Positions 1-64,000 of a DNA stretch of 64,000 nt are shown piece by piece. Origin of the DNA: Pseudomonadota bacterium (lineage in GTDB: Bacteria > Pseudomonadota > Gammaproteobacteria > Steroidobacterales > Steroidobacteraceae). Location: the NCBI GenBank assembly GCA_021808195.1, contig JAKBCE010000020.1:4145-68144 (forward strand), in the 5' to 3' direction. The position numbers were made by a program, and so were the translations under genes. A model generated the notes under the pieces. That model was not told the origin of the DNA. It made no database searches and saw only the letters and a program-made list of their open reading frames with translations. Position 1 is the first letter of the stretch. Each line of letters begins with the position of its first letter.

Positions 1-1512
1 CGCACGCAGGTACTGAACCTCCTGCTGCAGGTCGGTCTCGGTCAGCGGGTGAGCGGCGAGCCAGCGCGCCGGGAAGGTGAGCTGCAGCGAGCGGGCGCTG
101 GCGGACACCTCAATCGGCGGCAGCGCGGCGCGCTCGCGTCCCCGGTGCAACAGCACCGCAAGGCGCAACAGCACAATCAGATACAGCGCATCTCGGTTCC
201 AGGGCGGCACCAGCTCGGCCAGCCCGTCGCGCGAGAGTTTGCGGCGGTGTGCGCCCACCACGCGGGCGAGCAGGCTTTGCTCGCCGCGGGAAAATCCCGG
301 CATGTCGGCGTTTTCGAGCAGATAGGCGCCGTGGCGATGATAACCACTGTGCGCGACGTCCAAGCCGATCTCATGCAGCCGGGCTGCCCACTTCAACACC
401 AGTTCGGCCGCGGGCTCGCCGCGCAGCCGCCACGACGGTCCGGCCCGCTCGAGAAATCGCAGCGCCGTCGCGGCGACGCGTTCGGCCTGCTCGGAGTCGA
501 CGTGGTAGCGCAGTTGCATGCTGCGCACGGTTCGCTCCCGGGCGTCCTCGGCCGTTTTGCGGCCGATCATGTCAAAGAGCAGTCCTTCGCGCAGCGCGCC
601 GTCGGCAATGCGCATCTCCTTCAGCCCGAGGACAGCGAAAACCTCGGCGAGAATTGCAAGGCCGCCGGGAAACACCGGTCGGCGGTCTTCGGTGATCGAC
701 GCCAGGCCGAGCGAGCGCGTGTGCCCGGCCGAGACCACGGCCTCGACGAGCCGCTCGAGGCTGGCCGCCGTAATCCGCGTGGCGCGCGGATTAATTTCGC
801 GCACGGCCTCGCCGATGGCACGGACCGTGCCGGAGCTGCCGGCGCAGTGCAGCCAGCCGCGCTCGCGAAATGCGCTGCGCAGCGGCGCGAGCTGCAGCCG
901 CGCAGCGAGTCGGGCTGCCGCCATACGCTTGGCGGAAATCTTCCCGTCCCCGAAGAAGCGCTCACTGACGACCACGCAACCGACGCGCAGGCTTTCCAGC
1001 TCGAGCGGGCGCAGACCCTGGCCGATGATCAGCTCGGTGCTGCCACCGCCGATGTCCACGATCAGGCGTCGCCCGGGCTCGGGTGGCAGATTGCTCGCGA
1101 CGCCCGCGTAGATCAGGCGCGCCTCTTCCCGGCCGGAGATGATTTCGATCGGATGCCCGAGTGCGGCCCGCGCACGCGCCAGGAATTTCTTCTTGTGGTG
1201 CGCCAGGCGCAAGGCACTGGTGCCCACGGCCCGCACGCTGCCGGCGCGCATGGCGCGCAGCCGCTGACCGAAGCGCTGCAGACAAACGATGGCGCGCTCG
1301 GCCACCGCAGCATCGATCTCGCCGTTCTCCTCCACGCCCGAGGCGAGCCGCACCATCTCGCGCAGCCGGTCTATGATGACCAGCTGGCCGTGGGAGTACT
1401 TCGCCACGACCATGTGGAAGCTGTTAGAGCCCAGGTCAACCGCCGCGAGGACATCGGGGCGGGTGCGGTCGGCGGGGCGCAGCGTGCGGGTTGCGCGGGG
1501 GGCCGGAGGCAC
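1..1512 (-). CDS. ppx: Exopolyphosphatase, Ppx/GppA family (3' end outside window)
   Basis: The protein hydrolyses terminal phosphates of polyphosphate, or pppGpp in the GppA branch. Reading leftward from about 1512, the frame stays open to base 1, so the C-terminus is cut off. The N-terminal motif VDLGSNSFHMVV (about 1400-1440) and the second phosphate loop VDIGGGSTELI (about 1040-1075) are the ASKHA-fold signatures of this family. A C-terminal HD-type region follows, with HEIGLDVAHSGYHRHGAYL near 330-400. The proposed start is a GTG 15 nt after the erpA stop; other starts are possible because the first 25 residues are not conserved. It is the last visible gene of a leftward run with tyrA, rppH and erpA. 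Family assignment is firm; Ppx versus GppA specificity is inferred. Confidence 0.88.
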   Translation of the reverse strand, partial: MPPAPRATRTLRPADRTRPDVLAAVDLGSNSFHMVVAKYSHGQLVIIDRLREMVRLASGVEENGEIDAAVAERAIVCLQRFGQRLRAMRAGSVRAVGTSALRLAHHKKKFLARARAALGHPIEIISGREEARLIYAGVASNLPPEPGRRLIVDIGGGSTELIIGQGLRPLELESLRVGCVVVSERFFGDGKISAKRMAAARLAARLQLAPLRSAFRERGWLHCAGSSGTVRAIGEAVREINPRATRITAASLERLVEAVVSAGHTRSLGLASITEDRRPVFPGGLAILAEVFAVLGLKEMRIADGALREGLLFDMIGRKTAEDARERTVRSMQLRYHVDSEQAERVAATALRFLERAGPSWRLRGEPAAELVLKWAARLHEIGLDVAHSGYHRHGAYLLENADMPGFSRGEQSLLARVVGAHRRKLSRDGLAELVPPWNRDALYLIVLLRLAVLLHRGRERAALPPIEVSASARSLQLTFPARWLAAHPLTETDLQQEVQYLRA

Positions 1513-1527
1513 GCTGCGAGCCGCCGG

Positions 1528-1881
1528 TCAGGCGGAGAACGAGGAGCCGCAGCCGCAGGTGGTCGTCGCGTTGGGGTTGCGGATCACGAACTGCGCTCCG
1601 TCGAGCCCCTCGCGGTAATCGATCTCTGCTCCCATCAGATACTGCGCGCTCATCGGGTCGACAAGCAGCTTCACGCCCTGGTTTTCGACACAGGCATCCC
1701 CATCCTGGACCTGCTCATCGAATTCGAAGCCATACTGAAGACCCGAGCAGCCGCCGCCCTGCACGAACACCCGCAGCATCAGATTGGGATTGCCTTCGCC
1801 ACGGATCAGTTCGCCGACCTTGCGCGCGGCCGCGTCGGTGAAGATGAGCTCAACGTCTGAGGTGAGTTCGGTGGTATTCAT
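1528..1881 (-). CDS. erpA: Iron-sulfur cluster insertion protein ErpA
   Basis: An A-type carrier that hands Fe-S clusters to apoproteins such as isoprenoid-pathway enzymes. The 117 aa length is typical. The three ligand cysteines are visible: C45 in GGGCSGLQY, and C109 and C111 in the C-terminal CGCGSSF. The proline-rich N-terminal extensions of SufA/IscA relatives are absent. The ATG start follows a clear gap from the DUF6776-like gene (65 nt). It lies directly upstream of ppx on the same strand. Confidence 0.93.
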
Positions 1882-1946
1882 GCCGGCAGTCTAGGAGCTG
1901 AGGGCGCTGAGGTCAAAATCCCCTGCCGCGGGCGGCTCGAGGCGGC

Positions 1947-2672
1947 CTAGGGGACCGAGACGGCGCTCCATGGATAGGACTGCACGAGCGGCGCGATGTT
2001 CGTACGGCTTGAGCGGACCGTGACGGTGAGACGCAGCGGCCTGAACCCGGGCGGCAGGACAATGACCTCTTTGAATTCCTGGTAATACCGAAAGCGGTAT
2101 TTCAGATCGGTCGGCTTGCCGGTCAACGTCCGGTTGCCGAGCGTGGTCTCGCCCGGGCCCTGTCCCTCGACCGTGAAGCTCAGCGCCCCGCTGACCTCGC
2201 CGTCGGGGCGGTCGGCTCGCAGCAATGAGATGTCGACGTGAAAGTGCAGCGGCCGTTTGCCCGCCGAGAGCAGCACTTCCCCGACGCGCAGCCCAACCGG
2301 CGGCGCCCCCTGTGCGACCACGCCGCGATAGAAAGCCAGTTTCTCCTGCTGCCGGGCGATCTGAGCCTGCAGCTGGGCGATGGTCCGGGTGACGACCTGC
2401 TCCGCGTGGGCATGCCCGGCGTTGAGCGTCTGCAGCTCGACGACGTGGGCCTGCAGGGCGCGATTATTTCCCCGCAGCGCCGCGATCTGCCCGCGCAGGA
2501 CATCGTGCTCGTGCAGCGCGGCCAGAATGCTGTACCCGGCACTGAAGCGGCCGATCTCAAACGCCAGGTAAAGCACTACTGCCGCACCGAGCGCCAACCC
2601 GATGCGCATCGAGCGCCGCTGCCAGGGTCTGCGGCGCTCGTCGGAATCGGTGGCGGGCGCCGGCTGATTCAC
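1947..2672 (-). CDS. DUF6776-like membrane-anchored coiled-coil protein
   Basis: 241 aa. A basic N-terminus is followed by one membrane segment (about residues 24-46, IGLALGAAVVLYLAFEIGRF), then a coiled coil rich in Q, L and A (about 50-115), then a beta-rich C-terminal domain presumably in the periplasm. The layout fits the DUF6776 family often found beside erpA in gammaproteobacteria; this assignment is from recalled neighbourhood and architecture and has not been searched. The start is a GTG overlapping the rppH stop by 4 nt (GTGA), so translation is probably coupled to rppH. The function is unknown; an envelope scaffold role is only a guess. Confidence 0.65.
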   Translation of the reverse strand: MNQPAPATDSDERRRPWQRRSMRIGLALGAAVVLYLAFEIGRFSAGYSILAALHEHDVLRGQIAALRGNNRALQAHVVELQTLNAGHAHAEQVVTRTIAQLQAQIARQQEKLAFYRGVVAQGAPPVGLRVGEVLLSAGKRPLHFHVDISLLRADRPDGEVSGALSFTVEGQGPGETTLGNRTLTGKPTDLKYRFRYYQEFKEVIVLPPGFRPLRLTVTVRSSRTNIAPLVQSYPWSAVSVP

Positions 2673-3235
2673 GGTCTCTTGTCCATCGCCGGCACGGGGC
2701 GTGAGCGCTGGGTGAACTCATTCCACCATTGCGGCAACGCTGGCTGTCCGGTCGGGAAAGCCATGGGCGCCAGCTCCGTGAGCGCACGCTGATAGACCCT
2801 GCGCTTGAAGTAGATCACCTCGCGCACCGGCTCCCAGAAATCCGCCCAGCGCCACTCGTCGAATTCCGGCTCGGCAGTGCTCTCAAAGTCGAAGGCCGCC
2901 ACCTCGTGCCGCAGCCGCAGCAGGAACCAGCGCTGCTTCTGCCCGATGCACAAGGGGTGCCGGTTGCGCCGGATGTAGCGTGGCGGCAGGCGGTAGCGCA
3001 GCCAGCGCGCGGTGCGCCCGAGCAACTCGACATCCGGGGCCGCGAGGCCGACTTCCTCGTGCAACTCACGGAACACGGCCTGCTCGAGACTCTCACCGGT
3101 GCGAATCCCGCCCTGCGGGAACTGCCAGCCCTTGCCGCCGGCACGGCGGCCGAGAAATACATCGCCATCGCGGCGCATGAGCACGATGCCCACGTTCGCG
3201 CGGAATCCATCCGCATCGATGATGTCGCTCGTCAT
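2669..3235 (-). CDS. rppH: RNA pyrophosphohydrolase (Nudix)
   Basis: RppH removes pyrophosphate from 5'-triphosphate RNA and so starts mRNA decay. From the ATG at 3235 the protein is 188 aa. The Nudix box is complete: G42, E48, R56-E57 and E60-E61-x-G63-L64 in GGIRTGESLEQAVFRELHEE. The N-terminal MTSDIIDADGFR and the internal GWQFPQGG are characteristic of RppH over other Nudix enzymes. A start 27 nt upstream (3262) is also open, but the conserved N-terminus begins at 3235. The gene ends in a GTGA overlap with the next gene and lies 41 nt after tyrA. Confidence 0.93.
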   Translation of the reverse strand: MTSDIIDADGFRANVGIVLMRRDGDVFLGRRAGGKGWQFPQGGIRTGESLEQAVFRELHEEVGLAAPDVELLGRTARWLRYRLPPRYIRRNRHPLCIGQKQRWFLLRLRHEVAAFDFESTAEPEFDEWRWADFWEPVREVIYFKRRVYQRALTELAPMAFPTGQPALPQWWNEFTQRSRPVPAMDKRP

Positions 3236-3276
3236 GCCCTCGTCTGACCCCTCGGCGCTCATTCCGTTCGCATCCT

Positions 3277-4401
3277 CTAGGCGCGCCGCTCGGCGACCGA
3301 GCGGCGGTCGGCGAGATAATCGCGGCCCTGACGCATCAGGGCGCCGAATGTGTCGTGATCGCGCGAGAGCACGGCCGTATGGATGCGCTCGACGGCCTTG
3401 AGCAGTGCCGCGAGTGACTCCGCGCCATAATCATTGAGACTTTGGATCTCGTAGTACAGGTCGGGGCTCTCCTGCGCCACGCAGCTCGCCACGTCGAGCT
3501 GCGCATCGAAGGTCGTGCTCGACATGCGCGCCAGTTTCGGTGCCGCCTCGCCGCTTTCGGCAAGCGCAGTGAAGAACGCGATATTCACCGCGTGCGACAG
3601 CCCGAGCACATAGGCGATCAGCCGGTCGTGGTCATCGAGACTCATCACCACCTGCTCGGCCATCGTCGGGGCGAACAGTTCGCGCACCGCGGACAGCGCC
3701 TCGGCATGGCCGAGATCGACAAAAATGACATGCCTGCCGGAGAGCAGTTCGGTATCCGGTCCGAACATCGGATGCACCGAGGCAACCCGGCAGCCGTGCG
3801 AGCGCAGCGCCTGCAGCCCTGCACGCAGGGGGGATTTGAGCGAACCAACATCGAAGATGACGCCGCGCGGGCGGCGCAGCGCCAGATCACGCAGGATGGC
3901 ATCGGTCGCACCAAGCGGCGTCGCGAGCACGATGAAATCCTGCGACAGATCGCTCTGGTGCCAATCAGCCACGCGCGGCACGCCGTCGACACCGCCATGC
4001 GGATCGGCCACCTCGACGCTAAAGCCCTGCGAACTGAGAAACTGTACGAACCAGCGGCCCATCTTGCCGCCGCCGCCGACGACGAGTGCGCGACGACCCG
4101 AGCCGGCGCCGTGCGCCGCGACACTCGCCTGCTCCTGCGTCGTGAGTGAGGCGCGGATCAGCAGCCGCAGCAACTCCTCGGCAAGCGCCGGCGAGAGGCC
4201 AAGCTCGGCTGCGGCATCGCGCGCGCCCATGATCACTTCGCGCTCGCGGCCATAATCGCGGGTGGGATGCCCGGTGGCACGCTTGACCCGCGCCACCTGC
4301 GCGCTCAACGCCTTGCGCTCGGCCGCCAGCCGGATGAATTGGCGGTCGAGCTCCGTGAGCCTGCGGCGCAAATCATCCAGAGTCACATCATCGCCACTCA
4401 T
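3277..4401 (-). CDS. tyrA: Bifunctional chorismate mutase / prephenate dehydrogenase (T-protein)
   Basis: Converts chorismate to prephenate and then to 4-hydroxyphenylpyruvate in tyrosine synthesis. It is 374 aa, as expected for E. coli-type TyrA. Residues 5-90 form an AroQ-type chorismate mutase helix bundle ([20 protein letters not shown] and an RDYGREREV segment). Residues 104-370 are the NAD-binding dehydrogenase with the Rossmann loop [12 protein letters not shown] (107-118). HPMFGPD, with a catalytic-region His, follows. It is the first gene of the leftward run to rppH, erpA and ppx, and is divergent from pdxH. Confidence 0.93.
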
Positions 4402-4524
4402 GCTGGACTATCCGAAACCGTAAAGCAGTTCGCATCTGCCTTACTTGTAGCGAGCCGGCGTCGGCATCGCAAGTCGAATTTCGATTCTGTCGTGCGGCGG
4501 CGCCGATCCTTTACCATATCAGGC

Positions 4525-5211
4525 ATGTCCACGCTCACTGAACTGTCCGCGGGCCCTGCACCCGCCGACCCACTCGCCGTGCTCGCGCGGTGGCTCGCCG
4601 AAGCCCGCGCTCTGCACATTCAGCCCAATCCGAACGCCATGGTGCTCGCCACCTGCGACGCTGCGGGTCTCCCCTCGGCGCGAGTCGTGCTGTGTAAGGG
4701 CCTTGCAGTCGCACCGGGCTATCTTGCGTTCTATACCAACTACCAGTCCCGCAAGGGCCAGGAGCTCGCCGTCAACGGCCGAGCTGCTGCGGTATTTCAT
4801 TGGGACACGCTGCATCGGCAGGTACGCGTGGAGGGTCCGGTGGTGCGCGCACCGGCGCAGGACAGCGACGAGTACTTCGCCTCGCGCCCCTGGCAAAGCC
4901 GACTCGGCGCGTGGGCCAGTGCTCAGAGCCAGCCGGCCGAATCGCGCCAAGCGCTCGAACGCGCACTCACGGCAACGGCGGAACGCTTCGGGGCGCCGCC
5001 GCCCGACTCGGTGCCCACCGAAACACCGTTCGCGGGAAAGATTCCAAGACCGCCACACTGGGGCGGTTACCGCCTGTGGGCCGAATCGGTGGAGTTGTGG
5101 GTGGAGGGCGCGGCGCGCATTCACGATCGGCTGCTCTGGAACCGACAGCTGAGGCCAGTCGAGACGGGGTTCGATGCCTCGGCCTGGCAAGTGAGCCGAC
5201 TGCAGCCCTGA
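4525..5211 (+). CDS. pdxH: Pyridoxamine 5'-phosphate oxidase
   Basis: An FMN oxidase making pyridoxal 5'-phosphate from PNP or PMP. The 228 aa length is normal. Family signatures are visible: PNAMVLATCD near the N-terminus, RVVLCKG, FYTNYQSRKGQEL (FMN/phosphate contacts), and a C-terminal RIHDRLLW. The frame is open back to 4267, but the upstream part overlaps the 5' end of tyrA and reads like no known domain; ATG 4525 gives the family N-terminus. It converges on rsmE with only 9 nt between stop codons. Confidence 0.95.
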   Translation: MSTLTELSAGPAPADPLAVLARWLAEARALHIQPNPNAMVLATCDAAGLPSARVVLCKGLAVAPGYLAFYTNYQSRKGQELAVNGRAAAVFHWDTLHRQVRVEGPVVRAPAQDSDEYFASRPWQSRLGAWASAQSQPAESRQALERALTATAERFGAPPPDSVPTETPFAGKIPRPPHWGGYRLWAESVELWVEGAARIHDRLLWNRQLRPVETGFDASAWQVSRLQP

Positions 5212-5220
5212 GAGCCGCCC

Positions 5221-5952
5221 TCAGAGATCGCCAAAGCGTTGCTGCAGCAGCGCCAGCGCGACGACGGCTGCCGTCTCTGTGCGCAGCACACGCGGACCGA
5301 GACGCACCGACTCGAATCCGCTCGCAGCGGCCGCACGCACCTCGGCCTCGGCAAGGCCACCCTCTGGCCCGATCAGCACGAGCACCTCGGCTGCCGCACT
5401 CGGCAGCGCGGCGAGGCCCGCGGCGCCCTGCGGACTGAGCAGCACCCGCACGCCCCCGGCGGGCAGCGCAGCAAGCCAGGCACTGAGCGAAAGCGGCGTG
5501 CTGACCTCGGGAACCTGACTGCGTCCGCTTTGCTCGCAGGCAGCCACCGCAATGCGCTGCCAATGACGCTGCTTGTTGCGCGCCTGTGCCTCATCGAGCC
5601 GCACGACGCTGCGCTCGCTCAGCACCGGCACGATGCCGGTGACCCCGAGTTCGACGGCCTTCTGCACGACCCAATCCATGCGCTCCCCGCGCGAGACCGC
5701 CTGGGCGAGCGTCAGCTGCAACGGCGATTCGCTCTGGCGCTCCTGCCGCTCGCCGAGCGCGACGAGCACCTCGCCTTTGCGCACCGCTTCGATCCGGCCG
5801 GCGTATTCCCCGCCCACACCGTCGAACACAGCGAGCTCAGCACCCACCCCGAGGCGCAGCACCCGTGAGATGTGTCCGGCCGTCTCGCCCTGAATGGCGC
5901 AGCGGCCGTGCGGGCTGAGCGGGCCCGGCACATGGACGCGGGTCACGCGCAT
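5221..5952 (-). CDS. rsmE: 16S rRNA (uracil-1498-N3)-methyltransferase
   Basis: SAM-dependent enzyme that methylates U1498 of 16S rRNA. It is 243 aa. The PUA-like N-terminal domain begins with MRVTRVHVPG. The SPOUT trefoil-knot C-terminus carries the motifs LIGPEGGLAEAEV and LGPRVLRTETA, which hold the SAM-binding knot. QAVSRGERMDWVVQKAVELGV in the middle is also characteristic. The gene is divergent from ampD across about 190 bp. Confidence 0.95.
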   Translation of the reverse strand: MRVTRVHVPGPLSPHGRCAIQGETAGHISRVLRLGVGAELAVFDGVGGEYAGRIEAVRKGEVLVALGERQERQSESPLQLTLAQAVSRGERMDWVVQKAVELGVTGIVPVLSERSVVRLDEAQARNKQRHWQRIAVAACEQSGRSQVPEVSTPLSLSAWLAALPAGGVRVLLSPQGAAGLAALPSAAAEVLVLIGPEGGLAEAEVRAAAASGFESVRLGPRVLRTETAAVVALALLQQRFGDL

Positions 5953-6140
5953 GCGGCAGCCTCAACGCCTCGACGAGCAGCGGCGCACACACGGCATGCC
6001 GGCCCATCAATCCACACTGGGCACGCGGAGTGCCCGCGGCGACGCAGATCGCGTTTCAGACGGGTGACATCCGCAGTTCGCATACGACGATTGTGGCATG
6101 ATCGGCCTGCAAGGCGGGATGCGCCCCCGCCGCACTATCC

Positions 6141-6734
6141 GTGAGCACTGCGATTCGCTCCCCTGCAATCGATACCGCCACTGGTTTGCTGGCCGGCGTG
6201 CGCCAAGTGCTCTCGCCGCATCATGATGCACGCCCCGCAGGGGTACTGCCGGAGCTGATTGTCATCCACGGGATCAGCCTGCCGCCGGGTCAGTTTGGCG
6301 GCCCGTGGATCGACCGGTTGTTTACCGGCAATGTGCCCCGGGATGCGCCGGGGAGCCTGCGCGAGGTAGCGGGGCTGCGCGTCTCGGCGCATGTTCTGGT
6401 GCGGCGCGACGGCACACTGACTCAGTACGTCAGCTTCGGCCGGCGTGCCTGGCACGCCGGCCAATCTCAGTACCAGGGCCGCCCGGCCTGCAATGACTTC
6501 TCGATCGGCATCGAGCTCGAAGGAACGGACACGACCCCCTATACCGATGCGCAATACGAGAGCCTCGCCGCGCTGGTGGCGAGACTTCTGGCCACCTACC
6601 CCACCTTGGCAAGCGAGCGCATCACCGGACACAGCGACATCGCACCGGCACGCAAGAGCGATCCCGGCCCGGCCTTCGATTGGACTCGCTGGCGAGCCCT
6701 GCTGCGCAGCGGCATGCAGGAGCTGGCCGAGTGA
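6141..6734 (+). CDS. ampD: 1,6-anhydro-N-acetylmuramyl-L-alanine amidase AmpD
   Basis: A cytoplasmic zinc amidase of peptidoglycan recycling; it cleaves anhydro-muropeptides and so limits AmpR-type beta-lactamase induction where that system exists. 197 aa, amidase_2 fold. The likely zinc ligands are H43 (IVIHGISLPPG), H164 (GHSDIAP) and D174 (KSDPGPAFDW). SAHVLVRRDGTLTQYV and AWHAGQSQ are family hallmarks. No signal peptide is seen, as expected for AmpD and unlike AmiD. The GTG start is the one that gives the usual family length. No ampE follows. Confidence 0.94.
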   Translation: MSTAIRSPAIDTATGLLAGVRQVLSPHHDARPAGVLPELIVIHGISLPPGQFGGPWIDRLFTGNVPRDAPGSLREVAGLRVSAHVLVRRDGTLTQYVSFGRRAWHAGQSQYQGRPACNDFSIGIELEGTDTTPYTDAQYESLAALVARLLATYPTLASERITGHSDIAPARKSDPGPAFDWTRWRALLRSGMQELAE

Positions 6735-6768
6735 ACGTTGCGTGATCGCAACGGATCAGGGAAATTGC

Positions 6769-6796
6769 TTGACTAAGACTATGGGCGGGATACCAT
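6769..6796 (+). promoter_or_regulatory. Possible sigma-70 promoter downstream of ampD
   Basis: A -35-like TTGACT (6769-6774) and a -10-like TACCAT (6791-6796) are 16 nt apart. The predicted transcript would start near 6803 and run about 120 nt into the perfect terminator at 6886-6922. The -10 is weak (4 of 6), so this is a prediction. Confidence 0.4.
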
Positions 6797-6802
6797 CGAC
6801 GC

Positions 6803-6922
6803 AACATCGCTGCACCTAAAAAAGCGTCGGAGAGCAGCATCGAGGATTGCGCGGCGGATCAGCCGAGCACGGGTCGAGGGGGGAGACAGGGCCGCATGAG
6901 TCATCATGCGGCCCTGTTTTTT
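6803..6922 (+). ncRNA. Candidate small RNA between ampD and the CBS-domain gene
   Basis: The 339-nt gap holds no supported reading frame but has a promoter-like pair (6769-6796) and an unusually perfect intrinsic terminator (6886-6922). A transcript of about 120 nt would contain an A-rich loop (ctaaaaaagcg, 6816-6826) flanked by complementary CGACGC (6797-6802) and GCGTCG (6824-6829) and several GC-rich short stems. It could instead be the 3' end of ampD mRNA with a far-downstream terminator. No known RNA family is recognised. Confidence 0.4.
6886..6922 (+). terminator. Strong rho-independent terminator
   Basis: A 14-bp perfect stem (6886-6899 pairs with 6904-6917) closes a GTCA tetraloop (6900-6903) and is followed by six T (6917-6922). 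It ends either ampD mRNA or the candidate small RNA, and lies about 150 nt before the CBS gene start. Confidence 0.88.
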
Positions 6923-7073
6923 GGGCGATGCGATTCAATCCACAATCGAACCGATTGCGCCGCTTGGTTGCGGAACTCTGCGCCGCGCTTGGGTCAAAGA
7001 GGAGTGCCCAATCACCGCGCCGCTGCCAACGCAGATGCGCCGCACAGATGCGCCGCAGACTGAAGGGAGGCGA

Positions 7074-7643
7074 ATGATGTTCGACCTAGAATCCGCGAGC
7101 GATGAGCCCGACGTCCGCTCGCGTCCCGTTGAGCCACTGCAGATCGCGACGCTCGAGGCGCCGCGCCGGCCTGCGCCGCCGAAACGGCCGCGCGTCGCTC
7201 CGCACGACCCGGCCATACGCGTCATGACCGATTTTTCCATGCAGAACCCCGTGCTCGTCAGTGCCGAGCGACTGATCGATGAAGCGCTGCGCGACATGAT
7301 GGTGGCTGGCGTCAGGGCGTTACTGGTGATACGCGCAGACAGAGTGATCGGCCTGATCACCTCCTACGACATCCAGGGAGAGCGTCCCCTGCAGTTCCTG
7401 AACAATGCCGGCTTCACGCGTCACGACGAGATTCAGGTCGGCCACATCATGACACCCTGGGAGCGCATGCCCACCCTGGACTGGGAGGCGGTACGGACCG
7501 CATGCGTTCAGGATATTGCCGAGCACTTCGGCGCCCAACGCGCCCCGACGCACATCGTCGTGCTCGAGCGCGCCGAACACGGCGGCACGATCGTTCGCGG
7601 CCTGTTCTCGCGGACGCAGCTCGAACGTCAGCTCACCGCGTAG
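7074..7643 (+). CDS. CBS-domain protein
   Basis: 189 aa. After a proline-rich N-terminus (residues 1-50) the protein has two CBS motifs in tandem: RVMTDFSMQNPVLVSAERLIDEAL...RADRVIGLITSYDI (about 50-97) and VGHIMTPWERMPTLDWEAV...IVRGLFSRTQLERQL (about 112-187). Such pairs bind adenine nucleotides and regulate partners; no catalytic domain is attached here. The ATG at 7074 is chosen because GGGAGG lies 4 nt upstream (about 7064-7069); the frame is open further upstream through the terminator. The partner is unknown. Confidence 0.8.
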   Translation: MMFDLESASDEPDVRSRPVEPLQIATLEAPRRPAPPKRPRVAPHDPAIRVMTDFSMQNPVLVSAERLIDEALRDMMVAGVRALLVIRADRVIGLITSYDIQGERPLQFLNNAGFTRHDEIQVGHIMTPWERMPTLDWEAVRTACVQDIAEHFGAQRAPTHIVVLERAEHGGTIVRGLFSRTQLERQLTA

Positions 7644-7671
7644 CGTCGAGAGCCCGGCCGCGCTCGCCAGC

Positions 7672-8376
7672 CTAGCCGGCCGGAACGCGCGACACGGAAC
7701 CGGCACCCTCGATCTGAGTCGAGACGTGTGCCGGATTCGAGTGCAATCGCACCTTCCCCGCGCCCTCGATGCGAACAGACACGCTGTCGGTCGGCGCGAT
7801 CGCAACATTGCCGCTTCCTTCGATGCGAACGCGCGCCCGCTGCACGCTCAACTGCCCGAGGTGCACATTACCCGCCCCGTGAATCACCACGGAGAGATCA
7901 TTGACGTTGCCCGTACCATGCACCGCGGCACTGCCGTTGATCGTCAAGACAAGTCGATCCTGATGCAGTTGATCGAGCTGGATGTTCGCACTACCGGCGA
8001 CGTCGATCACACGCAACGCCGGGCCGGTGAGGTCCACGTGCACCGTGTCTTCAACCCCGGTGCCGAAACTGATGCAGAACGGGATCAGCGAAAAGCACGA
8101 GTGCGGCTTGGCGCCGATCCGGCCATGACTGACCACGAGCTCGCGTAGGGTACGCGGCGGTGCGCTGATGGTCAGTCGCCACGTCGTGCCCGGATGGTAT
8201 TGCACGTCGGCAGGTACGGCGAGGACCAGCGAATCGGAATGCCACGGATAAGTCCGTTCGACCCTCGCGTTGCCGCTGGCGTGCGCCAGCCTCGGGCACA
8301 CCGCGCCCAGCGCTGCGAGCCCGACGGCAAGGTAGACGGACAGACCGCTCAAGACGAGTCGGGTCATGCGGTTCAT
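7672..8376 (-). CDS. Secreted GIN-domain (DUF2807-type) protein
   Basis: 234 aa from the ATG at 8376, preceded by GAGAGG. Residues 1-32 form a signal peptide (MNRMTRLVLSGLSVYLAVGLAAL, cleavage near AHASG). The rest is a right-handed beta-helix-like repeat rich in G, N and V: repeated units IxGSGNV, IHGAGNVHL, IEGSGNVAI, IEGAGKVRL. This pattern is that of the GIN/DUF2807 'putative auto-transporter adhesin' family. It is likely periplasmic or surface-exposed; function unknown. Its 3' end meets the CBS gene end-to-end (28 nt gap). Confidence 0.75.
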   Translation of the reverse strand: MNRMTRLVLSGLSVYLAVGLAALGAVCPRLAHASGNARVERTYPWHSDSLVLAVPADVQYHPGTTWRLTISAPPRTLRELVVSHGRIGAKPHSCFSLIPFCISFGTGVEDTVHVDLTGPALRVIDVAGSANIQLDQLHQDRLVLTINGSAAVHGTGNVNDLSVVIHGAGNVHLGQLSVQRARVRIEGSGNVAIAPTDSVSVRIEGAGKVRLHSNPAHVSTQIEGAGSVSRVPAG

Positions 8377-8465
8377 AAGCCTCTCCGGTTGCGAATGAAC
8401 GCAGAACACGCCCGCGCGCGGAAAGTTGCGCCCGGGGCGCGGCACGCCCCCCCGGGCAAGCTCGC

Positions 8466-9020
8466 TCAGCCCGCGCGCTCGTGCCGCCAGAGCACCTCGC
8501 CGCCGCGCTCATGGCGGGCCAGCACCCGGGCGAGCACGAAGAGCAGATCGGAGAGCCGGTTCAGATAGTGCAGCGCGTGCGGATTGACCGTTTCCGTGCG
8601 GGCCAGTGTCCACACCCGCCGCTCGGCGCGGCGGGCAACGGTGCGGGCCAGGTGACAGAGCGCGGCGGCCGGCCCGCCGCCGGGCAAGATGAATTCCTTC
8701 AACGGCGGTAGATCTGCGTTGAAGGCATCGAGGGTGCGCTCGAGCCACTCCACCTGCGCCGCCGCGAGGACCACGTGCCCGGGAATACACAATTCCCCGC
8801 CGAGATCAAAAAGCTGGTGCTGCACCTCGGTGAGACACTCGGCGATCCCCGCGGCGAGAGCCGGCTGCGCGAGCAGCGTGCCGAGCACGCTGTTGAGTTC
8901 ATCTACCGTGCCGAAGGCCTCCACCCGCGCGCTGTCCTTGCGCACGCGCGTGCCGTCACCGAGGCCGGTGGTGCCGTCATCGCCGGTGCGCGTGTAAATC
9001 TTGCTGAGTCGATTGCCCAT
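8466..9020 (-). CDS. Corrinoid (cob(I)alamin) adenosyltransferase, PduO type
   Basis: Transfers the adenosyl group of ATP to cob(I)alamin, producing the B12 coenzyme. 184 aa. Motifs KIYTRTGDDGTTGLGDG at the N-terminus, RVEAFGTVDELNS, ARRAERRV and YLNRLSDLLFVLAR are those of the PduO/CobA2 family (ATP site and subunit interface). The frame is open 150 nt further upstream, but the family N-terminus begins with MGNRLSKIYTRTG at 9020. It is divergent from the HisN-type gene. No other B12 gene lies nearby, so it probably serves salvage. Confidence 0.92.
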   Translation of the reverse strand: MGNRLSKIYTRTGDDGTTGLGDGTRVRKDSARVEAFGTVDELNSVLGTLLAQPALAAGIAECLTEVQHQLFDLGGELCIPGHVVLAAAQVEWLERTLDAFNADLPPLKEFILPGGGPAAALCHLARTVARRAERRVWTLARTETVNPHALHYLNRLSDLLFVLARVLARHERGGEVLWRHERAG

Positions 9021-9111
9021 GATCCACCTCGGCCACCATTGTGCCAGAGCATGCGATTGACAGCTGCGCCGGCGGACGGCAATTTGGGGCTCCACCAGCG
9101 CCCTCACCCAT

Positions 9112-9873
9112 ATGCCCTCACCGGAACTCCAAGCCGCCCTGGATGCAGCCCGCGCCGCCGCCGACATCATCCGCGGCTTCTACCAGCGCAATCTGCAGAT
9201 CCGCACCAAGGCCGATCAGACACCCGTCACCGAGGCGGACGTGCGCGCCGAGGAGGCGATCCGCGCCATCCTCACCGCGCGCTTCCCCGGGTACGGCTTT
9301 TACGGTGAGGAGACCGGCCAGCACGATCTGGGGGCTGAAAGCGTCTGGCTGGTCGACCCGATCGACGGAACCAAGTCATTCGTGCGCGAGTGTCCGTTCT
9401 TCTCCACCCAGATTGCGTTGCTGCGTGGCGGCCGGTTGGTGCTCGGTGTCTCGAGCGCCCCGGCCTATGGGGAGTTCGCCTGGGCCGAGCACGGCGGCGG
9501 GGCCTACCTGAACGAGCGCCCTATCCGGGTCAGCACCACGGCCGAGCTCGGCGCGAGCATCGTGTCGACCGGCAATCTCAAGAGCCTCGCCCGCTCGGCA
9601 CAGTGGGGCAAGCTCGGCAACCTGATCGGCCAGGTGAACCGCATCCGGGGCTACGGCGACTTCTTGCACTACCACCTGCTGGCGAGCGGCGCGCTCGACG
9701 TGGTCATCGAATCGGACGTCAGCATTCTCGACATTGCCGCACTCGCCGTAATCGTGCGTGAGGCAGGCGGCACATTCACCGACCTCGCCGGGGCGGAACT
9801 GACGCTGGCAAGCACTTCGGTGCTCGCCACCAACGGCCGGTTGCACGCGCAGGTGCTTACAGCGCTCGGTTAA
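9112..9873 (+). CDS. hisN: Inositol-monophosphatase-family phosphatase, probably histidinol-phosphatase (HisN type)
   Basis: 253 aa, Mg-dependent, lithium-sensitive phosphatase fold. Metal-site motifs: GEETG (65-69), DPIDGTKSF (82-90) and SDVSILDIAAL toward the C-terminus, where the usual WDxAA reads LDIAA. The sequence TKADQTPVTEADVRAEEAI is typical of the HisN branch that dephosphorylates L-histidinol phosphate. The substrate is inferred; a CysQ- or SuhB-like role cannot be excluded, although the TKADQTPVT motif argues for HisN. Confidence 0.8.
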   Translation: MPSPELQAALDAARAAADIIRGFYQRNLQIRTKADQTPVTEADVRAEEAIRAILTARFPGYGFYGEETGQHDLGAESVWLVDPIDGTKSFVRECPFFSTQIALLRGGRLVLGVSSAPAYGEFAWAEHGGGAYLNERPIRVSTTAELGASIVSTGNLKSLARSAQWGKLGNLIGQVNRIRGYGDFLHYHLLASGALDVVIESDVSILDIAALAVIVREAGGTFTDLAGAELTLASTSVLATNGRLHAQVLTALG

Positions 9874-9897
9874 GCGCCTCAGCGGATCGGGGCGCGC

Positions 9898-10362
9898 TCA
9901 GGACAGCACGCGCGTCTCGTCTGCGATCATCTCCTCGAGCCGCTCCAGATCCGGCACCAACGGTGTCTCGTTGGCCATGCGCAGCTGGCAAAGCACCGGC
10001 GAGCGCTCCGGGAAACTTGCCGTGCCCGGCCGGATCACGTCCGAGCTCAGCCGCACCAGCTGCGGGAAACCCTGCGAAACGATCGCAAAGTGCGCAATGC
10101 GCGTGCCCAGCGCGACGAACACCACCATGCGGGAGCGACCCGAGCCCGGCGGAATGCTCTTGCCGCACGCCCCCTCGAAAGACACCAGGGGTACCGACCG
10201 GCCGTTCCAGGGCACGATGCCGATGTACCACGGTGGCGCACCAGTCATTTCCGAAGGCACCGGCAACCCGGCCACTTCCGCAACACAGGCGCGCGGCACG
10301 ATCAGGCGCCCTTCCGCGAGCGGGATGAGCAGGCTGTAGATTTCCTGGACCCGTTCGGCCAT
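9898..10362 (-). CDS. chpC: CheW-like scaffold protein ChpC
   Basis: 154 aa with a single CheW domain (IYSLLIPLAEGRLIVPRACVAEV at the N-terminus; GIVPWNGRSVPLVSFE in the middle), linking receptors to the histidine kinase. It follows chpA by 10 nt on the same strand, the place chpC occupies in the Pil-Chp clusters of Pseudomonas. The start MAERVQEIYS at 10362 is chosen; a longer frame overlaps the end of chpA. It is the second CheW-type protein of the operon (the other is PilI). Confidence 0.82.
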   Translation of the reverse strand: MAERVQEIYSLLIPLAEGRLIVPRACVAEVAGLPVPSEMTGAPPWYIGIVPWNGRSVPLVSFEGACGKSIPPGSGRSRMVVFVALGTRIAHFAIVSQGFPQLVRLSSDVIRPGTASFPERSPVLCQLRMANETPLVPDLERLEEMIADETRVLS

Positions 10363-10372
10363 GGCGCCTCCG

Positions 10373-13300
10373 TCACTCGCCCTGGGCCGCGGCCGGTCCG
10401 GGCTCGACACTGTCGCTGGTGCCGGTGCGCCGACTCGCGCGTGCACGCTCGACCAGCGGGCCAATCGCCTCCAGCAGTTCGGTCTCCTGGTAGGGCTTGC
10501 CCAGATAATCGTCGACGCCGAATTCGATCGCCCGCGCCCGGTGCTTCTCCCCGACGCGCGAGGTGATCATGATGATCGGCACCTCGCGCAGACGCGGATC
10601 GTTGCGCACGTGCGCGGCTACTTCGTAGCCATCCATGCGCGGCATCTCGATGTCGAGCAGGATGATGTCCGGCACATGATCCTGCAGCAGTGCAACCGCA
10701 TCCATGCCATCCCGCGCGGTCAGCACACGCATGCCGTTGCGCTCGAGCAGACGCTGCGTAACGCGACGCACGGTGATCGAATCATCCACGACCAGCGCAA
10801 AAATACGCCGATCGGCCTTGTCCCGCTCGGCCGGCGCGAGGCCGCGACCGCGCCACTCGGCGCGAACCAGCGCACCGATGTCGAGAATGATGACGATGCG
10901 GCCGTCACCGAGGATCGTCGCCCCCGAAATACCGCGGATCCCGGCAATCTGCGGGCCGACCGACTTGACGACGATCTCGCGGTTACCGAGCAGCTCATCG
11001 GCCACCAGCGCCGTGGAGTGCTCACCGGCCCGCACCAGCACCACCGGTACGGTCGCATCCTGAGCCGGAAGGGGCGAGGGCGGCAGACCGACGAACACTG
11101 CCAGATGCTGAAAACGGTAGCGCTGGCCGCCGTGTTCGAACGCTGCGCTCTCGGCGCCCAGATATTGATTGACCTGCTCGAGCGGCAGCCGCAGTACGCC
11201 CTCGACGGTCGGCAGCGGCAGCGCGTAGAGCTCATCTGCGGTGCGGGCGATCAGCGCGTGGCTGATCGCGAGCGTGAACGGCAGACGAATCGTGAATTCC
11301 GTGCCGGTACCCGGATAGGTCTGCATGTGCAGCGCGCCGCCGAGCCGTTTGATCTCGGTGGCGACCACATCCATGCCGACCCCTCGGCCCGCCTGCTGCG
11401 TCACGGTGCCGGCGGTGGAGAATCCGGGCTCGAGAATGAGCTGCATGGCCTCCTCGTCGCTTACCGGTCCGGGGGCAATCAAGCCGAGCGCCCGACCCTT
11501 CGCCCGGATCGCTTCGAGGTTCATGCCTGCGCCGTCGTCGCTGAGGCGCACCACGACCTGAGCGCCTTCGCGGCGCAACTGCAACTCGATGCGCCCGGCG
11601 GGCGACTTGCCACGCTGCAGGCGCTCCGCGGGCGATTCGATGCCGTGCACCACCGCATTGCGCAGCATGTGTTCGAACGGCGGCAGCATGCGCTCGAGCA
11701 CCTGCCGATCGAGTTCACCGGCGGCACCCTCGACGACCAGCTCAGCCCGCTTGTCCGTGTCGGCCGCTGCCTGCCGGACAATGCGCGCGAGGCGTTGCAC
11801 ATGCTGTTGGAACGGCACCATACGCGTGCGCATCAGGCCGTTCTGCAGCTCCGTCATGGTCCGCGCCTGCTGCTGCAGGAGGGTATGGGCATCCTTGGTG
11901 AGGTTCTCGAGCAGCTGCTGCAGACTGGCCACGTCGTTGGCCGTCTCGGCCAGCGCGCGCGAGAACTGCTGAATGGAGGAATACCGGTCGAGCTCGAGCG
12001 GATCGAAATCGCTGCGATGGCCAGTATCCGGATCGTGACGGTGCAGAATCTGCGCCTCGGTCTCGATTTCGAGGCTGCGCAGCTGCTCCTTCAAGCGCGT
12101 CACGGTGCGCGAGAGCTCGCCGAGATTGAAGTCGATGGAACTGACCTGCTGGTCGAGCCGGGAGCGGGCGATGCTCGCCTCACCGGCCACGTTGAGCAGC
12201 TTGTCGAGCAGTTCGGCATCGACCCGCGCCATCTCCTGTCGCTCCGCCGGCGCGACCGGCTCGCGCCCCGGCGGTACCGGCAAAGGCGTGGCCAGCGTCT
12301 CGGCCGGCACACTCGGTGGCAGAGGCTCGGCCGGCGTGGGAAACGTCGAAGTCTGTTCGCCCGCCACGACCTGCAGCACCGGCACCGCATCCGGATCGAC
12401 GGCACCCCCGATGAGCCTCTCGATTTCCGCGCCCTGCACCGCCAGCGCATCGTCGAGCTCGATCGGCACTTCGGAGAGCGGTTCGAGCCCGGCGGGCGCG
12501 AGCACCGGTGGCTCGAATTCCGGCTGCACGGGCGGCTCCGCCGCGTCGGCCGGCGGGGACTGCGGCACCGCCGTCAGTGCCGCGATGGCAGGCGCGGACG
12601 ACTCGCTGCCCGGCTCGGGCTCGGTCGCCGTCACGATGGCCTCGCTCTGTGCGGGCTCCGCGCAAACGCCTTCGGACAGCGGCGGCACCGTCGGCGGCGG
12701 GGTACCCGGCTGGGTCAGTGCGCGAATGCGGGCGACCATCCCCTGCGCTGGAGCGACCCCTTGCCCGTTGACCACGGCCTCGCGCATGCCGGCGAGATGA
12801 TCGAGGCTCGACTGAATGACATCAAACACGGCCTCATCCGCAGCGAGACCACCGCTTTCGGCGTGTCCGACCAGCGTCTCGAGCTCGTGCGACAGATCGC
12901 CCATGGCCATGATGCCGGCCATGCGCGCCCCCCCTTTGAGCGTGTGCAGCGCGCGCTTCAGCGCAAAAGCACACTCAGCGCTGCCGGCGGCGGCGCGCCA
13001 CTGCCCGAGCGCGCGCTCCGAGCCCTCGATCAGCTCGAGCGCCTCTTCGGTGAAAACCGCAGCCACCTCCGGGTCGTAGTCGACGACGGGCTCGACCGGC
13101 ACCGGCGGCGGCTCAGCCGAGACGCTCGCCGGCGCCGCCGTGCCGGGTGATGCGGGCAACTCCTCCGGTTGTGCCTCCGCGGCCGCGATGCGCGCATCGA
13201 GCGCCTTCTCCGCTTCGGCCAACCGTTCGATCAACAGCAGGTGGCTCGCGAAATAGCCGGTCGGCTCCTCGAGATGCTCGGCGACCGACTCCATCGCGCT

Positions 13301-15916
13301 CATGCAGTCAGCGAGCAGGGTCAGATCCTCACTGCGCAGTCCGACGCCGCTGGTGAAGACGCGCCGGATCCAATGATCGAGCGGCTCGGCGAGGCGCACG
13401 CCATGGCGCGCCTGCGCCGCCTTCGAGCTGCCCGCCAGAGTATGACAGGCGCGATAGACATCCTCGGGCAGCGCGTGCGGCTCGGGCGCCTGAACTTCGC
13501 CCTTGAGGTAGGCGCGGATCGTCGCCACATGCGTCTCGGTTTCGCGCGCGTAGATCTCGCGCAGCGCCTCATCCATACCCGCTGGCACAGCCGCCTCGCT
13601 CTGCGGCTCGCTCGTCCCCTGCGCTTCGGTCTGCAGCGGCGGCGGCGCTGCAGAGCCCTCCGGACCCTCGGGTTCGCGGCCAGCCGCCATCGCATGCGCG
13701 GTGGCCGTGATACCGGCCACATCGGTGGCGACGGGGCGGCCCGATTGCAGGTTTTCGATCAGTTGCGGCAGCGCAGCGATGGCCTGGCGCAGCTCCTCGA
13801 GAATCGCCGGGCTGCGGGTCAAGGTGTTATCGAGCAGCCGATTGAGCAGGCTCTCGACCGACCAGGCGAGCTCGCCGAGCTCGCGCGCCCCCACCATGCG
13901 TCCGCTGCCCTTGAGGGTGTGAAACGCCCTGCGCACGATCTCGAGCGCCTCACGATCGAGCGGGTTCTGATCCCAGAGCGGGAAATGGCGCCGGATCCGC
14001 GCCAGCTCCTCGTGCGCTTCTTCGATGAACAGTCTGACCAGCTCGGGACTGGCGCTCGCGGCGAGCGCCGTCAATTTGGCGGTTGAGGATTCCGCCGCCG
14101 CAACGGGCGCGGCGGGAACGGGAGCCAGGTCCGCCACGGTGATCATGGCCTGCGTCTCGCCCGCGGGGCTCATGAGCACCGTCTTGGCGAACGCCGATGG
14201 CTCGATGGCCGCAAGCGGCATGCTCTGCGGGGTGTGCTCTAGGAACTGCAGACAGGACTGGGCGTTATCCAGCATGTACCACGGATCGCTGCGCCCGGCC
14301 TGCAGCGTTTCCATGTAGTACTCGAGACTGACAATCGCATCCGCCAGCCGGTCCAGCCAGCCTGGCGGTACTGCCGGCGCACTGGCACGCATGATTCGAC
14401 GCAGGTGGATCGCAATGCCCTCGACGATCTCCACAGCCCGCGTCTTGCCCAGCATCAACAACGCGGCCTTCAACCCTGTCACCAGACCCTGCCAGTTATC
14501 GAGCGCCGCAGCATCCGGTGAGCCACCGATGCTTTGCGTGATCGCCTCCTTGATCCAGGTGAGATTCTGGATGCACTCGCGCAGCACGGCAGCCTGCACC
14601 TGCTGGAATTCGCGGTCCTCCCCCGGCCCCTCGCTCTCGGGCGCTGCGGACGGCCGGATCATCCCGACCAAGTTGTCATCGAGGCGGTCCTCGACTGCGA
14701 TCAGGGCTGCGGCAATGTCCACCAGCAAGGCCTCGTCGGCCGGCACAGCGCTCTCCAGCATCCGTTCGAGCCGTTCGGTCTGGGTCTGCACGGCGGAGCG
14801 TTGTGCGCCGAGCCCGAGCACACCGAGCGTGTCGCCGATCTTGCGCAGCAGCGCGACCTGCGGGCGCAGTTCCTCGCCCTGGCTCACCCCGCGGCGCCCA
14901 TACTGCTCGAGGACTTCTTTGACCTTGGCCAGATCCTCGCGAATGGCGACCGCCACCGTCTGCATCAGCTTGACGTTGGGCGCGGAGAGACTTTCCCGTT
15001 CCTGCTCGATGCTCTCATCCACCGGGAGCAGTTCATTCAGGCGAAACGACGCCCGCACCGCCGCGACACGCGTACCGTTGCTGCTCGAGCGGCCAACGTA
15101 ATAGAGGAGGTTGTTCAACAGATCGACCGGTGGACTCTGGCAATAGCGAGGCTCGCCGAGCTCGTACAGCCGGCGGATCTCTCGGTCCGCCAATCCGAGC
15201 AGCCGCTTGATCGATACCCCGCCCTCGAGCCCACCCTCGCGCAGCGCCTCGATCACCGCGCCCACCACCCACCAGAGCTGGAATACCGGCTGGCGCGTCG
15301 CGGCCTTCTCCAACCGCTCGGCCACCGTCGCCAACGCGCCGAGGTTCTGCTCGACGCGCTCGCCGCGAATCCAGCCGATCAGCCCCGCCTGGAACTGCGC
15401 ACGCAACCGCCGGCACCACTGCTCAACGCCCAGCTGCGGCTCGCCGGGCGAGGCCGCCTGAGGCTGCGCCTGCTTGTCGGACTTCAGGTTCAGCAGCAGC
15501 AGCGTGCCCTCGGACAGCAGCGCGCTGCCACGCACGGCCCGCAGGTCATTCAGCAGCGGCAGCAGAACGAGTGCGATGTCGCGGCCGCCAGCGAGCACCC
15601 GCTCCAGGTACCCCGGCAGCTGCACCAGGGCGCGCAGCAGCGCATCGAGACTCTCGGCCTGCCCCTTACGCTCACTCACGGTGGCGAGCAGGTAGTCGGC
15701 CACCAGCTCCATTTCCTCGGCGAGCAAGGCCGCGCCGTAGATCTCGAGCACGCGCAGCACGCCCTGCGCCTGATGCAGTTCCTGCTTGCAGCGCTCGAGC
15801 AGCGCGGCGTTGTCCGGCTGCTCGACGTAGCCTTCTATGGCGGCACGAGCCTCCCCCAGCGTGTGGGCGAGTTCATGCCCAACAAGCTCGAGCGTCTGCG
15901 AAGCGACTTCCGACAT
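10373..15916 (-). CDS. chpA: Hybrid chemotaxis kinase ChpA/PilL with multiple Hpt domains, CheW and receiver domains
   Basis: 1847 aa from the ATG at 15916 (MSEVASQTLELVG). The longer open frame to 16465 is antisense-like reading over pilJ. Domains in order: a long N-terminal helical region with no recognisable phospho-His (about 1-620), as in ChpA; three clear Hpt domains with phospho-His at about H666 (HTLKGSGRM), H825 (CHTLAGSSKA) and H991 (HTLKGGARMAG); acidic/proline linkers; kinase dimerisation and ATP-binding with H1416 and N1420 (HMLRNAVVHG) and DDGAGM and GRGVGMDVV; a CheW-like domain; and a receiver domain with phospho-Asp near D1755 (LLDIEMPRMDG). It transfers phosphate to PilG and PilH to control type IV pilus extension and retraction. 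Confidence 0.93.
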   Translation of the reverse strand: MSEVASQTLELVGHELAHTLGEARAAIEGYVEQPDNAALLERCKQELHQAQGVLRVLEIYGAALLAEEMELVADYLLATVSERKGQAESLDALLRALVQLPGYLERVLAGGRDIALVLLPLLNDLRAVRGSALLSEGTLLLLNLKSDKQAQPQAASPGEPQLGVEQWCRRLRAQFQAGLIGWIRGERVEQNLGALATVAERLEKAATRQPVFQLWWVVGAVIEALREGGLEGGVSIKRLLGLADREIRRLYELGEPRYCQSPPVDLLNNLLYYVGRSSSNGTRVAAVRASFRLNELLPVDESIEQERESLSAPNVKLMQTVAVAIREDLAKVKEVLEQYGRRGVSQGEELRPQVALLRKIGDTLGVLGLGAQRSAVQTQTERLERMLESAVPADEALLVDIAAALIAVEDRLDDNLVGMIRPSAAPESEGPGEDREFQQVQAAVLRECIQNLTWIKEAITQSIGGSPDAAALDNWQGLVTGLKAALLMLGKTRAVEIVEGIAIHLRRIMRASAPAVPPGWLDRLADAIVSLEYYMETLQAGRSDPWYMLDNAQSCLQFLEHTPQSMPLAAIEPSAFAKTVLMSPAGETQAMITVADLAPVPAAPVAAAESSTAKLTALAASASPELVRLFIEEAHEELARIRRHFPLWDQNPLDREALEIVRRAFHTLKGSGRMVGARELGELAWSVESLLNRLLDNTLTRSPAILEELRQAIAALPQLIENLQSGRPVATDVAGITATAHAMAAGREPEGPEGSAAPPPLQTEAQGTSEPQSEAAVPAGMDEALREIYARETETHVATIRAYLKGEVQAPEPHALPEDVYRACHTLAGSSKAAQARHGVRLAEPLDHWIRRVFTSGVGLRSEDLTLLADCMSAMESVAEHLEEPTGYFASHLLLIERLAEAEKALDARIAAAEAQPEELPASPGTAAPASVSAEPPPVPVEPVVDYDPEVAAVFTEEALELIEGSERALGQWRAAAGSAECAFALKRALHTLKGGARMAGIMAMGDLSHELETLVGHAESGGLAADEAVFDVIQSSLDHLAGMREAVVNGQGVAPAQGMVARIRALTQPGTPPPTVPPLSEGVCAEPAQSEAIVTATEPEPGSESSAPAIAALTAVPQSPPADAAEPPVQPEFEPPVLAPAGLEPLSEVPIELDDALAVQGAEIERLIGGAVDPDAVPVLQVVAGEQTSTFPTPAEPLPPSVPAETLATPLPVPPGREPVAPAERQEMARVDAELLDKLLNVAGEASIARSRLDQQVSSIDFNLGELSRTVTRLKEQLRSLEIETEAQILHRHDPDTGHRSDFDPLELDRYSSIQQFSRALAETANDVASLQQLLENLTKDAHTLLQQQARTMTELQNGLMRTRMVPFQQHVQRLARIVRQAAADTDKRAELVVEGAAGELDRQVLERMLPPFEHMLRNAVVHGIESPAERLQRGKSPAGRIELQLRREGAQVVVRLSDDGAGMNLEAIRAKGRALGLIAPGPVSDEEAMQLILEPGFSTAGTVTQQAGRGVGMDVVATEIKRLGGALHMQTYPGTGTEFTIRLPFTLAISHALIARTADELYALPLPTVEGVLRLPLEQVNQYLGAESAAFEHGGQRYRFQHLAVFVGLPPSPLPAQDATVPVVLVRAGEHSTALVADELLGNREIVVKSVGPQIAGIRGISGATILGDGRIVIILDIGALVRAEWRGRGLAPAERDKADRRIFALVVDDSITVRRVTQRLLERNGMRVLTARDGMDAVALLQDHVPDIILLDIEMPRMDGYEVAAHVRNDPRLREVPIIMITSRVGEKHRARAIEFGVDDYLGKPYQETELLEAIGPLVERARASRRTGTSDSVEPGPAAAQGE

Positions 15917-15938
15917 CCAGTGGCTCCGGGCAGAGGGC

Positions 15939-17288
15939 TCAGTTGCCGCCCGCGGCAGTGATAGGGGCGGCACGGCTTGCAGCCGCGACGTTGTCCGGAC
16001 GCTTGTACGCGCCGGTGGCGCCCGGCAGCGGACCGCCGGGCAGGCGGAATCCGGCCGCTGCGCGGCGCAGGCCCGCCGACAGCTCCGCCAGTTGGGCGAT
16101 GGCAGCCGAAGTCGCGTTGGTCGACTCGGCGGTCTGTACGCTGATCTCGCGCAGGACCTGCATGTTGCGCGCAATGTTCTGCGCACCGCTCGCCTGGGCG
16201 CGCGCGCTCGCCGAGATGTTCTGCACGAGGCTCGCGATCTGATTCGACACCTGCTCGATCTCATCGAGAGCGGCACCGGCATTCTCGGCAAGCAGTGCAC
16301 CACCGACGACGTCGGTGGTGCTGCGCTCCATCGAGACCACCGCCTCGTTCGTGTCGGTCTGAATCGTGCGCACCAGCACCTCGATCTGCTTGGTGGCGTT
16401 GGCGGCCCGCTCGGCGAGCCGCTGCACTTCGTCGGCCACCACAGCGAAGCCACGTCCGGCCTCACCGGCCATCGACGCCTGAATCGAGGCGTTCAGCGCC
16501 AGGATATTGGTCTGCTCGGCAATGTCATTGATCAGCTCGACGATGTTGCCGATCTCCTGCGAGCTCTCTCCAAGGCGCTTGATGCGCTTGGAGGTTTCCT
16601 GAATGGTCTCGCGGATTGCGTTCATGCCATCGATGGTGCGCCGCACCGCATCGCCGCCCTTATGGGCGATCTCCACCGAATGACGCGCCACATCGGCCGC
16701 GCGCTCGGCATTGCCAGAGACCTCAGCGACCGAGTTCGCCATGCCCGATGCAGACTCCGTAGCCGATGCGATCTGCTTTGATTGCGCGCTGCTCGCCTTG
16801 GCGAGGTGCTGCGAGAGGGCCTGGGTCTGGCGCGCGGCGCTGTCGAGCTGGATCGCCGAATGATTGATGGTGGTCACCAGGCCGCGCAGCGCATCCACCG
16901 CGTAGTTGATGGAATCGGCGATCGCCCCGGTGATCTCCTCGGTGACGGTGGCCTGCACCGTGAGGTCGCCGTCGGCAAGGCTCGAGAGCTCATCGAGCAG
17001 GCGCAGGATGGCCTGCTGATTGCGGTCGTTCTCTTTGCGCTGCGTCTCGGCGGCGAAGCGTTGATCCTGCACCGCCTTCGCAATACGTCCGGCCAGCACG
17101 ATGGCCGCGACCACCAGCGCCACGGCCAGAGCGGCGAATGCGAGCGGGCCAAACCGCTCAAGCGGAGCGCTTGCACTGCCGGCGGCGAGGTAAGCCCCCA
17201 CGGCACCGAGCAGCGTCAATCCGCCGCTGGCGGCGAGCAGCGCAGCGAGCGTGCGCGATTGAGCGGCGAGGGCGGGTTGTTCGCTCAT
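15939..17288 (-). CDS. pilJ: Type IV pilus chemoreceptor PilJ with a minimal periplasmic part
   Basis: 449 aa, a methyl-accepting-type receptor. Two membrane segments (about residues 15-36 and 47-67) are only about 10 residues apart, so almost nothing is exposed in the periplasm. Then a HAMP-like stretch ([22 protein letters not shown]), and a long signalling coiled coil ending in the conserved hairpin ([44 protein letters not shown]). P. aeruginosa PilJ is much longer because it carries PilJ-type sensing domains. The start overlaps pilI by 4 nt (ATGA). Confidence 0.88.
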
Positions 17289-17848
17289 GCCGCCGCTTCC
17301 GCAAACGCAGCGCTTTCCAGCAGGGCGCGCAGACTCAACACCGGCCAGCGTTCCGTGCCACGCCGGAAGGCTCCGGCAAGATAGTGCTCGCAGCGCGCCA
17401 TGGTCGGCGGCGCATCGGCCGAAAACTCCGCCTCGGCAAAACGCCGGAAGCCGAGCACCTCATCGACGATGAGCCCGGCGGGAATTTCCCGATGGTTCAC
17501 CGCCACGACACGGGTGGTGCGCCCAATCGGGGTCGCACCGCTGCCGAGGAACTGGCGCAGGTCGATCACCGGCAGCAACTGACCGCGCACATTTGCCAGT
17601 CCCTTGATCCAGGGCTTGGCACCCGGCACACGGGTGATCCCGGCGGGCACGCCGAGCACCTCACGCGTCTCCTCGCGTGCCACCAGATACAGATCGCCGG
17701 CCATCCGCAGCGCGACGCCGACCCACTCGCGCTCGGCGGCGACGTCCTGCCCGGGCTGCGCCGAGACGGCGCGCGCGCGCCGCTCGAGCTCACAGAGCAG
17801 CTCGAACGGGCGGTCACGCAGGGATGCGAGCGGCGGTGCGTCACTCAT
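17285..17848 (-). CDS. pilI: CheW-like adaptor PilI
   Basis: 187 aa CheW-domain protein that couples PilJ to ChpA. The core is visible as [52 protein letters not shown] in approximate form, and a C-terminal beta strand region. It lies between pilH (63 nt upstream) and pilJ (4-nt ATGA overlap). The order pilG-pilH-pilI-pilJ identifies it. Confidence 0.88.
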
Positions 17849-17911
17849 GGCGGGTTGGCACGAGCACGGTACGGGATGGGAAAGGTGTCGTGTGTAGCAT
17901 GACTGGAGCGC

Positions 17912-18277
17912 TCAGCTCGCCAGCGCCAGGCGTGCCTTGGCGATCAGCTGGTCCGGCGAGACGGGCTTGACCATGTAATCCACCGCCCCCTGGCGCAGCC
18001 CCCAGATCCGGTCGGTCTCCTGTCCCTTGGAGGTCACCATGATGATGGGAATCTGCCGGGTGCGCGGATCATTCACCAACGCGCGGGTGGCCTGATAGCC
18101 GTTCATGCCCGGCATCACGATGTCCATGAAAATCAGATCCGGGTTCATCTCCCGCGCCAAACGGACGCCCTCGGCACCATCGGCGGCCGCGGCGGTTCGA
18201 AACCCGTGCTTCTCGAGCGCCGTCTGCATCACATGCACTTCCGTCGGCGAATCGTCGACGATCAGAATCAGCGCCAT
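17912..18277 (-). CDS. pilH: Type IV pilus response regulator PilH
   Basis: 121 aa, the same length as P. aeruginosa PilH: a lone receiver domain without output domain. Acidic pocket DDS near residue 8-10, phospho-Asp in LIFMDIVMPGMNG, conserved T/K in MVTSKGQETD and VKPVSPDQL. PilH is thought to drain phosphate from ChpA/PilG. Start ATG 18277 is preferred over ATG 18286 because GGGAG sits 9 nt before it, while it would touch the second. Only 5 nt separate it from pilG. Confidence 0.92.
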   Translation of the reverse strand: MALILIVDDSPTEVHVMQTALEKHGFRTAAAADGAEGVRLAREMNPDLIFMDIVMPGMNGYQATRALVNDPRTRQIPIIMVTSKGQETDRIWGLRQGAVDYMVKPVSPDQLIAKARLALAS

Positions 18278-18282
18278 GGCCG

Positions 18283-18681
18283 TCATCTCCCGATATGCGT
18301 CTCGATTGCACTGAGCAGCTCGTCCTTGGTGAACGGCTTGGTCAGATAGTGCTCCGAGCCGACGATGCGACCACGGGCACGATCGAACAGACCGTCCTTG
18401 GACGACAGCATGATCACGGGGATGGAGCGGAACACCTTGTTGTGCTTGATCAGAGAGCAGGTCTGATAGCCGTCGAGTCGCGGCATCATGATATCGACAA
18501 AGACGATGTCCGGTTGATGGTCGGCGATCTTGGAGAGCGCGTCGAAACCGTCGATGGCCGTGTAGACCTCGCACCCCTCTTTGGCAAGGAGCGTCTCGGC
18601 CGTACGGCGGATCGTCTTACTGTCATCAATCACCAGGACCTTCAGGCCCTGGAGCTTCGTGTTGCTGGCGTTCACGGCCAC
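18283..18681 (-). CDS. pilG: Type IV pilus response regulator PilG
   Basis: 132 aa single receiver domain that promotes pilus extension when phosphorylated by ChpA. VLVIDDSKTIRRTAETLL, FVDIMMPRLDGYQTC (phospho-Asp) and HYLTKPFTKDEL closely match the PilG family. The start is GTG at 18681 (AAGGAG 4 nt upstream at 18686-18691) or the in-frame GTG at 18675; a longer open frame to 18759 lacks support. It is the first gene of the leftward Pil-Chp operon, facing gshB. Confidence 0.92.
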   Translation of the reverse strand: MAVNASNTKLQGLKVLVIDDSKTIRRTAETLLAKEGCEVYTAIDGFDALSKIADHQPDIVFVDIMMPRLDGYQTCSLIKHNKVFRSIPVIMLSSKDGLFDRARGRIVGSEHYLTKPFTKDELLSAIETHIGR

Positions 18682-18929
18682 GCAACTCCTTATACTGTCG
18701 AGAGGAGGCTCGGGCGGCCGCCACGATAGCGGTTCCCGCCTCAGGTCCCGAGCGTACACGCAATGCCCGAAACGGCGCCATGCGCGCTGCGGGCCCCGAG
18801 AACTCGCGCAGATTTTCTTTTAACATATCGGACCGACCCCCGCCATGCCCGCTGCGTCACGGGTTGTGCGAGCCGGCAGCACTCGCGCCTGAGCCGGACA
18901 GCGGCCGCGGGTCCTGGCATCATCGCGCC

Positions 18930-19892
18930 ATGCCTACTCGTCTTGGCGTGATCATGGATCCGATCAGCGCCATTCACTACGCCAAGGACTCGACCCTCGC
19001 CATGCTACTCGCGGCCCAGGCCCGCGGCTGGTCGCTCGTTTATTTTGAGCAGCGCGATCTGTGGCTGCGCGACGGCATCGCCTGGGGCCGCGGCCGTCCG
19101 CTCACCGTCAAAGCCGACCCCACCGCCTGGTTCGCGCTCGGCGAGCCGCAGAACATGCGCCTCGGGCAGCTCGATGGCGTGCTGATGCGCAAAGATCCGC
19201 CGTTCGACACCGAATACATCTACACCACGTACATCCTGGAGCGGGCCGAATCCCAGGGTGCGCGCGTGGTGAATCGGCCGCAGGGCCTGCGCGACATGAA
19301 TGAGAAGGTCTACACGGCCTGGTTCCCGCAATGCTGCGCCCCGACGCTGATTACCCGCAGCATGGACGATATGGCGGCCTTTCTCGCCGAGCACGGCAAG
19401 ATCGTCTGCAAGCCGCTGCACGGCATGGGGGGACGCTCGATCTTCGTGCTTGAGCAGCACGATAAGAACATGGGGGTGGTATTCGAGACGCTCACCGACT
19501 ACGGACAGCGCTTTGCGATCGCGCAGCGCTACCTGCCGGAGATCGTCACGGGGGGCGACACCCGCGTGCTGCTGGTCGACGGAGAGCCATTGCCCTTCGG
19601 CTTGGCCCGCATCCCTCAGCCGCACGATAACCGCGGCAATCTCGCCGCCGGCGCCCGCGCCGAGGTGCGCCCGCTCACCGATCGGGAACACTGGCTCGCC
19701 GCGCAGATCGGCCCGACGCTGGCGGCGGCGGGCATGCTGTTCGTGGGCCTGGATGTGATCGGCGGATACGTCACCGAAATCAATGTGACCAGCCCCACCG
19801 GCATCCGCGAGATCGAAAAGCAGCACCCGATCGACATCGGCGGCCGCCTGATGGAGGCGATCGAGCGGCGGCTCGCGCCCGCGGGGCGGTGA
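18930..19892 (+). CDS. gshB: Glutathione synthetase
   Basis: Joins gamma-glutamylcysteine and glycine using ATP. 320 aa, normal for the bacterial enzyme. N-terminal RLGVIMDPISAIHYAKDSTLAML, LMRKDPPFDTEYIYTTY, the ATP-grasp loop KPLHGMGGRSIF, RYLPEI and the metal-site EINVTSPTGIREIE are all visible. ATG 18930 gives the family N-terminus. It is divergent from pilG and followed 10 nt later by the TonB-like gene, the order also found in Pseudomonas. Confidence 0.96.
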   Translation: MPTRLGVIMDPISAIHYAKDSTLAMLLAAQARGWSLVYFEQRDLWLRDGIAWGRGRPLTVKADPTAWFALGEPQNMRLGQLDGVLMRKDPPFDTEYIYTTYILERAESQGARVVNRPQGLRDMNEKVYTAWFPQCCAPTLITRSMDDMAAFLAEHGKIVCKPLHGMGGRSIFVLEQHDKNMGVVFETLTDYGQRFAIAQRYLPEIVTGGDTRVLLVDGEPLPFGLARIPQPHDNRGNLAAGARAEVRPLTDREHWLAAQIGPTLAAAGMLFVGLDVIGGYVTEINVTSPTGIREIEKQHPIDIGGRLMEAIERRLAPAGR

Positions 19893-19902
19893 CATCGCGG
19901 CG

Positions 19903-20772
19903 ATGGCTGCCCCATCCGCATCGATTCAGTCCGGCCGCGCGCCGCGCGACCGTCTGCTGGCGATGCTATTTCTCGCCACGTTGCTGCACGGACTGCTCAT
20001 TCTCGGGGTGACCTTCAGCACGCCGCTGGCCGGCGGACGGGGCGCACCCGGTTTGCGCGTACTGCTGGTCTCCGATCAGCTGCCGAGCGCCCGACGCAAC
20101 CCCAATGCCACCTACCTCGCACAGCGCACCCAGCTTGGCTCGGGCAACACGCAACACGACGTGTCGCCGCACACGCCGGCGCTGCGCACTGGGGTACCCG
20201 CCGCCGCTCGCGGCGGCCATGCGACCGCACCGCCGGGCCGACCGGCCCAAGGCGGCGCGGAGCGCGTGCTCACCACCACCGGCTGGAGCACCCGCGTGAC
20301 GTACCGCATCAGCAGCGCAGCGGGGTCGCTCGCCGGATCGCTCGCGCCGGGAGCCGACGGCGCACTCGGATCGAGCGCGAGCGGCCCGGCGCGACTGCGC
20401 GGACCGAAGCGTGAGCTGTGGGTCAGCCCCGATACCCGCTCGGCCCTCGTCGCGCCCTATCTGGTCGCATGGCGGCGCAAGGTGGAGCGGATCGGCACCC
20501 TGAACTTTCCACTTGCCGCACGCGAGGCGGGCCCGCACGCCGATCCGGTAATCGCAGTGGCCATCAGCGCCAATGGCCGCCTCGTGCACGCGGCCATCGC
20601 GCGCTCCAGTGGCGACCCGGCGCTTGATCAGGCGGCGCTTGCGATCCTGCGCATCGCCAGCCCGTTCGATCCGTTCCCCCCCAACCTGGCGAGTCGGTAC
20701 CAGATCCTGCGCTTCACCTACGAGTGGCAGTTCAAGGGTGGACGGATGCGCGGATCGGTGCGCATGCCTTGA
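19903..20772 (+). CDS. TonB-family energy transducer
   Basis: 289 aa. One N-terminal membrane anchor (about 17-38, LLAMLFLATLLHGLLILGV), a low-complexity, G/A/P-rich periplasmic linker (about 60-180), and a C-terminal TonB domain (APYLVAWRRKVERIGTLNFP ... VAISANGRLVHAAIARSSGDPALDQAALAILRIASPFDPFP). The place between gshB and yqgE matches tonB3 of P. aeruginosa, which is linked to twitching motility. It lacks ExbB/ExbD neighbours. Whether it drives receptors or pili is inferred. Confidence 0.82.
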   Translation: MAAPSASIQSGRAPRDRLLAMLFLATLLHGLLILGVTFSTPLAGGRGAPGLRVLLVSDQLPSARRNPNATYLAQRTQLGSGNTQHDVSPHTPALRTGVPAAARGGHATAPPGRPAQGGAERVLTTTGWSTRVTYRISSAAGSLAGSLAPGADGALGSSASGPARLRGPKRELWVSPDTRSALVAPYLVAWRRKVERIGTLNFPLAAREAGPHADPVIAVAISANGRLVHAAIARSSGDPALDQAALAILRIASPFDPFPPNLASRYQILRFTYEWQFKGGRMRGSVRMP

Positions 20773-20803
20773 GCCGCGCGCCGTCCGTCCCCATACTGGA
20801 CGC

Positions 20804-21475
20804 ATGGGCGAAGACCGCGGCAAACCACCGAGCGATGCGCAGCTTCAGGTCGAGGCGCAGGCGGGCGATGTGCCTGTCGAGGGACCGACGAGCGAGGGCA
20901 CGGAACCGGGCGCGGAGAATTTTGCCAGTCTGACCAATCACCTGCTGATCGCGATGCCCTCGCTCACCGATCCGAATTTCGCGCAGACCGTTGCGCTCAT
21001 TTGCGAACACACCGATCGCGGCGCGCTCGGCATCGTGCTCAATAAGCCGCTGCCGATGCGATTGTCCGATGTGCTCGAACAGATGCGCATCACACCTTCC
21101 AGCGAAAACATCGCTGCCCAGCCGGTACTGCGCGGCGGCCCGGTGAATACCGACCGCGGCTTCGTGCTGCACCGACCGGGCGGCCAGTGGGATCACACGC
21201 ACAAAGTGTCCGAGACCATCCAGGTCACCACCTCGCGCGATGTGCTCGCCGCGATGGCACGCGGCGAGGGCCCGCAGGACGCATTCATTGCTCTCGGCTA
21301 CGCCGGCTGGGATTCGGGGCAACTCGAGCGCGAGATCCGCGAGAATGCCTGGATGTCGGTGCCGGTCGACGCCCGCGTGGTGTTCGAACTGCCGTTCGCG
21401 GAACGCTGGAGCGGTGCCTGGCGGCTGCTCGGCATCAACGTCGGCCAGCTCAGCCTGACCGCCGGACATGCCTGA
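20804..21475 (+). CDS. yqgE: YqgE/AlgH family protein (DUF179)
   Basis: 223 aa from the ATG at 20804. The family core is LTNHLLIAMPSLTDPNFAQTV, VALICEHTDRGALGIVLNKPL, VLRGGPVNTDRGFVLH and GYAGWDSGQLEREI. A hydrophilic N-terminal extension of about 45 residues precedes it. The biochemical role is unknown. It overlaps ruvX by 8 nt, an arrangement conserved in many proteobacteria. Confidence 0.92.
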   Translation: MGEDRGKPPSDAQLQVEAQAGDVPVEGPTSEGTEPGAENFASLTNHLLIAMPSLTDPNFAQTVALICEHTDRGALGIVLNKPLPMRLSDVLEQMRITPSSENIAAQPVLRGGPVNTDRGFVLHRPGGQWDHTHKVSETIQVTTSRDVLAAMARGEGPQDAFIALGYAGWDSGQLEREIRENAWMSVPVDARVVFELPFAERWSGAWRLLGINVGQLSLTAGHA

Positions 21476-21917
21476 ACCGATCCTTCGCCTCATCGCCTTC
21501 GACTTCGGACTCAAACGCATCGGCATGGCCACCGGAGACAGCCTGACGGGCACGGCCGCGCCACGACCCGCCGTGGGCGCGCGCCAGGGTGATCCGGACT
21601 GGGAGGCGATCGGGTGCGAGATGCGTGCGTTCAATCCCGGGCGTGTGGTGGTGGGAGCCCCGTATAATGCCGATGGAACAGCCGGCGCCCTGCTGCCGCG
21701 TGTCCGTCGTTTCGCCGAGGAAATCAAACGCCGCTTTGCGCTGCCCGTGAGCCTCGTCGATGAGCGGTTCTCATCTCTCGAAGCGAGCGAGGCGCTGAAG
21801 AGCCGCCGCGCGCGCGGCGAACGACGGCGACTGCGACGTGAGGACATCGACAGCGCGGCGGCAGCAGTGATCCTGGAACGCTGGCTGTCCGGAGAGTCTG
21901 GAGAAGAACTGCCATGA
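21468..21917 (+). CDS. ruvX: Putative pre-16S rRNA nuclease / Holliday-junction resolvase YqgF
   Basis: 149 aa RNase H-fold nuclease; the E. coli relative trims the 5' end of 16S rRNA. Catalytic acidic positions are placed in FDFGLKRIGMATGD (N-terminal Asp), VDERFSS (Glu) and REDIDSAAAAVIL (Asp). Start ATG overlaps yqgE. It is followed by pyrB after 66 nt with no pyrR between. Confidence 0.92.
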   Translation: MPEPILRLIAFDFGLKRIGMATGDSLTGTAAPRPAVGARQGDPDWEAIGCEMRAFNPGRVVVGAPYNADGTAGALLPRVRRFAEEIKRRFALPVSLVDERFSSLEASEALKSRRARGERRRLRREDIDSAAAAVILERWLSGESGEELP

Positions 21918-21983
21918 ATCCCATGATCCCGCGCGCGATCGATCCCGGATCGCTCCATTGCGGACTACCGCGCCGGAGGCCGC

Positions 21984-22940
21984 ATGACTGATCCGTTTCG
22001 CGCCGACGGCTCGCTGCGCCACCTCATTACCCTCGAGGGTCTGCCACGCGCGCTCATCGAGCGGCTGCTTGAGCAGGCGCAAAGTCTCGTCCGGCCGCTC
22101 GGCGAGCGGCCGCCGGTCAGCCGCATGCTCGCCGGCTGTACGGTCGCCAATCTGTTCACCGAACCCTCGACACGCACGCGCGTCTCGTTCGAGCTGGCGG
22201 CCAAGCGCCTCGGCGCAGACGTTGTCAACCTGGAAGTGCAGCTCTCCTCGCGCGTCAAGGGCGAGAGCATGCTCGATACGGTGTACACGCTCCAATCGCT
22301 CCATGTCGATGCGTTGGTCATCCGGGACGCCGAGACCGGCGTACCCGGGACAGTTGCGCGGCACGTTGCCCCACATGTGAGCATCCTCTCGGCCGGTGAG
22401 TCGCATGTCGCACATCCGACGCAAGGACTGCTCGATGCGCTCACCGTCTATCAGCACAAACGTCGATTCGAGGCGCTGAGCATCGCGATCGTCGGCGATA
22501 TCCGCCACTCGCGAGTCGCCCGTTCGGCATGGCACGTATTTCGTACGCTCGGGGTCGCGGACCTGCGCATCGTCGCGCCACCGGTGCTGATGCCAGAACC
22601 GACGGAGTTCAGCGGCTGCTCGCGCCACACGACGCTCGAGGCGGGCGTGCGTGATGCGGATGTCGTAATGATGCTGCGTATCCAGAAGGAACGGATGGCA
22701 GAGGCCGAGCTGCCCGATGCCGACCGCTATTACGCCAGTTACGGGCTCACGCCCGAGCGGCTCGCGCTGGCGCGGCCCGACGCCATCGTCATGCATCCGC
22801 AACCGATGAATCGCGGCATTGAGATCGCCTCGGAAGTCGCCGACGGCCCCCGCTCGGTCATTCGTGACCAGGTGCGCAATGGTGTTGCGGTCCGCATGGC
22901 CGTGCTGCGGGAAGTGCTGGCGTGGAGAAGCGCCGCATGA
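21984..22940 (+). CDS. pyrB: Aspartate carbamoyltransferase catalytic subunit
   Basis: Forms carbamoyl-aspartate in pyrimidine synthesis. 318 aa. The carbamoyl-phosphate motif is FTEPSTRTRVSFELAA; HPTQGLLDALT and VMHPQPMNRGIEI are further family hallmarks. In P. aeruginosa this position is followed by an inactive dihydroorotase-like pyrC'; here a PyrK-like gene follows with an 18-nt overlap. No pyrR or attenuator is visible upstream. Confidence 0.95.
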   Translation: MTDPFRADGSLRHLITLEGLPRALIERLLEQAQSLVRPLGERPPVSRMLAGCTVANLFTEPSTRTRVSFELAAKRLGADVVNLEVQLSSRVKGESMLDTVYTLQSLHVDALVIRDAETGVPGTVARHVAPHVSILSAGESHVAHPTQGLLDALTVYQHKRRFEALSIAIVGDIRHSRVARSAWHVFRTLGVADLRIVAPPVLMPEPTEFSGCSRHTTLEAGVRDADVVMMLRIQKERMAEAELPDADRYYASYGLTPERLALARPDAIVMHPQPMNRGIEIASEVADGPRSVIRDQVRNGVAVRMAVLREVLAWRSAA

Positions 22941-23812
22941 GCCGGGAAAACCGCGGCACATTGCACCTGGAGGAGGCCCGGGTGGTCCGGCAGATCGGGT
23001 ACGCGGCCGATCAGTTCGTGCTGCGGCTTGCCGCGCCGGCCTGCGCGGCGCGCGCCGAACCCGGCAGCTTCGTGCACCTCACCTGCGATCCGGCCATTCC
23101 GATGCGCCGACCGCTGTCGATCATGCGCGCCGATCCGCAGGCCGGCTGGATCGAGCTGCTGTACAAAATCGTCGGGCCCGGACTGCGCGCACTGGCCGCG
23201 CGCAAGAACGGCGACACGGTGAGCGTCATTGGTCCAATCGGCCAACCCTTCACGCCGCATCCGGCGCGGCCGCGCCCCGTGCTGATCGGCGGCGGGGTCG
23301 GCATCCCGCCCATGATCTTCCTGGCCGAGCGGCTGCGTGCCGACCCGCAGCACCTCTACCAACCGCTGGTGCTGATGGGCTCGGAAATCCCCTTCCCCTT
23401 CCAGCCCCGGCCTTCGACTCTGGTGCTTGCTGGCATGCCCGCCGGAACCATCGCCTGCATGCCGCTGCTCGAGGAGTGGGAGGTCCCGAGCCGGCTCGCC
23501 AGCCGCGCCGGGTTTCCGGGCTGCTTCGACGGCTACGTCACCGAACTGGCCGGCGAGTGGCTCGGATCGCTCAGCGCCGCGGCGCTCGCGCAGGTGGAGC
23601 TGTTCGCGTGCGGGCCCACGCCGATGCTGGCGGCCACCGCGCAGCTCGCCCGCCGCTACGGGGTGCCCTGCCAGGTGTCGCTCGAGGAGTTCATGGCATG
23701 CGGAGTCGGCGGCTGCGCCGGCTGCGCGGTGCGCGTGCGCAGCGCCGAGGGTGATGCCATGAAGCGGGTATGCGTGGACGGGCCGGTGTTCGACGCCCTG
23801 CAGGTCTTTTGA
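22922..23812 (+). CDS. PyrK-like flavin/iron-sulfur electron-transfer protein
   Basis: 296 aa. The N-terminal half is a ferredoxin-reductase FAD domain (AEPGSFVHLTCDPAIPMRRPLSIM); the middle has the NAD-site loop IGGGVGIPPMIFLAERL and the FACGPTPML motif. The C-terminus binds a [2Fe-2S] cluster through CGVGGCAGCAVRV (three Cys) plus a fourth Cys about 25 residues on. This is the layout of dihydroorotate dehydrogenase electron-transfer subunit PyrK. No PyrD-type catalytic subunit is in the window. The pairing with pyrB (overlapping) supports a pyrimidine role, but related reductases serve other oxidoreductases. A start at 22937 (second Met) is also possible. Confidence 0.8.
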   Translation: MEKRRMSRENRGTLHLEEARVVRQIGYAADQFVLRLAAPACAARAEPGSFVHLTCDPAIPMRRPLSIMRADPQAGWIELLYKIVGPGLRALAARKNGDTVSVIGPIGQPFTPHPARPRPVLIGGGVGIPPMIFLAERLRADPQHLYQPLVLMGSEIPFPFQPRPSTLVLAGMPAGTIACMPLLEEWEVPSRLASRAGFPGCFDGYVTELAGEWLGSLSAAALAQVELFACGPTPMLAATAQLARRYGVPCQVSLEEFMACGVGGCAGCAVRVRSAEGDAMKRVCVDGPVFDALQVF

Positions 23813-23866
23813 CCGGCGGCTCGAGTCACTCGGTCCGATGGCAGCTTGTGCGCCAGCGCAGGGCGC

Positions 23867-24988
23867 TCAGCCAAAGTTGATCCGTGCCTCGAGATTCGCG
23901 CGCGAATCGGCGTTCGCAAGCGCATCGGCCAATTCAATCCGGCCCTGCTTGTACAGCTCGAGCAGCGCCATGTCGAAACTGCGGATACCCTGCTCGCCGC
24001 TTGCTGCGATCGCCTCCTTGACGCCGACCACGTCGCCCTTGTTGATCAGGTCGGAAATGTGCGGGGTATTGAGCATCACTTCGACTGCCGCGACCCGCCG
24101 GCCGTCCTTGCCCATCACCAGGCGCTGCGCCAGGATGCCGCGCAGGTACTGCGACAGATCGAGGAAGATCTGTGCATGCTGCCCGGCTGGAAACATGTTG
24201 ATGATCCGGTCGAGAGTCTGCGCGCAGTTGTTCGCATGCAGCGTCGCGAGCACCAGGTGCCCGGTGCCGGCGAGGTGAATCGCCGCTTCCATGCTCTCGC
24301 GGTCGCGAATCTCCCCGACCAGGATCACATCCGGCGCGGCGCGCAACGCGCCGCGCAGCGCGTTGGCGAACGAGCGCGTATCGCTGCCGACCTCGCGCTG
24401 ATTGACGATCGAGCGCTTGTTCGCGTGCAGAAATTCGACCGGATCCTCGATGGTAAGGATGTGATCGGAGGCGGTTTCGTTGCGCAGATTGATCATCGCT
24501 GCGAGCGTGGTCGACTTGCCCGAACCGGCGGCTCCGACCACCAGCACCAGACCGCGTTTGTGCAGGGCGAGCTCGCCGACCGCTTCGGGCAGGGCGAGCG
24601 ACTCCAGACGGGGCATCTCCGCGGTAATGTAGCGCAGCACTACGGCCGGACTGCCGCGCTGCATGAATACGTTGACGCGGAATCGCCCAAGCCCCACCTC
24701 GGAAATCGCAAAATCGAGCTCGAGGTCGCGGGCGAACTGTTCGCGCTGCTCGCCGCTCATCAGCGCGAGCGCCGCCTGGCGCACCATCGCCGGAGTCAGT
24801 ACCTGCTTGTTGATCGGATAGATCTGTCCCTCAATCTTGATCTTGATCGGCGCGTTGCTGGTGAAGAACAGATCCGACGCCTTGCGCTCGACCATCAGCT
24901 TGAAAAGCGGCGTGGTATTGATGTGCAGCGCCGCATCCTCGCCCTTCGGCTCGGCCGGCGTCGCGCCCGCGGCAGCCGTCTCACTCAT
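23867..24988 (-). CDS. PilT/PilU-family type IV pilus retraction ATPase (third paralogue)
   Basis: 373 aa, GspE/PilT hexameric ATPase. After an N-terminal acidic extension comes LFKLMVERKASDLFFTSNAP, then Walker A GAAGSGKST, the Asp box ILTIEDPVEF, Walker B ILVGEIRDRE and the His box HLVLATLHANN. It overlaps pilU by 4 nt (ATGA). It differs from the adjacent PilU and PilT enough to be an old paralogue. The catalytic motifs are intact. PilT-like or PilU-like specialisation cannot be assigned from sequence alone. Confidence 0.88.
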   Translation of the reverse strand: MSETAAAGATPAEPKGEDAALHINTTPLFKLMVERKASDLFFTSNAPIKIKIEGQIYPINKQVLTPAMVRQAALALMSGEQREQFARDLELDFAISEVGLGRFRVNVFMQRGSPAVVLRYITAEMPRLESLALPEAVGELALHKRGLVLVVGAAGSGKSTTLAAMINLRNETASDHILTIEDPVEFLHANKRSIVNQREVGSDTRSFANALRGALRAAPDVILVGEIRDRESMEAAIHLAGTGHLVLATLHANNCAQTLDRIINMFPAGQHAQIFLDLSQYLRGILAQRLVMGKDGRRVAAVEVMLNTPHISDLINKGDVVGVKEAIAASGEQGIRSFDMALLELYKQGRIELADALANADSRANLEARINFG

Positions 24989-26142
24989 GACTTGTGGTCC
25001 TCCTCTTCATCCATGATCGCCAGGCTGCCGTCATCGAGCGACGGGCTTTCGCGATGGCTCTCGAGCTTCACGCGCAGTCGCAACTCGTTCTTGGAGTCGG
25101 CATTGCGCAGCGCGTCCTCGTAGGAGATGAATCCAGCCTCGTACAGCTCGAATAAAGACTGATCGAAAGTCTTCATGCCGAGGCGGTTCGAGCGTGCCAT
25201 CACGTCGCGTATCTTGACCACCTCGCCCTTGAAGATCAGATCCTGAATGAGCGGCGAGTTGAGCATGATCTCCATCGCCGCAATGCGGCCGGCACCACCC
25301 TCGCGCGGGACCAGCCGCTGCGAGATGAAGGCGCGGATGTTCAACGAAAGATCCATCAGCAACTGCTCGCGCCGCTCGTCGGGAAAGAAGTTGATGATTC
25401 GGTCGAGCGCCTGGTTGGCGTTATTGGCATGCAGCGTAGAGAACACCAGATGTCCAGTCTCGGCGAACTGGACGGCGTACTCCATCGTCTCGCGGTCGCG
25501 GATCTCGCCGATGTAGATGACATCGGGGGCCTGGCGCAACACGTTCTTCAGCGCCACCTGCCAGGATTCGGTGTCAACCCCGACGTCGCGGTGCGTGACG
25601 ACGCAGCCCTTGTGCTGGTGGATGAACTCCACCGGATCCTCCACCGTGACGATGTGGCCTCGCGTCTTCTCATTGCGATAGCCGATCATGGCGGCAAGAG
25701 TGGTCGATTTGCCCGAGCCGGTACCACCGACTACCACCACCAGTCCGCGCTTGGATAGCGCGAGCTCTTTCAGGATCGGCGGCAGATCGAGATCCTCGAA
25801 ACTCGGGATACGCGCATTGATCATTCGGATGACGCAGCCGACGGTGCTCTGCTGCACGAAGGCACTGACGCGGAAGCGGCCGATGCCGGGCGGAGCGATC
25901 GCGAAATTGCACTCTTTGGTGGCATCGAACTCGCGGGTCTGCCGGTCGTTCATCAGTGAGCGCACCAGCGTCGCGGATTGCTCGGGCGCGAGCGCCCGCT
26001 CGCTCTGCGGGCGCACCTCCCCGTCGATCTTCAGCGCCGGCGGGAATCCGGCGGTGAGGAACAGATCAGAAGCCTTCCGCTCGACCATTCGCCGCAGCAG
26101 ATCATGAATCAGCTTGATGGCTTGATCGCGGTCCATAGGCAT
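24985..26142 (-). CDS. pilU: Type IV pilus retraction ATPase PilU
   Basis: 385 aa. It begins with RMVERKASDLFLTAGFPPALKIDGEV and continues with Walker A GGTGSGKST, HIVTVEDPVEFIHQHKGCVV, Walker B VIYIGEIRDRET and LVFSTLHANNANQALDRIINFFP, which closely match PilU of pseudomonads. The C-terminus is acidic (DEEEDHKS). PilU works with PilT in retraction. It lies 46 nt after pilT and overlaps the third ATPase gene. Confidence 0.9.
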   Translation of the reverse strand: MPMDRDQAIKLIHDLLRRMVERKASDLFLTAGFPPALKIDGEVRPQSERALAPEQSATLVRSLMNDRQTREFDATKECNFAIAPPGIGRFRVSAFVQQSTVGCVIRMINARIPSFEDLDLPPILKELALSKRGLVVVVGGTGSGKSTTLAAMIGYRNEKTRGHIVTVEDPVEFIHQHKGCVVTHRDVGVDTESWQVALKNVLRQAPDVIYIGEIRDRETMEYAVQFAETGHLVFSTLHANNANQALDRIINFFPDERREQLLMDLSLNIRAFISQRLVPREGGAGRIAAMEIMLNSPLIQDLIFKGEVVKIRDVMARSNRLGMKTFDQSLFELYEAGFISYEDALRNADSKNELRLRVKLESHRESPSLDDGSLAIMDEEEDHKS

Positions 26143-26188
26143 GACGCACCCCCCCTTCTGCTTCAGGCGTGACGCACGGCGGCCGGCA

Positions 26189-27226
26189 TCAGAGGCTGTC
26201 CTTGTTCTGGGCCTTGAAGCGGGCTTCTTCCTTGCTCACCTGGCCCTTGGCCAGCAACTCGGCGAGGCATTGATCGAGCGTCTGCATGCCGCTCGCCTGG
26301 CCGGTCTGGATCGCGGAGTACATCTGGGCGATCTTGCCCTCACGGATCAAATTGCGGATCGCCGGGGTACCGATCATGATCTCGTGCGCCGCGACGCGCC
26401 CGCCACCGATGCGCTTCAGCAACGACTGAGAGATGACCGCGCGCAGCGATTCGGACAGCATCGAGCGCACCATTTCTTTCTCGGTGGCCGGAAAAACGTC
26501 CACGACCCGATCGATGGTCTTGGCCGCCGAGCTGGTGTGCAGCGTGCCGAACACGAGGTGTCCGGTTTCGGCTGCGGTCAATGCCAGCCGGATGGTCTCC
26601 AGGTCGCGCAATTCCCCCACCAGCACCACGTCCGGGTCTTCACGCAAGGCCGAGCGCAGCGCCTCACTGAAGCCGAGCGTGTCGCGGTGCACTTCGCGCT
26701 GATTGACCAGACAGCGCTTGGACTCGTGCACGAACTCGATCGGGTCCTCAATCGTGATGATGTGGTCGGGCCGGTTGTCGTTGCAGTGATTGACCATCGC
26801 CGCGAGAGTGGTCGATTTTCCCGAGCCGGTCGGTCCGGTCACCAGCACCAGCCCGCGCGGCAGCATGCACAGGTCGCGGAAGATTTTCGGCGCGTTCAGG
26901 TCATCCAAAGACTGAATGTTCGAGGGAATGGTGCGAAACACCGCCCCGGCGCCGCGGTTCTGATTGAAGGCGTTGACGCGAAAGCGCGCCAGCTTCGGAA
27001 TCTCGAAGGAAAAATCGGTCTCGAAGAACTCCTCAAAGGCCTTGCGCTGCTTGTCGTTCATGATGTCATACACCATGCTGTGCACTTCCTTGTGCGCAAG
27101 CGGTGGCATATTGATGCGCTTCATGTCACCGTCGACGCGGATCATGGGCGACACGCCTGCGGACAGGTGCAGGTCCGAGGCGTTGTTCTTGACGGCGAAG
27201 GCCAGCAGTTGCGCGATATCGACCAT
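26189..27226 (-). CDS. pilT: Type IV pilus retraction ATPase PilT
   Basis: 345 aa from ATG 27226 (MVDIAQLLAFAVKNNASDLHLSAG), the family N-terminus. Walker A GPTGSGKST, ITIEDPIEFVHESK, Walker B VVLVGELRDLET, His box HLVFGTLHTSS and the C-terminal AIRNLIREGK motif are all present, as in P. aeruginosa PilT (344 aa). It powers pilus retraction. The longer frame to 27346 overlaps yggS on the other strand and is not supported. It is divergent from yggS. Confidence 0.95.
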   Translation of the reverse strand: MVDIAQLLAFAVKNNASDLHLSAGVSPMIRVDGDMKRINMPPLAHKEVHSMVYDIMNDKQRKAFEEFFETDFSFEIPKLARFRVNAFNQNRGAGAVFRTIPSNIQSLDDLNAPKIFRDLCMLPRGLVLVTGPTGSGKSTTLAAMVNHCNDNRPDHIITIEDPIEFVHESKRCLVNQREVHRDTLGFSEALRSALREDPDVVLVGELRDLETIRLALTAAETGHLVFGTLHTSSAAKTIDRVVDVFPATEKEMVRSMLSESLRAVISQSLLKRIGGGRVAAHEIMIGTPAIRNLIREGKIAQMYSAIQTGQASGMQTLDQCLAELLAKGQVSKEEARFKAQNKDSL

Positions 27227-27307
27227 CGGGTCTCCGGTTGGAGTCGGGTCGACGCGTCCCGCGCTTGCCCGGTCGGTGCAGTATAACGGAGGGGTTCGCT
27301 CATCCAT

Positions 27308-28012
27308 ATGATAAGGGCTTCGCAGAATTTGCCGGAGCGTGTGCACTCGGTGCGTGCGCAGATCGCCTCTGCCGCATCACGCGCCGGACGGAATGTGGCC
27401 GCCATCACACTTCTGGCCGTGTCCAAGGCCCAGCCTGCCTCGGCAATCCGCGCAGCGGCCGCCGAAGGGCTCTGCGACTTCGGCGAAAGCTACCTCAGCG
27501 AAGCGCTGGAGAAGCTCGATGCGCTCGAGGCGCTGCCGCTGACCTGGCATTTCATCGGCCGCGTACAGGCCAACAAGACCCGCCCCATCGCCGAGCGCTT
27601 CCAGTGGGTCCACGGCGTCGACCGACTGCACATCGCGCAGCGACTTTCGGCGCAACGACCGGTGCATGCCCCGCCGCTGAATGTTTGTATCCAGGTCAAC
27701 CTCGCTGGCGAGCCCGGCAAGGCCGGCGTGCCGCCGGCGGAGCTGGCGGGGCTCGCCGCGGCCATCGGACCACTGCCGCGGCTGCGCCTGCGCGGCCTGA
27801 TGTGCATTCCGCCGGTTGAGACCGATCCGCCACGCCAGCGCGGCTGGTTCGCCGGTCTGCGCGAGCTGCAAGAGGCGTTGAACGCACAGGGCGCCGGACT
27901 CGATACGCTCTCGATGGGCATGAGCGGGGATTTCGAGAGTGCCATTCTCGAGGGCTCGACCGTGGTGCGCATCGGCACGGCGCTGTTCGGCCCGCGCACC
28001 CCGCAGCCATAA
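27308..28012 (+). CDS. yggS: YggS-family pyridoxal-phosphate homeostasis protein
   Basis: 234 aa alanine-racemase-like barrel without racemase domain. The PLP-binding lysine is in LLAVSKAQP near the N-terminus; HFIGRVQANK and the phosphate-binding SMGMSGDFESAI are diagnostic. The protein holds PLP and affects B6 pools. It precedes proC and yggT, the standard order. Confidence 0.94.
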   Translation: MIRASQNLPERVHSVRAQIASAASRAGRNVAAITLLAVSKAQPASAIRAAAAEGLCDFGESYLSEALEKLDALEALPLTWHFIGRVQANKTRPIAERFQWVHGVDRLHIAQRLSAQRPVHAPPLNVCIQVNLAGEPGKAGVPPAELAGLAAAIGPLPRLRLRGLMCIPPVETDPPRQRGWFAGLRELQEALNAQGAGLDTLSMGMSGDFESAILEGSTVVRIGTALFGPRTPQP

Positions 28013-28055
28013 ACACGGCACCGGCAGCCGCGCCAGCCATTACAATCGCGCTCTT

Positions 28056-28880
28056 ATGAATCACCTCGAACTGGCGGTACTCGGTGGCGGCAACATGGGC
28101 CGCGCCTTGATCGGTGGCCTGCTGCGCCAAGGCATGCGACCCGAGCGAGTGTCGGTCGGCGAACGCGATCCGGCCGCTCGCGAAGCGCTGCAGCGCGAAT
28201 TCGGCCTGACGGCGCTGCCCGACAACGAGGCCGCCGTCGCGCGCGCCAGCGTGGTCGTGGTCGCCGTGAAGCCGCAGCACGTCGGCGCGGTGCTCGCCCC
28301 GCTCGCCGGCACGTTCGCCGGCACCTGTCCGCTCGTGTTGTCGGTGGCTGCAGGCGTGCGTATCGCGGCTCTGCAGAGCTGGTGCGGAGCGCGGGTCACC
28401 GTCATGCGCGCAATGCCCAATCGACCAGCCCTCGTGGGCGCGGGTGTCACTGGGCTGTATGCGCCGACGCAGTGCCAAGCGGAGCAGGTGGATCTGGCCG
28501 AGCAGATCCTGCGTGCGGTCGGGGAAGTCGTGCGGTTGGATACGGAGGAGGCGCTCGATGTGGTCACTGCGCTCTCCGGCAGCGGTCCGGCATATTTCTT
28601 CCTGCTGGCGGAATTGATGGCTCGGGCAGGCGTCGAGCTCGGCCTTTGCGCGCAGACTGCGCGCACGCTGAGCGCAGCGACCCTGCACGGCGCAGGCCTG
28701 CTTGCGCAGGGCGGCAGCGATCTGGCGCAGCTGCGCGCCGAGGTCACCTCCAAAGGCGGCACGACCGAAGCGGCATTGCGTGTATTCGAGGCAGCCGATC
28801 TCGGCCAGATCGTCGCGCGCGCCGTACAGGCGGCTACCGCGCGCAGTCGCGAGCTGGCCGCTCAATTCCAGCCCGACTGA
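28056..28880 (+). CDS. proC: Pyrroline-5-carboxylate reductase
   Basis: Last step of proline synthesis, NAD(P)H-dependent. 274 aa from ATG 28056. Rossmann motif VLGGGNMGRALIGGLL at the N-terminus, AVKPQHV, VMRAMPNRPA, and the C-terminal signature ALSGSGPAYFF...TSKGGTTEAALRVFE are all visible. Confidence 0.95.
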   Translation: MNHLELAVLGGGNMGRALIGGLLRQGMRPERVSVGERDPAAREALQREFGLTALPDNEAAVARASVVVVAVKPQHVGAVLAPLAGTFAGTCPLVLSVAAGVRIAALQSWCGARVTVMRAMPNRPALVGAGVTGLYAPTQCQAEQVDLAEQILRAVGEVVRLDTEEALDVVTALSGSGPAYFFLLAELMARAGVELGLCAQTARTLSAATLHGAGLLAQGGSDLAQLRAEVTSKGGTTEAALRVFEAADLGQIVARAVQAATARSRELAAQFQPD

Positions 28881-28903
28881 ACCGGCCCACGGACACCCCC
28901 TTT

Positions 28904-29434
28904 ATGAGCGCCCTCATTTACATCATCGAGACGCTGCTGTCGCTGGCCCTGTTCGTTGTGCTGGCGCGGCTGCTGCTGCAGCTCTCGCGCGCGGATTTCC
29001 GCAATCCGATCTGCCAAGCCATCGTGCGGCTGACCAATCCGCTGATCCTACCGCTGCGGCGCGTGCTGCCGCCGATCGGCAAAATCGACAGCGCCTCGGT
29101 GGTGGCGGTCATCCTGGTGGCCGCCGTGCAGGTGGCCGTAATCTTCACGCTCGAGGGCATCGGTTGGGTCGGTCCGTGGCTGTGGCTGCATCAGGTCGCG
29201 CTGGAAATCGTCCGCACCCTGCTCTGGACCTATTTTTACGCGATTGTCCTCTATGCACTGCTCAGCCTGGTGGCCCCCGGCGGCTACTCGCCGCTGCAAT
29301 CCCTGCTCGCCTCGCTGTGCGAGCCGGCGCTGCGTCCGTTTCGGCGGGTGATTCCGGCGATTGCCGGCATTGATCTTTCGCCCTTGTGGGCCTGCATCCT
29401 CATTCAGGCGCTGCTGATCCTGCTGCACGTATAG
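28904..29434 (+). CDS. yggT: YggT family membrane protein
   Basis: 176 aa with two YggT units of two membrane spans each. The first repeat has FRNPICQAIVRLTNPLILPLRRVLPP; the second has YSPLQSLLASLCEPALRPFRRVIP, each followed by hydrophobic stretches. Start ATG 28904 follows proC by 23 nt. The function is uncertain; related proteins are linked to osmotic stress and membrane insertion. Confidence 0.9.
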   Translation: MSALIYIIETLLSLALFVVLARLLLQLSRADFRNPICQAIVRLTNPLILPLRRVLPPIGKIDSASVVAVILVAAVQVAVIFTLEGIGWVGPWLWLHQVALEIVRTLLWTYFYAIVLYALLSLVAPGGYSPLQSLLASLCEPALRPFRRVIPAIAGIDLSPLWACILIQALLILLHV

Positions 29435-29507
29435 GCCGTGAGTCGGTGCAGCGGCCCGGCCGACGGTCGCTGCAAAGCTGAACCGGGCCGCGCACGACAC
29501 ATCAACC

Positions 29508-29825
29508 ATGAGCGCCAAGGCCGCGAGTTGGTTGGAGATTCGCGGACAAGACTGCGTGCTGCACATCCGTATTCAGCCACGCGCAGCACGTGAATGCATC
29601 GACGGTGTGCGCGACGGCAAGCTCCTCGTGCGGGTTTCCGCGCCGCCCATCGAGGGTGCCGCTAACGAGCGACTGATACGCGTCCTATCACATGCACTTG
29701 GCGTGCCCAAATCGGACGTTTTTCTGCTTCGCGGCACAAAAAGTCGTCACAAGGACGTTTTGGTACGGGGAGCAGCGGCAGCGGCGGCGCAACTCGCGAC
29801 CCAAATCTGTTCGGCTGCTCCGTAA
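29508..29825 (+). CDS. yggU: DUF167 / YggU family protein
   Basis: 105 aa. LHIRIQPRAARECIDGVRDGKLLVRVSAPPIEGAANERLI and FLLRGTKSRHKDVLV match the DUF167 fold (usual length about 95-100 aa). The function is unknown. It is the usual downstream neighbour of yggT. Confidence 0.88.
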   Translation: MSAKAASWLEIRGQDCVLHIRIQPRAARECIDGVRDGKLLVRVSAPPIEGAANERLIRVLSHALGVPKSDVFLLRGTKSRHKDVLVRGAAAAAAQLATQICSAAP

Positions 29826-29883
29826 GCGACGCAAAACCCTTTGAAAAAAGCAGTTTCAGCATGCGCGTAAGCAAAAAAAACAG

Positions 29884-29911
29884 TTGCGCAGGCGCGCCCA
29901 TGTGCTATTTT
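29884..29911 (+). promoter_or_regulatory. Possible promoter of the HU-like gene
   Basis: TTGCGC (29884-29889) and TATTTT (29906-29911) are 16 nt apart, about 70 nt before the HU-like start. An A-rich stretch (29867-29880) just upstream could act as an UP element. AGGAG near 29967-29971 is its ribosome-binding site. Confidence 0.42.
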
Positions 29912-29981
29912 CCGCGGCGATTCTTACTTTGCGTGGCTGCACAACAGCGCGCATATTCATCTAGTTGAGGAGTGGCGCAAT

Positions 29982-30296
29982 ATGGCGAAAAAGGGTAGCG
30001 CTCCGACCAAGTCGGAAGTCCTGACTCAAATTTCCAAAGACACGGGGCTCTCGCGCAAGCAGGTTGGGGGCGTCTTCGATTCGCTCAACGGCGTGATCAA
30101 GAAGAGCCTGCGCAGCAATGGCCTGTTCACCATGCCGGGGCTGCTGAAGATGAAGGTCGTCAAGAAGCCGGCCACCAAGGCACGCGAAGGAATCAATCCG
30201 TTCACGGGCGAGAAGATGATGTTCAAGGCAAAGCCGGCCAGCAAGAAGGTCCGGGTCATGCCGCTGAAGAACCTCAAGGCGATGGTCAATTCGTGA
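29982..30296 (+). CDS. HU/IHF-like DNA-binding protein
   Basis: 104 aa, basic. The HU fold is seen as TKSEVLTQISKDTGLSRKQVGGVFDSL (helices), GLFTMPGLLKMKVVKKP, and the arm motif REGINPFTGEKM (as in HU RxGRNPxTGE), followed by a lysine-rich tail. A family of this kind is common in Xanthomonadales-like bacteria. A nucleoid role is inferred. The gene has its own promoter-like element and a following hairpin at 30322-30344. Confidence 0.85.
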   Translation: MAKKGSAPTKSEVLTQISKDTGLSRKQVGGVFDSLNGVIKKSLRSNGLFTMPGLLKMKVVKKPATKAREGINPFTGEKMMFKAKPASKKVRVMPLKNLKAMVNS

Positions 30297-30321
30297 TCGC
30301 GCGCTGAAGCGCTCGGTTCGG

Positions 30322-30344
30322 CGGGGTTCGCGGAGCGAACCCCG
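30322..30344. terminator. Hairpin between convergent HU-like and hydrolase genes
   Basis: A 10-bp perfect stem (30322-30331 with 30335-30344) with a 3-nt loop is followed by TTCGTTTCTC on the + strand. It can end transcription of the HU-like gene; on the other strand it has no T run. Confidence 0.55.
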
Positions 30345-30378
30345 TTCGTTTCTCGACATCGCCATCGAGACAGACCGG

Positions 30379-31035
30379 TCAAGCGGTCTCAGTGATGAAT
30401 GCTTCGACTGCCGCGCGCAACTCGGGCAGTCGTCCATGAAAGAAATGCCCGGTCCCCGGGAATGAACGCAGCACTGGCGCTCTGTCCTGGCGCTGCGCCC
30501 AGCTCAGTACGCTCGCCGGCTCAATCACCTCGTCGGCATCGCCCTGGACCAGCAGCCAGGGGCAACGCGGCGAGGGCACGCCGTCCAATGCCACCCGGGT
30601 GACCCCTGGGGCCACGAGCACAAGGCGCGTCGGCTCGGCGGTCGCCGCGGCCCGCACAGCCACCGCCGCACCGAACGAGAACCCCGCCAGCCAAAGCACT
30701 GTGCCGGGCCAGCGCGCTCGGCCGTAGGCGATAGCGGCGAGTGCATCTGCAGTCTCGCCTCGCCCCTCGTCATAGTGACCGGCACTCACGCCAACTCCCC
30801 GGAAATTGAAGCGAACGACCGCGGCCCCGCAGGCGAGGAACGCCCGCGCCAAGGTATAGACGACCTTGTTATCGAGCGTGCCGCCGTAGAGCGGATGCGG
30901 ATGGCACACGATCGCGAACGCCGCGGGGCTGGGGGCCGCCATGGACGGCCCCTCCCCCATCGGTGTTTCCACCACCGCCTGCAGTGGCCCGGCGGGCCCG
31001 GCGATCTGCAGCCGCTCGGCGCGGGGGGGCCTCAA
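30379..31035 (-). CDS. Alpha/beta-hydrolase, dienelactone-hydrolase-like
   Basis: 218 aa, no signal peptide. The oxyanion segment CHPHPLYGGTLDNKVVY, nucleophile elbow AGFSFGAAVA (Ser), acidic LLVQGDADEVI (Asp) and GTGHFFHG (His) give the catalytic triad. Its nearest relatives are the cytosolic hydrolases related to YfbB/DLH whose substrates are unknown. The start overlaps htpG by 4 nt, so the two are co-transcribed, htpG first. Confidence 0.82.
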   Translation of the reverse strand: MRPPRAERLQIAGPAGPLQAVVETPMGEGPSMAAPSPAAFAIVCHPHPLYGGTLDNKVVYTLARAFLACGAAVVRFNFRGVGVSAGHYDEGRGETADALAAIAYGRARWPGTVLWLAGFSFGAAVAVRAAATAEPTRLVLVAPGVTRVALDGVPSPRCPWLLVQGDADEVIEPASVLSWAQRQDRAPVLRSFPGTGHFFHGRLPELRAAVEAFITETA

Positions 31036-32948
31036 GTGGCTTGCCCGGCAGCGAGCTCGACCAACAGACGATTCAAGCGCTGCACAAAATCGGCCGGATT
31101 GCCGAGTTCACCGCCCTCGGCGAGCTCGGCCTGCTCGTACAGTAGCACCGCGAGCGCCTCAAAGCGCGTGGCATCGGCGAGTCCATCGAGATACTTCACC
31201 AGCGGATGGGCGATGTTCAGCTCCAGCGCCGGCTTGGATGACGGCACACTCTGACCGGCGGCGGCTAGAATCTTGCGCATGCCCGCGCCGAGCTCGTGCT
31301 CCGCGCGCACCAGACACGCCGGAGAATCCTTCAGGCGCGTGCTCGGTCGGACCTCGGTGATGCGCTCCCCGACCGCATCTTTGACCCTCTTCAGCAGCCC
31401 CTTGCTCTCCTTCAGCGCCGCGTCGCGCTCGCGCCGGTCCGCCTCACTCTCCAGAGCACCGAGCTCGAGCTCCCCGCGCGCAGCGTCCTTGAATGATTTG
31501 CCGTCGAACTCCGCCAGCTGTCCCATCATCCACTCATCGATGCGATCGGACAGCAGCAGCACCTCGATGCCACGCTCCGTCAAGCGTTCGATGTAGGGGC
31601 TGCGGCGTGCCGCTGCGGGGCTCTCGGCGGTAATGAAGTAAATGCGCTCCTGCCCCGGCTTCATTCGCTCCACATACTGCGCCAGGCTCACCACCGGCTC
31701 ATCGCCTGCCTCATGCGTACTAGCGAAACGCAGCAGCGGCAGCAGTGCCTCACGATTAGCCGCGTCCTGGCCGACGCCCTCTTTCAGAACCAGGCCGAAT
31801 TCCTTCCAGAAAGTCGTGTACTTCTGCGTATCGTCCTGAGCGAGCTTGCCAAGCATGTCGAGCACGCGCTTGGTCAGGCTGGCGCGGATGGCCTCCACCT
31901 CCGGTTCGCGCTGCAGAAGCTCTCGCGAGACGTTCAAGGGCAGATCGCTCGAGTCGACCACCCCTTTGACGAAGCGCAGATACAGGGGCAGGAACTGCTC
32001 CACGTCGTCCATGATGAACACGCGCTTGACGTACAACTTCAGCCCATGCACCGCCTCCCGCTGCCAAAGGTCGAACGGCGCGCGGCCGGGGATATAGAGG
32101 AGGCTGGTGTACTCGCGCTTGCCCTCGACCCGATTGTGACTCCAGGCCAGCGGCTCGGTGAAATCGTGTGCCAGGTGCTGGTAGAACTGCCGATACTCCT
32201 CGTCCGTCAGTTCGCTGCGCGGGCGCACCCACAACGCCGTCGCCTGATTGACGGTCTCGTATTCCAGCGACGCCTCGCCCTCCTTGCGCATGCGCACGGG
32301 GAAGGCGATGTGGTCGGAATACCGCCGGATGAGCGTGCGCAGCCGGAACGGGTCGGCGAATTCCTTCGCTTCGGGCTTCAGGTACAGCTTCACTGCCGTT
32401 CCACGCGCCTCGCGCGTAACGGTTTCGACAGTGAACTCTCCGTCGGCACGCGACTCCCAGCGGACTGCAGCGCCGGGCGGCTGCCCGGCTCGGCGCGAGA
32501 GCACCTCGACGCGATCCGCAACAATGAAGGCGGAATAAAAGCCGACCCCGAACTGGCCGATCAGCTGCGCGTCCTTCTGGCGCTCACCGGACAAGGAACG
32601 GAAGAATTCCGCAGTGCCGGACCGGGCAATGGTACCGAGGTTGGAGACCGCCTCCTCACGCGTCATGCCGATGCCGTTGTCTTCGATGGTGACGGTGCCC
32701 GCTTCAGGATCGGCGTCGACGCGAATCGCCAGCTCCGGGTCACTCTCGAGCAGTTCGGCTGCGCCGATGGCGGCAAAGCGCAGTCGGTCATTGGCGTCCG
32801 ATGCGTTGGAGATCAGCTCGCGAAGAAAGATCTCCCGGTGGCTGTACAGGGAGTGGATCATGAGCTTCAGCAGCTCGCGCACCTCCGCCTGAAAGCCATG
32901 CGTCTGGCGGTCGGAGGACGAATTCGAGGGGGTCTCTGGGCTAGTCAC
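31032..32948 (-). CDS. htpG: Molecular chaperone HtpG (Hsp90)
   Basis: 638 aa from the GTG at 32948, which has AGGAG 6 nt upstream inside the alternative longer start (ATG 32966, also possible). ATP-binding N-domain: REIFLRELISNASDANDRLRF and DNGIGMTREEAVSNLGTIARSG; GQFGVGFYSAFIV. The middle and C-terminal domains follow in normal length (E. coli HtpG is 624 aa). A heat-shock-like promoter is seen at 32980-33007. Confidence 0.96.
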   Translation of the reverse strand: MTSPETPSNSSSDRQTHGFQAEVRELLKLMIHSLYSHREIFLRELISNASDANDRLRFAAIGAAELLESDPELAIRVDADPEAGTVTIEDNGIGMTREEAVSNLGTIARSGTAEFFRSLSGERQKDAQLIGQFGVGFYSAFIVADRVEVLSRRAGQPPGAAVRWESRADGEFTVETVTREARGTAVKLYLKPEAKEFADPFRLRTLIRRYSDHIAFPVRMRKEGEASLEYETVNQATALWVRPRSELTDEEYRQFYQHLAHDFTEPLAWSHNRVEGKREYTSLLYIPGRAPFDLWQREAVHGLKLYVKRVFIMDDVEQFLPLYLRFVKGVVDSSDLPLNVSRELLQREPEVEAIRASLTKRVLDMLGKLAQDDTQKYTTFWKEFGLVLKEGVGQDAANREALLPLLRFASTHEAGDEPVVSLAQYVERMKPGQERIYFITAESPAAARRSPYIERLTERGIEVLLLSDRIDEWMMGQLAEFDGKSFKDAARGELELGALESEADRRERDAALKESKGLLKRVKDAVGERITEVRPSTRLKDSPACLVRAEHELGAGMRKILAAAGQSVPSSKPALELNIAHPLVKYLDGLADATRFEALAVLLYEQAELAEGGELGNPADFVQRLNRLLVELAAGQAT

Positions 32949-32979
32949 GGTCCACTCCTGGTTCATTGCGGAGCGGAGC

Positions 32980-33007
32980 ATTTTGGGCGCGACTGGCGGA
33001 TTTTCAA
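32980..33007 (-). promoter_or_regulatory. Possible sigma-32 (heat-shock) promoter of htpG
   Basis: On the minus strand TTGAA (33007-33003) is 15 nt from CCCAAAAT (32987-32980), resembling the sigma-32 pattern CTTGAA-N13/17-CCCCATNT, about 30 nt before the start codon. It fits regulation of htpG; the -10 match is partial. Confidence 0.45.
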
Positions 33008-33098
33008 TGCATCACAGGTCGCCGGGGTCCATCGGACCGGTTCACAGGGGTGGTTCCTCGAGGGCAGAGGACGGCGGGCGCGACTGCCCCGCGGCCGA

Positions 33099-33251
33099 TC
33101 AGGCCGCCAAGCCCAACCACTGGCCGATCAGGCTGCCCCACGCCGGTGGCGGCGGCAGGACCAGCGCCTCAGCCAATGCCGCTCGCAGCAGATGTCTCAC
33201 TGCGGCCGTGACATCATCGAGATCATCCCACCAGAGCATCACGCGTTCCAT
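33099..33251 (-). CDS. Small unknown protein
   Basis: 50 aa from ATG 33251 (MERVMLWWDDLDDVTAAVRHLL). No family is recognised. It is acidic and W-rich at the N-terminus, then an amphipathic helix and a proline-rich end. The start is 16 nt after the stop of the 92-aa gene upstream on the same strand. The pair could be translated together. Confidence 0.45.
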   Translation of the reverse strand: MERVMLWWDDLDDVTAAVRHLLRAALAEALVLPPPPAWGSLIGQWLGLAA

Positions 33252-33267
33252 CGACGGTCTCCGCTGC

Positions 33268-33546
33268 TCAGTGATTGGGCGGCGTGGAATCGCCATCGAA
33301 CGGCACGGCATCCGGCCCTGCCGACTCCTCGCTCCAGGCCGTGCGCATACGCTCGGCCCAGTTCTTGTAGTTCGACCAGGTATTCAGATTGCGCGTGATC
33401 GCATCGTGGCGGGCTCGCACGTTCTGCATGCGTTCGACCCAATTTGGAAACGGCGCGGCGGGGGACCCGACCGCAGCGCTTTTGCCGGCGGTCTCCTCTG
33501 GGACGTCAGGTCGGACGACGCCACGCTCCCTGAAAGATGAACTCAT
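33268..33546 (-). CDS. Small unknown protein
   Basis: 92 aa. It is hydrophilic with a W-rich repeat-like centre (NTWSNYKNWAERMRTAW). No domain is recognised. Two NW(A/V)ERM segments suggest a short internal repeat (PNWVERMQNVR and KNWAERMRTA). It is upstream of the 50-aa gene and probably in the same transcript. Codon use and gap placement favour a real gene over noise, but only weakly. Confidence 0.5.
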   Translation of the reverse strand: MSSSFRERGVVRPDVPEETAGKSAAVGSPAAPFPNWVERMQNVRARHDAITRNLNTWSNYKNWAERMRTAWSEESAGPDAVPFDGDSTPPNH

Positions 33547-33722
33547 GGACGCACCTCGGGCAACGAGGCCCCAGGGTACGTGTCCCGCGCAGCTCGCGCA
33601 GGTACTGGTTCACAGCCGTCCCGACGCAGGCTACAGATCGGCCTAGCGCCAACCGCTTATGCAACATCACGAATCATTATGTCACATCGGTGGCGACTGA
33701 CGGCGCCCAGCGGGCGGCCTCG

Positions 33723-35108
33723 CTAGACGACGAGCCGATAGACAGGCCGGTAGATGCTGCCGGGCAGCTTCATGCGCCCCTGCTCTACGAATGCCGCGAG
33801 CAGCTCATCGAGCAGGCGCATCACTCCCGGGTCGCCAGCGAGTTCGTAGGGGCCGTGCCGCTCGATCGCGTGTATGCCGTGTTCTTTGACGTTACCGGTG
33901 ACGATGCCGGAGAACGCCCGACGCAGGTTGGCGGCGAGTTCATGCACGGGCTGGTCGCGCCCCAGCGCCAGCGCGCGCATCGACTCGTGAGTCACCGCGA
34001 ACGGATGTTGAAACTGTGGACGGATCGACAACAGCCAGTTGAAATTGTAAGCGTCCTTGCGCTCACGGCGGAATCCGCGCACCGCATCGATGCCGTGCAC
34101 CATGCGCCGTGCGACCTCGGCAGGATCATCGACGATGATGTTCAACCGCGCGAGCGCCGCCTCACCGAGCGTGCCGCCGATGAACCGGCGAATATGCTCG
34201 AAATAACCGGCACTGGCACGCGGCCCTGTCAACACCACCGGGAAGGGCTGGTCGCGATTGGCCGGGTCGAGGAGAATGCCGAGCAGGTAAAGGATTTCCT
34301 CCAGAGTGCCGGCGCCGCCCGGCAGCACGACGATACCGTGCGCAAAGCGCACGAACGCCTCCAGGCGCTTCTCGATGTCCGGCATGATGACCAGATGATT
34401 GACGATCGGATTGGGCGGCTCTGCGGCGATGATGCCGGGCTCGGTGATGCCGATGTATCGGCCATGCTCGATACGCTGCTTGGCGTGTCCGATGGTCGCT
34501 CCCTTCATCGGCCCTTTCATCGCACCGGGACCGCAGCCAGTGGCCACGTCGAGGCCGCGCAGCCCGAGTTCGTAGCCAACGCGCTTGGAGTACTTGTACT
34601 CCTCGGTGCCAATCGAGTGTCCGCCCCAGCAGACCACCAGATTGGGATGCGCCTTGCACTCGAGAAGTTGGGCATTGCGCAGGATGTGAAACACCGCATT
34701 GGTGATCGAAGCGGAGTCATCGAGATCGAACCGCCCCGGCGCCATGATTTCGTTCGAGGTAAACACCACATCGCGCAACACCGCAAACAGGTGCTCCTTG
34801 ATACCGCGGATCATCTGGCCATCGACGAAGGCCGCACCCGGCGCATGGTGCATCTCGAGACGGATGCCCCACGGCTGACGCATGATCCGGATGTCGAAAT
34901 CCCGATATCGGTCAAAGATCTCCTTGGCGTTATCCGTGTCGGCGCCGCTGTTCAGCACCGCCAGTGCGCACTTGCGAAACAGCGGATACAGGCCGCCGCG
35001 CCCCGAGTCGAGCAACTTGGCAATTTCGGCCTGGGAGAGATTCTCGAGACTACCGCGGGGATGAACGCGCGCTTCGATGAATTCGGGTTCGAGTTCGTGG
35101 TTTTCCAT
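33723..35108 (-). CDS. ppnN: Pyrimidine/purine nucleotide 5'-monophosphate nucleosidase PpnN (LOG family)
   Basis: 461 aa, close to E. coli PpnN (454). The LOG motif PGGAGTLEEI, the preceding GCGPGAMKGPMKGATIGHA and a YKYSKRVGYELGLRGLDVATG segment are present. It splits nucleotides into base and ribose 5-phosphate, stimulated by (p)ppGpp in E. coli. The N- and C-terminal extra domains typical of PpnN are present, unlike the short LOG enzymes. Confidence 0.92.
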   Translation of the reverse strand: MENHELEPEFIEARVHPRGSLENLSQAEIAKLLDSGRGGLYPLFRKCALAVLNSGADTDNAKEIFDRYRDFDIRIMRQPWGIRLEMHHAPGAAFVDGQMIRGIKEHLFAVLRDVVFTSNEIMAPGRFDLDDSASITNAVFHILRNAQLLECKAHPNLVVCWGGHSIGTEEYKYSKRVGYELGLRGLDVATGCGPGAMKGPMKGATIGHAKQRIEHGRYIGITEPGIIAAEPPNPIVNHLVIMPDIEKRLEAFVRFAHGIVVLPGGAGTLEEILYLLGILLDPANRDQPFPVVLTGPRASAGYFEHIRRFIGGTLGEAALARLNIIVDDPAEVARRMVHGIDAVRGFRRERKDAYNFNWLLSIRPQFQHPFAVTHESMRALALGRDQPVHELAANLRRAFSGIVTGNVKEHGIHAIERHGPYELAGDPGVMRLLDELLAAFVEQGRMKLPGSIYRPVYRLVV

Positions 35109-35124
35109 CAGGGACCGAACGGGC

Positions 35125-35667
35125 TCAAGGCTGGATATCGATGCGCATGCCGTCTCGGGTCATCATCCAGATCTGCATCATGTCGGCGTCGGAAACGGCT
35201 ATGCAGCCATCGGTCCAATCGCTGTGCAGATAGTACGACAGTGAGCTGTGCAATCGGTTCGGCAGGCCGTGGATCATGATTTCCCCACCCGGTTGCCAGT
35301 GATGGACGCGGGCGCGTGCCAAGTCGGCGCGGTTCGGGTAGGAGATCTGGATCGAGAGAAAGAAGTCGCTGCGCGGGTCGCGGCGGACCAGGTGATACCA
35401 GCCGACCGGCGTGCGGTAATCACCTGAGCGCTCCTTCGGTCCATTGGGCATCAAGCCGAGATGGATCCGAAAGGCGCGCACCACCGTGCTGCCGTTCATC
35501 AGGTAGAGCCGTCGCGCCGACTTCTTCACGAGCACGTACTGCACATGTGGCAGATGGGGGTCAGTGAGCAGTGGAACGCGCCCGACGCGCGGCGCCGGCG
35601 CGGCATTCACGGTTGCCGTCACAGCCGCAAGGCTGGCCACTGCAACAAGGGTCTTAATCAAGCGCAT
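35125..35667 (-). CDS. Secreted L,D-transpeptidase (ErfK/YbiS/YkuD)
   Basis: 180 aa from MRLIKTLVAV (35667), chosen because it begins a clean signal peptide (cleavage near VNAAPA); upstream ATGs at 35676 and 35685 are also in frame. YVLVKKSARRLYLMNG begins the YkuD domain. The catalytic part is IMIHGLPN and SDWTDGCIAVSDADM (His and Cys; the Ser-His-Gly...Cys pattern). It makes 3-3 crosslinks or anchors proteins to peptidoglycan. It is close to a LysM lytic transglycosylase, an envelope theme. Confidence 0.87.
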   Translation of the reverse strand: MRLIKTLVAVASLAAVTATVNAAPAPRVGRVPLLTDPHLPHVQYVLVKKSARRLYLMNGSTVVRAFRIHLGLMPNGPKERSGDYRTPVGWYHLVRRDPRSDFFLSIQISYPNRADLARARVHHWQPGGEIMIHGLPNRLHSSLSYYLHSDWTDGCIAVSDADMMQIWMMTRDGMRIDIQP

Positions 35668-35708
35668 GGAATGCATTATAGACATCGCTCGTACTACCGA
35701 AGGCCGCA

Positions 35709-38183
35709 TCAACCCGCTGCACGCGCCGTGATGATGCGCGGAATGACCAGCCGCGTGCCCGGACGCAGTGCATAGAAATCGGTATCGGGGTTGTACTGGC
35801 GCAGCAGCCACGCCGGTAGCCCTGCGAAGCGCTGCGTGAGCGTCCACAGCGAGTCGCCACTGCGTGTCACGTAGTGGCGCGTGCCCTCGATACGATGGCT
35901 CGCAAAATAGCTCGCTTGCAGGGCGCGGTGATAGGCGATCCGGCGCTGCTCAAACTGCTGTGCAGTCACATGGCGGAAATCCAGCCGGATCCGCTCGCCA
36001 ATACGCACCGGCTGACGCAATGCAATATGGTTGATGCGGCGCAGGTCCATCGCGCTCACGTCCAGCCATTCGGCGTAAAAGCCCAGCGATTCGGCAGTGG
36101 CCACACGGATCGTTCCCCGAGCGGAGACCGAGTAGTCCGTGGGATCCACGCTGCGTGCCGGCTCACTCTCGGCGCCGAGCATCGGACCCAGCGCCTCGGC
36201 CTGATGCGCCGAGACCGGCTGCCGGTCCGTCCCGCGAGGACTCCGCCTCGAGCGCGCGCCCGGCTGGGCAGCGGCCAGCACTGGGATGGCGCCTGCGGCT
36301 GCCGCCGACCGGGCGGAGGTTGCCTGGGCCACCAGCGCCGCAGCCTGTGGCACGCGTGCCCCGCGAGTCGCCATGGGACCATCCTTCATGGCGGCGGCCG
36401 GACCCACCGCGGCGACCTGCGCTGCCGGTGTGGCGTCGGGCAGGTGCAGCGCCTCCCCGATCCGCAACAATCCGTTGGCCGGGATGTCATTGAGGTGCGC
36501 CAGGACGGCTGCGTTGACGCCATAGCGCACAGCGATACCCGAGAGCGTGTCGCCCGGACGAACTCGATAGACGGCTGGATGCACTGCCGAGGCGGTACTC
36601 GCGGCTGCGACCTGCGCAGCCGGTGCGGCGCCGGGCAGGTGCAGCGCCTCCCCGATCCGCAACAATCCGTTGGCCGGGATGTCATTGAGGTGCGCCAGGA
36701 CGGCTGCGTTGACGCCATAGCGCACAGCGATACCCGAGAGCGTGTCGCCCGGACGAACTCGATAGACGGCTGGATGCACTGCCGAGGCGGTACTGGCCGC
36801 TGCAGTCGGTACCGCAGCCGCCAGTACCGGCTGGGCGGGCGGACGGCTCGCGCCCGGCAGACGGATCTGTTCCCCGACGCGCAGCAATCCGCCGACCGGC
36901 ATACCGTTGAATCGCGCCAGCGTCCAGATGCTGAGGTGATAACGCGCCGCGATGCCCGAGAGCGTGTCGCCCCAGCGAACGCGGTAGGTCGGCGGGCGCA
37001 ACTGTCCCGCCAGCAGCGCGTGCGGCCCGAGCCGAGCCATCAGCGCCGCGACACTCCAATGCGGACCGCGGCGCGGCAGCCGCAACCGATAACCCCGCGG
37101 CACATCGAGCTCGCCATCCCAGACCAGCCCGCGCAGCGCCGGGTTGAGCTCGCGCAGCCGCGCCGGGCTCACCTCGAGCGCCCGCTCGAGCGCGGCCACG
37201 GACACGTAACCCGGGAGCGTCAATTCATCGAAACGCTCCTCTGGCAGCATACGCAAGTCGCCAAAATAGCGCTGCGCATGCTGTTCGACGTACAGCGCGG
37301 CCAGGAACGACACATAGAAATTGCGTGAGGCAAAACCGAAAGTCGCCGAATGATAGCGCCGCACGATGGTAGCGATATTCCGGGTCCCGACGGTGTGCAC
37401 GGCCCGCAACATGCCGGCGACACCTTGGTTGTACGCAGTGATGGCCAGAGGCCAGGTACCGAGAATCCGGTGGTTGTAGGCAAGCAGCTGTGCCGCCGCA
37501 ACGGTCGCGCTGAATGGATCGAACCGCTGGTCGACCGCCGCTCCCATGCGCAGGAACCGTCGCGCGGTGCTTGGCATGAACTGCCACAGCCCTGCCGCAC
37601 CGTCCTTGGAAAACGCGCGCGGATTGTAGGCAGACTCGACCAGAGGCAGCGCGGCCAGCTGAGGCGGCAAGCCGTGCTCGGCAAGGGCGTGCGCAATCGC
37701 GTGATGCCACGCACCCGAGCGAATCAGTCCGGCCTTGAAGCGATTGGACTGACCGAGTTGAAAGCGGATATCGTCTGCCGCCTCGCGCAGCCGGGCCGCG
37801 CTTGCCTCGGGGCCCCAGAGCGCCCGAATGCGTCGTTCCTCGGGCGACAGGGGGCGCTCGCCCGCGGCAATACTGCGCAATTCGGCGGCGATTCGGTCGC
37901 GCTCGCGATTGACGATGCGCTGCCGTTCTGACGGCGAACTATGCGGCGTGAAACGCACCGTCGCATAGACGACGCCGAGATCGTTCGGGTCGTGGAGAAA
38001 ACCCTCATTGGTATCGATCTGGGTATAAACGCGAATCCAGAAATGCACCGCAGGTCGCAGCAACGCGGGACACGGCAGAGCCGAATCGTTCGCAGCGGCC
38101 TGGGCTGCAAACGCCGTGAGGAGCCCCACCCAGAACACTTGCCATGCCCCAGGCATCCGCCTGAGGCCGCTCGTCGATTTCAT
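35709..38183 (-). CDS. Lytic transglycosylase with multiple LysM domains (MltD-like)
   Basis: 824 aa. A signal peptide (1-30) precedes a helical region; the SLT domain has catalytic E183 (LPLVESAYNPRAFS) with GAAGLWQFMPSTAR and AITAYNQG. Then a degenerate LysM (about 325-370), LysM1 (399-443), two nearly identical LysM units at 473-517 and 538-582 with a 65-residue period, a low-complexity A-rich region (about 600-690), another LysM-like unit and a C-terminal LysM (about 770-815). It cleaves murein glycan. MltD of E. coli has two LysM, so this one is expanded. ATG 38183 is preceded by an AT-rich intergenic region. Confidence 0.9.
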   Translation of the reverse strand: MKSTSGLRRMPGAWQVFWVGLLTAFAAQAAANDSALPCPALLRPAVHFWIRVYTQIDTNEGFLHDPNDLGVVYATVRFTPHSSPSERQRIVNRERDRIAAELRSIAAGERPLSPEERRIRALWGPEASAARLREAADDIRFQLGQSNRFKAGLIRSGAWHHAIAHALAEHGLPPQLAALPLVESAYNPRAFSKDGAAGLWQFMPSTARRFLRMGAAVDQRFDPFSATVAAAQLLAYNHRILGTWPLAITAYNQGVAGMLRAVHTVGTRNIATIVRRYHSATFGFASRNFYVSFLAALYVEQHAQRYFGDLRMLPEERFDELTLPGYVSVAALERALEVSPARLRELNPALRGLVWDGELDVPRGYRLRLPRRGPHWSVAALMARLGPHALLAGQLRPPTYRVRWGDTLSGIAARYHLSIWTLARFNGMPVGGLLRVGEQIRLPGASRPPAQPVLAAAVPTAAASTASAVHPAVYRVRPGDTLSGIAVRYGVNAAVLAHLNDIPANGLLRIGEALHLPGAAPAAQVAAASTASAVHPAVYRVRPGDTLSGIAVRYGVNAAVLAHLNDIPANGLLRIGEALHLPDATPAAQVAAVGPAAAMKDGPMATRGARVPQAAALVAQATSARSAAAAGAIPVLAAAQPGARSRRSPRGTDRQPVSAHQAEALGPMLGAESEPARSVDPTDYSVSARGTIRVATAESLGFYAEWLDVSAMDLRRINHIALRQPVRIGERIRLDFRHVTAQQFEQRRIAYHRALQASYFASHRIEGTRHYVTRSGDSLWTLTQRFAGLPAWLLRQYNPDTDFYALRPGTRLVIPRIITARAAG
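36405..36794 (-). repeat. Two tandem 195-bp repeats coding a LysM module
   Basis: Two copies of a 195-bp unit lie at about 36405-36599 and 36600-36794. At least 160 bp of the unit is identical base for base (from the GGGCAGGTGCAGCGCC run at 36437 and 36632 to GGCGGTACT ending 36599 and 36794). The near-perfect identity of silent positions implies a recent duplication or conversion. Copy number could vary between strains. Confidence 0.9.
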
Positions 38184-38437
38184 TTACACCTCGAGATCAG
38201 TAATATTTACTAATTAATTCAAAGTGTTAAAAGCAATCGAGCTTCATCTTGGGCTCAAATTCGCCAAAAATACGTCGAATTTCTTTACATTTACGTGATT
38301 TTGAATTGCACTGGTCGGCGGCGGGACGGATCATCGCGCAAAGAATATGGGAAATCACCTGCTGTAAGTGGACATTACGTCACATTGGCGCCCTATTTCA
38401 GTATCAATCTGTCGTATGCGTGCCAAAATGCGACATC

Positions 38438-38453
38438 TGGCATGAGGATTGCT
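38438..38453 (+). promoter_or_regulatory. Near-consensus sigma-54 (RpoN) promoter
   Basis: TGGCATG-N4-TTGCT at 38438-38453, preceded by C and followed by TGA. The GG (38439-38440) and GC (38451-38452) dinucleotides are exactly 10 nt apart as in -24/-12 promoters; against TGGCACG-N4-TTGCW there is one mismatch. Start expected near 38464. No gene on this strand follows before the terminator at 38614-38641. Confidence 0.68.
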
Positions 38454-38463
38454 TGATCTTTGC

Positions 38464-38641
38464 CACCTGGGGCCGGCATGTGGTCCGAGGGGGGAAAGAA
38501 CTGAGAAAGCGCTGAGATTCCAAGAAAGCACGGGCTCGCTGCGCAACACAGACGCATGCCGTACCGTGCCGGCCTAAAAACAAAAAAGCACGACTCGATG
38601 CAAGCAAGCGACCGACCCCGCGCAAGCGGGGTCTTCTTTTT
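38464..38641 (+). ncRNA. Candidate sigma-54-dependent small RNA
   Basis: About 178 nt between the -24/-12 promoter and a strong terminator. The predicted transcript can fold: GGCCGGCA (38471-38478) pairs with TGCCGGCC (38567-38574), and GCACGG (38528-38533) with CCGTGC (38564-38569), the two being partly exclusive. An A-rich single-stranded segment (38575-38588, ctaaaaacaaaaaa) then precedes the terminator, a layout common in Hfq-bound RNAs. A frame of 88 aa at 38249-38515 crosses the promoter and looks fortuitous. No known RNA family is recognised. Confidence 0.55.
38614..38641 (+). terminator. Rho-independent terminator of the candidate small RNA
   Basis: An 8-bp GC-rich stem (38614-38621 with 38626-38633) closes a GCAA tetraloop and is followed by TTCTTTTT on the + strand. 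On the minus strand there is no T run, so it serves rightward transcription, although the leftward MFS gene ends at 38640. Confidence 0.8.
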
Positions 38642-39866
38642 ATCGGTCCACGTTCGCGCGGGCATGCCACGGCACGCCGAGCTGCGCCCCGGCAAACAGC
38701 AGCGCGGCGAGCAGCGCTGAGGCAAATGCGTAGTAGTAGGGGGCCGCCTGGCCGAACACGAACAACGCGCCCATGAGCAGATTCGACAAAAACTGGCCGA
38801 TCGCGCGCGAGACCGATAAGAATCCCATGCCGCGCCCGAGACGGGTGTGGCTGACGAGCGAGGACACCAGGGTCGGCTCGAACGTCTCCACCGCCCCCAT
38901 CCCGAAGCCGAGCACGCCCACCGCGAGGTAGAAGGCGAGAGCGTGCATGTGCCATGAGACGCTGAGCCCGATCAGCCCGGAGCCGAGCGCCGACGGCAGG
39001 TAGCCGAGCAGCCACAACGAGCGCGCAGAAGAGGTGCGCCGCGTGCCAAGCAGGTACCCACTGATCGCCGAGACACCGAGGTAGACAACGTAGGCGAGCA
39101 CGCCCCACTCGTAGCCTGCCGCCGCGTGCGCCTCAGTTGCCGTGACGATCGGAAAACCGAGATTGTAGAAACTGAACCCGTAGAGCGTCGCGGAAATCAG
39201 CAACGCCGCAAGTACTGCTTGCGGCGGTATCACGCGGGCAGCCCCGGGCGAGTCCGGCGGTGTCTGCTGCCCGTAGACCTCGCTGCGCCGCACCAGCACG
39301 AGCAGCAGCGTCGAGATCAAAAGCGGCATGATCGCCCAGAGCATCACCGTTGCGATCGCAACTTTGAGCCACAGGGCACCGAGCGCAAGCAGCGCAGACA
39401 GCATGCCGCCGCCAATATCGAGCGCGTGCAGAGTGCCGAATGCTCGGGCTCGCTCGTGCGGCGGCGTTGCGCTCACCAGCAAGGCACGGCGCGGTGGGCT
39501 GCGGAAATACCGCGCCCACCAACCCAGAACATAGAGCAGCGCCGCCAAGCCCGGCGCGTGCGCCAGGCCGGCGAGTGCCATCAGGGGTATCAGCAAGTTG
39601 CCGGCAATCGCAACCCGCTTGCGGTCAAACCGATCGCCAGCCAATCCGCCGAGGTACGAGACAAACGCTCCGCCGCCGAAGGCGATCGCCGTAACGAGTC
39701 CGAAGAAGTACACCGATGCATGCAGCTGGAAGATCAAAAAAAGCGGAAATAGAGCCGTGACCCCTTGGTAACCAAGGTCCGCGCTGAAGGCAGAGAAACA
39801 CAGCAGCCACACATCGCGCGGCAGCGCAGGCTTGTTCAACGCCACGGGAACTCCGCCGCGCCCCAC
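38640..39866 (-). CDS. MFS transporter
   Basis: 408 aa, about 12 predicted membrane segments. The loop 2-3 motif is GGLAGDRFDRKRVAIAGN, typical of the major facilitator superfamily. It belongs near sugar-phosphate/multidrug-type members; the substrate cannot be told. The start MGRGGVPVALNKPALPRDVW is used; a start at the later residues of the hydrophilic N-terminus is possible. Confidence 0.85.
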   Translation of the reverse strand: MGRGGVPVALNKPALPRDVWLLCFSAFSADLGYQGVTALFPLFLIFQLHASVYFFGLVTAIAFGGGAFVSYLGGLAGDRFDRKRVAIAGNLLIPLMALAGLAHAPGLAALLYVLGWWARYFRSPPRRALLVSATPPHERARAFGTLHALDIGGGMLSALLALGALWLKVAIATVMLWAIMPLLISTLLLVLVRRSEVYGQQTPPDSPGAARVIPPQAVLAALLISATLYGFSFYNLGFPIVTATEAHAAAGYEWGVLAYVVYLGVSAISGYLLGTRRTSSARSLWLLGYLPSALGSGLIGLSVSWHMHALAFYLAVGVLGFGMGAVETFEPTLVSSLVSHTRLGRGMGFLSVSRAIGQFLSNLLMGALFVFGQAAPYYYAFASALLAALLFAGAQLGVPWHARANVDR

Positions 39867-39909
39867 GGGGCGCCCCGCGGATCAGCCGGCAATGCCCCCG
39901 CCCCGTCGC

Positions 39910-40545
39910 TCACGGCTTGCGCGCCACCGCATCGATGAGCGCCGAGCGGCCGCGGTGAGCATCGCCCTCAGCGAGTTCCGCCTCGTGCTCGGCCAGTTCG
40001 AGCCACTGCGCCTGCGGCAGCAGCGCGCGCAGCATCCCGGCCGTGTACAGATGATCGAGTCTGCCCGGCCCGCCGGTGCCGTATTCGAGTTGCTTCGGTG
40101 TGTACCCCTGAATCAGGAGCAGCCCGCCGGATTTGAGCGTCTGCCACATGCCCGCAAACAACGCTGGACGCTGCGCGGGGGAGGCAAACTGAATGAAGAT
40201 CGCGGCCACGGCATCAAACTGTTCCGCCCCCCACGCCCAGGAGTCGATGCCTGCGACCTGATAGTCGACCGCAAGCCCGCGCCGCTCGGCCAGTGCGCGG
40301 GCCTTTGCCACCGCCACCGAAGACACATCGAATGCGCTGACCGTGTGACCTTGGGCGGCGAGCCAAGTGCTGTTGCGACCCTCCCCGTCTGCCACGCACA
40401 GCACGTGCGAGGAGCGGGCAAGCCGCTCGCCCTGCCTCACCAGAAACGCGTTCGGTTCGAGTCCGAACAGATATCCGGGCCGGGAAAAGCGCTCGTTCCA
40501 TTGCACCCGCGCATCAGTGAAACCTGGTCGATCGGATGGCGTCAT
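39910..40545 (-). CDS. SAM-dependent methyltransferase
   Basis: 211 aa from ATG 40545 (ATG 40566 is an alternative, with a G-rich stretch upstream). Motif I is seen as VLCVADGEGRNSTWLAAQGHTVSAFDVS, motif II as FDAVAAIFIQF, then LKSGGLLLIQGYTPKQ. The WNERFSRPGYLFGLEPNAFL opening resembles the TehB/thiol methyltransferase group (small metalloid or thiol substrates). The substrate is inferred. The gene is 42 nt beyond the MFS gene start on the same strand. Confidence 0.78.
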   Translation of the reverse strand: MTPSDRPGFTDARVQWNERFSRPGYLFGLEPNAFLVRQGERLARSSHVLCVADGEGRNSTWLAAQGHTVSAFDVSSVAVAKARALAERRGLAVDYQVAGIDSWAWGAEQFDAVAAIFIQFASPAQRPALFAGMWQTLKSGGLLLIQGYTPKQLEYGTGGPGRLDHLYTAGMLRALLPQAQWLELAEHEAELAEGDAHRGRSALIDAVARKP

Positions 40546-41033
40546 GACAGAGAGCTTACCAGCCATCTGCCCCCGTGCAATCCGCTGCGCCCACCCCGTG
40601 CTGCAGGCCGTGGGGAACCTTGCTGGCCATGACGCTTCTAAGAGAGCGTCGGCGGCCGTCGCGGTTCGGATCTTGGCTGAGCCGCGGCGGCCGACCTTGC
40701 GGGCCGCAGCCCGCAGGTCACTCCGAAGATGAACATCAGGCGGCGGAGCCGGCACGTCGCCACACAAGGACCGGGGGCCCCATGAGTGCGACTGTTGAGG
40801 CGCAGATCAGGCATACCACGGCGTCGTTCCTCCTGTGTGCGCGACCCTCGCCGGCGGAAGTTCACTCCGCCGTCGCGCTGCGCTGCGATAATCCGATGGG
40901 ACGCACCCTTCAGTCTGGCGGCCATGCCAGCGCAGCGATCGCACGGCAAACGCATGCGCTCTGGCATCCCGCGAGGGCCGCCCTCATGACGGTTGCGCCG
41001 ACCCTCGCTGTTACCGCTCTGAAAGGCACCCGC

Positions 41034-41924
41034 ATGAGAAGCTCCCCCGCACTGACCGTGAATCGCCGGCGGGATCTGGTAGCCGCGCAGGCTGCAAAGC
41101 CATTGCACACTCCGGCTCGCCGGCTGCCGCATACGCTCGCCGTCGGCCTGCTTGTTGCGTTCACCGTCACCGCGCCAGCACAAGCATACGCAGCCACTTC
41201 GACCCGCGCCGATTCAACCGAGACCACGCACCGCTCGCACACATCGGCCCGCGCGCAGAAGAAACTGCACCTTGGCGCGCACGCGTGGTGGCGGCGGCGC
41301 TGGGTGCTGCCCGCGGCAGGCGCCGTGGCATTCCTCGCGGCCATGCGTATCCATGAAGGCAGCAGTCACGGGCCGTTCGGCATCGATTACCGATTGAAGA
41401 TGCAGGACAAGAATGGGATTTTTTCGCGCTCGAACCAGCTGGGGCTCGAATTCGGCACGGTCGCCTTCGAGGCGGCTGGCGCACTGTTCCTCGGCAATCA
41501 CCCGGGACTCGGCCATACCTTCTGGCAGGCCGCAGACGCCTCGGTGTTTGCCGGAGCGGCCACACAAGTACTGAAGTTCAGCTTCAGTCGCGCCCGTCCC
41601 TATCAGAACCGTGGCCCCAACGCATTCTTCGCGGGCCACGGCGATCAGAGCTTCCCAAGCGGCGAGGTTACTCTGCAGGCCAGTTTCGTCACCCCGTTCA
41701 TTCTGCACTACCGGCACCGTTATCCGTGGATCTGGGCGGCGGAGCTACTGCCGATTTATGACGCGTACGGACGCATGAAGAGCCAAGGACACTGGCAGTC
41801 CGATGTCCTCGCCGGCTGGGTGCTCGGCACCGCCTTCGGCTACTGGGCCTCGCAACGCAAGATTCCGCTGCTCGTCGAAATCCTGCCGAAGGGCCTCTCG
41901 GTGGGGTTCGCCACGAGGTTCTGA
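41034..41924 (+). CDS. PAP2-family phosphatase with altered central motif
   Basis: 296 aa from ATG 41034 (AAAGG 8 nt upstream); a longer frame to 40575 and an ATG at 40782 exist but the signal peptide (about 33-54, LAVGLLVAFTVTAPAQAYA) starts here. Phosphatase motifs: K181-x6-R188-P189 (KFSFSRARP), then PSGE (208-211) where PSGH is usual, then GR-x5-H253-x3-D257 (GRMKSQGHWQSD). The first and third motifs are intact, but the His that acts as general acid/base is replaced by Glu. Activity is therefore uncertain. The next gene is a second PAP2 protein. Confidence 0.78.
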   Translation: MRSSPALTVNRRRDLVAAQAAKPLHTPARRLPHTLAVGLLVAFTVTAPAQAYAATSTRADSTETTHRSHTSARAQKKLHLGAHAWWRRRWVLPAAGAVAFLAAMRIHEGSSHGPFGIDYRLKMQDKNGIFSRSNQLGLEFGTVAFEAAGALFLGNHPGLGHTFWQAADASVFAGAATQVLKFSFSRARPYQNRGPNAFFAGHGDQSFPSGEVTLQASFVTPFILHYRHRYPWIWAAELLPIYDAYGRMKSQGHWQSDVLAGWVLGTAFGYWASQRKIPLLVEILPKGLSVGFATRF

Positions 41925-42734
41925 ATGCGCGGGCCGCAGGCACTCGTGCTGATCGCGGCGCTTGCGCTCACCGGCTGTGCCACGCTGCCCGGCGAGCCAC
42001 ACTGGGGACAGAATGTCACGGTCGAGCCCGGCTGGTCACGCGTGCGGCGTGCCGCCGTCTCGGCCGCCGCAGATCCGTGGGTCTGGGCACCGCTCGCCGG
42101 CGCCGCGGCGCTGCAGATTGATCACTTCGATCACCGCCTCTCACATTGGGCCCGCACCCGCACTCCTCTGTTCGGCTCGGCAGCCAGTGCGACGCGCTGG
42201 AGTTACCGGCTGCGCAGCGCCTCGGTCGGGGTCGACATCGCCGCGTTGCTGTTTGCTCCGAGCGGGCGCTTCGGCTCGAGATGGCTTGCAGACAAGGCCA
42301 AGGGGTACTTGGTCAATCTGCTCGCCGCCACGACCGCAATCGAGTCCAACACGCTCATCAGCCGCTCCGTGCACCGCGAGCGTCCCAATCGCGCCAATGA
42401 CCACAGCTTCCCTTCGAACCACACCACCGCGTCCGCCGTATACACACGCCTCGCCACGCTCAATCTGCGCCAGATACCCATGCAGCCGGGCCTGCGCATC
42501 GCGCTCGATGCCGGCCTGCATGGACTCACTTTCGCCACCGCCTGGGCACGCATCGAAGGCGGCTGGCATTATCCGTCCGATACCCTCTTCGGCATGGCAC
42601 TCGGTAATTTCTGCGCCGAATTCTTCACCAGTGCCTTCATGGGTCTGAACAGCCCGAGCCACCGCCTCGCTTTCTCACCGCTGCCGGGCGGAGGGCTGCT
42701 GAGCTTCTCGCTGGCGCTAGGGCCACACGGCTAA
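41925..42734 (+). CDS. PAP2-family phosphatase lipoprotein
   Basis: 269 aa, immediately after the first PAP2 gene (TGA then ATG, no gap). An N-terminal lipoprotein signal ends in LTGCATLP. The PAP2 core is RSVHRERPNRANDHSFPSNHTTASA (RP and PSNH motifs) and ARIEGGWHYPSDTLFG (R-x5-H-x3-D). Here PSNH replaces PSGH but keeps the His. Likely an outer-membrane-anchored periplasmic phosphatase acting on lipid phosphates. It faces macB across 20 nt. Confidence 0.8.
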   Translation: MRGPQALVLIAALALTGCATLPGEPHWGQNVTVEPGWSRVRRAAVSAAADPWVWAPLAGAAALQIDHFDHRLSHWARTRTPLFGSAASATRWSYRLRSASVGVDIAALLFAPSGRFGSRWLADKAKGYLVNLLAATTAIESNTLISRSVHRERPNRANDHSFPSNHTTASAVYTRLATLNLRQIPMQPGLRIALDAGLHGLTFATAWARIEGGWHYPSDTLFGMALGNFCAEFFTSAFMGLNSPSHRLAFSPLPGGGLLSFSLALGPHG

Positions 42735-42754
42735 CTCTCAGACGCTCATACCAG

Positions 42755-44850
<2,096 letters not shown>

Positions 44851-44854
<4 letters not shown>

Positions 44855-46131
44855 ATGAAGGGCGGACGACGACGGGGCGTTGTGCCGGCCGCATTTTGAT
44901 TATCGCCCGTATGCCGCTCGGCAATGATCACGGGCTCACCAGGCGCAATAGCGCCGGACTTTATTTGTGCGAAGGAATCGTCCGAGACACCAACTACCAC
45001 GGGCACGGCGACGGGACGTCCGGCACGCAAAATCCAGACATTTTGGCCGCCGAGGCGCTCCTCTTGCGGTTTCGGCACCGCCTCGGGCCAGTAGCGCAGT
45101 GCCTGCAAAGGCACGCGCAGAGTTGCCGGGATATCGGCCGTGACGACGCGCACATCTGCGGTCATGCCGGGCTTGAGCAGCAACTGCGGATTGCTGGCAG
45201 CCACGACCACATCGTAAGTCACGACATTCTGGATGGTCTGCGGAGACTGGCGAACCTGAATCACCCGACCCCGGAAGATCCGCCCCGGAAATGCCTCGAC
45301 AGTGAATGTCGCTGCATCTCCATCTTTGACTTGTCCGATGTCGGATTCGCTGACGTTCGCATCGACCTGCATCTGAGTCAGATCGGTTGCTATCAGAAAC
45401 AGCGTTGGCGTCTGGAAGCTGGCAGCAACGGTTTGACCCTGGGTGATATTTCGCGTCACGACGATACCATCGACAGGCGAGGTGATACGCGTGTAGCCGA
45501 GATTGACATCCGCGGCATGCAAATCAGCCTCTCGCTGCGTGACCGTCGCTGCGTCCAAATCCACCTGAGCGCGAACCTGCTGATAAGCACTGCGGGCGGC
45601 GTCGGCTGCATCCTGGGAAGTGAGATGCTCGGTCACTAGCCGTGCCTGACGATTCCAGGCCGCGCGCGCGTAGACCAAGTTTGCTTGATCCTTCGCCAGC
45701 TGGGCGCGCGCAGCCGCAAGAGCGGCGCGATTTTGATCAACGATCACTTGATATGGCCGCGGATCGATACGCGCGCACAGCTGCCCCGCCTTGACCCGCG
45801 TGTTGTAGTCACAATGCAGCTCCTGAATGACTCCGGACACATAGGTGCCCACTTGTACCGTGACAACCGGATTGACGCTGCCGCTCGCAACAATGTAGGG
45901 TGCCACCGTCCCCCGGCTCACTGGCATGCTGACATAGACGGTGCGCGCAACCGGCCGCAGATATCCCCAGATACCCGTCAACAGCGCGACAACAAGAAGC
46001 GCGGCGATCAACGCGCGCACGAACCGGCGCCGCTTAGTCGATCGGCGAGGTGACGTTAAGGCACTCGCGTTTTCGGCGCGAGGCGCCGCGTGCCCTGAAG
46101 GTTCGTGACTCGACTCTCTGGGAGTGTCCAT
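44851..46131 (-). CDS. macA: MacA-like periplasmic adaptor protein
   Basis: 426 aa. One N-terminal membrane segment (about 36-57, FVRALIAALLVVALLTGIW), biotinyl-lipoyl-like halves (VNPVVTVQVGTYVSGVIQEL and TRITSPVDGIVVTRNITQGQTV), a coiled-coil hairpin (RAALAAARAQLAKDQ region) and a beta-barrel. The C-terminal tail ends RRRPPFM. It bridges MacB to an outer-membrane channel and overlaps macB by 4 nt. The N-terminal hydrophilic extension of about 30 residues is unusual in length. Confidence 0.92.
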
Positions 46132-46260
46132 TGGATTTCCGTTTCCCCCAGCGCACAGTAGGTCGATCCCAGGCAGGCGGTAAGACGGATTTGTGCGTAT
46201 GGTGTACTCGCTGACACGGATTGCGCCCGCATCAGCGCCCGACCGGCTGACCGGTTGCGC

Positions 46261-48576
46261 TCACGCTGAAAGCAGACTGTAAAGCTCGTCTTCCTGAGCA
46301 AAATGCAGTGTCAGAATGGCGTGCAGACCATAGAGCAGGCGGTGGATGTCGCGCAGATCCTCCGGGGTCGGTCCGGCCACCGGCAGTTGCGCCACGCGGC
46401 GCGCGAACAGCCGACTGAGACGGCGAATCTCACCGTGGGTGTGGATAAGGGGGCCGGTCGGATTCTCCCCAACGAGCATGCTCTCGATGATGGGGTATAC
46501 CGTCTGCTGCTCGTCGTTTTCGTGCGGCAGCAGCTCTTCTTCGAGCATTCGCGCCGTCTGCTGCAATTCGGCCCGGGCCTGGGCCGGCGGCAGGTCATCC
46601 AGCCGGACCGCCAGCTCCGCGAGTTCGCTCACCCGAGGGCGGAGCGAGCGGTGAGTCGTGTCCAGCGCCTGGGCGAGTCGCTTCGCTTCCGCCGTTGCAG
46701 GGACCCCGGTACCGCCTCCGGCAAGGGCACGCAGTGCATTGAGGATGACGAGCACGTCAATGCCTTCCTGCAATAGGGCACCGGTGATGGGCGCAATGAA
46801 TCCGGCGGCGGCAAATCCCATGGCAAGAACGGACAGCCCCATGCCTACCCAAACGCTCTGCAGAGCAATGCGGCGAGTCCGCTGAGCGATGCCTACCGCG
46901 CGAGCTACACCCTCAAATCGATCCGAGGTGAGCACCACGTCGGCCGCTTCCGATGCGGCGGTCGCTCCCCGCGCGCCCATGGCGATTCCCACGTCGGCAA
47001 GCGCCAGTGCCGGTGCGTCATTGATACCATCGCCGACCATTGCCGTGATCCCTTCACGGCGTGCGGTGCGCACCACATCGACTTTGTCTTCCGGGGCGCG
47101 CTCGGCGAACACTCGATCGATCCCGAGCGCATCAGCCACCAACTCGGCGACATCAGGATGATCTCCCGTGACCAGATGAATTCGCTTGATACCGCTGCTG
47201 CGCAGGGTCCTCAGGACTCGCGGCGCCTCGGGCCTGATGTAATCCTGAAGCATCAGCACCCCGGCAAGCGCACCGTCCACAGCAACGAATACGCATGAGG
47301 AGCCGTCCGCGCTTGCGCGCAGCTCGATCGCGCGTACCGCCGCACTGCGCGAGACATCCGGCAGGACGAAGTCATGCTGTCCGACCGCGACCTGCTGTCC
47401 GTTGAGTGTTCCGCGGATGCCCGCGCCCATCTGTTCGTGCACATCCGTCGGAAAGGCCAGCTGCAATTGCCGGGCACGAGCTTCGGCAAGAATTGCCGGC
47501 GCGAACGGGTGAACGGACAGCTGTTCGAGGGCGGCCGCACACGCCAACAACCCCTCGGCGCTGTACACGCCGATCGGCTCGACTGCGACCACGGTCGGCC
47601 GCGCGGCGGTAACGGTACCGGTCTTGTCGAGCAGGATGACCTCGGCGCGCGCCAGCGTTTCGAGCGGCGCCCCTCCCTTCATGATGATCCCGCTACGCGC
47701 CGCGCGTGAGACCCCCGCCATGATCGCGGCGGGTACCGCAAGAATGAGCGGGCATGGGGTGGCGACCACGAGCACCGCGAGCGCACGCACCGCGTCACCT
47801 CCGACAATCCAGGCCAGAGCGGCAAGGGCCAGCGTGGCGACAAGGAACATCAGCGCGTAGCGGTCTGCGAGACGCGCAAACGGGGCTTTTGACTCCTCTG
47901 CCGCCTGCACCAGACGAATGATGCCGGCGTAAGTGCTCTCGGCCGCGGTTGCCGTCACTCGCAGCTCGAAAGGACTGCCGACATTGGCGCCGCCGCTGCG
48001 CAGCGGCGTGCCCGGCTCGAATTTGACCGGACGTGACTCCCCGGTCAGAGAGGACTCATCGACGACGGCTCCCTGGGCTCCGACGATGCCGTCAACTGGC
48101 ACCACCTCCCCGGGTTTGATCATCAGAACGTCGCCTACGCGCACCTCTTGCACGTCGACATCGGCGTAACCTTCGGCGCTACCGCGGTGCGCAATGCGCG
48201 GCGCGCGGCTGATCAGGCTAGTGAGCTCCCGTCGCGCGCGCGCGATGGCATAGTGCTCGAGCGCCATGCCAGTCGCAAGCATCGCCGCAATGATCGCGCC
48301 GGCGAGGTATTGCCTCAGCAGCACCGCGCCGATCATGGCGAGAAGCGCGATGATGTCGACGCCTAGTTCTCCCCGCAGCAAATCACGCGAGGTGTTATAG
48401 GCAGTGACCATGCTGACGAGGCCCGTCAGCCCAATCAGTACGGCGCGACTGATGCTCGGCGCACCGAGCAGTGCTGCCAAGCCTGCGACGGCAAGCCCGC
48501 CCAAAACCAGGGCAAACAGCAGAAACTGCCGCGGTGGAGTTCGCCGCACTGCAGCGCTTTCGACAGAGGGAGTCAA
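46261..48576 (-). CDS. P1B-5-type metal-transporting ATPase with C-terminal hemerythrin-like domain
   Basis: 771 aa, six membrane segments typical of short P1B ATPases and no N-terminal metal-binding domain. Motifs: TGES (178-181), TPCP (273-276) in the ion-site helix where Cu/Zn ATPases have CPC, D317 in DKTGT, HP (356-357), GDGINDAPALA (516-526). TPC in place of CPC marks the P1B-5 (Nia-like, Ni/Fe) group. Residues about 660-771 look like a hemerythrin domain: H685 and E689 (PHENDE), H712/H714 (IHTHGE), H752 and H758 (LHAILTLHFAQEDE). Start is TTG at 48576 with a weak RBS. Confidence 0.85.
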   Translation of the reverse strand: MTPSVESAAVRRTPPRQFLLFALVLGGLAVAGLAALLGAPSISRAVLIGLTGLVSMVTAYNTSRDLLRGELGVDIIALLAMIGAVLLRQYLAGAIIAAMLATGMALEHYAIARARRELTSLISRAPRIAHRGSAEGYADVDVQEVRVGDVLMIKPGEVVPVDGIVGAQGAVVDESSLTGESRPVKFEPGTPLRSGGANVGSPFELRVTATAAESTYAGIIRLVQAAEESKAPFARLADRYALMFLVATLALAALAWIVGGDAVRALAVLVVATPCPLILAVPAAIMAGVSRAARSGIIMKGGAPLETLARAEVILLDKTGTVTAARPTVVAVEPIGVYSAEGLLACAAALEQLSVHPFAPAILAEARARQLQLAFPTDVHEQMGAGIRGTLNGQQVAVGQHDFVLPDVSRSAAVRAIELRASADGSSCVFVAVDGALAGVLMLQDYIRPEAPRVLRTLRSSGIKRIHLVTGDHPDVAELVADALGIDRVFAERAPEDKVDVVRTARREGITAMVGDGINDAPALALADVGIAMGARGATAASEAADVVLTSDRFEGVARAVGIAQRTRRIALQSVWVGMGLSVLAMGFAAAGFIAPITGALLQEGIDVLVILNALRALAGGGTGVPATAEAKRLAQALDTTHRSLRPRVSELAELAVRLDDLPPAQARAELQQTARMLEEELLPHENDEQQTVYPIIESMLVGENPTGPLIHTHGEIRRLSRLFARRVAQLPVAGPTPEDLRDIHRLLYGLHAILTLHFAQEDELYSLLSA

Positions 48577-48606
48577 CGCATTACCGCCCGCGCGGATGCG
48601 CGGCGA

Positions 48607-49422
48607 TCAGCCCGGCGGCCGTCCTTCCGGTCGGTGATCGCGCTCGCGGTCACGCCGCTGGGGCTCCGATTGCCGATGCTGCTGCTGCTGTTGCTGCTGC
48701 TGAACGCGAGGCTGCTGCCGGTAGCGCTGCTGCTCCTGGTAGCGCTGCTGCTCCTGGTAGCGCTGCTGCTGAGGCGGCTGCTGGTAGCGCGGCGACGGAC
48801 GGCGCTCCGGCGGCGCGTAACCCGGGGGGCGGCCCTGCGGGAAGCGGTAATAGCGGTTCTCGAGGGAACGCTGTTCGTTCGTGCCGGGATAGCGCGTGTG
48901 CGGGTATTGGCGCTGATAGCCCGGAAGTGGTGCGCGCGGGGGCACCGCGCCCCGATTCCAGCGGTCCCATCCCGGCCTGCTGCGCTGCCAGCTCGGACCC
49001 CAGTGCTCACCCCACCGAGGCGGCCCGTCGCGGTTCCAGTCGTGGAAAAATATGGGTGGGCGTCGGTAGAAGCGCACCGGGACCCGCAGGATGAAGTCCG
49101 GCACTCGGTCCGGCGGAACCAAGTACCATGGCCCGTTGTACCAGGTGCTGGAATACCATTCGTCATTGGCGAACAGCCAGTAGTATCCGTCGTAAAAGAA
49201 TAGATTAGCGTCAAGTTGCGGCGCGTAATAGACCGGATACCCTGGGATGGGGGCGAATTGCGGGTAGGCGGGAATATTGATCCCAATACGCATACCCGGC
49301 ACTGCGATCCCGACGCCGAAATCGAAGCGCACCTGCGCAAGCGCCACTGTACGCACCGTGGCCAAGAGGCACAGTGCCAAGAGCATGCCTTGGATGACCC
49401 GTCTGGGAAAAATCTGTGACAT
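48607..49422 (-). CDS. Secreted Q/P-rich protein with YXW-type repeats
   Basis: 271 aa from ATG 49422 (GGGAGGG 4 nt upstream). Signal peptide to about residue 30 (LALCLLATVRTVALA). A core rich in aromatic residues (YYAPQLDANLFFYDGYYWLFANDEWYSSTWYNGPW) is followed by an R/P/Q-rich tail with hexapeptide repeats YQEQQR and a run of eight Q. Similar aromatic/Pro proteins are envelope-associated and uncharacterised. The gene lies between the metal ATPase and the exporter gene, 30 nt upstream of the ATPase gene. Confidence 0.7.
   Translation of the reverse strand: MSQIFPRRVIQGMLLALCLLATVRTVALAQVRFDFGVGIAVPGMRIGINIPAYPQFAPIPGYPVYYAPQLDANLFFYDGYYWLFANDEWYSSTWYNGPWYLVPPDRVPDFILRVPVRFYRRPPIFFHDWNRDGPPRWGEHWGPSWQRSRPGWDRWNRGAVPPRAPLPGYQRQYPHTRYPGTNEQRSLENRYYRFPQGRPPGYAPPERRPSPRYQQPPQQQRYQEQQRYQEQQRYRQQPRVQQQQQQQQHRQSEPQRRDRERDHRPEGRPPG
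48677..48780 (-). repeat. CTG/CAG-type and 18-bp tandem repeats in the Q-rich gene
   Basis: From 48677 to 48702 the sequence is a run of GCT/GTT trinucleotides, coding the run of Q. From about 48719 to 48776 an 18-bp unit (ggtagcgctgctgctcct) occurs almost three times, coding YQEQQR. Both are prone to replication slippage. Confidence 0.7.
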
Positions 49423-49836
49423 GTGGCCCTCCCGGGTGAAAACGCCTGATACGCCTCGGGGCACGCCAGGCACCCGCCATCCGACGCTGCGTCCGGACTC
49501 ATCGACACAACGGAGGCACTTTCCTCCGCCTCTACGCCAGGCGCATCAGATGAATTACGTATCGAATTGGACACTGAAGCTCGCCCGGGAGATCCGACCT
49601 CGAGTGCTGTCGTCCACGCGAAAAGGACCGGAGCCCGGCCTGGGGCGTCCCTTGCTCTCACCTCTGCGATTCACAGTGTCCCGAGTCCACCGCGCCTGAC
49701 CGGTCAATCCGTGAGGGCCAGCCGCCAAGGATGCGAATTTGCAACGACGTTGCGATTTGCAGGGATCGCACATTGCAACATACCGTCCTCAGCCGAAGCG
49801 CACGCATTTCCCTCGCGTCGCACCACACAGTTGTGT
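49423..49836. other. 414-nt gap upstream of the Q-rich gene
   Basis: No reading frame is convincing here. A 13-nt palindrome-like element GCAACGACGTTGC (49742-49754) with nearby TTGCA and TGCGAT repeats (49755-49785) is visible and could be a binding site for the leftward gene. The rest holds nothing recognisable. Confidence 0.5.
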
Positions 49837-50718
49837 TCAGTCAGGCACTGGTGCCGGCATCGTCTCCTGCGCGCCGACTGTGGCGCCGATGGACGCGATG
49901 ATAACCAGCGCAATCGCGCCGAATTGGGCCGGCGTGAGCTTTTCCGCGAGAAACAGCCAGCCCACGAGCGCACCGACCGCCGGCTCGAGACTCATGAGCA
50001 CCCCAAACGTGCGCGTTGGCAGCCGCGTCAATGCGGTCATCTCGAGCGTATAGGGCAGTGCTGTCGACAGAACCGCGACCGCAAGTCCGGGCAACAGAAT
50101 CTGCCGAGAGAACAGCACCGCGGGAGCGTGCGACAGACCTACGGGCAACACCAGCACGGCGGAGATTACGCTGCCAAGCGCTACAGTCTGCGTACCAAGA
50201 TGGATGCCGGCCTTTTGACCGTAGACAATGTAAAGCGCCCAGCAAGCACCCGCGCCCACGGCAAATATGATTCCCGTGAGGTTGGCCGGTTGATCGTGCT
50301 GACTGACGGGCAGAAGCAGCACGAATCCGGCTGCGGCCAGCACGATCCACAGAAAATCGGCGGGCCGACGCGAACTCAGCACGGCGACCGCGAGGGGTCC
50401 GATGAATTCGACCGCCACGGCAATGCCGACAGGGAGGCGAGCGAGCGCCTGGTAATAGAGACAATTCATGGTACCGAGCGCCAGTCCGTAGACTGCGAGG
50501 GGTATCCATGACTCACGCCGCAGACGTACACGCCACGGCCGCAGCACCAGACACAGGATGACGGTGCCGAAGCCGATACGTACCGTCACAATGGCAAGCG
50601 GGCCGGCTACCGGGAACAGCGTTTTGGCGATCGATGCGCCAGTTTGCACTGACACCATCGAGAGCAGAACCGCTGCAATCGGCAGAACGGAGCGCAGTCT
50701 GTTCAAGGAAAGTCGCAT
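49837..50718 (-). CDS. EamA/RhtA-family transporter
   Basis: 293 aa from ATG 50718, ten predicted membrane helices in two EamA halves. MVSVQTGASIAKTLFPVAGPLAIVTVRIGFG, AVAVEFIGPLAVAVL and a second half with VYGQKAG, TALPYTLEMTALTRLPTRTFGVLMSLEPAVGALVGWLFL match the threonine/homoserine exporter RhtA branch. The substrate is inferred from this resemblance. It is divergent from katG. Confidence 0.82.
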   Translation of the reverse strand: MRLSLNRLRSVLPIAAVLLSMVSVQTGASIAKTLFPVAGPLAIVTVRIGFGTVILCLVLRPWRVRLRRESWIPLAVYGLALGTMNCLYYQALARLPVGIAVAVEFIGPLAVAVLSSRRPADFLWIVLAAAGFVLLLPVSQHDQPANLTGIIFAVGAGACWALYIVYGQKAGIHLGTQTVALGSVISAVLVLPVGLSHAPAVLFSRQILLPGLAVAVLSTALPYTLEMTALTRLPTRTFGVLMSLEPAVGALVGWLFLAEKLTPAQFGAIALVIIASIGATVGAQETMPAPVPD

Positions 50719-50860
50719 GCGCCGATTGTAGCGGCGGAATGACAACCGGTCGCGACCGCATGTCTGACCGGCGATCTCACCACACTCGCTTTTCCGGGCC
50801 GACCAACGCCCCGACCGCCGCATTACGCGGCTTCGGCGGCGCAGAGGTGACGCCCGGACG

Positions 50861-50897
50861 ATAGATGTCCTCTATGAGCCACATAGATTTAAACGCG
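50861..50897 (+). promoter_or_regulatory. OxyR operator upstream of katG
   Basis: The pattern ATAG-N7-CTAT-N7-ATAG-N7-CTAT of OxyR sites is met with ATAG (50861-50864), CTAT (50872-50875), ATAG (50883-50886) and a last element that reads CGCG (50894-50897) instead of CTAT. Three of four half-sites fit at exact 7-nt spacing. The site lies about 96 nt before the katG start. A -10-like TATTTT is at 50916-50921. Confidence 0.72.
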
Positions 50898-50923
50898 TTT
50901 CCTGAGCTATCGATTTATTTTAG

Positions 50924-53173
<2,250 letters not shown>

Positions 53174-53202
53174 GCGGGCGAGGCACCCGATTCAGCAAGC
53201 CG

Positions 53203-53230
53203 GGACGGCCGGTCGCAAGACCGGTCGTCC
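53203..53230. terminator. 12-bp hairpin between convergent katG and patatin genes
   Basis: 53203-53214 pairs with 53219-53230 (11 Watson-Crick pairs and one G-T) around a GCAA tetraloop. No T run follows on either strand, so it is a weak terminator or an mRNA end-stabiliser. It lies 30 nt after the katG stop. Confidence 0.4.
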
Positions 53231-53231
53231 A

Positions 53232-54563
53232 TTACGGTCTCGAGGCGCTGGTTGAGTCAATCCCTGAACGCAGTGGCGGAGATGGACACTGGTATGAAAT
53301 CAGCGGCAAGTGAGTTGCGGCCCGCTGTCCTTCGTCAATGGCCTGATCCAATGTCGTCCACAGATGCCCGGACTCGGCGCAGTGCGCACCGTATTCGAAC
53401 AGCTCGTGCATGTTGGAGTACTTGAAATTGAGCGAGCCTCGGTCAGGGTAAGTCATCGGCAGATACGTGAATTGGAATCGCATGCCGAAGTGGCGGGCCA
53501 GTACCGCGGAGAGCACAAGGGCTCGGCGCGACGCATGCATCAGCGCAGCGGAGAAGCTCCGCGCCAGAACAGCCATTGGCGTCTGAGCCGTCGTCTTCGG
53601 ATAGGTGCTAAGTTGTCCATTGACGATGACGAAGACTTGCGCGTTCTGCAATTCGGGCAGTCGCAGTGGAAGCACATCGGCGACGTCAGAAGCGACAAAG
53701 AAAGGCAGGGTCGTGCCACCATCGACATGCATTTCGTCGTAGGATTTTCCACCCCCGGTCACCCGGATCATGACCGGGGGGAAAACCCCCGGAATGCTGG
53801 CGGAGGCAACCAGTACCTGGCGGAACAATTTTCGGGCTGGCTCGCCGCCGTGTTCGGCGATCAGGCCCATGTTCCAGATGACCGACTCCTGCTTGTCGAG
53901 ATCCGTGGTGGCAACCAGCAGCAGGCGGCCGCCTCTGGCCTGCGCGGCGACCGCGCGCACCAGGCGGCCGGTGACGAAGTGGTCGACCAGCGCCACGAGC
54001 GGCCCGCGACTGTAAATCCCCGGATGGAATAGAAAGCCCAGCCAGGGGCGCGGTCGCAGCAGATTTTCCGTTCTGTGGCTGTCGAACGCCTCCTTGAGCT
54101 GAGGATCCCAGGACGGCCCCAGAAAGGCGAACGGAGCGAGCAGCGCACCCGCACTCACGCCGGTGACCACCTGGAAATCGAGTCGCTGACCCGCCCGTGC
54201 CAGCCCGTACAGCGCACCCGCACCAAAGGCACCGCCAGCGCCACCACCGGAAAGCGCGAGAACGCGGATCGGCTTTCCGTTCGCCACGGTACTGAGATTG
54301 CGCACGACCGTATTCAGGTGCTCGATCAGGTAGTCCCGGTCGTTGCTCAGGAATCGCACGCTGCGTGGAAAGCCGGGTGGCGCAACCTCGGCGATCAGGC
54401 GGGGAGGAGCCGGCAGCCGCGCCGTTGCGCAGGCCGCCAACGTACCGCACAAAAGCACAAGCGCTCCCAGCCTGAACAGCCGCTGGAACCACGCAGCAGG
54501 CTCGCCGTCCCTACCGGGCGCTGATAGGTTATCGGTCACGCCGTGGCACACCTCAGCCAGCAA
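53232..54563 (-). CDS. Patatin-like phospholipase lipoprotein
   Basis: 443 aa. A lipobox (LAAC, C45) follows a hydrophobic segment (30-44), although about 27 residues precede it; a later start could give a shorter signal. The patatin domain has the oxyanion glycines GGGAGGAFGAG (106-116), nucleophile S137 in GVSAG, and catalytic Asp in MHVDGGT. C-terminal region TYPDRGSLNFKYSNMHELFEYG is typical. A lipid hydrolase in the periplasm or outer membrane; substrate unknown. Confidence 0.87.
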   Translation of the reverse strand: MLAEVCHGVTDNLSAPGRDGEPAAWFQRLFRLGALVLLCGTLAACATARLPAPPRLIAEVAPPGFPRSVRFLSNDRDYLIEHLNTVVRNLSTVANGKPIRVLALSGGGAGGAFGAGALYGLARAGQRLDFQVVTGVSAGALLAPFAFLGPSWDPQLKEAFDSHRTENLLRPRPWLGFLFHPGIYSRGPLVALVDHFVTGRLVRAVAAQARGGRLLLVATTDLDKQESVIWNMGLIAEHGGEPARKLFRQVLVASASIPGVFPPVMIRVTGGGKSYDEMHVDGGTTLPFFVASDVADVLPLRLPELQNAQVFVIVNGQLSTYPKTTAQTPMAVLARSFSAALMHASRRALVLSAVLARHFGMRFQFTYLPMTYPDRGSLNFKYSNMHELFEYGAHCAESGHLWTTLDQAIDEGQRAATHLPLISYQCPSPPLRSGIDSTSASRP

Positions 54564-54699
54564 TCCGAGCCCTAAGACGTGAAATCATAGCATCGGCGTA
54601 CCCCTTGCCGCGAAACATGGCACCCCACGAGCGGGTCGGTTCTGTTTTCGCTAAGATGATTGCCGGGAATACTCCGCCGGGACGCTCAGGAGAATCGAC

Positions 54700-55125
54700 A
54701 TGGGCTTACGAACTGGGCGCTTCATTGCTTGGTCGCTGTTCGCCGCAATAGCTTGTGGTGGCTCGCTGCTGTATGCATCGGTCTGGGGCGTTCCGCAGTG
54801 GGACACTGTGTTTCAAGGAGCACTCGGACCGGTGATTGCAGCGTATGACGGTTGGGCCCTCAGCGTCGGATTTGTACTGCTGGGGGTGGTTCTCGTCGGC
54901 GGCTCTCTCGCCTGGTGCTGGCTGCGCGCAACGTTCGACTTCTTACCGGCTGGATTGGGCGCACTTGCGCTCTTGATGTTCATCTCCCTCGGCCTGCCCA
55001 TCCACGTCGTAACCCAGATCGACGCCGCCTTAAGCCTGGTGGTTGTGGGCTTGTGCGCACTCCTTGTCTTTAGAATTTTCCTGGCGGCATTGAAGGATCG
55101 CCTCGCGAAACGCTCACGCATCTGA
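54700..55125 (+). CDS. Unknown membrane protein
   Basis: 141 aa with three or four hydrophobic segments (about 8-28, 52-75, 84-100, 108-128) and a basic C-terminus (KDRLAKRSRI). No domain is recognised. ATG 54700 is preceded by AGGAGAATCGAC. It lies 110 nt before the AI-2E family gene, same strand. Confidence 0.55.
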   Translation: MGLRTGRFIAWSLFAAIACGGSLLYASVWGVPQWDTVFQGALGPVIAAYDGWALSVGFVLLGVVLVGGSLAWCWLRATFDFLPAGLGALALLMFISLGLPIHVVTQIDAALSLVVVGLCALLVFRIFLAALKDRLAKRSRI

Positions 55126-55234
55126 CGCACCTGCTTCGCGCTGCCGCCCGCAACGGCGGCAAGGAGCCCTGCTTGGTAGTTGAGAATCGCGAAATGGTGC
55201 GCACGGCGAGCGAGTCGCCAGCACGCTTTACGCC

Positions 55235-56287
55235 ATGACCGACTCCTCCTTTTACCGCCGGACTTTTGCGGTTGCGACCACCGTGGCACTCGGCTACCTG
55301 CTGTTCGAGGTGCTGACGCCACTGCGCGCTGCACTCGGCTGGGCGATGGTCCTCGCATTCATGCTTCACCCGGTGCATAAACGACTGGCCAGTCGATTGC
55401 ACGGCCGCCAGTGGCTGTCCGCCGGCATCCTCACTCTCGCCACACCCTTCGTTGTGCTCGCGCCGCTTTCTCTGCTCGGGGTGATCTTCGTCGAACAGGC
55501 CTTCAGCCTGCTCGGCTATCTGCACCGCCACCCGTTCATCGGATTTCCGGCTCTCATCGCGCGATTGCAGACATATCCACTGATCGGCAGAGCGATGGAC
55601 TGGATGTCCGGGTCTCTGCCAACGGGCACGCTCGACCTGCATTCCTGGCTCACCAGCGCAACGACATCGTTGCTGAGGTCGGCTGCATCTGCGGGCGGAA
55701 ACGTTGCATTCGGCCTGTTCGGAACCCTGATCAGCTTCTTCATGATGCTGTTCATGCTGTTTTTCTTCCTGCGCGACGGCGCGGCCTTCGTCAGACAGTT
55801 CACCACCCTCGTTCCCCTGACAAGTGAGCGACGCGCCCCGCTTCTGAAATACCTCGCGGACATCACCCGGGCGGTGGTCTACGGCTCCACCATTACTGCT
55901 ATCGTCCAGGGTTTGCTGGTCGCTGCGGGATTCGCGCTGGCCGGGCTTCCCTCCCCGCTCGTATTTGGCGTAATCGCCGTGCTTGCTTCGCTTCTGCCCG
56001 CCGGCTCGGTGTTGGTGCTCGCCCCCGCAGTGCTTTATCTTTTGGTTCAGGCCCGCTGGGGTGCGGCGATTTTCCTCGCGTTGTGGGGCGCCGGCATTGC
56101 TCTGGTCGAAAACGTCGTTCGGCCGCTGCTGACGGCACACCGCGCCAACGTCTCAACTCTGGCCGTGTTCGTCGGCGCCATTGGCGGGGTCAGCGCATTC
56201 GGAATCCTCGGTCTCGTACTTGGACCGGTACTGCTCAGTTTTGTTCTCGCATTGATCCGTTTTGTCGGCGCCGAGCACTCCGCCTAA
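55235..56287 (+). CDS. AI-2E family (PerM/YdiK-like) transporter
   Basis: 350 aa with about eight membrane spans in the usual pattern: two near the N-terminus, a hydrophilic middle, then LFGTLISFFMMLFMLFFFLRDG, STITAIVQGLLVAAGFALAGLPSPLVFGVIAVLASLLPAGSVLVLAPAVLYLL, and IGGVSAFGILGLVLGPVLLSFVLALI. The YdiK/PerM group exports varied substrates; none can be named. GTG/ATG start follows no strong RBS. Confidence 0.85.
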   Translation: MTDSSFYRRTFAVATTVALGYLLFEVLTPLRAALGWAMVLAFMLHPVHKRLASRLHGRQWLSAGILTLATPFVVLAPLSLLGVIFVEQAFSLLGYLHRHPFIGFPALIARLQTYPLIGRAMDWMSGSLPTGTLDLHSWLTSATTSLLRSAASAGGNVAFGLFGTLISFFMMLFMLFFFLRDGAAFVRQFTTLVPLTSERRAPLLKYLADITRAVVYGSTITAIVQGLLVAAGFALAGLPSPLVFGVIAVLASLLPAGSVLVLAPAVLYLLVQARWGAAIFLALWGAGIALVENVVRPLLTAHRANVSTLAVFVGAIGGVSAFGILGLVLGPVLLSFVLALIRFVGAEHSA

Positions 56288-56303
56288 GCCACTCAGCTCA
56301 CGA

Positions 56304-56546
56304 CTACCAATACTCGAGCCGCAAGCAGAACAGGCTCCCCATCGCACGCATCCAGGTATATGGTGCGCTCAAGCGTGACCGAATGCGTTCGCTTGCAGCG
56401 CCGCGGTATTCGACAATCGCATGTAAATCGCCACGAGATGCCCTTGTGCCCTTAATGAGACGTTGCAGCTCCATGTCGCAAATTTGCGTGCCGGCCGCGT
56501 CATCGACAACGACACATCTCGTCGCAGCCCAGGCGCTACGGCTCAC
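56304..56546 (-). CDS. Doubtful small reading frame
   Basis: 80 aa (MSRSAWAATRCVVVDDAAGTQ...). No domain is recognised. It converges on the AI-2E gene with 16 nt between. It may be a remnant or noise; listed because the strand and gap fit a gene. No RBS stands out. Confidence 0.22.
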   Translation of the reverse strand: MSRSAWAATRCVVVDDAAGTQICDMELQRLIKGTRASRGDLHAIVEYRGAASERIRSRLSAPYTWMRAMGSLFCLRLEYW

Positions 56547-56647
56547 GCGCCGCCCATCAACAGCGCAAATCCGGGGAAATCACCCCTCACGCGGCGATCG
56601 CTGGACAGCGAGCGCCACGTGAGAGTTGATCGGCTCTCGATCGACGT

Positions 56648-57055
56648 TCAGGCTTTCTTTTCAAGCGCCCTGGCGACCGCAACGGCCAAACGCACTTGTC
56701 GCATGGCACGAGCCTCAGTCTTCCTGGCACAAGAGAAAAACCCAGGCAGTGCCGCAGCGGAAGCTTCATTCAACTGCTGACAGACCGACCAGACCGCCGC
56801 ATGAACCCGATGCCGCAGCGTCGCGGCGCCCGATCGGGTTGCGAGGTCGAGATCTGTATAGCTGACGGCACGAGTCGTCGTCAGGACTTCGATCGGCGCT
56901 CCGAGCCGCGAGCGCCCAACGGTGATACTGACAATGGGCGCCGCCTTCATGGTCACGGGCGCGAGCCGGTTAGCGGCCGCGGCGGATGCGGCCAAGGCAA
57001 TGCCGAGCGTGGCCAGCAAGGGCACGCTCCAGCGGTAGGAAATGGGCTTCTGCAT
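56648..57055 (-). CDS. UrcA-family secreted protein
   Basis: 135 aa. A signal peptide (ISYRWSVPLLATLGIALAASAAAANR) precedes the UrcA core: VSYTDLDLATRSGAATLRHRVHAAVWSVCQQL and a second Cys in GFFSCARKTEARAMRQVRLAVAVARALEKKA. The two cysteines likely form a disulfide. The family is common in Sphingomonads, Caulobacters and Steroidobacter-like bacteria; its role is unknown. ATG 57055 has AGAGA upstream. Confidence 0.78.
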   Translation of the reverse strand: MQKPISYRWSVPLLATLGIALAASAAAANRLAPVTMKAAPIVSITVGRSRLGAPIEVLTTTRAVSYTDLDLATRSGAATLRHRVHAAVWSVCQQLNEASAAALPGFFSCARKTEARAMRQVRLAVAVARALEKKA

Positions 57056-57567
57056 GACGATCTCTCAAGTTACAACGGGGCGTTTCTGCATGATCAAGCG
57101 CACCCTAACTTGCGCCGCCCACAGACATATACGTACTTGGCGCAGTTTCTGAGATTGATCACTTTTGCACCGGAATGCAGACCACACGATGTGATACACG
57201 TCGCCACAATTAAGAGGCCACACGATCTGTCCTTCGAGGCGAACCGCCCAAGATTGCGCCCCCCGCCACGCCGACTGCAGCGAACGGTGCGACCGGCAGC
57301 GTTCGCCGGACGCTATCGAACGCCAAGCTCTGATACGCCGGCGATATCCTGGAATTCAGCGAGCCCGTGCTTGCGCTTTGCCGCCGCTGAGCGCGCCGCG
57401 CACAAGCACGGGCAGAGTGCAGATTTTGCGTGTAGCCGCACTCAGCGACTCGCCTAGAGCGTAGAAATCGCGTACGGCGACGCGAATTGCGCTCAAATCC
57501 AGCGCCACGCGGATGGCTCCATGGGCCTCCGGTGGCGATGCCTCTCGGAGTGGACCAGTGCGTCGAG
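57056..57567. other. 512-nt gap with one hairpin, no gene seen
   Basis: Between the UrcA and lipase-like genes, no frame is convincing. An inverted repeat with 11-bp arms (GCCCGTGCTTG at 57363-57373 and CAAGCACGGGC at 57402-57412) is the only clear structure; no T run follows. Confidence 0.4.
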
Positions 57568-58833
57568 CTAGCGAAAGCCGTTGAACCAAGCCAGTGCGCT
57601 GGAGGCCGCCGCAAGAAAGGTGCCCCGATGATTGGCATCGACGACCTTGACCACGCGAATGCTGCGGCCCCCCATGGCCCGCTGGTAGCGGGCGGCGAGC
57701 CTCGCCAATGGAACACGGATCACCTGATCCCGGGTCCCGTAATACATTCTCACCGGCGCGGTAAATAGCTCCCGATACGTCTCCGACCGGGCCAGGAATT
57801 TTCCGAATGGCGAGTTCGCGAGATAAGTGGGATTCGCATAGGGAGGACGCAAATACCCAAGTAGTCCGCCGCGGTGTCGAGCAAGGCTCGCAAGGATTGC
57901 GTATAGATCCGTCATGCTGTGGTAGTCGCGCGTGTAGATGCGCTTGAAAGGCACGTAGTACTTCGGTCTGAGGACGGCTTTCGCCAGAGCAGGCATGGAA
58001 TCGTAGTACTGATAAGAAAAGAGCGACAAAGCGACGATCGCGTTCTCCCATACCGGATCGCTTGCGGTGGGGTGATATAGCCAGGCATTCAACGTCGCAA
58101 ACGGATCATTTGGTGACGCCGCAGTGAATGCGGCGGTCACCTTGATGCCGAGTGATTGCAGCTTTTCAAGAAACGCGGTGGTCACGAGCCCGCCTTGGGA
58201 CCAGCCGCCGAGGAACAGGCGTGACGGCTGAAGCCCCTGAGTGCCTAAGAACGTGAGCGCAGCCCGGTACAGATCGAGGCATGCCCGCTGCTCGCTGCGC
58301 TTGACCATGTACGCCTCCGGTCCACTCGAATCGCCGAGTCCAAAATAATCCGGAGCGATCACCACGTATCCCTGTCCTGCGTACTGCGCAACGATGAGAC
58401 GTGTCTCGAAGGCGCCGGAATATTGGGGGTATCCGGACGGATTGGTCTTGGAGAACGCGTAGGAAGGCACTTGATAGCGGCCGAACACCGTACCGTGCTG
58501 GTAAGACAGCAGCGGCAGGGCCGTCGCGCCCGGAACGACGGGAATGGCGATCAGTCCGGATGCCTCCTCTGACTTGCCGGGAAGTTCAGGTATCGCCGAT
58601 CGATAATCGACTCGATAGATCCTGACTGGGTATTTCGCGCGGACATATCCCGGCCATTGATAGCCCGCGACCCGGTGAGCCGGGGGCAGGAAGGCCTCTC
58701 GTCCGCGCGTGAGCATCCTGTCGAGCTGCGCCACAGACTCGGTACCGAGCAGAGTGATTCTGGCATCGGTCGCCGACACGCTCCAGGACAGGCAGGAAAG
58801 AAGTAGTACAGTCAGGAATCTGCTCATCATCAC
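57568..58833 (-). CDS. Secreted lipase-like alpha/beta-hydrolase
   Basis: 421 aa. Signal peptide MMMSRFLTVLLLSCLSWSVSA. The nucleophile elbow is GGWSQGGLVTT (Ser), with the acid in YYGTRDQVIRV and His in DANHRGTF. The middle resembles secretory lipases (LIP family): SYQHGTVFGRYQ, APDYFGLGDSSGPEAYMV. The substrate is not visible. It stands alone on the minus strand with long gaps on both sides. Confidence 0.83.
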   Translation of the reverse strand: MMMSRFLTVLLLSCLSWSVSATDARITLLGTESVAQLDRMLTRGREAFLPPAHRVAGYQWPGYVRAKYPVRIYRVDYRSAIPELPGKSEEASGLIAIPVVPGATALPLLSYQHGTVFGRYQVPSYAFSKTNPSGYPQYSGAFETRLIVAQYAGQGYVVIAPDYFGLGDSSGPEAYMVKRSEQRACLDLYRAALTFLGTQGLQPSRLFLGGWSQGGLVTTAFLEKLQSLGIKVTAAFTAASPNDPFATLNAWLYHPTASDPVWENAIVALSLFSYQYYDSMPALAKAVLRPKYYVPFKRIYTRDYHSMTDLYAILASLARHRGGLLGYLRPPYANPTYLANSPFGKFLARSETYRELFTAPVRMYYGTRDQVIRVPLARLAARYQRAMGGRSIRVVKVVDANHRGTFLAAASSALAWFNGFR

Positions 58834-59677
58834 CCCTGATCATTGGCAGGACGCCGAGAGTGTACTCGGTCGGCGCCCGGCCCGATCGACCGAGTCAGGG
58901 TCCCGGGCGGCACTGAAGTGCGGTGCCACATTCCCATGACGATACGCCGCGGCCCTTCGTGAGCGCACCGGATTCGCGCTCGCGCCTACGGTGTCCTGGT
59001 CGAACCTGTGGCGTAGAATCATTTCTCTTCGCATTCATCGGGCCCAAAGCCGACTGTCCCCGCAACCACCGCTCGACCCACCCGACGAGTGGAGCCCCGA
59101 CGTGCGCATCGATGTCATAGACACCGCCCTGACCACGCCACTGTCGTCCTCGCCGGTGGTCATGAGAAATACGTCAGCCCAGGGTGGCTCCCGTCTGTCC
59201 GGGAGAGGCGCTGATCCATCGCCCCTTAGACCCTCATCTTCACTTCTTCAAGAATCGAAGGACAGGAATTCTTAACCTCCCCCCACCCCATGCGGTTTCG
59301 AATTTTGCACGTGGAGAGGTGCCAGATCCCGACGCGATCGCACGGGCGGCTGAACGGGACCTGACGAGTGCATGCGAGACACTGCGGGAGTCCTGGCGCA
59401 GCGTTGGCCCCCCATCGACCATTTGGCAGAATTCCCAAGCATTTCCGTTCCCGCACAGCTGGCGCGCTATTGGCGAGCAGATGGTGCGTCAGCATTGTCT
59501 TCGCACCTGCATACTCGATCCGCCCGCGCGCTCCTGATAGCGTAGGGCGCGTTGCACTTGGTAATGCGCTCAGGTAACCTGACAGTTGACGTCTATTATG
59601 CTTCGAGAATTCGACAAACATTTGATCGGTAACTCAAGTAATTGTCTTGCCTCGCCCAAGCCGATGAGGGAGCGCAC
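58834..59677. other. 844-nt gap without a supported gene
   Basis: Only short frames occur, for example one of 118 codons at 59184-59537 on the + strand; none has a recognisable domain or good RBS. The region lies before the AT-richer oxygenase gene and may be decayed DNA. Confidence 0.4.
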
Positions 59678-60733
59678 ATGACTGACTCCGGCATTTCACG
59701 CGGAGCGCATCGAATTCCGTTGATCGATGTGTCACCATTGTTTTGCTCTAATTCTAATGCCGCGGCGGCGGTTGATCATGCGCTTGCGGTGGCAGCTCGC
59801 GATGTCGGATTTGTCTGTATCTGCGGCTTGCCCGATGAAGCCGTGCTCAGCCCAACCGACAGAGACCGGCTTCTTGCGATATTTGACCTGGACGATGAAC
59901 AGAAGCGTCGCTTGTACCGGCGAAAATTCGCCCCGGAGAATTCCAATATTTACCGCGGATGGTTCCCTGCCCAGCCTGGCAATCTGACGTTCAAGGAGGG
60001 AATCGATATCGGTGGCGACGTTGCCCATGGGTCTTTGCTTGTGGAGCCAAGCGACCCCTTGCGCGAACGCAGTCCGCTACCAAACGATAGCGCGCTGCCC
60101 GGATGGCGCACGGCAGTCGCAACCTATTACCTGGCCATGGAGCGTGTCGCCCAATCCTTAATGCGATCGCTTGCCCGTAATCTCGGGATCGACGCGAATT
60201 ATTTTGATGCCTCCTTTCATCATGGCCTCTCGACGTTGCGGCTAATTCGCTATCCGCCTCGGACTGCCGCAGAATTTAAGGCAACTGCCGGCCCTGAAAT
60301 GTTCACTGAGTCGGATCCACAGAGCCAGAGAATTGTTGGCGCACCGCATACCGATTCTGGATTTATGACTTTGCTGGCGCAGGACGGGGTGGCCGGTCTG
60401 CAGGCCCGCGCAAGAAGCGGTGATTGGATCGATGTGCCTCCTGTGGAGGACACGCTCGTTGTGAATTTTGGCCAAGTACTCGAAAGGTGGTCCGCCGGGC
60501 GGATCCGTGCCACCGAGCATCGGGTGTTGGGCACGGAGATCGAGCGCTTCTCAATACCATTCTTTTATGAGGCGCGCGCCGATGCAACGATTTCCCCTTT
60601 GCCAATCGACCGAGCCGACGCGTTCGAACCATTCCAGTTCGGCGATTATCTCTGGAACCGAATCACATCGTTCGTCGAGTTCCGCGGTATGGAGAAGGAG
60701 CGCTCGGGAGTGGGCGCGACCCTGGTGGCGTGA
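59678..60733 (+). CDS. 2-oxoglutarate/Fe(II)-dependent oxygenase (isopenicillin N synthase-like)
   Basis: 351 aa from ATG 59678 with GAGGGAG 5 nt upstream. The N-terminal part (IPLIDVSPLF, RDVGFVCICGLP) is the DIOX_N domain. The iron ligands are H224, D226 (PHTDSGF) and H281 (TEHRV), and R290-x-S292 (ERFSIPF) binds 2-oxoglutarate. Family enzymes hydroxylate or oxidise small molecules such as flavonoids, gibberellins or penicillin precursors; the substrate cannot be told. It is isolated, and its third codon positions look more AT-rich than its neighbours, which suggests transfer. Confidence 0.86.
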   Translation: MTDSGISRGAHRIPLIDVSPLFCSNSNAAAAVDHALAVAARDVGFVCICGLPDEAVLSPTDRDRLLAIFDLDDEQKRRLYRRKFAPENSNIYRGWFPAQPGNLTFKEGIDIGGDVAHGSLLVEPSDPLRERSPLPNDSALPGWRTAVATYYLAMERVAQSLMRSLARNLGIDANYFDASFHHGLSTLRLIRYPPRTAAEFKATAGPEMFTESDPQSQRIVGAPHTDSGFMTLLAQDGVAGLQARARSGDWIDVPPVEDTLVVNFGQVLERWSAGRIRATEHRVLGTEIERFSIPFFYEARADATISPLPIDRADAFEPFQFGDYLWNRITSFVEFRGMEKERSGVGATLVA

Positions 60734-61234
60734 CGGTCGAGAAATGACTTGGGCCTGCTTGTGAGCATCCCGAAACAGTGATGTACGCCGCCCTATGGAG
60801 TCAACTTCTCACCGTTTGAAATCATCGACACACGTTATGGGGCTGATATCTCACTTTGTGGCGTCACCCACACAAATTGCGGGCTTGCGGATCCGATGTT
60901 AGTCGTCGTTAAATAAAAGCAATTACTTACCCGTTCTCGGACCCCAAGCTTGGCAAGAAGCGGCCCCTATCCTCCGGAAGTTTGCCGAGCTTTAACCCAT
61001 CCGATGCAAGTCTTCGCGGTCTTACGATTATCGCACTATAGGCATCGGACAGCCTAATAGAATCCGGCGCACGCACCGGGAGTCACGATGTACCTTGTGT
61101 CGAAACCATTGACTACCGTTCACCCGGAAGAATGACGCAAGGCAGCAGGGGACACTGCACCATAAGGGACGGTCACGTCTTCGACCGCACGCCGGCTGGG
61201 AGGATTTTTATCTGGATTTGACTCCTTCCCACGG
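60734..61234. other. 501-nt gap without a supported gene
   Basis: More AT-rich than the rest of the window. No reading frame, terminator or known RNA was recognised. It separates the oxygenase gene from the GH5 pseudogene and may be degenerate inserted DNA. Confidence 0.4.
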
Positions 61235-62764
61235 TTAGTTGGCTGCGGCTTCTGTCTCGAAAAGTTTTTGAAGGACTGTGCCACCATCTTCCGCACATCC
61301 TGAGTTGTTGGGATCGACCAGTTGGTAGTTGGCTGTGTTTCCGGGGTAGTTGTGGCTGTTTACCAGGTAGCCACTCCCGTCGTATGGCGCGTCCCATGCG
61401 TAGGCCATCATCCCGATGGAGTGAGCAGGGAGATAGGACTGTATGAAGTTGTCCGTGATGGTTCGATTGGGATCGTTGGGGCAGGAGAAGGCTTCGTTCC
61501 ATTCGGTGACGAAGATTGCATGGCTGCTTGTGGCAAAGTTACCGAAGGTGGTATCCCAGGCGCTGGTGCTGTCGGCTAGACTACCGTTGACGACGTATCC
61601 GTAGGGATGGAAGGTGTAGGCGAAGTTGGAGGGCATTCCGGCGTGGACGGTGAAGCCGGTGAATCCGAAGTCAACGCCCTGTCCATCGAAGAGCAGGACA
61701 TTGTTTGGGGGCAAGAGTGCGCACATATTGCCCTACGGTGAGCATGCCCTGCTGCGGCTCGTTGCCGCAGCCGGTAGCCCATGCCGTCCAATCTGGTTGA
61801 GTGTAAGTGCCGGCGCTGCAGCCGGTAGAGGCGTCGGGCTCGTTGAATATTTCGAGGATGGCGCCTTTATCGCTGGTGAGAGCGGAGTTGAGCAACTGAG
61901 CCCAGGCCTGCTCGATGTTGACGTCGGGCAATTTCTGGAGGTTTCCGTTCTGGAGGGGAGTACAACTGAGTCCCTCGGTCTGCATGGAGAGATCGACGAT
62001 GAGCCCTGCGGCGCGGGCCTGCGCGATGACGCCACGGGCCATGTCTGTGTAGGCGGAGAGGCAGTGCGCGTATTCCTAATCGAGCGCTCCCTCGCTGACC
62101 TGGAAGCGGACGCTGTTCACATGCCAGTCCTGCACCATGGCTTGGAAGGATGCGTTGTATGCGAGGCCGGGGAGTGGCGCGGCGGTGATGGCGGCCCGGG
62201 CTTGCTGCATATTGGCCGCTTTATTGGAAGCCTCTAAGGTACTGGAGCAGAGCGTGGCGGCGTAAGGAGCTGGATAGACGATGCCGATGGAGGTGAATCC
62301 GCGGGGGATGAAGGGGGTATTGGTGCGGGCGAGGACGAGCTTCCCGGAGACGACGGCGACACCTCCAGATTGCGCGGAGAAGATTGCCGAGATGGACTGA
62401 TCCTGGTTCATCGTCACGGTGCAGCTCGCGGCCGATCCGCTGCAGCTCCCTGACCAGCTTGTGAAAACGTAGGCTGCGGCGGGGGTTGCTTGCAACGTCA
62501 CCTGACTGCCCGAATTGAACGAGCCGTCGCAAGAATTGCCGCAATTGATTCCGCCCGTGCCAGACGTCACCGTGCCATTTCCGCTGACACCCACGACAAG
62601 CGAGAAAGTTTGTGGCGACGTTGCTGTGACGTTGAGGATGGGGGAGTGCCTCCACTACCACCACACCCGGAGAGCGCCACAAGTAATAACAGTGCCTGTG
62701 ACAGGCGCGCACATTGTCGATACCCGCATGCCGAGTTTGAGGCGCGCCGTCGGAATATCTTCAC
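61235..62764 (-). pseudogene. Broken glycoside hydrolase family 5-like lipoprotein with InlB-type repeat
   Basis: Three pieces in two frames spell one protein. The piece starting at 62764 has a lipoprotein signal (ALLLLVALSGCGGSGG); it shifts frame near 62640 into an InlB-type repeat (NGTVTSGTGGINC...FTSWSGSC...VTMNQDQSISAIF) and an N-terminal GH5 part (LVLARTNTPFIPRGF, DWHVNSVRFQVSEGALD) to a TAG at 62076-62078. The same frame continues to about 61740 (AGLIVDLSMQTEGL, EIFNEPDAS), where a second shift leads into the C-terminal part to 61235 (FTGFTVHAG, IFVTEWNEAF, SYLPAHSIGMMAYAWDAPYDG). The proton donor Glu is in IFNEPDAS and the nucleophile Glu in FVTEWNEAF. At least two frameshifts and one stop make it inactive unless sequencing errors. 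Confidence 0.8.
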
Positions 62765-62989
62765 GAGATGCGCTCTGCTCTGGCTCGCATTTCGATGCGG
62801 ACCTTAGAACGGTCGGCCTTCCGACGCGTTTACAGCCCATCCAGAATTGCGAAGTCGTCCGCAAATCCGCATGTGACTCGGCGTGCGGTATTGTTACAGA
62901 TTGTAAAGAGCGCCCGCGGACCCTCGGTGCGACCTTATTGAGCAGCTCCCACAGTTGGCGCACCCGGCTGCTTGCGGCGGTGCTCTATT

Positions 62990-63098
62990 ACGGGCAGTGC
63001 TCGGCGCGACCAAGGGATGTTGGACAGAGTGCGCCGAGAGCCTCTCGGAAGTCATCGCTGGCGTACTGACTACCGTGATCTGAGCGGCTATAGCCGAG
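62990..63098 (-). mobile_element. IS3-family transposase remnant
   Basis: In one minus-strand frame the sequence reads SDHGSQYASDDFREAL, the catalytic-core segment of IS3-family OrfB transposases, with the D before HGSQY being the second catalytic acid. The frame is closed by a stop just upstream and degenerates after FREAL, so only a fragment of about 35 codons remains. It sits between the GH5 pseudogene and the truncated dienelactone hydrolase gene. Confidence 0.65.
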
Positions 63099-63124
63099 TA
63101 CCTAGCGGGTCTGCGAGGCGATAG

Positions 63125-63385
63125 TCACCGCCAAGTACAACCGAAGATGTCCGGCCACATGAGCACGCCGGGATGAGTCCCCGCATTCGGATGCGTGAAG
63201 TAGGCATCGCAGATTCCGTCCGGCGTGCGGATTTCGACGGATGCGCCACTGACCGCCCCGGCTTGCGCCTCCCCCGGCAGCAGCGATACGAGGCCCGCGC
63301 CGGCCACCAGAGCCCCGAGCTGCCGGCGCGACACCGTGGCGGAGCGCGCATAGTTCATCGTGTCGAAGTCCTCTTGGTCGCACAT
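63125..63385 (-). pseudogene. Truncated secreted dienelactone hydrolase-like gene (5' end only)
   Basis: 86 aa. The twin-arginine-like signal SRRQLGALVAGAGLVSLLPGEAQAG and the start of a dienelactone hydrolase domain (VEIRTPDGICDAYFTHPNAGTHPGVLMWPDIFG) are seen, then the frame ends in CTWR after about 50 residues of mature protein; the family needs about 230. The break is next to the IS3 remnant, which probably caused it. The nucleophile region is lost, so the gene is presumed dead. Confidence 0.75.
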
Positions 63386-63421
63386 CGGCTCCCCCTTTGC
63401 TTCAACATCACGACGGCCTGA

Positions 63422-64000
63422 TCAATATTCGACTGCGCTCCCGCTTCTGGCCTCGGCCCCCGCCTTCCCGCGAAGGCGAACGGGCGCCGTCTCCGGATAG
63501 AGCATGTACGCAATCTGCCCGATCAGGGTGAACCCGATCAGGTACCAGGCGGGGGCGACCGCACTGCCCGTGACGTGAATGATCCACGTGACCACGAGCT
63601 GGGTCGTTCCACCGAAGATCGCCACGGAAAGGGCATACACGGTGCCGAACCCGCCACTGCGGACTCGCGGCGGCAGCGATTCGATGAATGCCGCGTAGAA
63701 CGAACCCATGCGCAACGAATAGACGGCATTCAGGATGACCATGGACCAAATCAACGCCGTGGCCGAGCGCGCCTCGACGACCCAGACGAACGCGGGGTAT
63801 ATGCCGAGCAGAAACGCAAGATTTCCCCATACGTTGATCGGCTTTCGTCCATAGCGGTCCGAGAGACGACCGCCGATCAGGATGCAGGGAATCTCCACGC
63901 TGTATCCGGCGAGACTCGCCAGGAATCCGGCGCGTGCCGGAAGGTGCAAGGTCGCCTGCGCGTACGTGGCCATATACACGAAGATGTAGGTGCCGACACT
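63422..64000 (-). CDS. MFS transporter, metabolite:H+ symporter type (5' end outside window)
   Basis: The frame is open to base 64000, so the N-terminus is missing; 192 residues with about five membrane segments are visible. GGRLSDRYGRKPINVWGN is the MFS loop motif and GSFYAAFIESLPPRVRSGGFGTVYALS resembles the proline/betaine or alpha-ketoglutarate permease group. The C-terminus is short and hydrophilic. It ends 36 nt before the truncated hydrolase gene. Confidence 0.85.
   Translation of the reverse strand, partial: SVGTYIFVYMATYAQATLHLPARAGFLASLAGYSVEIPCILIGGRLSDRYGRKPINVWGNLAFLLGIYPAFVWVVEARSATALIWSMVILNAVYSLRMGSFYAAFIESLPPRVRSGGFGTVYALSVAIFGGTTQLVVTWIIHVTGSAVAPAWYLIGFTLIGQIAYMLYPETAPVRLRGKAGAEARSGSAVEY

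Follow-up and report, generated by a model that had tools for sequence, protein, structure and literature searches.

The interval between a lytic transglycosylase gene and an MFS gene in the window, by which we mean the whole 64,000-nucleotide stretch of DNA analysed here, raises the question of what is transcribed from a promoter and up to a terminator on the plus strand when both Pfam-recognised genes flanking them are on the minus strand. The plus-strand ORFs that overlap the interval are all of 88 amino acids or fewer, and a plus-strand terminator with no evident gene to serve on that strand calls for a plus-strand transcript. The original prediction placed here a stand-alone small RNA under sigma-54 control, running from a -24/-12 promoter with one mismatch to consensus to a strong terminator, with no gene in between. 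Promoter and terminator were both found where they had been predicted, the interval holds no larger ORF, and Pfam agrees with the two neighbours that had been named. We consider it likely that the locus encodes a stand-alone, sigma-54-dependent and very probably Hfq-binding trans-acting sRNA, with a PEP-CTERM mRNA as its counterpart at the orthologous unit. The features of the locus are the following.

35709..38183, minus strand: LysM lytic transglycosylase gene (Pfam SLT and LysM), divergent, the constant neighbour of the RNA
38379..38386, plus strand: GTCACATT box, candidate sigma-54 activator site with presumed activator binding, conserved upstream of the promoter
38438..38453, plus strand: sigma-54 -24/-12 promoter, with an intact counterpart in 55 of 57 family sites
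38464..38641, plus strand: predicted small RNA of about 178 nt, its start placed from the -12 position; covered by a 17-sequence alignment
38470..38486, plus strand: 5' local hairpin (arms 38470-38474 and 38482-38486), 90.6% of cells paired
38528..38569, plus strand: central hairpin (arms 38528-38539 and 38558-38569), 99.4% of cells paired
38576..38587, plus strand: A-rich stretch, possible Hfq distal-face site, proposed from its sequence
38590..38613, plus strand: ACGACTCGATGCAAGCAAGCGACC, conserved core of the 3' module and candidate region for pairing, with 22 columns in a row invariant across the 17 sequences
38614..38641, plus strand: Rho-independent terminator, stem 38614-38633 followed by TTCTTTTTAT, conserved in relatives
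38640..39866, minus strand: MFS gene (Pfam MFS_1), convergent, its stop codon overlapping the terminator tail

Taken by itself the window makes a weak case. At 38438-38453 the site TGGCATGAGGATTGCT departs from TGGCACGNNNNTTGCW at one position, and the remaining 12 of the 13 hits to the -24/-12 motif in the window all have two mismatches; shuffled sequences give 13.98 such hits. As the motif count equals the shuffle level, the promoter site alone proves little and it is conservation that decides. Terminators of this kind numbered two in a 2-kb stretch against 2.7 in shuffles, and the fold of the window RNA alone was not unusually stable (z -0.91). Across the loci examined the density of the promoter motif was 0.0023 per 160 nt, the RNA promoters included.

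Relatives were collected by a search in which residues 1-400 of the transglycosylase served as query, and the best 80 of 210 loci were taken. Fourteen of these 80 (L001-L013 and L042) were 70-90% identical and come from metagenome-assembled genomes of Proteobacteria or Gammaproteobacteria. Using blastn with the intergenic region we found it in 10 of the best 80 loci. The promoter motif TGGCA(C/T)N5TTGC aligned in all 11 of these first sequences (the window and 10 relatives), as did the 3' segment and the terminator. Of 16 genomes searched, 11 carried the RNA, one copy each; there was no match in G008, G010, G011, G014 or G015, and the first three of these belong to the clade of the window. In one of them, the L011 locus has neither a sigma-54 site nor a 3' box in the 1500 nt that precede the transglycosylase and its genome gave no match, which makes loss of the RNA possible.

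To follow the RNA further we turned to the family to which the closest genome belongs, represented by 200 genomes out of a larger group. With blastn 34 of them gave a match, in 16 cases over at least 117 nt and in 18 over only 27-64 nt of the 3' part. Wherever the upstream sequence of a distant hit could be extracted (13 of 13) a sigma-54 site was present, 61-176 nt before the 3' box. The first alignments left out L088, where the contig begins inside the upstream part of the RNA, and L111, which consists of the terminator only. We then built a covariance model on 30 sequences, using their 3' 73 nt and no promoter. This model recovered 57 sites in 56 of the 200 family genomes (E 1e-9); 28 of the 57 are rows of the model itself, and among the 29 outside it a sigma-54 site was present in 27. 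The motif TGG(C/T)A(C/T)N5TTGC lay 119-145 nt upstream in 43 sites, 29-57 nt in five and 805-825 nt in seven, distance classes that were defined after the first cases had been seen. Two sites lacked an intact sigma-54 site: in G187 the TTGC reads ATGC, and in G009 the contig begins at the site, with a matching promoter present on another contig and on the transglycosylase contig of that genome. The model did not confirm four of the 34 blastn-positive genomes (G084, G097, G105 and G116). It gave a single site in 55 of the 56 genomes; the remaining one, G194 (L212 and L213), had the module twice, each copy with a sigma-54 site.

Beyond the family little was found. A class-wide search with the exact pattern returned one of 369 genomes, the starting genome, against five of 369 for the reversed pattern. 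A search of 296 genomes of the order gave at least 30 matches of at least 41 bits, all in genomes that are also part of the family set; many of the weak matches listed reach no further than the terminator part of the model. Three weak matches that we inspected (33-34 bits) had no intact sigma-54 site, and one of the three had a loose site 868 nt away, behind a long ORF. As far as these searches reach the RNA family is therefore narrow.

Within the family the RNA is well conserved. The alignment of 17 sequences (the window and 16 relatives) has 76 invariant columns and the promoter is conserved in all 16 relatives. The central hairpin contains two pairs with compensatory changes, a number equalled by one of 500 shuffles, although related rows inflate such figures; covariation in the 5' hairpin is suggestive only with 17 sequences. 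Two complementary pairs of segments had been proposed, and both exist in the window. The pair 38528-38533/38564-38569 falls within the conserved central hairpin and stands, whereas the long-range stem 38471-38478/38567-38574 is unconserved, being paired in 68.4% of cells when shuffles give 67.8%, and most relatives can form the local hairpin 38470-38474/38482-38486 instead. Alignment with relatives was a check set beforehand, and it returned a conserved promoter, central hairpin and terminator. Together with the 3' segment these strongly support the idea of a stand-alone sigma-54 sRNA, and on such comparative grounds it is very likely that there is a conserved, stand-alone RNA driven by sigma-54.

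The strongest conservation lies at the 3' end. The A-rich stretch, which had been noticed in the window, is likewise A-rich in relatives, with AAN/ARN-like runs at the corresponding place in other clades; we take A-rich runs of the AAN/ARN type to be a motif for the Hfq distal face. It is followed by ACGACTCGATGCAAGCAAGCGA, a run of 22 nt that is invariant in the 17 sequences and stands immediately before the terminator. The CAAGCAAGCGACC part of this core is common to the other clades. Where these have CTCCTC or a close form the window clade has CTCGAT, so that the anti-Shine-Dalgarno look of the segment is not universal and, with the CUCCUC motif missing from the window clade, the shared core reduces to CAAGCAAGCGACC. 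The segment is predicted to be single-stranded, though RNAalifold draws a small stem within it. In the window clade the U tail of the terminator is interrupted by a C (UUCUUUUU), and such a tail is modest for Hfq. The original interpretation was partly supported, and both this conserved core and the protein-coding counterpart described below lay beyond the view of its reader.

The locus itself is as constant as the module. In 56 of 57 loci a LysM transglycosylase gene lies divergent to the RNA unit, comprising 17/17 near loci, 27/28 distant loci, 5/5 with the short form and 7/7 with the PEP-CTERM form; the exception, L213, has no transglycosylase in the sequence examined. The neighbour on the MFS side varies between clades. 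Extrapolated distances from promoter to transglycosylase were 149-191 nt for the PEP-CTERM form, 204-357 nt for the short form and 246-372 nt for distant loci, and among near loci 254-305 nt in 14 of 17, with 655, 1060 and 2314 nt in the other three. At 13 more distant transglycosylase loci (L014-L020, L022-L026 and L034) no divergent sigma-54 site was seen over the 1500 nt that precede the match. We also observed that the start context of the transglycosylase (38160-38200 in the window, and in relatives) is unusually conserved, mostly reading GTGTAAATG with TCGAC or CCGAC a few bases on, in near, distant and short-form loci alike.

In seven genomes a sigma-54-driven PEP-CTERM gene carries the 3' module in its 3'UTR, at a distance of 805-825 nt from the promoter. 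The module directly follows the ORF and the terminator is shared in all seven loci, the stop codon standing 24 nt before the 3' box in the four loci measured. The PEP-CTERM domain was recognised by TIGR02595 at 27.3 bits (cut-off 16) in the one protein tested, and the others are homologous to it. The shared locus beside a divergent transglycosylase, the shared promoter design and the shared 3' module point to one sigma-54 unit that takes the form of an sRNA in some genomes and of an mRNA ending in the same tail in others. We regard this tie between the RNA and a PEP-CTERM transcription unit as the most interesting result.

To place the two forms we used a maximum-likelihood tree of 68 transglycosylase rows; L213, which gave no match, is left out of it. 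The PEP-CTERM form falls into a single clade (100/100) and the short form into another (98/86), and these two are joined in a common clade (100/97); opposite them the long forms group together at low support (91/58). Ten rows are from loci with no detected RNA, seven of them outside the window clade and three (L008, L010 and L011) inside it, L008 and L010 being cut by contig ends. From these sequences the tree could be explained by one gain of the ORF or by two losses or more; to gain an ORF between promoter and tail is mechanistically odd. It is possible that one orthologous unit has evolved between a pure sRNA gene and a PEP-CTERM mRNA, keeping promoter, activator box and 3' module while the ORF was gained once or lost at least twice, so that the RNA would be the lasting function and the protein optional cargo. 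The window clade would also have swapped the CUCCUC half for CUCGAU and then frozen it. We put even weight on this history being right and being wrong.

The promoter is accompanied by a further conserved element. TC(A/G)CA is found 49-64 nt upstream of the TGG in 47 of 57 promoters, compared with a mean of 1.2 and a maximum of 4 in shuffles; this set consists of the window, 16 near, 28 distant, five short and seven PEP-CTERM loci and is not identical to the 57 model sites. TCACA or TCGCA stands exactly 59 nt before the TGG in 7/7 PEP-CTERM, 23/28 distant and 10/17 near promoters, and in only 1/5 of the short form. A strict pattern of box plus promoter gave 21 matches in 18 of 24 genomes, 18 at the RNA locus and three at flgB, with none for the reversed pattern. 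A looser one gave 20 matches in 15 of 17 genomes (14 at the RNA promoter, three at flgB and three elsewhere), with five for the reversed pattern. The flgB promoters belong to three close relatives (L191, L192 and L193, around 1500-1574), where a sigma-54 site is accompanied by GTCACAYTCC at nearly the distance seen at the RNA promoter. As the same box stands before flgB in these three relatives we considered a flagellar role, and a link to motility had also been suggested in the original prediction. The presence of the RNA does not follow flgB, which is found in 33 of 56 genomes with the module and 91 of 144 without (p 0.63), and the flagellar role was set aside. Nor did anything observed here favour the ties to type IV pili, nitrogen or carbon that the original prediction had raised, and a pilus role is unsupported.

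These elements suggest how the unit may work. An NtrC-type activator would bind the GTCACATT box, which lies about 58 nt ahead of the -24 element, and with sigma-54 it would switch on an RNA of about 178 nt that ends in the strong terminator. The working part would be the 3' module, made up of the A-rich stretch, the invariant ACUCGAUGCAAGCAAGCGACC segment and the terminator with its U tail, and this module would pair with mRNAs on Hfq. In the PEP-CTERM form the mRNA would probably release the sRNA from its 3'UTR. RpoN and Hfq each scored over the cut-off in 54 of the 56 module genomes, and base pairing on Hfq is the best inference for the action of the RNA. Near a second rpoN copy, within a few kb, L232 and L234 (G154 and G184) carry an NtrC-type regulator; judged by coordinates the same arrangement occurs in G020, G037, G160, G191, G197 and G201, all of which carry the RNA.

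A more specific proposal, compatible with the sRNA explanation, is that the unit belongs to the PrsK/PrsR regulon of exosortase and PEP-CTERM genes and serves the control of extracellular polymer or surface proteins. The PEP-CTERM twin at the same locus fits this, as does the enrichment of PrsR (TIGR02915 over cut-off) in genomes with the module, 35/56 against 34/144 without it (Fisher p 4e-7, uncorrected for kinship), and PrsR is present in six of the seven genomes with the PEP-CTERM form. Sigma-54 promoters of PEP-CTERM genes and a prediction for PrsR have been described (PMC1569441, PMC9850573), and in Desulfovibrio vulgaris all five PEP-CTERM targets predicted for a regulator encoded on a plasmid were bound by it (PMC3333781). 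However, PrsR is missing from 21 of the 56 module genomes, which genome incompleteness hardly explains given that RpoN was found in 54 of them, and the box at the RNA promoter reads TCACAT where the PrsR-type motif, as given in PMC1569441, ends in TTTACA. On absence and motif mismatch we rejected PrsR as the sole activator, and we find membership of its regulon doubtful, a tentative idea at most. Among NtrC-like proteins that score next to PrsR (eight regions) the neighbours did not point to the RNA.

Three further readings differ from the sRNA explanation in what the conserved sequence is for. An RNA that titrates a protein, in the manner of CrcZ or RsmY, would soak up Hfq through its A-rich motifs with no pairing to mRNA. 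Sigma-54 control and AAN/ARN-like stretches agree with this, but each molecule has few A-rich sites, the A-rich runs vary in length and letters, and the best-conserved part is the non-A-rich CAAGCAAGCGACC segment with the terminator, so that we think titration unlikely. If there were no RNA gene at all, the conservation would reflect regulatory DNA of the divergent transglycosylase, combined with a chance likeness to promoter and terminator; that gene is indeed the constant neighbour and its own start region is conserved. Against this, invariant blocks continue past the promoter, in the window as far as about 460 nt from the gene, and include a terminator pointing away from it, and in the seven PEP-CTERM genomes the module persists far from the promoter behind an ORF, which makes regulatory DNA highly improbable. 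We give marginally less credit still to a small protein encoded within the RNA: short plus-strand ORFs are present in the window, but no start of an ORF of at least eight codons ending inside the RNA was common to at least five of the 17 sequences (ORFs running off the end were uncounted), and gaps in the alignment break the reading frames.

For the pairing sRNA that we prefer, two target searches were carried out, both of them weak tests. Perfect 12-nt complements of the core outside the locus numbered 12 in the 56 genomes against 16 for a reversed-pattern control, and three of the twelve that we examined shared no common gene. The module paired with the start region of the neighbouring transglycosylase gene no better than with shuffled regions, the energies (observed/shuffled, in kcal/mol) being -19.9/-19.8 for near, -19.9/-18.8 for distant and -15.4/-15.7 for short-form loci; a start was recognised in 38 of the 46 loci given, and in none of the seven PEP-CTERM loci.

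How does this RNA relate to known systems? The Rfam library gave nothing above threshold in the window or in nine homologous loci; four weak matches over 551 bases (E up to 10) were to other families, all below the gathering score. The covariance model of CrcZ likewise had no gathering match in the window, so the likeness to CrcZ-type RNAs suggested earlier does not extend to identity. CrcZ and NrsZ of Pseudomonas are stand-alone RNAs under sigma-54, and CrcZ acts as a long decoy for Hfq with multiple motifs. The RNA described here is like them in being stand-alone with a sigma-54 promoter, and unlike them in its neighbours and in the lack of an Rfam match above threshold. Qrr1-5 of Vibrio are stand-alone sRNAs dependent on sigma-54 and Hfq that have a conserved core, whereas here there is one site per genome in nearly every case.

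A close mechanistic precedent for the PEP-CTERM form is GlnZ of Enterobacteriaceae, which, according to the part of PMC9731577 available, is an RpoN-dependent sRNA from the 3'UTR of glnA with a Rho-independent terminator and a link to Hfq, and whose release from an mRNA parallels the one predicted for the PEP-CTERM form. A stand-alone form at the same locus is not described in that portion of the paper, which also mentions NrsZ; the sequence relation between the two RNAs was compared through Rfam only. MalH and MicX of Vibrio occupy one genomic place and yield an sRNA by two modes of biogenesis in two species, the difference being the RNA's own promoter in the account we could draw on (PMC9438474); here promoter type and 3' module stay and it is the ORF that is present or absent. 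Dv_sRNA2 of Desulfovibrio vulgaris, of unknown function, was found with the binding motif of the response regulator DVU0679 and is its target (PMC3333781); it adjoins the gene of its regulator, unlike the RNA here, and is likened to it by description rather than by sequence.

In titles and abstract openings of the open-licence literature on sigma-54 small RNAs, PEP-CTERM, PrsR/PrsK and sRNA evolution we did not find this RNA. It would add a well-conserved and apparently uncatalogued family of sigma-54 RNAs in bacteria for which metagenome-assembled genomes are the main source of knowledge, and this family is tied to a locus coding, in a sister branch, for an exosortase-sorted (PEP-CTERM) protein. 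The long RNA, the short RNA and the mRNA with the same tail make a natural series in which the origin of an sRNA from a protein gene, as against the capture of an ORF, is directly testable. We also observed, in the L151 locus (1450-1530, plus strand), a sub-threshold Rfam match to the Pseudomonas sRNA P9 (23.5 bits, gathering 43, E 0.41), which overlaps the 3' module on the opposite strand.
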